DNA from: an uncultured Acidimicrobiia bacterium | GTDB lineage: Bacteria; Actinomycetota; Acidimicrobiia; Acidimicrobiales; CAIXPF01 | Length of the DNA stretch: 36,912 nucleotides | Direction: 5' to 3' | NCBI GenBank assembly: GCA_903921205.1 | Contig: CAIXPF010000085.1 | Location: 1 to 36,912, forward strand | In this document: piece by piece, positions 1-36,912 of the stretch | How positions within the stretch are numbered: position 1 is the first letter of the stretch | Layout of the letters: every line of letters begins with the position of its first letter | Program-made: the position numbers and the translations under genes | Notes under the pieces: generated by a model | Database searches by the model: none | What the model was told of the DNA's origin: nothing | What the model saw: the letters and a program-made list of their open reading frames with translations, nothing else

Positions 1-397
1 CCGGCGGCGAGGACTGTGCCGGTCGCTCGGACGGGGCTGATTGCGCCGGCTGGTCCGCACGAGGATCGCCGGTCGGCGGCCACCAACCGGCGGATGGGGG
101 GAACGCGGGATTCCACACGACGGCATCGAGGCGTCGACGGATCGAGGTCAGGTAGATGACCGACACCACCAGGCCAACGGGCTGGCAGACCGCCAGGCCG
201 ACCGACGCCAGCACGATCCATTGCGTCCGATCGACGCCGGCCAGCACGAACTGCTGGTCGGGCCGCCGCGCAGCGTCGATCAAGGTCCACACCGACAGGC
301 CCACCGCCGCCACCGCGGCGACCGACACGACGACGAGGAAGGCCAACCACAACACGAACAGGCCGACCCCGAACACCGATCCACCGTCTGCGAGCAT
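1..397 (-). CDS. Small two-helix membrane protein (partial, runs off left edge)
   Basis: The minus-strand frame is open from an ATG at 397 to the left edge, giving about 132 residues; the C-terminus lies outside the window. The start lies 17 nt beyond the stop of the VWA gene, so it is probably cotranscribed with it. A GTG one codon upstream is an alternative start. The protein has a hydrophobic segment at residues ~8-35, then WTLIDAARRPDQQF, a second hydrophobic segment at ~57-80, and a Pro-rich tail. The helix-loop-helix layout loosely recalls small actinobacterial membrane proteins such as DUF2516 or PLDc_N types, but I cannot assign a family. The function is unknown. Confidence 0.6.
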   Translation of the reverse strand, partial: MLADGGSVFGVGLFVLWLAFLVVVSVAAVAAVGLSVWTLIDAARRPDQQFVLAGVDRTQWIVLASVGLAVCQPVGLVVSVIYLTSIRRRLDAVVWNPAFPPSAGWWPPTGDPRADQPAQSAPSERPAQSSPP

Positions 398-416
398 CAC
401 CGGCAAGTCGGCGGCC

Positions 417-2441
417 TCAGGCGCTGCGACGGCTGCGGCCGCCGAGCAGCTTCTTCTTCTGCTCCAGGAAGTCGACGAGCACGTAGTCCCCGAGCGTGTC
501 GGGGGTGGTGAAGAACGCCCGCCCCCGGTTCATCTCGGCCACCTTCTCGATGAACGCCTTGAGGTAGCTCGTGGCGTCCAGCATGAAGGTGTTGATGACG
601 ATGCCGTCCTTGGTGCACCGGGCCACCTCACGCAGCGTGCGCTGGATGGTCTCCGGCTCCGGTGGGTAGGCGAAGTACGGGGTGCCGTCGTCCTCGATGT
701 GGGCGGTCGGCTCGCCGTCGGTGATCATGATGATCTGCTTGGTTCCGGTCTGGCGGGAGAGCATCTGGCGGGAGATGGCCAGACCGTGCTGCATGTTCGT
801 GCCGTACACGTAGTCCCAGCTGACCTCGGGCAGCTCATGGGCCTTGAACTCCCGGGCCACCGACGAGAACCCGACGAGACCCATGTAGTCCCGGGGGTAC
901 TGCGAGGAGATCAGGCTGTGCAGCGCCATGGCGACCTTCTTGGCCGGCAGGAAGTTGTCGCGCATGGGCATCGACAGCGACAGGTCGAGCATCAGCACCG
1001 TCGACTGCCGGACCATGGTCTCGGTGCGCTCGACCTCGAAGTCGTCCGGCGTGAGATGCACCGGGGAACCGACACCCTGGCGCCGCACCGCGTTGCGCAT
1101 GGTCTGCTGGATGTCGAGGTTGAACGGATCGCCGAACTCGTAGGGCTTGGTCGAGTACTCGCGCTCGTGACCGAAACCGCTCTTGGCGATGGCGTGCCGA
1201 CCGACCTGGTCCATGCGCAGCTTCTGGAACAGATCCGTCAGGGCGTTCTGGCCGATCCGACGGATTCCGCGCGGGGTGAGCTCGAGCTTGCCCTCACGGT
1301 TCTCGATCAGCCCGGCCTCCTCGAGCATCTTGGCGATACGGGCCATGTTCTGCAGGCTCTGGGCCGCCTCGTCGCCGAGAAGCTCCCGGGCCCGCTCGAT
1401 GTCGACCTCGGCGAGCGCCCCCGGGTTCGAGGCGCCGCGCAGCAAGTTCTCGAGCTGGTCGAGGTCACCGAGCTGCTCCATGAGCTCGGCCGCCTGCCCG
1501 AAGTTGAGCGGGTCCTGACCGGTGAAGTTGTAGCTCTTCTCCCAGCCGGCGTCGGGGAAGGCCTGCTGCAGGTTCTGGGCGAGCTGGTCCATCTGCCAAC
1601 GCAGGTCCATGTCCTCGAGCAGTTGCTGGGACAGGCCCTGCAACTGCGCCCGCTGCTCGGGGGTCATCGAGTTCAGCATCGCCTGCATGGCCGCCATGCG
1701 CTCGGCCATGGTCTCGAGCAGCTCGTCGAGATTCTGCGGGTTCTCCGGGAAGAAGTCCCCGAAGCGCTGCATGAAGTTCTCGAAGTCCTGCTGGGTGTCC
1801 TCACCCTGGTTGCGTTTGTCGAGCAGGTTGTTGAGCTCCGACAGCATGTCCTTGGTGCGGGCCATGTCCTCGGGGGTGATGTTCTCCATCGCCCCGGCCA
1901 TCTGGTTGACCTGGCTCTGCATGATCTGCTTGCGCAGCTGGTCGATGAGCTCCTCGAAGCGCTGCTGGGCCTCCTGGGAGACGAAGTCGTACTCCTGCAG
2001 CTCCTTCACCTGGCCGGCGAGGTCGGGCGAGAGCATGTCCAGCTGGAAGTTCCGCTCCGCCATCGACTGCTGGGTGAGCTCCTGTTGGCGCTGATCGCCG
2101 GACTGGGCGGCCTCGTCGAGGCGATCCTCGATGGCCTCGCGTTCCATCTCGACCACCTCGCGCAGATCCTGGGCGATGTCGTCGTACACGCCGCCGAGGT
2201 CGTAGCGCTCGAGTTCGTTCTTACGACGACGACGCAGGTTCTCGAGCATCTCGCGGATGCCCTGCATGTGATCGCCGTCCGGGGTACGGAACCCCTGGTG
2301 CATCATCTTGCGCAGCGCAGCGTTCAGATCACCGTGGTAGAGCAGGTCATCGGTGAGTTCGGCCAGGATTTCATCGGCTCCGAGCTCGAACCCGACCTGT
2401 GTGCCGTCCCAACGGGAGTAGCGATAACGAGAACCCGACAT
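417..2441 (-). CDS. VWA-domain protein (CoxE / Mg-chelatase subunit D-like), MoxR partner
   Basis: This 674-residue protein is predicted to be cytoplasmic. Residues ~1-420 are highly charged, Gln/Leu-rich and likely helical. Residues ~480-660 form a von Willebrand A domain with the metal-site motif DLSLS after TVLML, a GTN segment, and ITDGEP as the last metal-site strand. Proteins of this type work with a MoxR/ChlI-like AAA+ ATPase in metal insertion or protein remodelling. The likely partner is the ATPase gene at 5160-6578, on the same strand but separated by two opposite-strand genes. The ATG at 2441 is preceded by TAGCCT six bases upstream and has no Shine-Dalgarno sequence, which suggests a leaderless start. 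The substrate is unknown. Confidence 0.85.
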   Translation of the reverse strand: MSGSRYRYSRWDGTQVGFELGADEILAELTDDLLYHGDLNAALRKMMHQGFRTPDGDHMQGIREMLENLRRRRKNELERYDLGGVYDDIAQDLREVVEMEREAIEDRLDEAAQSGDQRQQELTQQSMAERNFQLDMLSPDLAGQVKELQEYDFVSQEAQQRFEELIDQLRKQIMQSQVNQMAGAMENITPEDMARTKDMLSELNNLLDKRNQGEDTQQDFENFMQRFGDFFPENPQNLDELLETMAERMAAMQAMLNSMTPEQRAQLQGLSQQLLEDMDLRWQMDQLAQNLQQAFPDAGWEKSYNFTGQDPLNFGQAAELMEQLGDLDQLENLLRGASNPGALAEVDIERARELLGDEAAQSLQNMARIAKMLEEAGLIENREGKLELTPRGIRRIGQNALTDLFQKLRMDQVGRHAIAKSGFGHEREYSTKPYEFGDPFNLDIQQTMRNAVRRQGVGSPVHLTPDDFEVERTETMVRQSTVLMLDLSLSMPMRDNFLPAKKVAMALHSLISSQYPRDYMGLVGFSSVAREFKAHELPEVSWDYVYGTNMQHGLAISRQMLSRQTGTKQIIMITDGEPTAHIEDDGTPYFAYPPEPETIQRTLREVARCTKDGIVINTFMLDATSYLKAFIEKVAEMNRGRAFFTTPDTLGDYVLVDFLEQKKKLLGGRSRRSA

Positions 2442-2447
2442 GGGCGA

Positions 2448-2453
2448 AGGCTA
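2448..2453 (-). promoter_or_regulatory. -10 box of VWA gene (leaderless)
   Basis: TAGCCT on the minus strand ends 6 nt before the ATG at 2441. This is the TANNNT spacing at which the transcript would begin at the start codon. Confidence 0.6.
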
Positions 2454-2515
2454 TCGGTCCGGGCCCGTCAATGTCGGCCCGGTTCCCCTGCCGCAGCCCG
2501 GTCGTGACGCCTCGG

Positions 2516-2521
2516 TAGCGT
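2516..2521 (+). promoter_or_regulatory. -10 box of DUF445 gene
   Basis: TAGCGT ends 9 nt before the ATG at 2531. It is divergent from the VWA promoter, and the two -10 boxes are 62 bp apart. Confidence 0.45.
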
Positions 2522-2530
2522 TGGATCTCC

Positions 2531-3799
2531 ATGACCGGGTTGGGCAGTGCCGTCGATCGCAGCGACGACGACCGGTCTCGGCGCGAGGACCTCCGCCGCA
2601 TGAAGGCGGGTGCCACCGGCCTGCTGCTGCTGGTTGCCGTGGTCTTCGTCGTGGCCACCCTGGCAGAACGACGCAACGATGCCTGGGGGTACCTGCGGGC
2701 TGCGGCCGAGGGTGCCCTGGTCGGCGGTCTTGCCGACTGGTTCGCAGTCACCGCACTGTTCCGGCGCCCACTCGGGCTGCCCATCCCCCACACGGCGCTG
2801 ATACCGACCCGGAAGGATGCCCTCGGCCGGTCGCTGGGCACCTTCGTCGAGGAGAACTTCCTCGCCGGCGACGCGGTGATCGAGCGGCTGCGCGCCATGC
2901 AACCGAGCCGCCGGGCCGCCGCCTGGATGGTCGCACCGGGCAACGCTGCGGTGATCAGCCGCCATGCCGCCGCAGCACTGGCCGGCGCCACGGACGTGCT
3001 GCGCGACGACGAGGTCTCCGGAGCGCTCGAACAGGCTGTCGTCGAGCGCGTCCGGCGTATCGGCCTCGCCCCGCTGGCCGGGCGGGCCCTGGCCGTGGCT
3101 ACCGCCGAGGACCGCCACCGGCCCTTGGTCGATGCCGCCCTCACCGGGGCAATCCGCTTCCTCGACGACCAGAAACCCCACCTGCGCAACCGCTTCGGCC
3201 GCGAGTCACCCTGGTGGGTGCCCGAGCCGCTCGACGACAGGATCTTCACCAAGCTGTACAGCGGCCTGCGCGGGTTCCTCGTCGAGGTGGCACGGACCGA
3301 CGACCATGCGCTGCGACGTCACCTCGACGACCGGCTCGCCGAGTTCATCGTACGACTCGAGACCGACCCTGCACTGGCGGCCCAGGTCGACCGCTGGCGC
3401 GAGGAGTTCCTGAGCCACCCTGCGGTGCGAGCCTGGATCGGGTCGTTGTGGGGCGAGTTCAAGACGGCGCTGGTCGCCCAGAGCGCCGACCCCTCCTCCG
3501 AGTTGCGCCGTCGTCTCGAACGGGCGGCAGCCGACGCCGGAGACAAGTTGTCTGCCGACACGGCGCTGCAGCACAAGATCGACCGGTGGCTCGAGGGGGT
3601 GACCCGGTACGTGATCCAGGCCGAGGGACACCAGGTGGGCGAGCTCATCGCCACCACGGTGCAGCGGTGGGACCCCAACGAGGCGACGGACCGCATCGAG
3701 ACCCACGTCGGGAGGGACCTGCAGTTCATCCGGATCAACGGCACCGTCGTGGGTGGACTGGCAGGCCTGGCGATCCACACGGTCGGCCGGCTGCTGTGA
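2531..3799 (+). CDS. DUF445 family membrane-associated protein
   Basis: This 422-residue protein matches the DUF445 (YjiN-like) family. A hydrophobic helix lies at residues ~28-46. It is followed by the family's conserved EGALVGGLADWFAVTALFRR segment, which includes the typical ADWFAVTALF. A long helical region with repeated charged heptad-like stretches follows, and a short hydrophobic segment closes the C-terminus (VVGGLAGLAIHTV). No biochemical function is established for the family. The gene sits between the minus-strand VWA and MoxR genes and is transcribed away from the VWA gene. The start is the first ATG after a -10-like TAGCGT, with little sign of a Shine-Dalgarno sequence. Confidence 0.85.
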   Translation: MTGLGSAVDRSDDDRSRREDLRRMKAGATGLLLLVAVVFVVATLAERRNDAWGYLRAAAEGALVGGLADWFAVTALFRRPLGLPIPHTALIPTRKDALGRSLGTFVEENFLAGDAVIERLRAMQPSRRAAAWMVAPGNAAVISRHAAAALAGATDVLRDDEVSGALEQAVVERVRRIGLAPLAGRALAVATAEDRHRPLVDAALTGAIRFLDDQKPHLRNRFGRESPWWVPEPLDDRIFTKLYSGLRGFLVEVARTDDHALRRHLDDRLAEFIVRLETDPALAAQVDRWREEFLSHPAVRAWIGSLWGEFKTALVAQSADPSSELRRRLERAAADAGDKLSADTALQHKIDRWLEGVTRYVIQAEGHQVGELIATTVQRWDPNEATDRIETHVGRDLQFIRINGTVVGGLAGLAIHTVGRLL

Positions 3800-3830
3800 A
3801 TCCCCGCCCGGACAGCCCCGGGCAGGCCGC

Positions 3831-3836
3831 TACGGT
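3831..3836 (+). promoter_or_regulatory. -10 box of GH1-like gene (leaderless)
   Basis: TACGGT ends 6 nt before the GTG at 3843, and there is no ribosome-binding site. This supports choosing that GTG. Confidence 0.6.
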
Positions 3837-3842
3837 CACAGG

Positions 3843-5072
3843 GTGACCGTGCCCGCTTCGCTGACCTGGGGTGCCGCCTTCCCCGCCGTGCAATCGGAAG
3901 GCGCGGCCCTCGCCTCGGACTGGTTCGACTGGGAACGACGGGGTGAGGCACCGCCATCCTTCGACGGCAACGGGTTCGCCGTCGACCACGCCGACGACTT
4001 CCGACTGCTGCACGGCCTCGGCGCCGACGGGGTACGGCTCACGCTCGACTGGTCACGGCTCGAACCTGCCGCAGGCCAGCCCGACGCCGCAGCGTTCGAC
4101 CGCTACCGCGAGGTCCTCACCAGCGCCCGCGCCGCCGGTCTGCAGACGTGGGTGGTCCTGGCCGACGGGCCGCTGCCGGGCTGGTTCTCCATCGACGAAC
4201 GGGGATGGCGGGAACGCTCGGCCCGCTCCTACCTGTGGCCCCGTCACGTCGAACGGGTGGCGGAACGTGTCGGCGATCTCGTCGACGCCTGGATCCCGAT
4301 CCTGCGACCGGTCTCCTTCGCCCGTGGTGCCTTCGTCACCGCTGCTGCTCCCCCGGGGACACGCAGCATTCAGAAGTTCGTCGAGACCGTGCAGGGCGCC
4401 TACCTCGCGTCCTTCGCCGCCTGGCGGGTCTTGCGCGGCGCCCAACCGGTCGCACTCGGGGTGGAGGCAGCGACGGTGCGGGTCGGCGAGGACGGCGGCG
4501 AGCGGCCGACCCGGCTCTACGACACGGTGCAGTGGGCCTGGGTCGAGGGCCTCCGCGACGGGGTACTGCAACTGCCCCGTCTCCCCCAGCAACGCGTCGA
4601 CGAGATGCGCCACGCCTTCGACGCGGTCGCCGTCACCTTCGAGGGCACCTACGCCGTCGGCGCCGACGGCCGGGTGGCCCGGGCTCGTCAGAACGAGGAG
4701 TTGGTGGCCCTCGCCCATCGCTTCGCCGAGACGTGCCCCGACCGGCCGCTGTGGCTCGCCGGACACGTGGTCTCCGTCGGTGACGTCAAGGCCGACACCG
4801 AAGCAGCCGAGCAGGCCTGCGCCGACGTCGACGCCGTGCGTCACGACGGCATCGCCCTCGATCGTTGGATCTGGGAGCCGGCCATCGACGGCTACGAAGG
4901 CGCCGCCGGCTTCGATGCCGGGCTCGGCCTGTTCGACCGCAACCGCCACGCCAAGGCCGCAGCGGGCGTCGTGCAGCGCTGGAGCGAGGCCCGCACTGCC
5001 GCGGCAACGGCCGAGGCGGCCCGCCTCGAGGCGGGGGTCACAACGGACGGCAACGACGTCCAGCCCGTCTGA
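3843..5072 (+). CDS. GH1-fold protein lacking catalytic glutamates (probable pseudoenzyme)
   Basis: This 409-residue protein shows the N-terminal signature of glycoside hydrolase family 1. Examples are LTWGAAFPAVQSEG, where active enzymes have FxWGxATxxxQxEG, then GADGVRLTLDWSRLEP, and a barrel strand at ~101-115 followed by GW. The expected catalytic motifs are absent. Where active enzymes carry TFNEP, the sequence reads WIPILRPVSFA (~150-160). Where they carry the nucleophile motif ITENG, it reads PLWLAGHVVS. The conserved His of the LHHF strand is also missing (VVLADGPLPGW). The GTG at 3843 was chosen because it follows a -10 box. The protein may bind a glycan without hydrolysing it or may serve a structural role; both are inference. 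Confidence 0.7.
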   Translation: MTVPASLTWGAAFPAVQSEGAALASDWFDWERRGEAPPSFDGNGFAVDHADDFRLLHGLGADGVRLTLDWSRLEPAAGQPDAAAFDRYREVLTSARAAGLQTWVVLADGPLPGWFSIDERGWRERSARSYLWPRHVERVAERVGDLVDAWIPILRPVSFARGAFVTAAAPPGTRSIQKFVETVQGAYLASFAAWRVLRGAQPVALGVEAATVRVGEDGGERPTRLYDTVQWAWVEGLRDGVLQLPRLPQQRVDEMRHAFDAVAVTFEGTYAVGADGRVARARQNEELVALAHRFAETCPDRPLWLAGHVVSVGDVKADTEAAEQACADVDAVRHDGIALDRWIWEPAIDGYEGAAGFDAGLGLFDRNRHAKAAAGVVQRWSEARTAAATAEAARLEAGVTTDGNDVQPV

Positions 5073-5128
5073 GCGGACCGCAACAAGGCCACCAGCTCTC
5101 GGTCACCCGAGTCCGGCAACCCGGACAT

Positions 5129-5154
5129 GCCGCCCCGGCCGCAACCGGGGCGGC
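5129..5154. terminator. Bidirectional terminator hairpin
   Basis: A perfect 10-bp GC stem (5129-5138 with 5145-5154) and a 6-nt loop lie between the convergent GH1-like and MoxR genes. Confidence 0.6.
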
Positions 5155-5159
5155 CTCGT

Positions 5160-6578
5160 TCAGCTCCGGGCCCGGTAGGACGCCCGACCGCCCACGGAGT
5201 CCTTGTTGAGCCGCTTCGACAGGTGCAGGCCCTCGAGGAGGAACTCCACCGCCGAGGCCACCATCGCCGGCGACTCGTCGCCGTCGGTGAGGGCCAGAAC
5301 CGGCTCACGCAGCGACGGCTGGTCGCCGAGCAAGCGGACGTAGTCGGCGGAGGACACGTCCTCGCCGGCGTTGGCCACGAACCCGCCCTCGAAGGCGTCG
5401 AGCACCGTGCGGAACGAATCCGGCCCGACCCGGTTCTTGAACACCGTCAGGCCGGCCGACTTCACCAATCCTTCGACGATCTGGTTCTCGCGGCCGTCCT
5501 CGAGGGTCTCGATCTCGACCTTGCCCATGGTGGAGGCGGTGAGGGCGTCGAGGTCCGACACCCGCGGCACGATCTCGTGCTCGCCGTGCAGGATCGCCCG
5601 GCGGGCCGCGTTGGCGACCATGGTCTCCTGGTTGGACACCGTGAGACGCACCGACACGCCCGAACGCTGGTTGATGTTGCCGCTGGCCCGGGCCAGATGC
5701 GACAACGTCGCGACGATCTCGCTCATGAAAGCCGGGACCCGGACCGTCGCGCCTTCCTCGGCGAACACGGTCGCCTCCTGGTCGACGATGTCCATCTCGA
5801 TCTCGACGGTGGGCGGGTAGTGAGTGCGGATCTGAGACCCGAAACGGTCCTTCAGCGGCGTGATGATCCGGCCACGGTTGGTGTAGTCCTCGGGGTTGGC
5901 CGAGGCGACCAGGATGAGGTCGAGGGGCAGGCGGATCTTGTAGCCGCGCACCTGCACGTCGCGCTCCTCGAGCACGTTGAGCAGACCGACCTGGATCCGC
6001 TCGGCGAGGTCGGGCAGCTCGTTGATGGCGAAGATGCCCCGGTTGGTGCGGGGAACCAGGCCGTAATGGATGGTGAGTTCGTCGGACAGATAGCGGCCCT
6101 CGGCGACCTTGATCGGGTCGACCTCGCCGATGAGATCGGCCACCGACGTGTCCGGTGTCGCCAGCTTCTCGCCGAAGCGGGCATCGCGGTGGACCCAGTC
6201 GATGCGAGTGTCATCTCCGTGCTCGATCACGAGATCGCGCGCGTACCGAGAGATCGGGTTGTACGGATCGTCGTTGATCTCGGAACCGGCCACGATGGGC
6301 ATCCACTCGTCGAGCAGGTTCACCATGGAGCGGATCAGCCGGGTCTTGGCCTGGCCCCGCTCACCGAGGAAGACCACGTCGTGGCCGGCCAGGATGGCGT
6401 TCTCCAGCTTGGGGATGACCGTCTCCTCGTAGCCCATGATGCGGGGGAAGAGCGGCTCACCCGCCCGCATCTTGGCAATCGCGTTGCGACGGATCTCGTC
6501 CTTGACCGACCGGGATATCCACCCGGAGGCCCGGAGTTGACCGAGGGTTGCGGGCTGGGGGTGCGCAGGGCTCGCCAT
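5160..6578 (-). CDS. MoxR/ChlI-type AAA+ ATPase
   Basis: This 472-residue protein is an AAA+ ATPase of the MoxR/magnesium-chelatase I group. Walker A is GERGQAKTR at residues 72-80, the Walker B strand is GIFAINELPD at ~181-190, the sensor-1 region is ASANPEDY at ~225-232, and a likely arginine finger follows in PLKDRFG. The C-terminal ~150 residues are helical. Such ATPases act with VWA-domain proteins, here presumably the product of 417-2441. The ATG at 6578 is 6 nt after TAGGTT, so it is likely leaderless and has its own promoter. A hairpin just beyond the stop separates it from the convergent GH1-like gene. Confidence 0.9.
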   Translation of the reverse strand: MASPAHPQPATLGQLRASGWISRSVKDEIRRNAIAKMRAGEPLFPRIMGYEETVIPKLENAILAGHDVVFLGERGQAKTRLIRSMVNLLDEWMPIVAGSEINDDPYNPISRYARDLVIEHGDDTRIDWVHRDARFGEKLATPDTSVADLIGEVDPIKVAEGRYLSDELTIHYGLVPRTNRGIFAINELPDLAERIQVGLLNVLEERDVQVRGYKIRLPLDLILVASANPEDYTNRGRIITPLKDRFGSQIRTHYPPTVEIEMDIVDQEATVFAEEGATVRVPAFMSEIVATLSHLARASGNINQRSGVSVRLTVSNQETMVANAARRAILHGEHEIVPRVSDLDALTASTMGKVEIETLEDGRENQIVEGLVKSAGLTVFKNRVGPDSFRTVLDAFEGGFVANAGEDVSSADYVRLLGDQPSLREPVLALTDGDESPAMVASAVEFLLEGLHLSKRLNKDSVGGRASYRARS

Positions 6579-6584
6579 GGGCCA

Positions 6585-6590
6585 AACCTA
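6585..6590 (-). promoter_or_regulatory. -10 box of MoxR gene (leaderless)
   Basis: TAGGTT on the minus strand ends 6 nt before the ATG at 6578. Confidence 0.6.
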
Positions 6591-6698
6591 ACCGAGCCCG
6601 CCGCGCAATGAAGACCGACTTGCCGCGCGACTCGAATCGGCCCGACGGCACGTTGACACGGTCGTCGCAACGGTGAAAGCGGACCTGCCAGGAACGCC

Positions 6699-6732
6699 GA
6701 CGTCCGCAGGGCCCGTGGGCGCTGCGGACGTC
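6699..6732 (-). terminator. Long hairpin downstream of the small membrane protein gene
   Basis: A 16-bp stem with one G-G mismatch (6699-6714 with 6717-6732) and a 2-nt tip lies 69 bp past the stop of the 6801-7172 gene. A weak T-rich tract follows on the minus strand (GGCGTTCCT). The rest of the 6591-6800 gap shows nothing I can name. Confidence 0.5.
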
Positions 6733-6800
6733 CGCTCTCTCGGGATCTCTGCCCACCCGGGGGCGACGGTGGACGACGCCCGTTCCGGACGCCGCACCCG

Positions 6801-7172
6801 TCAGGCGGCCCGCACGTAGCGGGAAGCCTCGTCGGCGCTGTTGCGGGCGGCGGCGACCTTCTCCTGTTCGTCGCGCTTCTCCTGGCCGATGAGGAACTTC
6901 GAGGCGAAGACCACCCCACCGAAGAACCCGCCGGTGACCAGCGACGAGAAGGCCCCGAGGCCGAACCAGTAGGCCGGGCCGGCATCGGGGGCGACGATCC
7001 GGCTGAACCCGGCGACGAAGGCGAACATGCCGACCATGCCGACCAGCACGCCGACCGATACCTCGCGCACGAATGCCCGGTCGGTCGCGTCGAGGTTCTG
7101 GTCGGTCGTGCCGGTCGACCCGGCCTGGCCGTGGTGTTCGTGCTGGGTGACTTCCTCGGTAGCCGTGCTCAT
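6801..7172 (-). CDS. Small two-helix membrane protein, unknown function
   Basis: This 123-residue protein has a His/Gln/Thr-rich N-terminus (~1-32) and two hydrophobic helices at ~35-60 and ~67-92. A charged, Ala-rich C-terminal tail follows (QEKRDEQEKVAAARN). I recognise no family. The layout suggests a small inner-membrane protein with both termini on the same side. The ATG at 7172 lies 6 nt after TACGTT, supporting a leaderless start. The gene is flanked by its own promoter and a long hairpin, so it is probably monocistronic. Confidence 0.75.
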   Translation of the reverse strand: MSTATEEVTQHEHHGQAGSTGTTDQNLDATDRAFVREVSVGVLVGMVGMFAFVAGFSRIVAPDAGPAYWFGLGAFSSLVTGGFFGGVVFASKFLIGQEKRDEQEKVAAARNSADEASRYVRAA

Positions 7173-7178
7173 GTGGGG

Positions 7179-7184
7179 AACGTA
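7179..7184 (-). promoter_or_regulatory. -10 box of small membrane protein gene (leaderless)
   Basis: TACGTT on the minus strand ends 6 nt before the ATG at 7172. Confidence 0.6.
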
Positions 7185-7286
7185 CGGCCACCGACCGCCG
7201 TCGCAACACGGGAGATCGTCCGCTCTCGCCGGGGGAGAAGGTCCCGGTTCCGACGGGACGTGCGGCCCTGGTGAGGGCGGCCGGGC

Positions 7287-8060
7287 TCAGCCCCGGCTGC
7301 GCGCCCGCAGGCGGCGCATGCCCTTGATCCAGCGATCCGGATCGCTGGCCTTGCGGACCACGTAGTCACCCACCTCGGGGTGGGGCAGGACGAAGAACCG
7401 CTCCTGCTCGATCGCCGACAGCACCGCATCGGCGACCTCGTCGGGTTCGCGGATGCCGTCGGTCCCGCCGTCGCCGAGCCGGCGGGGGGCCATCGCCGTG
7501 TTCACCCCCTGCGGGCAGAGCACCGACACCCGGATCCCGTCGTCGCCGTGGGTGATGGCTTCGTACTCCGCCAGCTTGATGCACGCCGCCTTGGTGACGC
7601 TGTAGGGCGCCGAGCCGACGGCGAGCAGCAGACCGGCCGCCGATGCGGTGTGCATCAGGTAGCCCTCGCCCCGGGCGATCATCGACGGCAGCACCGCCCG
7701 TCCGGCGTAGACATGGGACATCACGTGCAGCTCCCACTGCCGCTGCCACGCCTCGTTGGACGCATCGAGCCCGCCCTCGGCACCGGCCCCCGCGTTCGAG
7801 CAGAACAGGTCGATGGGTCCGAACCGCGTCATGGTTTCCTCCACCAGAGCGACCACCGCAGCCTCGTCGGTCACATCGAGGGATACCCCGACACCCCGCT
7901 CGCCGATGCCGAGCCCGGCAGCGGCCGCCGCGGCAGCGTCCCCGTCCCGGTCGGCGAGCACGACGGCCCGCGCCCCGGCCCGAACGAAGCGGCGCCCCAT
8001 GGCGGCGCCGATGCCGCCGCCCCCGCCGGTGATGATGACAACACGATCAGTCAGCTCCAT
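7287..8060 (-). CDS. Short-chain dehydrogenase/reductase (SDR)
   Basis: This 257-residue classical SDR is predicted to be an NAD(P)-dependent cytoplasmic oxidoreductase. The cofactor motif TGGGGGIG is at ~11-18, SNAGAG marks the strand-4 motif, Ser of HTASAAG and YSVTK form the active site, and SVLCPQGVNT follows. The ATG at 8060 begins the typical MELTDRVVIITGG start and lies 8 nt after TAGGTT. The protein is clearly paralogous to the SDR at 30116-30949: both share GPIDLF, VLPSMI, RGEGYL, IRVSVLCPQ and a C-terminal FVLPHPEV/FLVLPHPEV followed by RW and GMRR. The substrate is unknown. Confidence 0.9.
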   Translation of the reverse strand: MELTDRVVIITGGGGGIGAAMGRRFVRAGARAVVLADRDGDAAAAAAAGLGIGERGVGVSLDVTDEAAVVALVEETMTRFGPIDLFCSNAGAGAEGGLDASNEAWQRQWELHVMSHVYAGRAVLPSMIARGEGYLMHTASAAGLLLAVGSAPYSVTKAACIKLAEYEAITHGDDGIRVSVLCPQGVNTAMAPRRLGDGGTDGIREPDEVADAVLSAIEQERFFVLPHPEVGDYVVRKASDPDRWIKGMRRLRARSRG

Positions 8061-8068
8061 GGCACGAG

Positions 8069-8074
8069 AACCTA
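8069..8074 (-). promoter_or_regulatory. -10 box of first SDR gene
   Basis: TAGGTT on the minus strand ends 8 nt before the ATG at 8060. Confidence 0.5.
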
Positions 8075-8120
8075 GACGCCTATCGGACCGACGGGTTCGC
8101 CGGATCACGAGCGCACGAAG

Positions 8121-8126
8121 TACGGT
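8121..8126 (+). promoter_or_regulatory. Probable -10 box of sdhCAB operon
   Basis: TACGGT lies 49 nt before the sdhC start. Transcription from here would give a leader of roughly 40 nt carrying the Shine-Dalgarno site. No clear -35 box is visible. Confidence 0.4.
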
Positions 8127-8163
8127 CACACCCGCAACAACCTGCCTTTGGCCGACTTTTCCC

Positions 8164-8170
8164 GGGAGGA
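8164..8170 (+). promoter_or_regulatory. Shine-Dalgarno site of sdhC
   Basis: GGGAGGA with a 5-nt spacer to GTG 8176 fixes the sdhC start. It contrasts with the mostly leaderless neighbours. Confidence 0.75.
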
Positions 8171-8175
8171 TTCGG

Positions 8176-9011
8176 GTGGCTACGACGACACCGGCACGGG
8201 GCTCGAGCACGAGCGCTCGTGGACTGGTCCGTCCGACCTTCAAGCAGCCCAGCAAGCGGCTGCCCTATCCCATCGGTCTGTACCAGACCGCCGTGGGAAA
8301 GAAATGGGTCATGGGCGTGACCGGCATCATGATGATGGGCTTCGTGCTCGTGCACATGATCGGCAACCTGCACATGTACGAGGGGCCTGCGGAGTACAAC
8401 GAGTACGCCGAGGCCCTCCGGAACCTCGGCGGGGCACTCATCCCCCACGAGGGGGTGCTGTGGGTGTTGCGCCTCGGCCTGATCACCGCCGCGGCGCTGC
8501 ACATCCACTCGGCCGCGACGCTGACCATCATGAACCGCAGGTCGCGGCCGCAGGGCTACCAGGCGCCTCGTGACTACTCGGCGGCGAACTTCGCCTCCCG
8601 GACGATGCGGGCAACCGGCATCATCGTCCTGCTGTTCATCATCTTCCACCTCCTCGATCTGACCTGGGGGGTGTTCCTCGGCGACGACTACATCAAGGGC
8701 GACGTCTACAACAACGTGACCCGGAGCTTGTCGAGCGCCCCGGTCGCCATCGTCTACATGTTGGCGAACATCGCTCTGGCGGTGCACCTTTTCCATGGGG
8801 CCTGGAGCTTGTTCCAGAGCCTCGGCTGGAACAGCCCGCAGTTCAACCAGGCCCGTCGGGTGTTCGCGACTGCGTTCGCCGGGCTGATCCTGGTGGGCAA
8901 CCTCAGCTTCCCGATCATGAATCTGGCCGGCGTCGTCAGCCAGGACACCCGTACCACGCCTTGCGCCGCCGAGGGCGGCGAGGAAACAGACATCTGCCTG
9001 GGGGTCAACGA

Positions 9012-9015
<4 letters not shown>
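8176..9015 (+). CDS. sdhC: Succinate dehydrogenase cytochrome b558-type membrane subunit
   Basis: This 279-residue protein is the heme-carrying membrane anchor of complex II, single-subunit b558 type. It has about five transmembrane helices. Conserved histidines that could ligate heme lie in [35 protein letters not shown] and [16 protein letters not shown]. The N-terminal ~35 residues are soluble and basic. The GTG at 8176 was chosen because GGGAGGA lies 5 nt upstream. The stop overlaps the sdhA start (ATGA), indicating translational coupling in an sdhC-sdhA-sdhB operon. Confidence 0.92.
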
Positions 9016-10939
<1,924 letters not shown>

Positions 10940-10943
<4 letters not shown>

Positions 10944-11731
10944 GCGGCTCAGGACACGGCGCAACCATGCGCATCACCCTCAAGGTCTGGCGCCAGGACG
11001 GCCCGACCAGCCCCGGGTCCTTCGAGACCTACGACGTGCCGGGCGTGTCGCCGGACATGTCCTTCCTCGAGATGCTCGACGTGGTCAACGACCGCCTCAC
11101 GCTCGACGGCAAGCGGCCGATCGTGTTCGAACACGACTGCCGTGAGGGCATCTGCGGCAGCTGCGGCATGATCATCAACGGCGTCCCGCACGGCCCCGAG
11201 AAGGGCACGGCGACCTGCCAGCTGCACATGCGCAAGTTCCACGACGGCGACCAGATCGTGGTGGAGCCGTGGCGGGCTGCGGCGTTCCCGGTCATCCGGG
11301 ACGTGGCCGTCGACCGCTCGGCGTTCGACCGCATCATCGAGGCCGGCGGCTATATCTCCACCCCCACCGGGGCGGCGCCCGACGCCAACCTGACCCTCAT
11401 TCCCAAGCCGGTCGCGGACGCCGCCATGGACGCTGCGGCCTGCATCGGCTGTGGCGCCTGTGTGGCGGCCTGCCCGAACTCGGCAGCGCAGCTGTTCACC
11501 TCGGCCAAGCTTGCTCACCTCAACCTGCTGCCCCAGGGCCAGGCCGAGCGCTGGGCCCGCACCGAGGCCATGGTCGAGACGATGGAGGAGTTCTTCGGCT
11601 CCTGCACGAACCACGGGGAGTGTCGCGAGGCCTGCCCGAAGGAGATCTCGATCGACTTCATCGCCATGATGAACCGGGACTACGTCAAGGCCAAGCGCAA
11701 GAACCGCAAGCTGCTCTCGCAGATCCGCTGA
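10940..11731 (+). CDS. sdhB: Succinate dehydrogenase iron-sulfur subunit
   Basis: This 263-residue protein carries electrons from SdhA to the membrane quinone. A 2Fe-2S motif, [11 protein letters not shown] plus a later Cys in TATCQL, lies in the N-terminal ferredoxin domain. Cys clusters [14 protein letters not shown] and [14 protein letters not shown] follow in the C-terminal domain. The GTG at 10940 overlaps the sdhA stop as GTGA and has GGAG seven bases upstream, so I prefer it. An ATG at 10967 (MRITLKVW) is the alternative and would shorten the protein by nine residues. Confidence 0.95.
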
Positions 11732-11767
11732 CCTGCGGTCGGGATACCCGACGACCGCGCCGCGACC

Positions 11768-11799
11768 GGGCCGGTGCCACCCTTTGGTGGCACCGGCCC
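11768..11799 (+). terminator. Terminator of sdhCAB operon
   Basis: A perfect 14-bp stem (11768-11781 with 11786-11799) and a CTTT loop begin 37 nt after the sdhB stop. Confidence 0.75.
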
Positions 11800-11919
11800 G
11801 GTTGCGTCCGGGGACGATCCCGGCCACCCCGAGCCGAGGCGCGCCAAGCGCCGACGACCCGGTCCGACGGCGCTGGGGCGCAGCTCCGACGGTGGTGGGG
11901 TCGGTAGGGCCCGAGCCGG

Positions 11920-11925
11920 TAGCGT
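11920..11925 (+). promoter_or_regulatory. -10 box of MgtE-like gene (leaderless)
   Basis: TAGCGT ends 6 nt before the GTG at 11932. Confidence 0.6.
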
Positions 11926-11931
11926 GCGCGG

Positions 11932-13254
11932 GTGGCCCGTCCAGCCCGGCGTCCCTCTCGAGCAGCCACTGCGGCCCCGAACCGTCGCGGGTCCGCAGCA
12001 GGGTCGCGCCACACCCGCTGGTGGTGGCCCTTCGGCCGCGGGGGCCTGCGCGGGTTCGACACGGCCCTACCCGGCACCGACCTCCGCCAGAGCCTCGTCG
12101 CGCTGCTGCTGAACTCGACGACCAGCTTCGTGGCCGGCGCCACGCTGGCCTCCATCACCGGCACGCTGCGCGCCCTTCCCGGCCTGTTGGTGCTGGCACC
12201 GGCGGCCATCGGCCTGCGGGGCAACGTCTTCTCCGCGCTCGGCAACCGGTTGTCGACCGCCGTGCACCTCGGTACGTTCTCGTTCTCGCTGCGACGAGAC
12301 AGCGTGTTCGCCCAAAACGTCGCCGCCTCGATGGCCCTCACCCTGCAGCTCTCGCTGCTGATGGCCCTGGGCGCCGGGGCCCTGGTGCTCGGCCTCGACA
12401 TCTCCGACTCGCCGGCCGTCATCTGGAAGTTGGCCCTGGTGTCGATCCTCGGAGGCGCGCTGGCCTCGCTGGTGGTCCTCGGGGTGACCGTCGGCCTGAC
12501 CCTGGCGGCGGTGCGCTACGGCTGGGACCTCGACAACCTCGTGGCCCCCACGGTGTCCACCCTGGGCGACGTGCTGACCATCCCGGCTCTGTGGCTCGCC
12601 GCGCAACTGGTGGACATCCCCGTGGTCAGCCCGGCGCTGTCGGCCGTGCTCATCGCCGGCACGATCGTCGTCGGCGTCCTGGCGTGGCGGACCCGACTTG
12701 ATGCGCTGCGCCGGATCGTACGGGAGTCGGCCCCGGTCCTGGTCCTCGCTGCAGGCCTGTCCAGCCTGGCCGGGGTGGTCCTCGAGAAGCGCCTGGAGAT
12801 CTTCCAGCAGCACGAGGCCCTGCTCGTGCTGCAACCCGCCTTCGTGAGCTCTGCGGGCGCCCTGGGCGGCATCATGGCCGCCCGGTTGGCGACCGCGTTC
12901 CAGGTCGGCACACTCGACCCCGACCCGGTGCCCGGCCGGGGCTCACGCCAGCTGGCCCTGCTGGTCCTGGTGCTCGCTGCCCCGGTCGCGGTGTACAACG
13001 CCGTCGGCAGCGAGCTCACCGCCGCCCTCATGGGCCGGAGCGGACCGGGGCTGGTCCCGCTGATCACCGTGTCGTTGATCGCCGGGGCCTTCGTGACGCT
13101 GTTCGTGGTGGCGGTCGCGTACTACTCGACCGTCGTGGCCACCCGCGTCGGGCTCGATCCCGACAACTACGGCACGCCGGTGGTGACCTCCTCGGTGGAC
13201 TTCGTCGGCGCGATGACCCTGATCATCGTCGTACTCATCCTCGGCATAGCCTGA
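11932..13254 (+). CDS. MgtE/SLC41-type divalent cation transporter with duplicated membrane domain, no CBS
   Basis: This 440-residue polytopic membrane protein has about ten transmembrane helices in two related halves. The first half carries LLVLAPAAIGLRGNVFSALGNRL; the second carries LLVLQPAFVSSAGALGGIMAARL at the equivalent place. This Pro...Gly-rich pore motif is typical of MgtE/SLC41 channels for Mg2+ or related divalent cations. Each half ends with a D-containing helix (LGDVLTIPAL and SSVDFVGAMTLI). A basic N-terminal tail of ~45 residues replaces the cytosolic N and CBS gating domains of classical MgtE. The GTG start follows TAGCGT by 6 nt. The exact ion is not predictable from the sequence. 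Confidence 0.8.
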   Translation: MARPARRPSRAATAAPNRRGSAAGSRHTRWWWPFGRGGLRGFDTALPGTDLRQSLVALLLNSTTSFVAGATLASITGTLRALPGLLVLAPAAIGLRGNVFSALGNRLSTAVHLGTFSFSLRRDSVFAQNVAASMALTLQLSLLMALGAGALVLGLDISDSPAVIWKLALVSILGGALASLVVLGVTVGLTLAAVRYGWDLDNLVAPTVSTLGDVLTIPALWLAAQLVDIPVVSPALSAVLIAGTIVVGVLAWRTRLDALRRIVRESAPVLVLAAGLSSLAGVVLEKRLEIFQQHEALLVLQPAFVSSAGALGGIMAARLATAFQVGTLDPDPVPGRGSRQLALLVLVLAAPVAVYNAVGSELTAALMGRSGPGLVPLITVSLIAGAFVTLFVVAVAYYSTVVATRVGLDPDNYGTPVVTSSVDFVGAMTLIIVVLILGIA

Positions 13255-13270
13255 CCGGACGGCGCTACGG

Positions 13271-13960
13271 CTACACGGGCCACCAGGTCTCGGTGAACCC
13301 GGCCGAGCCGCCCGGACCGACGAACAGTCCCTTGTCCAGGCGACCCGCCGGGGTGACCGAACGCGACCAACCCATCGCCTCGTCCCCGGGCCGCACCGTG
13401 GCGTCGGGCGCACTCCAACTGATCGTGCCGGAGCCCGTCCCGTGACGGCGCCTCGTGGCCGGGGCCAGGGCGTGGATTCCCACATGGCTCCGCCAGCCGA
13501 ACCCGTCGAGCTCGTAGGTGTCGACCCCCAGCAGCACCTCGCCGCGCACCGTGGCCGGCTGCTCGTAGCCGTCGTCGAGCGGCGATCGCACCTCCGGGTC
13601 GCACTCCCAGTCGAGGTCGTAGCCGAGCGGCACCCGTTCCCCCCGGTCGTCCGCGGGGTCGTCCAACGCCAGCGCAAAGGCCTCGAGCCCCACCGACCAG
13701 TGACAGAAGGGATCCTCGACGTTGTGGTCGGCCCACAGACCGTTGCCCCGCAGCTCCAAGGTGCGCTTCAGCGGGAACTCGTCGCAGAGCGAGACCACCG
13801 GCTCACCCTGGCGGTACACCGCCGTGGCGTACCAGGCCACCCCGGACGCCGGCCAGCGCCACAGGGCCAGGTGCCCACCGAAGGTGGCCTGCGGTGACCA
13901 GAACTCGAAGGTGTAGAGGTCGGCGGAGGCACGAGGTCGCTCGTCGGCGGGTTCGAACAC
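13271..13960 (-). CDS. Unknown protein, beta-rich
   Basis: The protein is 229 residues from a GTG at 13960. A GTG at 14023 would add 21 residues but would run into the divergent SCP2-like gene, so I prefer the shorter form; neither start has a clear promoter or ribosome site. The sequence is rich in Trp, Gly and short strand-like stretches (LYTFEFWSPQATFGGHLALW, VAWYATAVYR). It has no signal peptide or membrane segment. The content resembles all-beta, lipocalin-like or hydratase-associated DUF proteins, but I cannot place it in a family. It is divergent from the SCP2-like gene, which may hint at a lipid-related role; that is speculation. Confidence 0.7.
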   Translation of the reverse strand: MFEPADERPRASADLYTFEFWSPQATFGGHLALWRWPASGVAWYATAVYRQGEPVVSLCDEFPLKRTLELRGNGLWADHNVEDPFCHWSVGLEAFALALDDPADDRGERVPLGYDLDWECDPEVRSPLDDGYEQPATVRGEVLLGVDTYELDGFGWRSHVGIHALAPATRRRHGTGSGTISWSAPDATVRPGDEAMGWSRSVTPAGRLDKGLFVGPGGSAGFTETWWPV

Positions 13961-13965
13961 CTCGC

Positions 13966-13971
13966 TAGCGT
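13966..13971 (+). promoter_or_regulatory. -10 box of SCP2-like gene
   Basis: TAGCGT ends 8 nt before the ATG at 13980. It lies in an 8-bp palindrome, CGCTAGCG (13963-13970). Confidence 0.5.
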
Positions 13972-13979
13972 GTCCGTTG

Positions 13980-14390
13980 ATGGTCGCCTTCGCCAGCCCG
14001 GAATGGATCGACGCCCTCGACACGGCTCTGCGGGCACTCGCCGTCGACGGACCGGCGCTGCGGGTCCGCTACCGCTTCCCGGCCGATGACGGCACCGATC
14101 GCGACCACGGGTACGACCTGGTGTTCGGGCTTGGGGTGCGGGCCGAGCCGGCGTCGGTGGACGCGGACATCCGGCCCGACGGGAACGACGGGACGCCGGT
14201 GGTGACCGTCGTCCAGCCCGCCTCGGTGGCCCGGGAAGTGGCCGCCGGCCGGATCGCGGCGCAACAAGCCCTGCTCGACGGCACCATCGAGGTGTCCGGA
14301 CCGGTCACCGCCCTGCTGGCCTGGGGCGACACGCTGCGGGCGGTCGACGGCCTGCTGGATGAACTGCGGGCGCGTACGCACTGGTCCTGA
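13980..14390 (+). CDS. SCP2-like sterol/lipid-binding domain protein
   Basis: This 136-residue protein is a single compact domain with the layout of SCP2 sterol-carrier domains. It has an N-terminal helix (PEWIDALDTALRAL), then a strand-rich centre. Next comes the family-typical helix followed by a Gly-rich strand, AAQQALLDGTIEVSGPVTALL, and a final helix. Such domains bind lipids or acyl-CoA in a hydrophobic pocket. It has no membrane segment. The ATG at 13980 was chosen over a TTG immediately upstream because it lies downstream of TAGCGT. A hairpin separates it from the convergent mdh gene. Confidence 0.65.
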   Translation: MVAFASPEWIDALDTALRALAVDGPALRVRYRFPADDGTDRDHGYDLVFGLGVRAEPASVDADIRPDGNDGTPVVTVVQPASVAREVAAGRIAAQQALLDGTIEVSGPVTALLAWGDTLRAVDGLLDELRARTHWS

Positions 14391-14438
14391 GCCGCGGCGA
14401 GCCCGATCCCCCATCACGACGATCGTGCCCGGACGCGC

Positions 14439-14469
14439 CGATGGCGGCAGGCCGGGCCTGCCGCCATCG
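14439..14469. terminator. Bidirectional terminator hairpin
   Basis: A perfect 14-bp stem (14439-14452 with 14456-14469) and a 3-nt loop lie between the convergent SCP2-like and mdh genes. Confidence 0.65.
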
Positions 14470-14510
14470 GTGCAGTGGCGGAGCGGGCCCGGAGCGGCCC
14501 GCCGTCGGGC

Positions 14511-15497
14511 TCAGATCAGCCCGAGTTCCTTGACTGCGTCGCGCTCCTCGATCAACTCGCCCACCGAGGCGTCGATCTTGCCGCGGGAGAAGGCGTCGAT
14601 GTCGAGGCCCTGGACGACCGAGTACTGGCCGTCGGCGCAGGTGCACGGGAACGACGAGATCAGCCCTTCGGCGACACCGTAGGAACCGTCGGACGGGATG
14701 GCCATCGACACCCAGTCGCCGGGGGCGGTGCCCATGGCCCAGGTGCGCATGTGGTCGATCGCCGCGTTGGCCGCCGACGCCGCCGAGGACAGGCCACGGG
14801 CGTCGATGATGGCGGCACCACGCTTGGCCACCGTGGGGATGAAGTCGTTCTCCAGCCAGTTCTGGTCGTTCACCAGTGCGGCGGCGTTCTGGCCGTCGAC
14901 CTCGGCGTGGAACAGGTCGGGGTACTGGCTCGCCGAGTGGTTGCCCCAGATGGTCATCTTGCTGATCGAGCTCACCGGACGACCGGTCTTCGCGGCCAGC
15001 TGCGCGACGGCGCGATTGTGGTCGAGGCGGGTCATGGCGGTGAACTGGCCGGGGTTGAGGGCCGGGGCGTTGTTCATGGCGATGAGGGCGTTGGTGTTGG
15101 CCGGGTTGCCGACGACCAGCACCCGCACCGAGCGCGACGCCGAGTCCGACAGGGCCTTGCCCTGAACGGTGAAGATGGCACCGTTGGCCGACAGCAGGTC
15201 GGCCCGCTCCATGCCGGCCTTGCGGGGCATGGCACCGACGAGCAGGGCGTAATCGGCGTCACCGAACGCCACATCGGCGTTGTCGGTGGGGACCATCCCT
15301 GCCAGGAGCGGGAACGCACAGTCCTCGAGCTCCATGCACACGCCCTTGAGCGCCCCGAGAGCGGGCGTGATCTCGAGCATCTGCAGGATCACCGGCTGGT
15401 CTGGGCCCAACATCTGGCCGCTGGCGATTCGGAACAAGAGGCTGTAGCCGATCTGGCCGGCAGCCCCGGTGACGGCAACGCGCACGGGTGACTTCAT
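14511..15497 (-). CDS. mdh: Malate dehydrogenase
   Basis: This 328-residue enzyme interconverts malate and oxaloacetate with NAD(H) in the TCA cycle. The Rossmann motif is [11 protein letters not shown] at ~10-20. The substrate-loop arginines lie in [27 protein letters not shown] carries the conserved Asn, MTRLDHNRA follows, and the catalytic His is in [13 protein letters not shown]. The length and the PANTNA signature fit the cytosolic/group-2 MDH type. The ATG at 15497 follows TAGCTT by 6 nt, so it is likely leaderless. Confidence 0.95.
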
Positions 15498-15503
15498 GGC
15501 CGC

Positions 15504-15509
15504 AAGCTA
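15504..15509 (-). promoter_or_regulatory. -10 box of mdh (leaderless)
   Basis: TAGCTT on the minus strand ends 6 nt before the ATG at 15497. Confidence 0.6.
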
Positions 15510-15591
15510 GCGGCTCACGGGCGTCGCACACACCTTCACCGGGGGGAAAGCGACGGCGGTCCGTCCTGCACGCTGCGCCTGGCAGACGTGC

Positions 15592-15597
15592 CAGACT
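15592..15597 (+). promoter_or_regulatory. Possible -10 box of argJ
   Basis: CAGACT ends 8 nt before GTG 15606. Its first base deviates from TANNNT, so support is weak. Confidence 0.3.
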
Positions 15598-15605
15598 GCG
15601 TGACC

Positions 15606-16769
15606 GTGACCGACAACGTCTCGCTCCCCACCGGTTTCAGCGCCCACGTGGCCAACATCGGCATCAAGGACACGACCACCGACTTCCTGGTGGTCGCCTC
15701 CGACGTGACCGCCAACGCCGCAGCGGTGTTCACCCGCTCCCGTTTCGCCGGACCGTCGGTGCTGCTGTCGCGCACCCATGTCGCCGACCACCGGCTGCGC
15801 GCTGCGCTCGTGGTCTCCAAGAACGCCAACGTGGCCACCGGCCCCCAGGGCGCGGCCAACGCCGCCGAGCTCGCCGCCGGGGTGGGACGAGCGTTGGGCT
15901 GCGATCCGCAGGACGTCCTGGTGACCTCCACCGGGGTCATCGGACGGCAGTACCCGATGGAGCGGATCCGAACCCACCTCGACACGCTCGCCGGTGGCCC
16001 CTACCCCGTCACCGACGCCCTCACCGCGGCCACCGCCATGATGACCACCGACACCGTGCCGAAGTTCGCCGAGGCCACGGTCGGGCAGGCCCGCATCGTC
16101 GGGCTGGCCAAGGGCGTCGGCATGATCGAGCCGGACATGGCGACGATGATCTCGCTGGTCTTCACCGATGCCGAGGTGCCCGCCGACGAGCTCGACAGCC
16201 GGTTCCGGGCCGCGGTCGAGCGCACCTTCAACAGCCTCAGCGTCGACACCGACACCTCGACCTCGGACACCGCGGCCATCCTGGCGAACGGGCTGGCCGG
16301 CCCCGTCGATCTCGACGAGTTCTCGGCCGCGCTCGAGTCGGTGTGCCGTGCGCTGACCCGGCAACTCGCCCGCGACGGCGAAGGCGCCACCAAGCTGCTG
16401 GTGGTGACGGTGACCGGCGCCCGTGACGATGCCCAGGCCAAGCGGGTGGCCAAGGCCATCGTGAACTCGCCACTGGTCAAGACCGCCATCCACGGCGCCG
16501 ACCCGAACTGGGGACGGGTCGCTGCGGCCATCGGCAAGTGCGCGGACGAGACCGACATCGACCAGGAGCGGGTGGTCATCCGCTTCGGCGACCAGCAGGT
16601 CTACCCCGGCGACGTCGACGAGGCCGGACTGGCCCGCCTGGCCGGGACGATGCGGGCCGAGGAGGTCGTGGTCACCGCCGAGCTGGGCATCGCCACCGGC
16701 GCCTGGACGGTGTACGGCTGCGACCTGTCCGACCAGTACATCCGGATCAACGCCGACTACACCACCTGA
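15606..16769 (+). CDS. argJ: Bifunctional glutamate N-acetyltransferase / amino-acid acetyltransferase (ArgJ)
   Basis: The protein is 387 residues. ArgJ transfers the acetyl group from N-acetylornithine to glutamate in cyclic arginine biosynthesis. Motifs are TSTGVIGRQYPME, the self-cleavage region KGVGMIEPDMATMIS in which the Thr of ATM becomes the N-terminal nucleophile, NSLSVDTDTSTSDT, and IHGADPNWGRV. The C-terminus NADYTT matches the family. Start candidates are GTG at 15588, 15600 and 15606; I chose 15606 by homology length and a weak -10 box. No other arginine genes adjoin it, which is unusual because argJ often lies in an arg cluster. Whether it is mono- or bifunctional cannot be told from the sequence. 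Confidence 0.92.
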   Translation: MTDNVSLPTGFSAHVANIGIKDTTTDFLVVASDVTANAAAVFTRSRFAGPSVLLSRTHVADHRLRAALVVSKNANVATGPQGAANAAELAAGVGRALGCDPQDVLVTSTGVIGRQYPMERIRTHLDTLAGGPYPVTDALTAATAMMTTDTVPKFAEATVGQARIVGLAKGVGMIEPDMATMISLVFTDAEVPADELDSRFRAAVERTFNSLSVDTDTSTSDTAAILANGLAGPVDLDEFSAALESVCRALTRQLARDGEGATKLLVVTVTGARDDAQAKRVAKAIVNSPLVKTAIHGADPNWGRVAAAIGKCADETDIDQERVVIRFGDQQVYPGDVDEAGLARLAGTMRAEEVVVTAELGIATGAWTVYGCDLSDQYIRINADYTT

Positions 16770-16793
16770 TCCTGCGCCGGGTGTGGCCCGCGC

Positions 16794-17795
16794 TCAACGC
16801 CCGATGCGGTAGACCTCGCGGGCGGTGCCGGCGAACAACCGGGCCCGTTCGGCCGGGGTGTAGCCGGCGGACACCTTCTTGAAGGCGTTCCACAGCACGA
16901 CGTAGCTGCACGACTCGGCGTCGACGGGGTAGTTCGACTCGAACATGCATCTGGCCGGACCGAAGCGGTCGATGCACCAGCGCAGCTGGTCACCCCAGAA
17001 GACCAACAGCTCGTCGGAGCTCGGCGGCCGGGACCAGCTGCCGAACCCGGCGCCGAAGCGGGCCATGCCGATGCCGCCCAGCTTGAGCACCACGTTCGGG
17101 CAGGCGGCGAGCCGCTCCATCGCCGGGCGCCAGACCTCGAGCACCTCGTCCCGCCGGCCCGCGTAGGGGCCGATGCCCATCGGTGCACCGAGGTGGTTCA
17201 CGATGATCGTCAGCCCCGGGACGGCGCCGGCGAGCGCCACGACATCGTCGAGCTGCGGGTGCAGCTGCCAGGCTTCGAAGCTCAGTTCCATACCAGCCAG
17301 TACGGTCAGCGCCCGCCGGACCTCCGGGAGGGCGTAGAGCTGCGGTGGCGGGTCGCTGTGCGACCGCGGGATCAACGGCGACGGATCCCACGCCGCCGAG
17401 TGCCGGATGCCCCGGAAACGGCCACCGGCAGCGTCGACATGGGCGTGCAGGACCTCGGCCACCGCGTCACCGAGGGTCAGATCGGCATGACCGACGATGG
17501 CAGCGATGGTCGAGCCACCGGCTCGCTCGGAACGCGCCGCCCGGTCGGCCACGAAGCGGGTCTCGCCCACCGGACGCAGCGATGCAGGCCCGCCGGCGAG
17601 GTAGGCCGCCGCACACTCGATGAACACGGTGTCGACCACGCGGTGGCCGGCCCCGGTGTCGAGCCACAGCTGTTCGAGGTCGTAGTCCTCGCGACCGCCG
17701 GTGCCGGCCGGCCACAGGTGATGATGCGCGTCGCAGATCTCCAGATCGGGCTCGAGCACCGGCTCGGGAGTCGCCTCCAACCACTGGCGGTTCAT
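16794..17795 (-). CDS. Amidohydrolase family 2 (TIM-barrel) hydrolase
   Basis: This 333-residue protein is a metal-dependent hydrolase or decarboxylase of the amidohydrolase-2 group. The metal-binding HxH lies in CDAHHHLWP at ~22-30. A barrel-strand His is in IIVNHLGAP, and an acidic residue follows SNYPVD near the C-terminus. Relatives act on lactones, dicarboxylates or aromatic acids; the substrate here is unknown. The ATG at 17795 lies 6 nt after TAGGGT, so I preferred it over the GTG one codon upstream. It is convergent with argJ, with only 24 bp between the stops. Confidence 0.85.
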   Translation of the reverse strand: MNRQWLEATPEPVLEPDLEICDAHHHLWPAGTGGREDYDLEQLWLDTGAGHRVVDTVFIECAAAYLAGGPASLRPVGETRFVADRAARSERAGGSTIAAIVGHADLTLGDAVAEVLHAHVDAAGGRFRGIRHSAAWDPSPLIPRSHSDPPPQLYALPEVRRALTVLAGMELSFEAWQLHPQLDDVVALAGAVPGLTIIVNHLGAPMGIGPYAGRRDEVLEVWRPAMERLAACPNVVLKLGGIGMARFGAGFGSWSRPPSSDELLVFWGDQLRWCIDRFGPARCMFESNYPVDAESCSYVVLWNAFKKVSAGYTPAERARLFAGTAREVYRIGR

Positions 17796-17801
17796 CACCG
17801 G

Positions 17802-17807
17802 ACCCTA
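17802..17807 (-). promoter_or_regulatory. -10 box of amidohydrolase gene (leaderless)
   Basis: TAGGGT on the minus strand ends 6 nt before the ATG at 17795. Confidence 0.6.
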
Positions 17808-17911
17808 CCGCCGCACGAGCGGGCCACCGCAGGGGAACCACCGGTAGGGCGGCGCCGCTTGCTAGAACAAGTCGCCGGACGTCGGGCTTGCCGATCTGCC
17901 GGCCGAAGAAC

Positions 17912-17915
17912 GGAG
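17912..17915 (+). promoter_or_regulatory. Shine-Dalgarno site of first ABC permease
   Basis: GGAG with a 5-nt spacer to GTG 17921 decides the start of the operon's first gene. A TAGAAC at 17863-17868 could be its -10 box, but the match is weak. Confidence 0.55.
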
Positions 17916-17920
17916 ACTGC

Positions 17921-19057
17921 GTGTTCCTGGCATGGAAGGAGATGCGGCGGGCGAAGGCGCGCTTCGGTCTGCTCATCGCCGCCGTCGGCCTGCTGGTCTT
18001 CCTCATCCTGTTCCAGCAGTCGCTGCAGAACGGGCTGCTCACCAGCTTCACCGGGGCCCTGCGCAACCAGAGCGCCGAGGTGCTCGTCTATCGCACCGAC
18101 GGCCGGCGCATCCTGCAGGCCAGCGTGATCTCCCCCGACCTCACCGAGATGGTCGGGCAGGATCCGTCCGTCGCCGCCGTCGGGCGGATCACCCAGGGCA
18201 CCTTCAGCGTGACCCCGCTCGCCCTGGGAGCCGACGCCGAACCGCTCGAGACCTCCATCATCGGGTTCGAGCTGCCCGACCTCGGGGGCCCGCGCTTCCT
18301 CACCGTCGGCCGGGTGCCCGCGAACACCGAGGAGGCGGTGGCCTCCGAGGTCGACGCCGACGGCGGCTTCGCGGTCGGCGATGTCGTGAGGATCGAACCC
18401 GGCGGCAAGCAGTTGACCATCGTGGGCCTGGCCCGCGACGCCCAGTTGAACGTCGCCCCCACCCTGTTCGTCACCTACGACGCCTATCGAGCCGCCCTGG
18501 TCAGCCGGAACCCCGATGCCGGCGCTCCTCTGCCCAACGCCCTCGGGATCCGGCCGGCGCCGGGCCTCACCGCAGACCAGGTGGCGGCTGCCATCAACAC
18601 CCTCTCCCCGGAACTCGATGCTCTGACCAGGGACGATGCTGCCGAGCAAGCGCCCGGTGTAGCCCAGGTCCGCCAGTCCTTCCGGGTCATCTTCCTGCTG
18701 TACGGCTTCGTCGTCCCCCTGGTGACCGGCCTGTTCTTCCTCATCATCACGTTCCAGAAAGCGCCGGCGCTCACCCTGCTGCGGGCCATCGGCGCCCCGG
18801 CTTCCCGGCTGGTTGCGTCGCTCCTGGTGCAGGTGGCGATCGTGCTCGGTGGCGGACTGGCAGCCGGCGTGGGGCTGTACGCCGCGCTGGCCCGGGGCCG
18901 GATCGGGGGCGTCACGCTGCGCTTCGAGACCACGGCGGTCATCGTGTGGGTGGTCCTGCTGAGCGTCGGCGGCCTGATCAGCGCCCTGTTCTCGGCCCGG
19001 CGGGTGCTTGCCATCGACCCCTATTCGGCGACCACGGGAGCGGGGGTGGGACGATGA
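17921..19057 (+). CDS. ABC transporter permease, FtsX/MacB-DevC type (first)
   Basis: This 378-residue membrane protein has one helix at residues ~13-33, an extracytoplasmic domain of ~210 residues, then three helices near 250-275, 290-325 and 335-365. This 1+3 layout is that of MacB/FtsX-like permeases, which couple ATP hydrolysis to substrate extrusion or mechanical transmission across the membrane. The segment TLLRAIGAPASRL is the usual ATPase-contact coupling region, and SARRVLAIDP at the C-terminus is typical of the fold. GTG 17921 follows a GGAG site. Its stop overlaps the next start as ATGA. Confidence 0.88.
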   Translation: MFLAWKEMRRAKARFGLLIAAVGLLVFLILFQQSLQNGLLTSFTGALRNQSAEVLVYRTDGRRILQASVISPDLTEMVGQDPSVAAVGRITQGTFSVTPLALGADAEPLETSIIGFELPDLGGPRFLTVGRVPANTEEAVASEVDADGGFAVGDVVRIEPGGKQLTIVGLARDAQLNVAPTLFVTYDAYRAALVSRNPDAGAPLPNALGIRPAPGLTADQVAAAINTLSPELDALTRDDAAEQAPGVAQVRQSFRVIFLLYGFVVPLVTGLFFLIITFQKAPALTLLRAIGAPASRLVASLLVQVAIVLGGGLAAGVGLYAALARGRIGGVTLRFETTAVIVWVVLLSVGGLISALFSARRVLAIDPYSATTGAGVGR

Positions 19058-20169
19058 AGTTGGCCCTGCGGGAACTGCGGCGGCAACCCGGGCGCTTCGC
19101 TGCGGCGGGGATGATCCTCACCCTGATCGCCCTGCTGCTGATGTTTCTCGGTGGCCTGCTCGACGGCCTGATCCGTTCGTCCACCGGTGCGGTGCGGGCG
19201 CTGGATGCCGATGTGCTGGTGTTCTCCTCGAGCGCCGAGAACGCCTTCCTGCGCAGCCGCGTCGAGCCTGCGTTGCGGGCCACGGTCGACGCCGTCGACG
19301 GGGTCGAGCAGACCGCAGGCATCGGCGTGCTGCAACTGGGCGCCCGGATGCCCGACAGCGGCCCCCGCGAGCTGCTCGACATCGCCCTGTTCGGTACCGA
19401 GCTCCCGCCGCGGTCGGACGGGGCACTCCCGGCCGAGGGTGAGGTCCTCGCCGACGAGTCGCTCCGCCAGCGGGGGGTGACCGAAGGCATGGTGCTCGAG
19501 CTGGGGCCGGGGCGCAGCCCGGTGACGGTGGTCGGCTTCACCACCGACACCAGCTACCTCGGCCAGGCCGCACTGTGGACCGGCCCGCAGACCTGGCGCG
19601 AGGTCCTCGGCGAGAACCGGCCCGACCAACTCCTCGGCCCCGACGTCTTCCAGGCCCTGCTCGTCCGTCTGACGCCCGGCAGCGACGCCGCCGCCGTGGC
19701 CGAACGGATCGATGAGGCCACCGGCGCCGCCACGGCATCGCTGACCGTGGTCGCCGCAGCGGACACCCTGCCCGGCGTGCAGGAACAACAGGCCACGTTC
19801 AACCAGATCATCGGGGTCACCGTGACCATCGCCATCGTCGTGGTGGCGTTGTTCTTCGCCCTGCTCACCATCGAACGAGCGGGTCTCTACGGGGTGCTCA
19901 AGGCCATCGGCGCCGAGTCGCGCAGCCTCTTCGGTGGGCTGGTACTGCAGGCCGTGGTCCTCACCACGCTGTCCTGCAGCATCGCCGCCGTGGCGGCGGT
20001 CGGACTCGATCTGGCCATTCCCCCGGGTTCCGTACCGCTGCGTATCTCCGCGCTCCGCCTCATCACCAGCCTCGTCTACCTGCTCGTGGCGGCGGTGGTC
20101 GGGTGCGCCTTCTCACTCCGTCGGGTCCTGCGTGTCGACCCGGCTTCGGCCATCGGGAGCAGTTCATGA
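19054..20169 (+). CDS. ABC transporter permease, FtsX/MacB-DevC type (second)
   Basis: This 371-residue permease has the same 1+3 helix layout as the upstream gene: a helix at ~19-40, a periplasmic-type domain, and helices near 255-280, 295-325 and 335-360. The coupling segment YGVLKAIGAESRSL parallels TLLRAIGAPASRL in the first permease, and SLRRVLRVDPASAI closes the protein. The two permeases probably form a heterodimer. The start overlaps the previous stop (ATGA), and its stop overlaps the ATPase start (ATGA), so all three proteins should be made by coupled translation. Confidence 0.88.
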   Translation: MKLALRELRRQPGRFAAAGMILTLIALLLMFLGGLLDGLIRSSTGAVRALDADVLVFSSSAENAFLRSRVEPALRATVDAVDGVEQTAGIGVLQLGARMPDSGPRELLDIALFGTELPPRSDGALPAEGEVLADESLRQRGVTEGMVLELGPGRSPVTVVGFTTDTSYLGQAALWTGPQTWREVLGENRPDQLLGPDVFQALLVRLTPGSDAAAVAERIDEATGAATASLTVVAAADTLPGVQEQQATFNQIIGVTVTIAIVVVALFFALLTIERAGLYGVLKAIGAESRSLFGGLVLQAVVLTTLSCSIAAVAAVGLDLAIPPGSVPLRISALRLITSLVYLLVAAVVGCAFSLRRVLRVDPASAIGSSS

Positions 20170-20912
20170 ACGAACAGGACGAGTTCGACGGAGACCGGTT
20201 CGACGGAGACGAGTCCGTCGACCACGCTCCCGCCCCCGATCAGGCTCCGGCATTGATCATGGAGAAGGCCCGCAAGGTCTACCCCATGGCCGACAGCGAG
20301 GTCGTCGCCCTCGACGACGCCGACATCGTCGTGGAAGCCGACGAGATGGTGGCGCTGGTCGGGCCGTCCGGTTCGGGCAAGACGACGTTGTGCTCCATCG
20401 CCGGCGGGATCCTGTCGCCGACCTCTGGCCGGGTGGTGGTCGGCGGGGTCGACATCTCGACGTTCGGCCCGAAGCAGCTGACGCGAGTCCGCCGGGAGCT
20501 CGTCGGCTTCGTGTTCCAGTCGGTGAACCTGGTCCCGTTCCTCACCGCCCGGGAGAACCTGCTGGTGGTCGACGAGCTGGGCCGTCGCACCGGTGCGCCG
20601 GCACGACGCCGGGCCGACCAACTGCTCGAGGAACTCGGCCTGGCCGACCGGGCGAAGAACCTGCCGGGCCAGCTCTCGGGCGGGCAGCGCCAGCGGGTGG
20701 CCATCGGCCGCGCGCTGATGAACGACCCGAAGCTGGTGCTGTTCGACGAGCCGACCTCGGCACTGGACACCAAGCTCGGTATGGCGGTGATGGAGCTGAT
20801 CCGCGACGAGATGAAATCCCGGGGCATCGCCGCCATCGTCGTCACCCACGACGAGCGGATCACACAGTTCTGCGACCGCAGCGTCCACATGGAGGACGGC
20901 AAGGTCCTGTGA
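20166..20912 (+). CDS. ABC transporter ATP-binding protein (MacB/LolD/DevA-like)
   Basis: This 248-residue ATPase drives the two upstream permeases. Walker A is GPSGSGKTT (66-74), the Q-loop is VFQS (~116-119), the signature is LSGGQ (170-174), Walker B is LVLFDEP (190-196), the D-loop is SALD, and the switch His is in VVTHDE (~228). The first ~30 residues are an acidic extension with a repeated FDGD pair, beyond the usual start of the domain, and could be disordered. The start overlaps the upstream stop (ATGA). The stop codon lies inside a 14-bp direct repeat (20904-20933). Confidence 0.92.
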   Translation: MNEQDEFDGDRFDGDESVDHAPAPDQAPALIMEKARKVYPMADSEVVALDDADIVVEADEMVALVGPSGSGKTTLCSIAGGILSPTSGRVVVGGVDISTFGPKQLTRVRRELVGFVFQSVNLVPFLTARENLLVVDELGRRTGAPARRRADQLLEELGLADRAKNLPGQLSGGQRQRVAIGRALMNDPKLVLFDEPTSALDTKLGMAVMELIRDEMKSRGIAAIVVTHDERITQFCDRSVHMEDGKVL

Positions 20913-20933
20913 CGGTGTCGTCCTGTGACGGTG
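20904..20933 (+). repeat. Two 14-bp direct repeats across the ATPase stop codon
   Basis: GTCCTGTGACGGTG occurs at 20904-20917 and again at 20920-20933, a 16-bp period. The first copy includes the last codons and the TGA of the ABC ATPase gene. Confidence 0.8.
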
Positions 20934-20934
20934 C

Positions 20935-20961
20935 GGTCCGGCCGGTCCACCCGGCCGAACC
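20935..20961. terminator. Bidirectional terminator hairpin
   Basis: An 11-bp stem with one C-A mismatch (20935-20945 with 20951-20961) and a 5-nt loop lie between the convergent ABC operon and the luciferase-like gene. Confidence 0.5.
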
Positions 20962-20996
20962 ACACCCAACCCGACCCCCCGGCGGGGCAGCAACCG

Positions 20997-22046
20997 TCAG
21001 CTGTCGAGCAACTCGCGGAACTGCTCGATGGTGCGCACCGGATCGGGCCCGACCGGGTTCACGTTGAGCACGGTGACGCCTGCTTCCTTGAAGGCACCGA
21101 TGCGTTCCTTGAGGAAGCTCTTCGGCCCGACCAGGTGCGACTTCTGCAGGAACTCGAGAGGCACCTTCGCCGCCGCCTCGTCCTTGTGGCCGTCGAGGTA
21201 CAGGTCCTGGATCTCGATGGCCTCCGCCTCGTAGCCGTAGCGCCGGGCGAGATCGTTGTAGAAGTTCTTGTCGCGGGCCCCCATGCCGCCCCAGTAGAGG
21301 GCGGTCTGCGGGCGGGCCGCGCCGAGCACCTGGGCCTGCTTCTCGCCCACCAGGTCGTCGCCGATGGCCAGCAGGCCCCCGGCCGAGATCTGCAGCTGGT
21401 CCAGGCCGGCGTCGCGCTTGGCCAGGCCGGCCTTCAGCTCGTTGCCCCACACCTTGGTGAAGCTCTCCGGCTCGAAGAACACCGGCAGCCAACCATCGGC
21501 GTGCGCAGCGGTCTCGCGCACCGACAGACCCTGCAGCGACGCCCACCAGATCGGCACGTTCGCACGGACAGGGTGATTGATGAGCTTGAGCGGCTTGCCC
21601 AGCCCGGTTCCCTGACCGGCGGGCAACGGCAGCTGCACCACCTTGCCGTCGTAGACCAGCGGCTCGCGGCGCAGCGTCATGCGGACGACGTCGATGTACT
21701 CCTTGATCCGTTGCATCGGCTTCTCGTACGCGATGCCGTGGAATCCCTCGATCACCTGCGGACCGGATGCACCGAGGCCGAGGATGAACCGCCCGTCGGA
21801 GACCATGTCGCAACCGGCCGCGGTCTGACCCATCAAGGCCGCCGAACGCGAGTACACGTTGACGATGCCGGTGCCGATCTGGACCCGCTCGGTCATCGCC
21901 GCGAGGTAGCCGACCTGGCTGATGGCGTCGTAGCTGTAGGCCTCGGCCAGCCACACGATGTCGAGACCGGCCTTCTCCAACTCCTGAACCCGGGCCACGC
22001 TGTCCTTGAAACTGCCGGCATAGCCCATCGACATGGCCAACTGCAT
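20997..22046 (-). CDS. Luciferase-like (LLM class) F420-type oxidoreductase
   Basis: This 349-residue TIM-barrel oxidoreductase of the bacterial-luciferase superfamily is of the group that usually binds F420 in actinobacteria. Motifs include AGLDIVWLAEAYSYDA, RVQIGTGIVNVYSRSA, SDGRFILGLGASGPQVIEG and PIWWASLQGLSVRETA. The C-terminal half carries an insertion typical of the family. The cofactor could also be FMN. The ATG at 22046 has GGAGGT 6 nt upstream, which fixes the start even though the frame stays open far upstream. The substrate is unknown. Confidence 0.88.
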   Translation of the reverse strand: MQLAMSMGYAGSFKDSVARVQELEKAGLDIVWLAEAYSYDAISQVGYLAAMTERVQIGTGIVNVYSRSAALMGQTAAGCDMVSDGRFILGLGASGPQVIEGFHGIAYEKPMQRIKEYIDVVRMTLRREPLVYDGKVVQLPLPAGQGTGLGKPLKLINHPVRANVPIWWASLQGLSVRETAAHADGWLPVFFEPESFTKVWGNELKAGLAKRDAGLDQLQISAGGLLAIGDDLVGEKQAQVLGAARPQTALYWGGMGARDKNFYNDLARRYGYEAEAIEIQDLYLDGHKDEAAAKVPLEFLQKSHLVGPKSFLKERIGAFKEAGVTVLNVNPVGPDPVRTIEQFRELLDS

Positions 22047-22052
22047 TGGCCC

Positions 22053-22058
22053 ACCTCC
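22053..22058 (-). promoter_or_regulatory. Shine-Dalgarno site of luciferase-like gene
   Basis: GGAGGT on the minus strand, with a 6-nt spacer to the ATG at 22046. Confidence 0.75.
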
Positions 22059-22078
22059 CGATCCTGTGTGTGCCCGGC

Positions 22079-22084
22079 ATGCTA
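22079..22084 (-). promoter_or_regulatory. Probable -10 box of luciferase-like gene
   Basis: TAGCAT on the minus strand would give a leader of about 25-30 nt carrying the GGAGGT site. Confidence 0.4.
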
Positions 22085-22147
22085 AACGAGCCCTCCGTGC
22101 GGCGCGGCGCCTCGTCACCCCCGCCCGATCGGGTCCGGAGGCTCCGC

Positions 22148-22153
22148 TAACCT
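22148..22153 (+). promoter_or_regulatory. -10 box of glutamate-synthase-like gene (leaderless)
   Basis: TAACCT ends 7 nt before the ATG at 22161. Confidence 0.55.
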
Positions 22154-22160
22154 CCGCCAC

Positions 22161-23687
22161 ATGTGGCCCTGGCTCATCGTCGGAATCGTCGTCGTGCTGC
22201 TGGCCGTGGTGGCTGCCTATGACCTGCTGCAGCACAAGCACGCCATCCTGCGCAACTTTCCCGTCGTCGGACACCTCCGCTACATCCTGGAGAAGATCGG
22301 TCCGGAACTGCGCCAGTACATCGTCACCGACAACGACGAGGAACGGCCGTTCTCCCGTGACCGCCGACGCTGGGTCTACGCCAGCTCGAAGAAGGAGAAC
22401 GACTACTTCGGGTTCGGCACTGACAACGACCTCGACCGACCTTCTGCGGGGTATGTCATCGTCAAGCACAGCGCCTTCCCGCACCGGCCGGTTGCCGCGG
22501 ACACCGACGCCTCCCACCCGATCCCTGCCGCCAAGGTGATCGGTGCGTGGCGCGGGCGCCGGCATGCCTTCCGACCGGCGTCGGTGGTCAACATCTCCGG
22601 CATGAGCTACGGCTCGCTGTCCGGTGCCGCTGTCGAGGCCCTCAACCGGGGCGCGCTGCTGGCGGGGTGCTGGCAGTCCACCGGCGAAGGCGGGCTGTCC
22701 CGGTTCCATCAGCACGGCGGTGACCTGGTGTTCCAGATCGGTACCGGCTATTTCGGTGTCCGTGATGCCGCCGGCAACTTCGAACTGAGCCGCCTGGTGG
22801 ACCTGTGCGCGGCCAACCCGGTCCGGGCCATCGAGCTGAAGCTGTCCCAAGGGGCCAAGCCGGGTTTGGGTGGGCTCCTGCCCGGCCCCAAGGTCACCAA
22901 GGTCATCGCCGAGGTGCGGGGGATCCCGGTCGGCAAGGACTGCATGTCGCCCGCCTATCACGGCACGTTCTCCGACATCGACGGCATGCTGGAGTTCATC
23001 GAACGCGCCGCAGACGCCACCGGCATACCGGTCGGCATCAAGTCTGCCGTAGGCGACAGCCGGTTCTGGACCGATCTCGCGACCCGCATGGCAGTCACCG
23101 GGACCGGCCCGGACTTCGTGGTCATAGACGGCGGTGAGGGCGGGACCGGAGCCGGCCCGCTGGCCTTCACCGACCACGTGGCGCTGCCCTTCCGGCAGGG
23201 CTTCCCCCGGGTGTACCGGGCCTTCGCCGAGGCCGACCTGCACCACAAGGTGGCCTTCGGCGGCTCGGCCAAGCTCGGTTTCCCCGAAATGGCGCTGCTG
23301 GCCCTCGGCATGGGCTGCGACTGGGTGAGCGTGGCACGCGAGGCGTTGCTGGCCATCGGCTGCGTGCAGGCCCAGCGCTGCCACACCGATCACTGCCCGA
23401 CCGGTATCGCCACCCAGCGGCCCTGGCTCGAGCGCGGCCTCGACCCGGACCTCAAGTCGGTGCGTTGCGCCAACTACCTCATCACCCTGCGCAAGGAACT
23501 GCTGCGCCTGGCCCATGCCTGCGGCGAGAGCCACCCGGCGCTGGTCGGGCCGGACCGCATCGAGCTGCTCGGCACCGACGGCGAGTCCCGCCCGGCGACC
23601 GAGGTCTTCGGCTACCGGCCCGGCTGGGGACTGCCGTCGAAGGCCGAGGCCCGACTGGTCGAGCAGCTCGTTGCCACGGCCCGCTGA
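22161..23687 (+). CDS. Membrane-anchored FMN-binding glutamate synthase family protein
   Basis: This 508-residue protein resembles the FMN domain of glutamate synthase (YerD-like). A single N-terminal helix at residues 3-20 probably anchors it in the membrane. The barrel carries VVNISGMSYGSLSGAAVEAL, STGEGGLSRFH, IELKLSQGAKPGLGG, VVIDGGEGGTGAGPL and a Cys cluster CVQAQRCHTDHCPTGIATQ that matches the 3Fe-4S site of glutamate synthase. The glutaminase domain and the C-terminal beta-helix are absent, so ammonia would have to come from elsewhere, or the enzyme does another redox reaction. The ATG follows TAACCT by 7 nt. Confidence 0.88.
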   Translation: MWPWLIVGIVVVLLAVVAAYDLLQHKHAILRNFPVVGHLRYILEKIGPELRQYIVTDNDEERPFSRDRRRWVYASSKKENDYFGFGTDNDLDRPSAGYVIVKHSAFPHRPVAADTDASHPIPAAKVIGAWRGRRHAFRPASVVNISGMSYGSLSGAAVEALNRGALLAGCWQSTGEGGLSRFHQHGGDLVFQIGTGYFGVRDAAGNFELSRLVDLCAANPVRAIELKLSQGAKPGLGGLLPGPKVTKVIAEVRGIPVGKDCMSPAYHGTFSDIDGMLEFIERAADATGIPVGIKSAVGDSRFWTDLATRMAVTGTGPDFVVIDGGEGGTGAGPLAFTDHVALPFRQGFPRVYRAFAEADLHHKVAFGGSAKLGFPEMALLALGMGCDWVSVAREALLAIGCVQAQRCHTDHCPTGIATQRPWLERGLDPDLKSVRCANYLITLRKELLRLAHACGESHPALVGPDRIELLGTDGESRPATEVFGYRPGWGLPSKAEARLVEQLVATAR

Positions 23688-23708
23688 ACCCCGGCGGGGC
23701 GTTCCCGC

Positions 23709-24155
23709 TCAGGCCGAGGGGGGCTGCTCGGTCGGGTGCACGATGCACACCGGCCGGGTGGTGCTGTGGGGCAGCTTCAGCGAGGTGGACCCGAGCACGA
23801 GCCCACGCAGCGTCGACTGACCCCGGGCCCCGACCACGACGAGGTCGGCATCGGCCGCCTCGGCGGCGTCGACGAGGGCCTCGACCGGTGTCCCCTCGAC
23901 CACCCTGGCCTCGAAGCGCACGCCGGCGGCGCGCAACGGTGCACACCACTGCTCGTCGAGGTCGCGCTCGCAGGCGACCCGCAGGGCGTGGAAGTCGATG
24001 GGCGGGTCGACCTTGCCGAGATAGGCCAGCGGCTCGAAGGCATGCACGGCAACGACCTTCGCCCGCAGTTGGCCCGCCAGCTCCGCCGCCCAACGCACGG
24101 CCTGGTCACTGCCGTCGGAGGGATCGACCCCGACCACGATCGTGTGGACGCTCAT
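23709..24155 (-). CDS. Universal stress protein (UspA family), ATP-binding type
   Basis: This 148-residue single-domain protein has the Usp fold. It starts with HTIVVGVDPSDGS and carries the complete nucleotide motif GARGQSTLRGLVLGST, which has the G-2x-G-9x-G-S/T spacing, so ATP binding is predicted. The family acts in stress survival, often as a dimer. The start overlaps the TerC stop as ATGA, so the two are translationally coupled; this suggests the protein senses nucleotide state next to the membrane transporter. It is convergent with the upstream-numbered glutamate-synthase-like gene. Confidence 0.92.
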   Translation of the reverse strand: MSVHTIVVGVDPSDGSDQAVRWAAELAGQLRAKVVAVHAFEPLAYLGKVDPPIDFHALRVACERDLDEQWCAPLRAAGVRFEARVVEGTPVEALVDAAEAADADLVVVGARGQSTLRGLVLGSTSLKLPHSTTRPVCIVHPTEQPPSA

Positions 24156-25129
24156 CGGGACTCGACCTCCTGCTTCTTCGCACTCTGCAACGACCAGATC
24201 ACCGTGACGGTCAGCACCACGGCGATGAACAACAGCGACCAGAGGGTCGGAAGGTGGTACCAGTGCGACGCCAGCATCTTGATGCCGACGAAGCCCAGGA
24301 TGAGCCCGAGGCCCTTGTTCAGGTGGACCAACTTGTCCTCGGCGCTGGCCAACAGGAAGTACAGCGAACGCAGGCCGAGGATGGCCAGGGCGTTCGAGCT
24401 GAACACGATGAACTGGTCGCGGCTGATGGCCAGGATCGCCGGAACCGAGTCGACCGCGAACACCACGTCGGTGGCCTCGATGAGGACCAGCACGATGAAC
24501 AACGGGGTGGCCAGGCGGCGGGCGCCCGAGCGGGTGAACAGCTTCTGGCCGTCGTAGTCCGCACTGACCGGGATGATGCGGCGGACCAGCTTGAGCAGCG
24601 GGTTGTTCTCGGGATGGATCTCGTGGTCGCCGCCCTTGGCCACCTTCAGCCCGGTGTACACCAGGAAGGCCCCGAAGACGAACATCAGCCACTCGAAGCG
24701 GCTGAGCAACGCCACCCCGGTGAACACGAAGATCGCCCGGAGAGCCAGTGCCCCGAAGATGCCCCAGAACAGCACTCGGTGCTGATACTGCTTCGGCACC
24801 GAGAAGTAGCCGAAGATCACCGCCCAGACGAAGACGTTGTCGACCGAGAGGCTCTTCTCGATGATGTAACCGGTGATGTACTGCGACGCCGCCGTGCCAC
24901 CCAACCAGAACCAGATGACGAAGGTGAAGCTGACGCCGAGCGCCACCCACATGGCGCTGGTGACGGCCGCCTCGCGCACCGAGATGACGTGGGCGTCCTT
25001 GTGCAATACGAACAGGTCGAGCAGCAGAAGCACACCCAGGCCGAGCACGAACAGCGCCCAGGCCCAGGGAGCAACGTGGAAGCTCTGGAGGTTGGCCGAA
25101 GCCGAGGTCTCAGCAGCGAGCAGGAGCAC
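24152..25129 (-). CDS. TerC family integral membrane protein
   Basis: This 325-residue polytopic protein of the TerC/Alx family has about nine transmembrane helices. Typical family segments are SLSVDNVFVWAVIFGYF, with its acidic residue in the membrane, VLFWGIFGALALRAIFVF, and the second-half repeat EATDVVFAVDSVPAILAIS. Family members are linked to tellurite resistance, Mn2+ export or metalation of exported proteins. The GTG at 25129 lies 6 nt after TAGACT, so it is likely leaderless. Its stop overlaps the USP gene start. Confidence 0.92.
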   Translation of the reverse strand: MLLLAAETSASANLQSFHVAPWAWALFVLGLGVLLLLDLFVLHKDAHVISVREAAVTSAMWVALGVSFTFVIWFWLGGTAASQYITGYIIEKSLSVDNVFVWAVIFGYFSVPKQYQHRVLFWGIFGALALRAIFVFTGVALLSRFEWLMFVFGAFLVYTGLKVAKGGDHEIHPENNPLLKLVRRIIPVSADYDGQKLFTRSGARRLATPLFIVLVLIEATDVVFAVDSVPAILAISRDQFIVFSSNALAILGLRSLYFLLASAEDKLVHLNKGLGLILGFVGIKMLASHWYHLPTLWSLLFIAVVLTVTVIWSLQSAKKQEVESR

Positions 25130-25135
25130 CCTGGC

Positions 25136-25141
25136 AGTCTA
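25136..25141 (-). promoter_or_regulatory. -10 box of terC-usp (leaderless)
   Basis: TAGACT on the minus strand ends 6 nt before the GTG at 25129. It sits just past the stop of the NudC gene (25159), so the pair can be expressed separately from it. Confidence 0.6.
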
Positions 25142-25158
25142 CGGGTGGACAGCGCTCT

Positions 25159-25980
25159 CTACTGACCCATCCGGCGCAGCCACGACTCGATCAGCGCCCC
25201 GGCGATGGACATCCCGCCGCGTGGGCAGGGCGGCAGCGCATCGGCCCGGAACCAGCCGGCCTCGACGATCTCCTCCTCCTGCAGAACCAGCTCACCACCG
25301 GCATAGCGGGCGGTGAAGCCCAACATGAGCGAGTTCGGGAACGGCCACGGCTGGGACCCGAAGTAGGTGATGTCGCTGACGCTGACCCCGACCTCCTCCA
25401 TGATCTCGCGGGCCACGCACTGCTCGAGGTTCTCGCCCGGCTCCACGAAACCCGCCAGTGTGGAGAAGAAGCGGCCGGGGAACTGCCGGCCCCAGGCCAG
25501 CAGTGCCTCTTCATCTGCGCCCTCGCCGCGGGTGACCAGGGTGATCACCGCCGGGGACAGGCGTGGGTAGGCCAGCAGCCCGCACGAGGTGCACTTGCGC
25601 GACCGCTCGCTGGTCTGGGACACGGTGGCCTCGCCACACCGGCCGCAGAACCGATGGGTACGGTCCCACGACACGATCTGCTCGGCCCGGCCGGCAACCA
25701 CCCACAGCGCCTCGTCGATCTTGCCGTAGAGCTGGCGCAGCGGCACCCAGAGATGGTCGTCGGGCTCGTCGGTGTGCTCGGCCACGTCCACGCCGTACAC
25801 CCACGTCCCGTCGGCCGTACTGCCCAGGATGTGATGGGTCCCGTGCGGGATGTCGACCATCGCCGACGGCACGGCGAATCCCTCCGGGCGGGCTTCGACG
25901 AGGATCTCCCCTCGCCGGACGATCATGAACAGCGCCGGGTGGTCGTCGGACTCGGCTGGACGCATATGGGGCTCGAACAC
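25159..25980 (-). CDS. nudC: NAD+ diphosphatase / RNA deNADding Nudix hydrolase (NudC)
   Basis: This 273-residue protein hydrolyses NAD(H) to NMN and AMP and may remove NAD caps from RNA. A four-Cys zinc ribbon (CGRCG, then CTSC) lies at ~112-136. The Nudix box is GFVEPGENLEQCVAREIMEEVGV at ~176-198, with the REIMEEVG core. The NudC-specific SQPWPFPNSLM follows and separates it from generic Nudix proteins. The GTG at 25980 lies 7 nt after TACGAT. The alternative start at the internal Met (MRPAESD) is less likely because it lacks that spacing. Confidence 0.9.
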   Translation of the reverse strand: MFEPHMRPAESDDHPALFMIVRRGEILVEARPEGFAVPSAMVDIPHGTHHILGSTADGTWVYGVDVAEHTDEPDDHLWVPLRQLYGKIDEALWVVAGRAEQIVSWDRTHRFCGRCGEATVSQTSERSRKCTSCGLLAYPRLSPAVITLVTRGEGADEEALLAWGRQFPGRFFSTLAGFVEPGENLEQCVAREIMEEVGVSVSDITYFGSQPWPFPNSLMLGFTARYAGGELVLQEEEIVEAGWFRADALPPCPRGGMSIAGALIESWLRRMGQ

Positions 25981-25987
25981 GACCGAG

Positions 25988-25993
25988 ATCGTA
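25988..25993 (-). promoter_or_regulatory. -10 box of nudC (leaderless)
   Basis: TACGAT on the minus strand ends 7 nt before the GTG at 25980. Confidence 0.55.
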
Positions 25994-26025
25994 GGCGGTG
26001 GGAGCCCACGGTGACCGAAAACGCC

Positions 26026-26055
26026 GCATGGGCGGCCCCGAAGGGCCGCCCATGC
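26026..26055 (-). terminator. Terminator of hppA
   Basis: A perfect 13-bp stem (26026-26038 with 26043-26055) and a 4-nt loop are followed on the minus strand by GGCGTTTTCGG. It lies between the hppA stop and the nudC promoter. Confidence 0.75.
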
Positions 26056-26088
26056 CGAACCGCGTCTGCGGAACGGGAAACCGGACGA

Positions 26089-28425
<2,337 letters not shown>

Positions 28426-28430
28426 ACGCG

Positions 28431-28436
28431 CTCCTC
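28431..28436 (-). promoter_or_regulatory. Shine-Dalgarno site of hppA
   Basis: GAGGAG on the minus strand, with a 5-nt spacer to the ATG at 28425. Confidence 0.75.
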
Positions 28437-28463
28437 GTAAGGGTTCCCCCGAATCGGGGCCAC

Positions 28464-28469
28464 AATCTA
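28464..28469 (-). promoter_or_regulatory. Probable -10 box of hppA
   Basis: TAGATT on the minus strand has TTGGCG about 19 nt upstream (28489-28494). A small GC hairpin (28447-28459) follows in the leader. The remainder of the 28470-28692 gap should hold the nhaA promoter, which I cannot place. Confidence 0.4.
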
Positions 28470-28692
28470 TGGTTTCGCGCACCCGCGACGCCAACATCCC
28501 CACGGGGAACAGCGGTGGCATCGCCCACCGGTGCCGCGAACGCCGAGGCCGAACACCGATTTGCTGTGTGAAACTTGAACGAAGTCCGCGAGACAGTTGT
28601 CGAAACGTGGCCTCGACGAGCGCGGACCGGCAGCGGTGATGCGCCATGCTCGTCCGTATCCACCGACCACACTCCGACCGGGACCGAACGAG

Positions 28693-30081
28693 ATGAGTAT
28701 CGAACCGATCACCGACGCCCGGCCCGTCCGCTGGGGCGACTCCTCGGCCTTCGTCCCGACCCGGGTGGTACGCCCGGTCCAACGCCTGCTGCAGGAACAA
28801 ACCGCAGGCGGCATCGTGATGCTGGTGTCGGCGGTGGTCGCCATCGCCTGGGCCAACTCGCCCTGGTACGAGTCGTACTTCCGGCTGTGGGAGGCACCGT
28901 TCGAGCTGGCCGTCGGCCACGGCCCGCTGCACCTCGAGCTCACCCTGCAGGCCTTCGTCAACGACGTGCTGATGACGGTGTTCTTCTACCTCGCAGCGCT
29001 CGAGATCAAGCACGAACTGGTCCACGGCAGCTTCCGCGACAAGCGCGCCGCGGCGCTGCCCGCGGTGGCGGCGCTCGGCGGCATGGCCGTCCCGGCCGTG
29101 GTGTACGCCCTGCTCAACGCCGGCGGTCCCGGGGCGAGCGGCTGGGGGATCCCGATGGCGACCGACATCGCCTTCGCCGTGTCGGTGGTGACCCTGCTGG
29201 GCACGCGGGTCCCGCTCGCCGCCCGGGCGTTCCTGCTGACCCTGGCGGTGGCCGACGACATCGGCGGCATCGTGGTGATCGCCATCTTCTACACCGACGG
29301 GTTGCGCTTCACCTGGCTGATCGGGGCGGTGCTGGCGTTCGCCGGGGCCTATCTGGCCCAACGCCGCCAGATCCGCTCCTACGCGCCGTACCTCATCCTC
29401 GGGGTCACGTCGTGGTTCTGCCTGCACGAATCGGGCGTGCACGCCACCATCGCCGGCGTGGTCCTCGGCCTGCTGACCCCGGCCGAACCGTTCCATCCGG
29501 TGGCACACTTCGCGCGGGCGGCCCGTCCGCTGGTGGACCGCATCGCCGCCAGCGTCGAGGACCAGGTCATCACCGAGGACGAAGATGCCGGCAACGAGAC
29601 CGGCCTGCGGGACCTGTGCCGCCTCAGCGTCGAGACCATGTCGCCGCTCGAGCGGCACCTGGCCTGGGCCGGCCCGTGGGTGGCGTTCGTCATCGTGCCG
29701 ATCTTCGCCCTGGCCAATGCCGGCGTGCGGGTGGTCGGCGGGGGGATCGGCAACCCCTTCACCGATGCAGTGGTGCTCGGGCCGGCCCTCGGCCTGCTGG
29801 TCGGCAAGACCGTGGGGATCTTCGCCTTCTCGTTCGTGGCGGTGAAGGCCCGGATCGGCCGTCTGCCCGAGGGCGTGACGTGGCCCATCGTCGCCGGGCT
29901 CGCCACCACCGGCGGGGTCGGCTTCACGGTGGCCCTGTTCATCACCAGCCTGTCCTTCGACGACCTCGACCTCACCAACCGGGCCAAGGTCGGGGTTCTG
30001 TTGGGGTCGATCGCCTCCGGGATACTGGGTTACCTGCTGTTGCGACTCGCCTCGAGCCGCAACAGCAGCGTCACCGCCTGA
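28693..30081 (+). CDS. nhaA: Na+/H+ antiporter NhaA
   Basis: This 462-residue membrane antiporter exchanges cytoplasmic Na+ for external H+. The family core is present: ALEIKHELVHG near helix III, GIPMATDIAFAV, and the ion-binding Asp pair in LAVADDIGGIVVIAIFY. VPIFALANAGV follows, and TTGGVGFTVALFI lies near the C-terminus. The ~30 N-terminal residues before the first helix are cytoplasmic. The ATG at 28693 begins the expected length; the open frame reaches 28597 but the added part has no family match. No strong ribosome site is visible. It is divergent from hppA, so a proton-pump and antiporter pair may be coordinately controlled. Confidence 0.93.
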   Translation: MSIEPITDARPVRWGDSSAFVPTRVVRPVQRLLQEQTAGGIVMLVSAVVAIAWANSPWYESYFRLWEAPFELAVGHGPLHLELTLQAFVNDVLMTVFFYLAALEIKHELVHGSFRDKRAAALPAVAALGGMAVPAVVYALLNAGGPGASGWGIPMATDIAFAVSVVTLLGTRVPLAARAFLLTLAVADDIGGIVVIAIFYTDGLRFTWLIGAVLAFAGAYLAQRRQIRSYAPYLILGVTSWFCLHESGVHATIAGVVLGLLTPAEPFHPVAHFARAARPLVDRIAASVEDQVITEDEDAGNETGLRDLCRLSVETMSPLERHLAWAGPWVAFVIVPIFALANAGVRVVGGGIGNPFTDAVVLGPALGLLVGKTVGIFAFSFVAVKARIGRLPEGVTWPIVAGLATTGGVGFTVALFITSLSFDDLDLTNRAKVGVLLGSIASGILGYLLLRLASSRNSSVTA

Positions 30082-30103
30082 GCGCCGGCCGACGCACCGG
30101 CGC
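30082..30103. terminator. Terminator hairpin after nhaA
   Basis: A 7-bp GC stem (30082-30088 with 30097-30103) and an 8-nt loop lie between the convergent nhaA and second SDR genes. Confidence 0.4.
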
Positions 30104-30115
30104 CACAGGGATCGC

Positions 30116-30949
30116 TCAGCGAACCAGCCAGTCGCCGGGCAGGCCGGCCTCGCTGTCACCCCACAGGCGGTTGGCGTAGCGGCGCATCCCGCCGAGCCAA
30201 CGGTCGTAGTCGGTGGCCTTGCGCTGGAAGTAGGTCAGCACCTCGGGATGAGGCAGCACCAGGAATCGTTCGTTCGCCACTGCGTCGAGGCAGGCGTCGG
30301 CCACGACGAGCGGGTCGAGCACGCCGTCGCCGCTGGCCTGTCCGCCGCTGCCCCGCGCCGCCCGCTCGTCGTCGAAGCTGGCCAGGATGTTGGTGGCCAC
30401 GGCCTGCGGGCACAGCACCGACACCCGGATGCCCTGGTGGTGGTGGTTGATCGACAGCCACTCGGCGAGGGACACCGCGGCGTGCTTGGTGACCGCGTAG
30501 ATCACCGAGTCCATCTGGGTGAGTAGCCCCGCCGCCGAGGCGGTGTTGAGGAGATAGCCCTCGCCACGCTCGATCATCGAGGGCAGCACCGCCCGGGCCG
30601 CGTAGACGTGGGCCATCGTGTGGACCTGCCACATCCGCTCGAAATCCTCGTTGGACAGCTCGACACCGCCCCGCTTGCCGTACCCGGCGTTGGACACGAA
30701 CAGGTCGATCGGACCGGCAGTGGCCAGCACGTCGTCCACCAGTGCCTTGATCGCTGACTCGTCGGCCACGTCGATGCCGACCCCGCGCACGCGATCGCCG
30801 AGCCGCTCGGCCACGGCCTCCGCCCGCTGGGCGGACAGGTCCGCCACCACCACGTGGCGGGCCCCGCCCGCCACGCATCGCTCGGCCAGCGCCTCACCGA
30901 TGCCGCTGCCGCCACCGGTGATCACCACGGTCCTGTTCTCGATCTGCAT
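30116..30949 (-). CDS. Short-chain dehydrogenase/reductase (SDR), paralogue of the 7287-8060 gene
   Basis: This 277-residue classical SDR carries TGGGSGIG at ~11-18, SNAGYG, the Ser of NTASAAG, YAVTK as catalytic Tyr/Lys, and SVLCPQAVATN. It is closely similar along its length to the first SDR, including the unusual C-terminal FLVLPHPEV and YDRWLGGMRR, so a duplication is likely; it is 20 residues longer at the C-terminus. The ATG at 30949 lies 7 nt after TACGAT and is divergent from a phosphotransferase gene. The substrate is unknown. Confidence 0.9.
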   Translation of the reverse strand: MQIENRTVVITGGGSGIGEALAERCVAGGARHVVVADLSAQRAEAVAERLGDRVRGVGIDVADESAIKALVDDVLATAGPIDLFVSNAGYGKRGGVELSNEDFERMWQVHTMAHVYAARAVLPSMIERGEGYLLNTASAAGLLTQMDSVIYAVTKHAAVSLAEWLSINHHHQGIRVSVLCPQAVATNILASFDDERAARGSGGQASGDGVLDPLVVADACLDAVANERFLVLPHPEVLTYFQRKATDYDRWLGGMRRYANRLWGDSEAGLPGDWLVR

Positions 30950-30956
30950 GGCGCCG

Positions 30957-30962
30957 ATCGTA
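30957..30962 (-). promoter_or_regulatory. -10 box of second SDR gene
   Basis: TACGAT on the minus strand ends 7 nt before the ATG at 30949. Confidence 0.6.
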
Positions 30963-30986
30963 GGCGCCCGGCCGCGGTGCTTCGCC

Positions 30987-30992
30987 TACGAT
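30987..30992 (+). promoter_or_regulatory. -10 box of phosphotransferase gene (leaderless)
   Basis: TACGAT ends 6 nt before the ATG at 30999. It is the same hexamer as the opposing SDR promoter, 24 bp away. Confidence 0.6.
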
Positions 30993-30998
30993 GCGGCC

Positions 30999-32060
30999 AT
31001 GACCGGACCGATCGAGGCCACCGACACCCCCGACGGCATCGAGGTCGGGCCCGTGACGGCCTGGCTGCTCTCCCAGCGGGCCGATCTCGCCGGCCCGTTC
31101 CGCTGGGAGAAGCTGCCCGGAGGACACTCCAACTTCACCTACCGGGTCCTCGACGCCAACGGCACGGCGTTCGTGCTGCGGCGGCCGCCGCTGGGCGAGT
31201 TGTTGCCCTCGGCCCACGACATGGCCCGGGAGTTCCGCATCATCAGCGCGCTGTGGCCGACCCCGGTGCCCGTCCCCGAACCGATTGCCTTCTGCGACGA
31301 CCTGTCGGTTACCGGTGCCCGCTTCTATTGCATGGGTGCCGTCGACGGCAAGAGCCTCTACGAGGGCGCCGACGTCGAGGCCCAGGTCGCCGAGGACAAG
31401 CGCCGAGCCCTCGGGTTCAGCTTCATCGACGTGCTCGCCGACCTCCATGCCCTCGACCCCGACGAGATCGGCCTGGGCGACCTCGGACGCAAGGACGACT
31501 ACGTGGGTCGTCAGCTCAAGCGATGGTTCGCCTCGTGGAACGCCTCCCAGACCGAGGACAGCCCGGCGCTCACCGATGTGGCCGTGCTGCACGACGAGCT
31601 GGTGGCCCGGTTGCCCGAACAGGGCCCGGCCCGCCTGGTGCACGGCGACTACGGGCTGCACAACACCCTTTCGCACCGCGACGGCTACATCGCCGGCGTG
31701 ATCGACTGGGAGATCTCCACCCTCGGCGACCCCCTCGCCGACCTGGCCTACGCCCTGAACACCTGGGTCGGCCCCGAGGACCCGCCCTCCCCCAAGACCG
31801 ACATCCCGACCCTCGAACCGGGCTTCCCGTCGCGCCAGGAACTGATCGACCGCTACGCCGAACACACCGGCAGTGACCTCGGCCGGCTGCCCTACTACTC
31901 GGCGTTCAACCACTGGAAGACGGTGTGCATCCTCCAGGGCGTGTACGCCCGCTATCTGCAGGGCCAGAAGTCGAGCGAAGGAGTCGACCTGCGGCTGCTC
32001 GCACAGCGTCGCAACCACGCCCTGTTCCTGGCCCGCCAGACACTGAACGCAGCCGGCTGA
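30999..32060 (+). CDS. APH-family phosphotransferase (ACAD10/11-like kinase domain)
   Basis: This 353-residue kinase-fold protein has a Gly-rich loop GGHSNFTYRV at ~42-51 and FVLRRPP with the usual basic residues. The catalytic loop VHGDYGLHNTL carries the HxDxxxxN pattern, and the metal site IDWEISTLGDPLADLAY follows. This subgroup, related to the kinase domain of ACAD10/11, is often next to acyl-CoA or SDR genes and is thought to phosphorylate hydroxyacyl substrates; aminoglycoside resistance is unlikely. It shares a 49-bp divergent promoter region with an SDR, which fits lipid or hydroxyacid metabolism; that link is inference. Confidence 0.88.
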   Translation: MTGPIEATDTPDGIEVGPVTAWLLSQRADLAGPFRWEKLPGGHSNFTYRVLDANGTAFVLRRPPLGELLPSAHDMAREFRIISALWPTPVPVPEPIAFCDDLSVTGARFYCMGAVDGKSLYEGADVEAQVAEDKRRALGFSFIDVLADLHALDPDEIGLGDLGRKDDYVGRQLKRWFASWNASQTEDSPALTDVAVLHDELVARLPEQGPARLVHGDYGLHNTLSHRDGYIAGVIDWEISTLGDPLADLAYALNTWVGPEDPPSPKTDIPTLEPGFPSRQELIDRYAEHTGSDLGRLPYYSAFNHWKTVCILQGVYARYLQGQKSSEGVDLRLLAQRRNHALFLARQTLNAAG

Positions 32061-32064
32061 ACCC

Positions 32065-32090
32065 GCCGGGTCGGCGCACACCGACCCGGC
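32065..32090. terminator. Bidirectional terminator hairpin
   Basis: A perfect 10-bp stem (32065-32074 with 32081-32090) and a 6-nt loop lie between the convergent phosphotransferase and decarboxylase genes. Confidence 0.65.
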
Positions 32091-32106
32091 CCGGCGCAGC
32101 CGGCGG

Positions 32107-33321
32107 TCAGTCCCCCGACAGGGGCAGGTAGTAGGACGCGAGCGGCGGGAAGCCGTTGAAGGCCACCGCCGAGTAGGTCGTCGTGTAGGCCCCGGTGGAC
32201 AGCAGCTCGATGCGGTCGCCCGCCACGAGCGCCATGGGCAGCTGGTACTGGTGCTCCTCGTACAGCACATCGGCGCTGTCGCAGGTGGGACCGGCGAGCA
32301 CCACCGGGCCCGTGGGCGAGGTGACCTCGTAGGGGGTCGCTATCGGATACTTGATCGCCTCGCCCAGGCACTCGGCGAGACCGCCGAACAGCCCGATGTC
32401 GAGATAGACCCAGCGGTGCTGGTCGTGGATCGACTTGCGGGCGACGAGGACCACCTCGGTCTGGATGACCCCGGCGTCGGCGACGAGGTACCGGCCAGGC
32501 TCGGCGATCAGGCGAGGGGGCTCGTCACCGAAGAACTCCTGCACGGCGTCGAGGATGACCGACCCGTACTCCTCGGGCGCAGGCACGTCGGTGATGTAAC
32601 TGCCGGGGAAGCCGCCGCCGATGTTGATCGCATCGAGCCGGTGGCCTGCCGTCGCGAGCGGGGCGCACAGCTGCTCGGCCACCACCTCGAGCGCAGCACG
32701 CCAGGCGTGGGGGTTGCGCTGCTGCGAGCCGACATGGAAGCACACGCCCAGCCCGAGGCCCGCCTCGGCCGCCCGGACCAGCAGCTCGACGGCTTGGTCG
32801 ACGTCGCAGCCGAACTTGCGCGACAGCGGCCAGTCCGAACCCGCTCCGTCGCAGAGGATTCGGCAGAAGGCAATGACCTCGGCCGGGTCGACGGTGGCCC
32901 GCCGGGCGGTCACCACATCGATGATCTTGTCGAGCTCCTCGGCGGCGTCGAACGAGAAATAGCGAACCCCGCGGTCGATCGCATAGGCGATGTCGCGGTG
33001 CTTCTTCATGGTGTTGCCGTAGGACAGTTGCGACGGATCGGCTCCCGCGGCGAGCGCCATGTCGATCTCGCCCGGGCTGGCCACGTCGAACCGGCAGCCG
33101 TGACCGACGAGCAGCTCGAGGATCTCCGGAGCGGGATTGGCCTTCACCGCATAGAACAGCTCGGTGTTCGGAAGCGCTGCCTCGAGCCGGAGGTACCGCT
33201 CGCGGACCACGTCGAGATCGACGACGAGGAACGGGGTCTCCGGCGATTCCGCAGCGAGGAAGGCCTCGATGCGGGCCGTGGGAGCGGGCAGAGCGCTTGC
33301 AGTGGACGCGATGACGGTCAA
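32107..33321 (-). CDS. Fold-III PLP-dependent decarboxylase (ornithine/diaminopimelate decarboxylase-like)
   Basis: This 404-residue protein has a PLP barrel and C-terminal beta domain. The PLP lysine is K60 in ELFYAVKANP. GGGFPG binds the phosphate, and EPGRYLV is conserved. The Cys of GPTCDSADVLYEE matches the catalytic Cys of ornithine decarboxylases, so a diamine-forming decarboxylase (ornithine or lysine) fits better than diaminopimelate decarboxylase; alanine-racemase-like function is excluded by the domain order. The only in-frame start in the gap is TTG 33321, with GGAGGT 11 nt upstream. A role in polyamine synthesis is inference. Confidence 0.85.
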   Translation of the reverse strand: MTVIASTASALPAPTARIEAFLAAESPETPFLVVDLDVVRERYLRLEAALPNTELFYAVKANPAPEILELLVGHGCRFDVASPGEIDMALAAGADPSQLSYGNTMKKHRDIAYAIDRGVRYFSFDAAEELDKIIDVVTARRATVDPAEVIAFCRILCDGAGSDWPLSRKFGCDVDQAVELLVRAAEAGLGLGVCFHVGSQQRNPHAWRAALEVVAEQLCAPLATAGHRLDAINIGGGFPGSYITDVPAPEEYGSVILDAVQEFFGDEPPRLIAEPGRYLVADAGVIQTEVVLVARKSIHDQHRWVYLDIGLFGGLAECLGEAIKYPIATPYEVTSPTGPVVLAGPTCDSADVLYEEHQYQLPMALVAGDRIELLSTGAYTTTYSAVAFNGFPPLASYYLPLSGD

Positions 33322-33332
33322 CGGGCCTGGAC

Positions 33333-33338
33333 ACCTCC
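33333..33338 (-). promoter_or_regulatory. Shine-Dalgarno site of decarboxylase (decides TTG start)
   Basis: GGAGGT on the minus strand, 11 nt before TTG 33321. No ATG or GTG occurs in frame before an upstream TAA. Confidence 0.6.
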
Positions 33339-33366
33339 GGTGCGCAACGGCGGGATCAAGCCACCG

Positions 33367-33372
33367 ACGTTA
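33367..33372 (-). promoter_or_regulatory. Probable -10 box of decarboxylase
   Basis: TAACGT on the minus strand would give a leader of about 40 nt before the TTG at 33321. The rest of the gap back to 33482 is GC-rich with small hairpins only. Confidence 0.4.
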
Positions 33373-33482
33373 GTTGCTGCGGGAGGTGGACCGGGTACCG
33401 CCCCGGCTGCGGGGCCCCGGATGGCACCGCCACCGAGGTCCTCCGCAGCCACCGGGCTGCACGGCGGCCGGCATCGCCGTGC

Positions 33483-34244
33483 TCAGCGGGCGCCGCCGAG
33501 CAGGCTGCCCAACGCCCCGCCGGGGCCCGAGGCCTGCGTCGTACCGGTCTGACCGATGCCGGCCCGGTTCTCCTTCGGTTGCACCACGACGAAGCCCGGG
33601 CCGGTGAACTGCATCTGGAAGTTCTCGCCCGAGGTCCGTCCGATCAGGCTGCCGAGGCCTTCGGAGCGCTGCAGGTCCACCTGGAGGTTGGCCGACCAGC
33701 AGATCGCTGCGTTCGGATCGACGTAGGTCGGCTGATGCGTCGTCTCGAGCACCACCGGGTGGCCGTGCGAGGTGATGGCGACCTGGCCTTGGCCGTAGAC
33801 GATGGTGTTGAACAACCCCGCACCGGCGAACGCCCCGGCGTTGGTCATCATGCGGATGTCGTAGTTCAGCGTCGATTCGAAGGCGAGCACGTTCGCGCCG
33901 TTGATCGACAGCGCGTCGGACCCGTCGAGGTGGATGATGAAGATCTCCGACGCCTCGTCCGCAAGGAACACCTCGGCCTCGCCGGTGACCCGCATCAAGG
34001 GCACCCCCTCGCCGCTGATCGCCCCTTTCGCCGCCTTGACCAGCTTGTCCTTCACCGAGCCCTCGCCCGCCAAGGAGCTCTGGTACTCGAAACGGGCGGT
34101 GCCCTGATAGGCGACCATGGCGCCCCGTCGGGCGTAGAAGGCACCGCCGCCACCGACCGTGGCCTTCAGCAGCTTCGAGTTCTGCAGACGAAAGCCCGGC
34201 TCGGTCGACGCCTGTTCGGTGTGGGCGAAGAGGTCACTGCGCAT
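33483..34244 (-). CDS. AIM24 family protein
   Basis: This 253-residue protein belongs to the AIM24/TIGR00266-like family, which folds as a stack of beta strands. Family features are the Gly-rich KATVGGGGAFYARRGAMVAYQG near residue 30, GEAEVFLAD, GANVLAFE, and a terminal FTGPGFVVVQP. In bacteria its function is not well defined; the yeast member affects mitochondrial membrane organisation. The C-terminus ends in a Gly-rich GGALGSLLGG tail. There is no signal peptide or membrane helix. The ATG at 34244 lies 6 nt after TATCGT, so it is likely leaderless. Confidence 0.85.
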   Translation of the reverse strand: MRSDLFAHTEQASTEPGFRLQNSKLLKATVGGGGAFYARRGAMVAYQGTARFEYQSSLAGEGSVKDKLVKAAKGAISGEGVPLMRVTGEAEVFLADEASEIFIIHLDGSDALSINGANVLAFESTLNYDIRMMTNAGAFAGAGLFNTIVYGQGQVAITSHGHPVVLETTHQPTYVDPNAAICWSANLQVDLQRSEGLGSLIGRTSGENFQMQFTGPGFVVVQPKENRAGIGQTGTTQASGPGGALGSLLGGAR

Positions 34245-34250
34245 GACTCC

Positions 34251-34256
34251 ACGATA
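34251..34256 (-). promoter_or_regulatory. -10 box of AIM24 gene (leaderless)
   Basis: TATCGT on the minus strand ends 6 nt before the ATG at 34244. Confidence 0.6.
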
Positions 34257-34321
34257 CGGAGCGGATCCACCGGCGGAAACCCCCGCCCCGCCCCCGCCCG
34301 GACCAGCCGACGACGCGTGGA

Positions 34322-35182
34322 TCAGCCCGGCGCAGGAACGAAGCCGAGGTTCTCGGCCACCCGTAGGGCGACGTCGGAGCGGTTCAGCGTGTACAGGTGC
34401 ACACCGGGTGCACCGCCCTCGAGCAGCTCGCGGCCGAGCTCGGAGGCCGCTTCCATGGCGATCTCGAGACGGTCCTCGGCGTCCGCCTCGCTGATACGGG
34501 CCCACAGCCCCGGCGGCACCCGGGTGCCGTTCATGGCAGCGAACCGCGAGATCGACGCCGGGTTCGTGACCGGCATCAGCCCCGGCAGCACCGGGGCATG
34601 GCAGCCGAGGGCCGCCAGCTCCTCCACCATGCGGAAGTACGGGGCGGCGTCGAAGAAGAACTGGGTGATGCCGAAATCGGCCAGCCCGAGCTTCGCGGCC
34701 AGCCGGCGGCGGTCCTCACGGGTGTTCTCCGAGCGGGGATGCAGCTCGGGGAAGGCCGCCACCCCCACGGTGAAGTCATCGACCGAGCGCACCAGCTCGA
34801 CCAGTTCGGACGCATAGGTCAGCTCGCCGCTGGGCGGGGTGCCGTCGGCCGGCGGATCGCCGCCGAGGGCCAGGATGTTCTGCACGCCGTGGTCCCGGTA
34901 GTCCTCCAGCAACGCCACGAGGTCCGCCCGGCGATGGTTCATGCAGGTCAGGTGGGCCATCGTCGGAAACGGATGGCTCTGCGTGAAGTCGACGACCAGG
35001 TCGCGCGTGCGATGGGCGTCGGTTCCACCGGCGCCGTAGGTGACCGACACGAAGGCAGGGTTCGTCCGCCGCAGTTCGTGCACGGTCTTCTCCAACCCCC
35101 GCGCTGCCTCGTCGCTCTTCGGGGGGAAGAACTCGAAGGACAGCGTCGGAGGACCACCGAGGAGCTCGCGGATCTGGGCCAT
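34322..35182 (-). CDS. metF: Methylenetetrahydrofolate reductase
   Basis: This 286-residue TIM-barrel flavoprotein reduces 5,10-methylene-THF to 5-methyl-THF for methionine synthesis. The catalytic Glu is in SFEFFPPK (E17). [17 protein letters not shown] and LALGGDPP, with the conserved Asp, follow, then FDAAPYFRM and [12 protein letters not shown]. The length matches bacterial MetF without the eukaryotic regulatory domain. The reductant (NADH or another donor) is not evident. The ATG lies 6 nt after TAGGTT. The upstream neighbour PurH uses formyl-THF, so the two share the folate pool. Confidence 0.93.
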
Positions 35183-35188
35183 GGGACA

Positions 35189-35194
35189 AACCTA
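35189..35194 (-). promoter_or_regulatory. -10 box of metF (leaderless)
   Basis: TAGGTT on the minus strand ends 6 nt before the ATG at 35182, within the 41-bp gap to purH. Confidence 0.6.
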
Positions 35195-35223
35195 CGGCGC
35201 CCGAAGCGATTCGGCAGTGAGTC

Positions 35224-36741
35224 TCAATGCCTGAAATGCCGCTCGCCGGTGAAGACCATGGCCATGCCCGCCTCGTCTGCGGCCTCGATGACCTCGGCGT
35301 CGCGGACCGACCCTCCGGGCTGGACCACAGCGGTCGCCCCGGCCTCGGCGGCGGCGTCGAGTCCGTCACGGAAGGGGAAGAAGGCATCGCTGGCACACGC
35401 CCCGCCACGGGCCCGGCCGTCGGCCTTCTCCGCAGCGATACGACCGGCATCTCGGCGGTTCTGCTGACCGGCCCCGATACCCACCGCAGCACCGTCCTTG
35501 ACCAGCACGATGGTGTTCGAGGTGACCGACGCGCACACCCGCCAGGCCAGCTCGAGATCGGCCCACTCGGCGTCGCTGGGCGCCCGCTTGGTGACCACCT
35601 GGAACGACGCCGGGTCCCACGTCACCCGGTCGGGGGTCTGGACCAGCAACCCACCGTCGATGGGCCGTACCTGCAGACCCAGCGGGGACGGGGCGGGCGC
35701 GGTCAGCACCCGCACGTTGGCCTTCTTCTGCAACAACGCCAGTGCCTCGGGCTCGTAGGCGGGGGCGATGACCACCTCGGTGAACACCGGGCTGAGCGCC
35801 TCGGCCAGCGCCAGCGGCATCGGACGGTTCAGCGCCACGATCCCCCCGAAGGCCGACACCGGATCGCATGCATGGGCCCGCTGGTAGACCTCGGTGATGT
35901 CCTCACCGACCGCCACCCCGCAGGGGTTGGCGTGCTTGATGATGGCAACCGATGCCCGGTCCCCCAGCGACCAGGCCAGACGCCACGCGGCGTCGGCGTC
36001 GTAGACGTTGAGGTAGGACATCTCCTTGCCGTTGAGCTGCTCGGCGGTATCCCACCAGCCGGTCGGGCCGCTGCTGTAGCGGTATCGGGCCCCGAGCTGG
36101 TGGGGGTTCTCGCCGTAACGCAACGTCGTCACCCGTTCGGCCGACAGGTGCAGCGTCGGCGGCAGCGACGTCTCCCCGGCCGCAGCAGCATCGACCTCGT
36201 CGAACCAGGTGACGATCGCCGCGTCGTAGGCCGCGGTGTGGGCGAACGCGGCCCGCGCCAGCCACCGGCGGGTCGCCGCCGACAACGCCCCGTCAGCGCG
36301 CAGCTCGGCCACCACCCCGGCGTAGTCGGCCGGATCGGTCACCACGCCGACATGGGCGTGGTTCTTGGCCGCAGCACGCACCATGGCCGGGCCACCGATG
36401 TCGATCAGCTCCACCGACGGGTTCGACCCGAACGGGTAGAGGTTGCCGACGACGAGATCGATCGGGGCGATGTCGTTGGCCTCGAGGTCGGCGACGTGGG
36501 ACGGCTCGCTGCGATCGGCGAGGATGCCGCCGTGCACGATCGGGTGCAACGTCACCACCCGATGGCCGAACAGCGCCGGGTACCCGGTGAGGTCGGCGAC
36601 ATCGGTGACGGGGACCCCGGCAGCAGCCAGCGCAGCGGCGGTCCCGCCGCTCGACACCAGTTGCCAACCCAGCGAGGTCAGATCCTTGCCGAGTTCGACG
36701 ATGCCGGACTTGTCATAGACGGAGAGCAGAGCGGTGGGCAC
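35224..36741 (-). CDS. purH: Bifunctional AICAR transformylase / IMP cyclohydrolase
   Basis: This 505-residue protein catalyses the last two steps of IMP synthesis. The N-terminal cyclohydrolase domain (~1-190) carries [38 protein letters not shown] and AAAKNH. The transformylase domain has [27 protein letters not shown] and the catalytic KH in [24 protein letters not shown] and PGGSVRD close the protein. The usual RVKTLHP reads RVVTLHP here, so the cyclohydrolase Lys (human Lys66) is Val63; Arg61, Tyr102, Asp114 and Lys126 are kept. The GTG at 36741 lies 6 nt after TACGGT. Confidence 0.95.
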
Positions 36742-36747
36742 CCGGGA

Positions 36748-36753
36748 ACCGTA
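36748..36753 (-). promoter_or_regulatory. -10 box of purH (leaderless)
   Basis: TACGGT on the minus strand ends 6 nt before the GTG at 36741. Confidence 0.6.
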
Positions 36754-36778
36754 GTAAACGCGCCGGGGACGCGGCGAG

Positions 36779-36803
36779 GCCCGCAGCCGAACCGACTGCG
36801 GGC
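36779..36803 (-). terminator. Possible terminator hairpin upstream of purH
   Basis: An 8-bp stem (36779-36786 with 36796-36803) and a 9-nt loop lie between the gene ending at the right edge and the purH promoter. Confidence 0.4.
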
Positions 36804-36822
36804 CCCGAACCGGAACGCTGTC

Positions 36823-36900
36823 CGTTCACAACGAGCGGACGATGTCCCCGTTCACAACGAGCGGACGATGTCCCCGTTCACAACGAGCGGACGATGTCCA
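36823..36900 (-). repeat. 26-bp tandem repeat, three copies
   Basis: Copies lie at 36823-36848, 36849-36874 and 36875-36900. They are identical except for the last plus-strand base of the third. Each contains CGTTCACAACGAGCGG. On the minus strand the copy nearest the edge supplies the last codons and TGA of the gene entering from the right. Confidence 0.9.
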
Positions 36901-36912
36901 CCATGTGGGCCC
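36878..36912 (-). CDS. C-terminal end of an upstream gene (partial)
   Basis: On the minus strand the frame from the right edge reads AHMVDIVRSL and then TGA at 36880-36878. Only about 11 codons are visible, so the gene cannot be identified. In many bacteria purN precedes purH, but nothing here proves that. Its stop lies inside the first of three 26-bp tandem copies, so later copies are untranslated 3' sequence. Confidence 0.35.
   Translation of the reverse strand, partial: AHMVDIVRSL

Follow-up and report, generated by a model that had tools for sequence, protein, structure and literature searches.

The window analysed here is a 36,912-nucleotide stretch of DNA from an uncultured Acidimicrobiia bacterium (assembly GCA_903921205.1, contig CAIXPF010000085.1). 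It carries a gene related to glycoside hydrolase family 1 (GH1) that is located, as the initial annotation had stated, between the genes for a VWA-domain protein and a MoxR-type ATPase; it lies on the strand opposite to both, and a DUF445 gene intervenes on the VWA side. The features of the locus are as follows:

417..2441, minus strand: VWA-domain protein, 674 aa, divergent neighbour; MIDAS (D486xS488xS490, T548, D575) intact
2442..2530, no strand: divergent intergenic region, 89 bp from the VWA start codon to that of DUF445
2531..3799, plus strand: DUF445 protein between the VWA and GH1-like genes, not a constant part of the locus
3843..5072, plus strand: gene for a predicted GH1-fold pseudoenzyme, 409 aa, GTG start, TGA at 5070-5072; identified by Pfam GH1, an AlphaFold (AF2) model and a match to 1vff
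5160..6578, minus strand: MoxR-type AAA+ ATPase, 472 aa, convergent neighbour; Walker A GERGQAKT, Walker B FAINEL
8235..11731, plus strand: sdhC-sdhA-sdhB, succinate dehydrogenase, a recurrent neighbour on the MoxR side; sdhC start approximate

The GH1-like protein and its expression

The frame at 3843-5072 was open, with no internal stops, and its product was the only GH1 match of the genome. The Pfam GH1 profile (PF00232) aligned to residues 2-199 with 48.8 bits (E 4.9e-13), the curated cut-off being 22.6 bits. The motifs by which the N-terminal half had initially been recognised as GH1 were all present: LTWG at residues 7-10, QSEG at 17-20 and LDWSRLEP at 68-75. In a family-profile search, the GH1 match ran the full length of the protein (204 bits to 1vff); therefore, the C-terminal half is also GH1, merely diverged. 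The AF2 model, which had been proposed as a check together with superposition on an active enzyme, was a confident and complete barrel (pLDDT 92.8, pTM 0.91). All of its top structural matches were GH1 β-glycosidases, with 1vff at Z 46.0 and rmsd 2.8 for 375 residues. The protein consists of one domain of 409 aa, and the barrel begins right at the N-terminus, without a leader. It thus belongs to GH1 by homology, having passed the profile cut-off and possessing the barrel fold, and the profile and the confident model together put this membership beyond chance.

The clean promoter described in the initial annotation was not recovered: a search for sigma-70-like promoters at 2300-5300 found none, although this is a weak test for actinobacteria. 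The GH1-like gene starts 43 bp behind the DUF445 gene on the same strand, and this spacing makes co-transcription of the two genes likely. The DUF445 insertion between the VWA and GH1-like genes occurred only in the genus of the window and in one genome of the same family (G005), where it may supply the promoter. Most relatives have the start of the GH1-like gene directly facing that of the VWA gene, and the two start codons were 14-86 bp apart in 38 loci. Because this distance is too short for two independent promoters, shared divergent expression is likely; judging from the spacing, a single compact divergent promoter probably drives both the VWA and the GH1-like gene.

Loss and replacement of active-site residues

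Alignment with intact GH1 proteins located the following replacements, all on the plus strand:

4164..4166: codon of D108, at the position of the conserved catalytic-site His (HHF to ADG)
4302..4310: L154-R155-P156 replacing NEP (acid/base Glu to Arg)
4641..4643: E267 at the position of the pocket Tyr
4761..4766: G307-H308 replacing the nucleophile Glu-Asn (ENG to GHV)
4875..4877: E345 at the position of the -1 subsite Trp

Neither carboxylate of a retaining glycosidase is present, since the acid/base Glu is R155 and the nucleophile Glu is G307. Likewise, the conserved His and the Asn, Tyr and Trp of the -1 subsite are represented by D108, L154, E267 and E345. The replacement of NEP, ENG and His in an intact frame, as initially reported, was thus borne out. 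When eight pocket residues were scored (Q, H, N, acid/base E, Y, nucleophile E, W, E), the window protein was found to retain two, Q17 and E352. Seven or eight were kept in every intact or ordinary GH1 and zero to four in every member of the group in which the catalytic set is lost. At the level of sequence, this split is a clean switch and not noise. By the same residues, the protein is classed as a GH1-fold pseudoenzyme, a full barrel from which the catalytic and sugar-contact residues are gone, and the annotation "family 1 glycosyl hydrolase" given to genes of the lost clade is judged wrong in function.

In most lost members the acid/base column holds Asp or Glu, and the pocket Tyr and Trp became Asp or Glu. 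The pattern D/D/(G,A,S)/D was found in 38 of 81 lost members, and other subgroups showed R/E/G/E (the window), D/R/G/E or E/R/x/(S,T,A). At least three of six pocket columns were acidic in 66 of the 81, compared with two in every intact GH1. The old pocket has acquired charge in several alternative ways, which would suit a pocket that has been filled as well as one that binds something new. A single lost-clade member (L123, genome G205) carries Glu at the nucleophile column (AECG) and DDP at the acid/base position, possibly a partial reversion.

Of the suggestions in the initial annotation, repurposing is well supported, and the binding or scaffold role is a putative one. That the sugar pocket is not conserved argues against a simple lectin; sugar binding of this kind at the former active site is disfavoured, as most sugar-contact residues were lost in nearly all members. 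Two active-site Glu residues contributed from other positions had been named as counterevidence, and E267 and E345 do lie in the pocket; however, both positions vary among relatives, and the two residues were rejected as a new catalytic pair of the family.

Phylogeny and conserved gene order

When 397 genomes from the order Acidimicrobiales were searched with a profile, a clade of more than 100 members emerged, and most of these were read together with the flanking DNA. In this search the scores of ordinary GH1 proteins begin at about 220 bits, and most clade members scored far higher. The tree set comprised 89 genes with the catalytic set lost and 18 with the set kept. The 89 lost genes came from 88 species of freshwater and marine actinobacteria, all of this one order. 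Three metagenome-assembled records titled Bifidobacterium breve (L184, L191, L199) carry acidimicrobial loci, and their titles look wrong. Beyond the class, 296 genomes of the phylum were searched; the clade was found in six, all six from the class itself.

The lost members formed a single clade among intact relatives (SH-aLRT 96-97 with the trait columns removed). The tree hinted at a second, independent loss in another order (L236), but one origin was not rejected by the AU test (p 0.153). In 19 close pairs, dN/dS of the GH1-like gene was 0.05-0.31, indicating that purifying selection acts on the protein. In most pairs its rate of evolution exceeds that of the neighbouring MoxR and VWA several-fold. 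The early view that the gene was repurposed rather than decaying was upheld by 89 orthologues that share these losses and have open frames, and by the low dN/dS.

As conserved synteny, the link to VWA and MoxR suspected in the initial annotation proved strong, the search of related genomes having recovered the same losses beside the same neighbours. VWA or MoxR adjoins 86 of the 89 lost genes, and 55 adjoin both. Where both neighbours are present, the layout is uniform: VWA on the left and MoxR on the right, both on the minus strand, with the GH1-like gene divergent from the former and convergent with the latter. Two of the three exceptions (L108, L120) are still beside sdhCAB, and the third is on a short contig. 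In one genus (L166, L167), a local inversion made the gene co-directional with VWA, yet it is still in place, and in L101 it stays despite several kilobases of other genes inserted on both sides.

VWA was present in 47 of 48 genomes with the GH1-like gene versus 114 of 150 without it, and most of the order has MoxR-VWA but not the gene. In genomes without it, MoxR precedes VWA on the same strand, with a gap of 10-111 bp in 11 of 19; the GH1-like gene thus sits inside this operon, antisense. In genomes without the gene, the gap often holds 1.6-5.6 kb of unrelated genes (L218, L224, L226, L228, L231, L232, L234, L235), from which it follows that the site tolerates insertions. The cargo of these genomes was mixed, with no common theme. 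A link to defence was also considered, and PADLOC gave no convincing match. Beyond MoxR, sdhCAB was found in about 45 loci read in the order, nearly half, and in loci of other orders. MoxR-VWA stands beside sdhCAB with or without the GH1-like gene, which is reminiscent of the E. coli pair RavA-ViaA with its fumarate reductase; by this analogy, succinate dehydrogenase may be a client of the MoxR-VWA module.

The MIDAS residues D486, S488, S490, T548 and D575 of VWA were invariant among the loci read. MoxR (P0004) keeps Walker A and the catalytic Glu of Walker B; the latter motif, (I/V)FAINEL at residues 182-189, has Asn for the Asp before this Glu in 112 of 112 homologues. The AF2 model of the VWA protein (pLDDT 57.9) was too poor for structural work, including recognition of a ViaA-like N-terminal VAN fold.

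Orthologues with intact NEP and nucleophile motifs, which had been named as a potential refutation of the pseudoenzyme reading, do literally exist; their nucleophile motif reads ECG, EHG or EAG. Within the order, 8 of 11 intact NEP-type orthologues adjoin both VWA and MoxR (L037, L043, L077-L080, L082, L093). In other orders of the class, 13 of 20 sampled loci adjoin both and one more adjoins MoxR only; nearly all are intact (same-slot intact examples are L241, L244-L248, L250, L251 and L253-L255). Because these intact orthologues occupy the same slot outside the lost clade, they represent the ancestral state and not a refutation, and the link with MoxR/VWA predates the catalytic loss. A few family members, above all intact ones, are located elsewhere in the genome. 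A sister subgroup of intact GH1 proteins with NET and AEYG or AEFG motifs (L139, L142, L144, L146-L149, L237, L249) was never found at the MoxR/VWA locus where the flanks were readable. In two genomes (G218, G294), an intact copy away from the locus coexists with a lost copy linked to it. Among 18 ordinary GH1 loci checked, none was beside MoxR/VWA.

Residues conserved in the lost clade were mostly structural GH1 residues, together with the rim segment LPGWFxxD...WPRHV:

4173..4250, plus strand: rim signature LPGWF...WPRHV, residues 111-136, candidate docking surface; conserved in MoxR/VWA-linked members, intact or lost

Within it, G113 was found in 111 of 112 linked members compared with 2 of 15 unlinked members and 1 of 17 ordinary GH1 proteins (linked versus unlinked, Fisher p about 8e-15, kinship not corrected for). 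As far as the alignment goes, G113 marks linkage rather than catalysis; its distribution also tracks phylogeny. Conservation of the rim would fit a surface kept for a partner and not for sugar. Asp118 was considered as a universal MIDAS ligand, an idea weakened by linked members of other orders, which carry an acid at neighbouring positions.

Proposed role and known systems

The following explanation is proposed. In an ancestor common to the group, an active cytosolic GH1 glycosidase would have become associated with a MoxR/VWA pair that remodels proteins. In the order of the window, catalysis would then have been lost and the surface relevant to MoxR/VWA kept. The barrel would dock on the MIDAS-bearing VWA protein, with the LPGWF...WPRHV rim and its conserved carboxylates as the candidate surface, and would act as a dedicated client, an adaptor or a regulatory plug of the MoxR hexamer, and no longer as a hydrolase. 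We put the probability that this former glycosidase is a pseudoenzyme client, adaptor or plug of the MoxR-VWA pair, to which we infer a physical link, at about 0.55. A bolder version is offered tentatively: the barrel may be an integral third component, a docked adaptor or plug, of a MoxR-VWA machine that serves a respiratory complex, be it succinate dehydrogenase or a different one; on this view, the enzyme was initially captured as neighbour or client and lost its catalysis afterwards. Should the link be a physical one, there would be a MoxR-VWA machine with a clear partner, and the evolution from enzyme to pseudoenzyme would be traceable within one class; the intact and lost versions in the same slot would make both the targets of actinobacterial MoxR/VWA and the retention of the pseudoenzyme testable.

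Several points count against a partner: gene order within one class can persist by descent, most of the order does without the gene while possessing MoxR-VWA, some family members are located elsewhere, G113 tracks phylogeny as well, Asp118 is not universal among linked members of other orders, and the gene evolves faster than its neighbours, as expected for a free-running protein. The main rival of the client or adaptor reading is gene-order inertia, in which a non-catalytic protein with a function of its own, such as sensing a ligand in the cytosol, has simply been inherited vertically alongside MoxR/VWA. In favour of inertia, conservation across the class extends to the entire neighbourhood, sdhCAB included, the trees fit vertical descent, and most of the order has MoxR-VWA without the gene. 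However, DUF445, SDR and membrane genes come and go around a GH1-like gene that stays, even in L101, and the tiny divergent spacers to VWA and the survival of linkage after local inversion also speak against inertia, which we consider possible but distinctly less probable than a functional partnership.

Other explanations concern the pocket. The recurrent D/D/(G,A,S)/D pattern and the excess of acidic columns over intact GH1 (38 and 66 of 81 members, respectively) would suit a pocket rebuilt to bind a cation or a basic ligand or to perform new chemistry, but the set is not conserved, and the subgroup variants resemble different salt bridges that fill a pocket no longer in use; such a neo-enzyme or metal binder is therefore improbable. 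Hydrolysis by other residues is more doubtful still: the fold is intact and E267 and E345 provide two pocket carboxylates, yet the nucleophile and the sugar contacts are gone in nearly all orthologues, and the replacements are not conserved. As for a decaying pseudogene, the rapid evolution relative to the neighbours could point that way, but open frames in about 89 genes from 88 species, dN/dS well below 1 and a confident fold leave this explanation hardly any room.

The preferred reading, a pseudoenzyme partner of MoxR-VWA, can be compared with several known systems. The GH1 β-glycosidases (1vff of Pyrococcus horikoshii and actinobacterial GH1 proteins) share with the window protein the (β/α)8 fold and the QxEG, WSRxEP and PPG motifs. 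The window protein differs from them by the absence of the His, the acid/base, the nucleophile and most -1 subsite residues, and it is cytosolic and tied to MoxR/VWA. Klotho of animals is a GH1 barrel without an intact catalytic pair that binds proteins, and it was among the PDB sequence matches of the GH1-like protein. Klotho is extracellular, has tandem domains and binds FGF/FGFR, whereas the window protein is bacterial, single-domain and located at a chaperone locus. In the literature searched, with subscription papers outside the scope, neither a bacterial GH1 pseudoenzyme with MoxR/VWA nor a GH1 barrel antisense between the two genes was found. GH1 pseudoenzymes such as Klotho and MoxR-vWA systems with an inactive third component are each known; their combination was not met in these searches.

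RavA-ViaA, NorQ-NorD, CbbQ-CbbO and CoxD-CoxE resemble the window pair in combining an AAA+ MoxR protein with a VWA protein that has an intact MIDAS, often encoded beside the client. The window pair differs in Walker B of its MoxR, which is NE instead of DE. MoxR/VWA pairs remodel specific partners, and a carboxylate of the target completes the VWA MIDAS; for NorQD, surface carboxylates of the target are needed (PMC9976466). RavA-ViaA acts on fumarate reductase (PMC10585395). In the MoxR-vWA ternary conflict systems, the third component is VMAP, iSTAND, FtsH or a β-propeller (PMC7159879). No VMAP, iSTAND or propeller was found among the proteins scanned, and the match to bpMoxR was below the cut-off. 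The ternary systems resemble the locus studied here in having MoxR-vWA with a third conserved component, in one class an inactive enzyme (iSTAND), and they differ from it in that the candidate third component in the window is a GH1 barrel.
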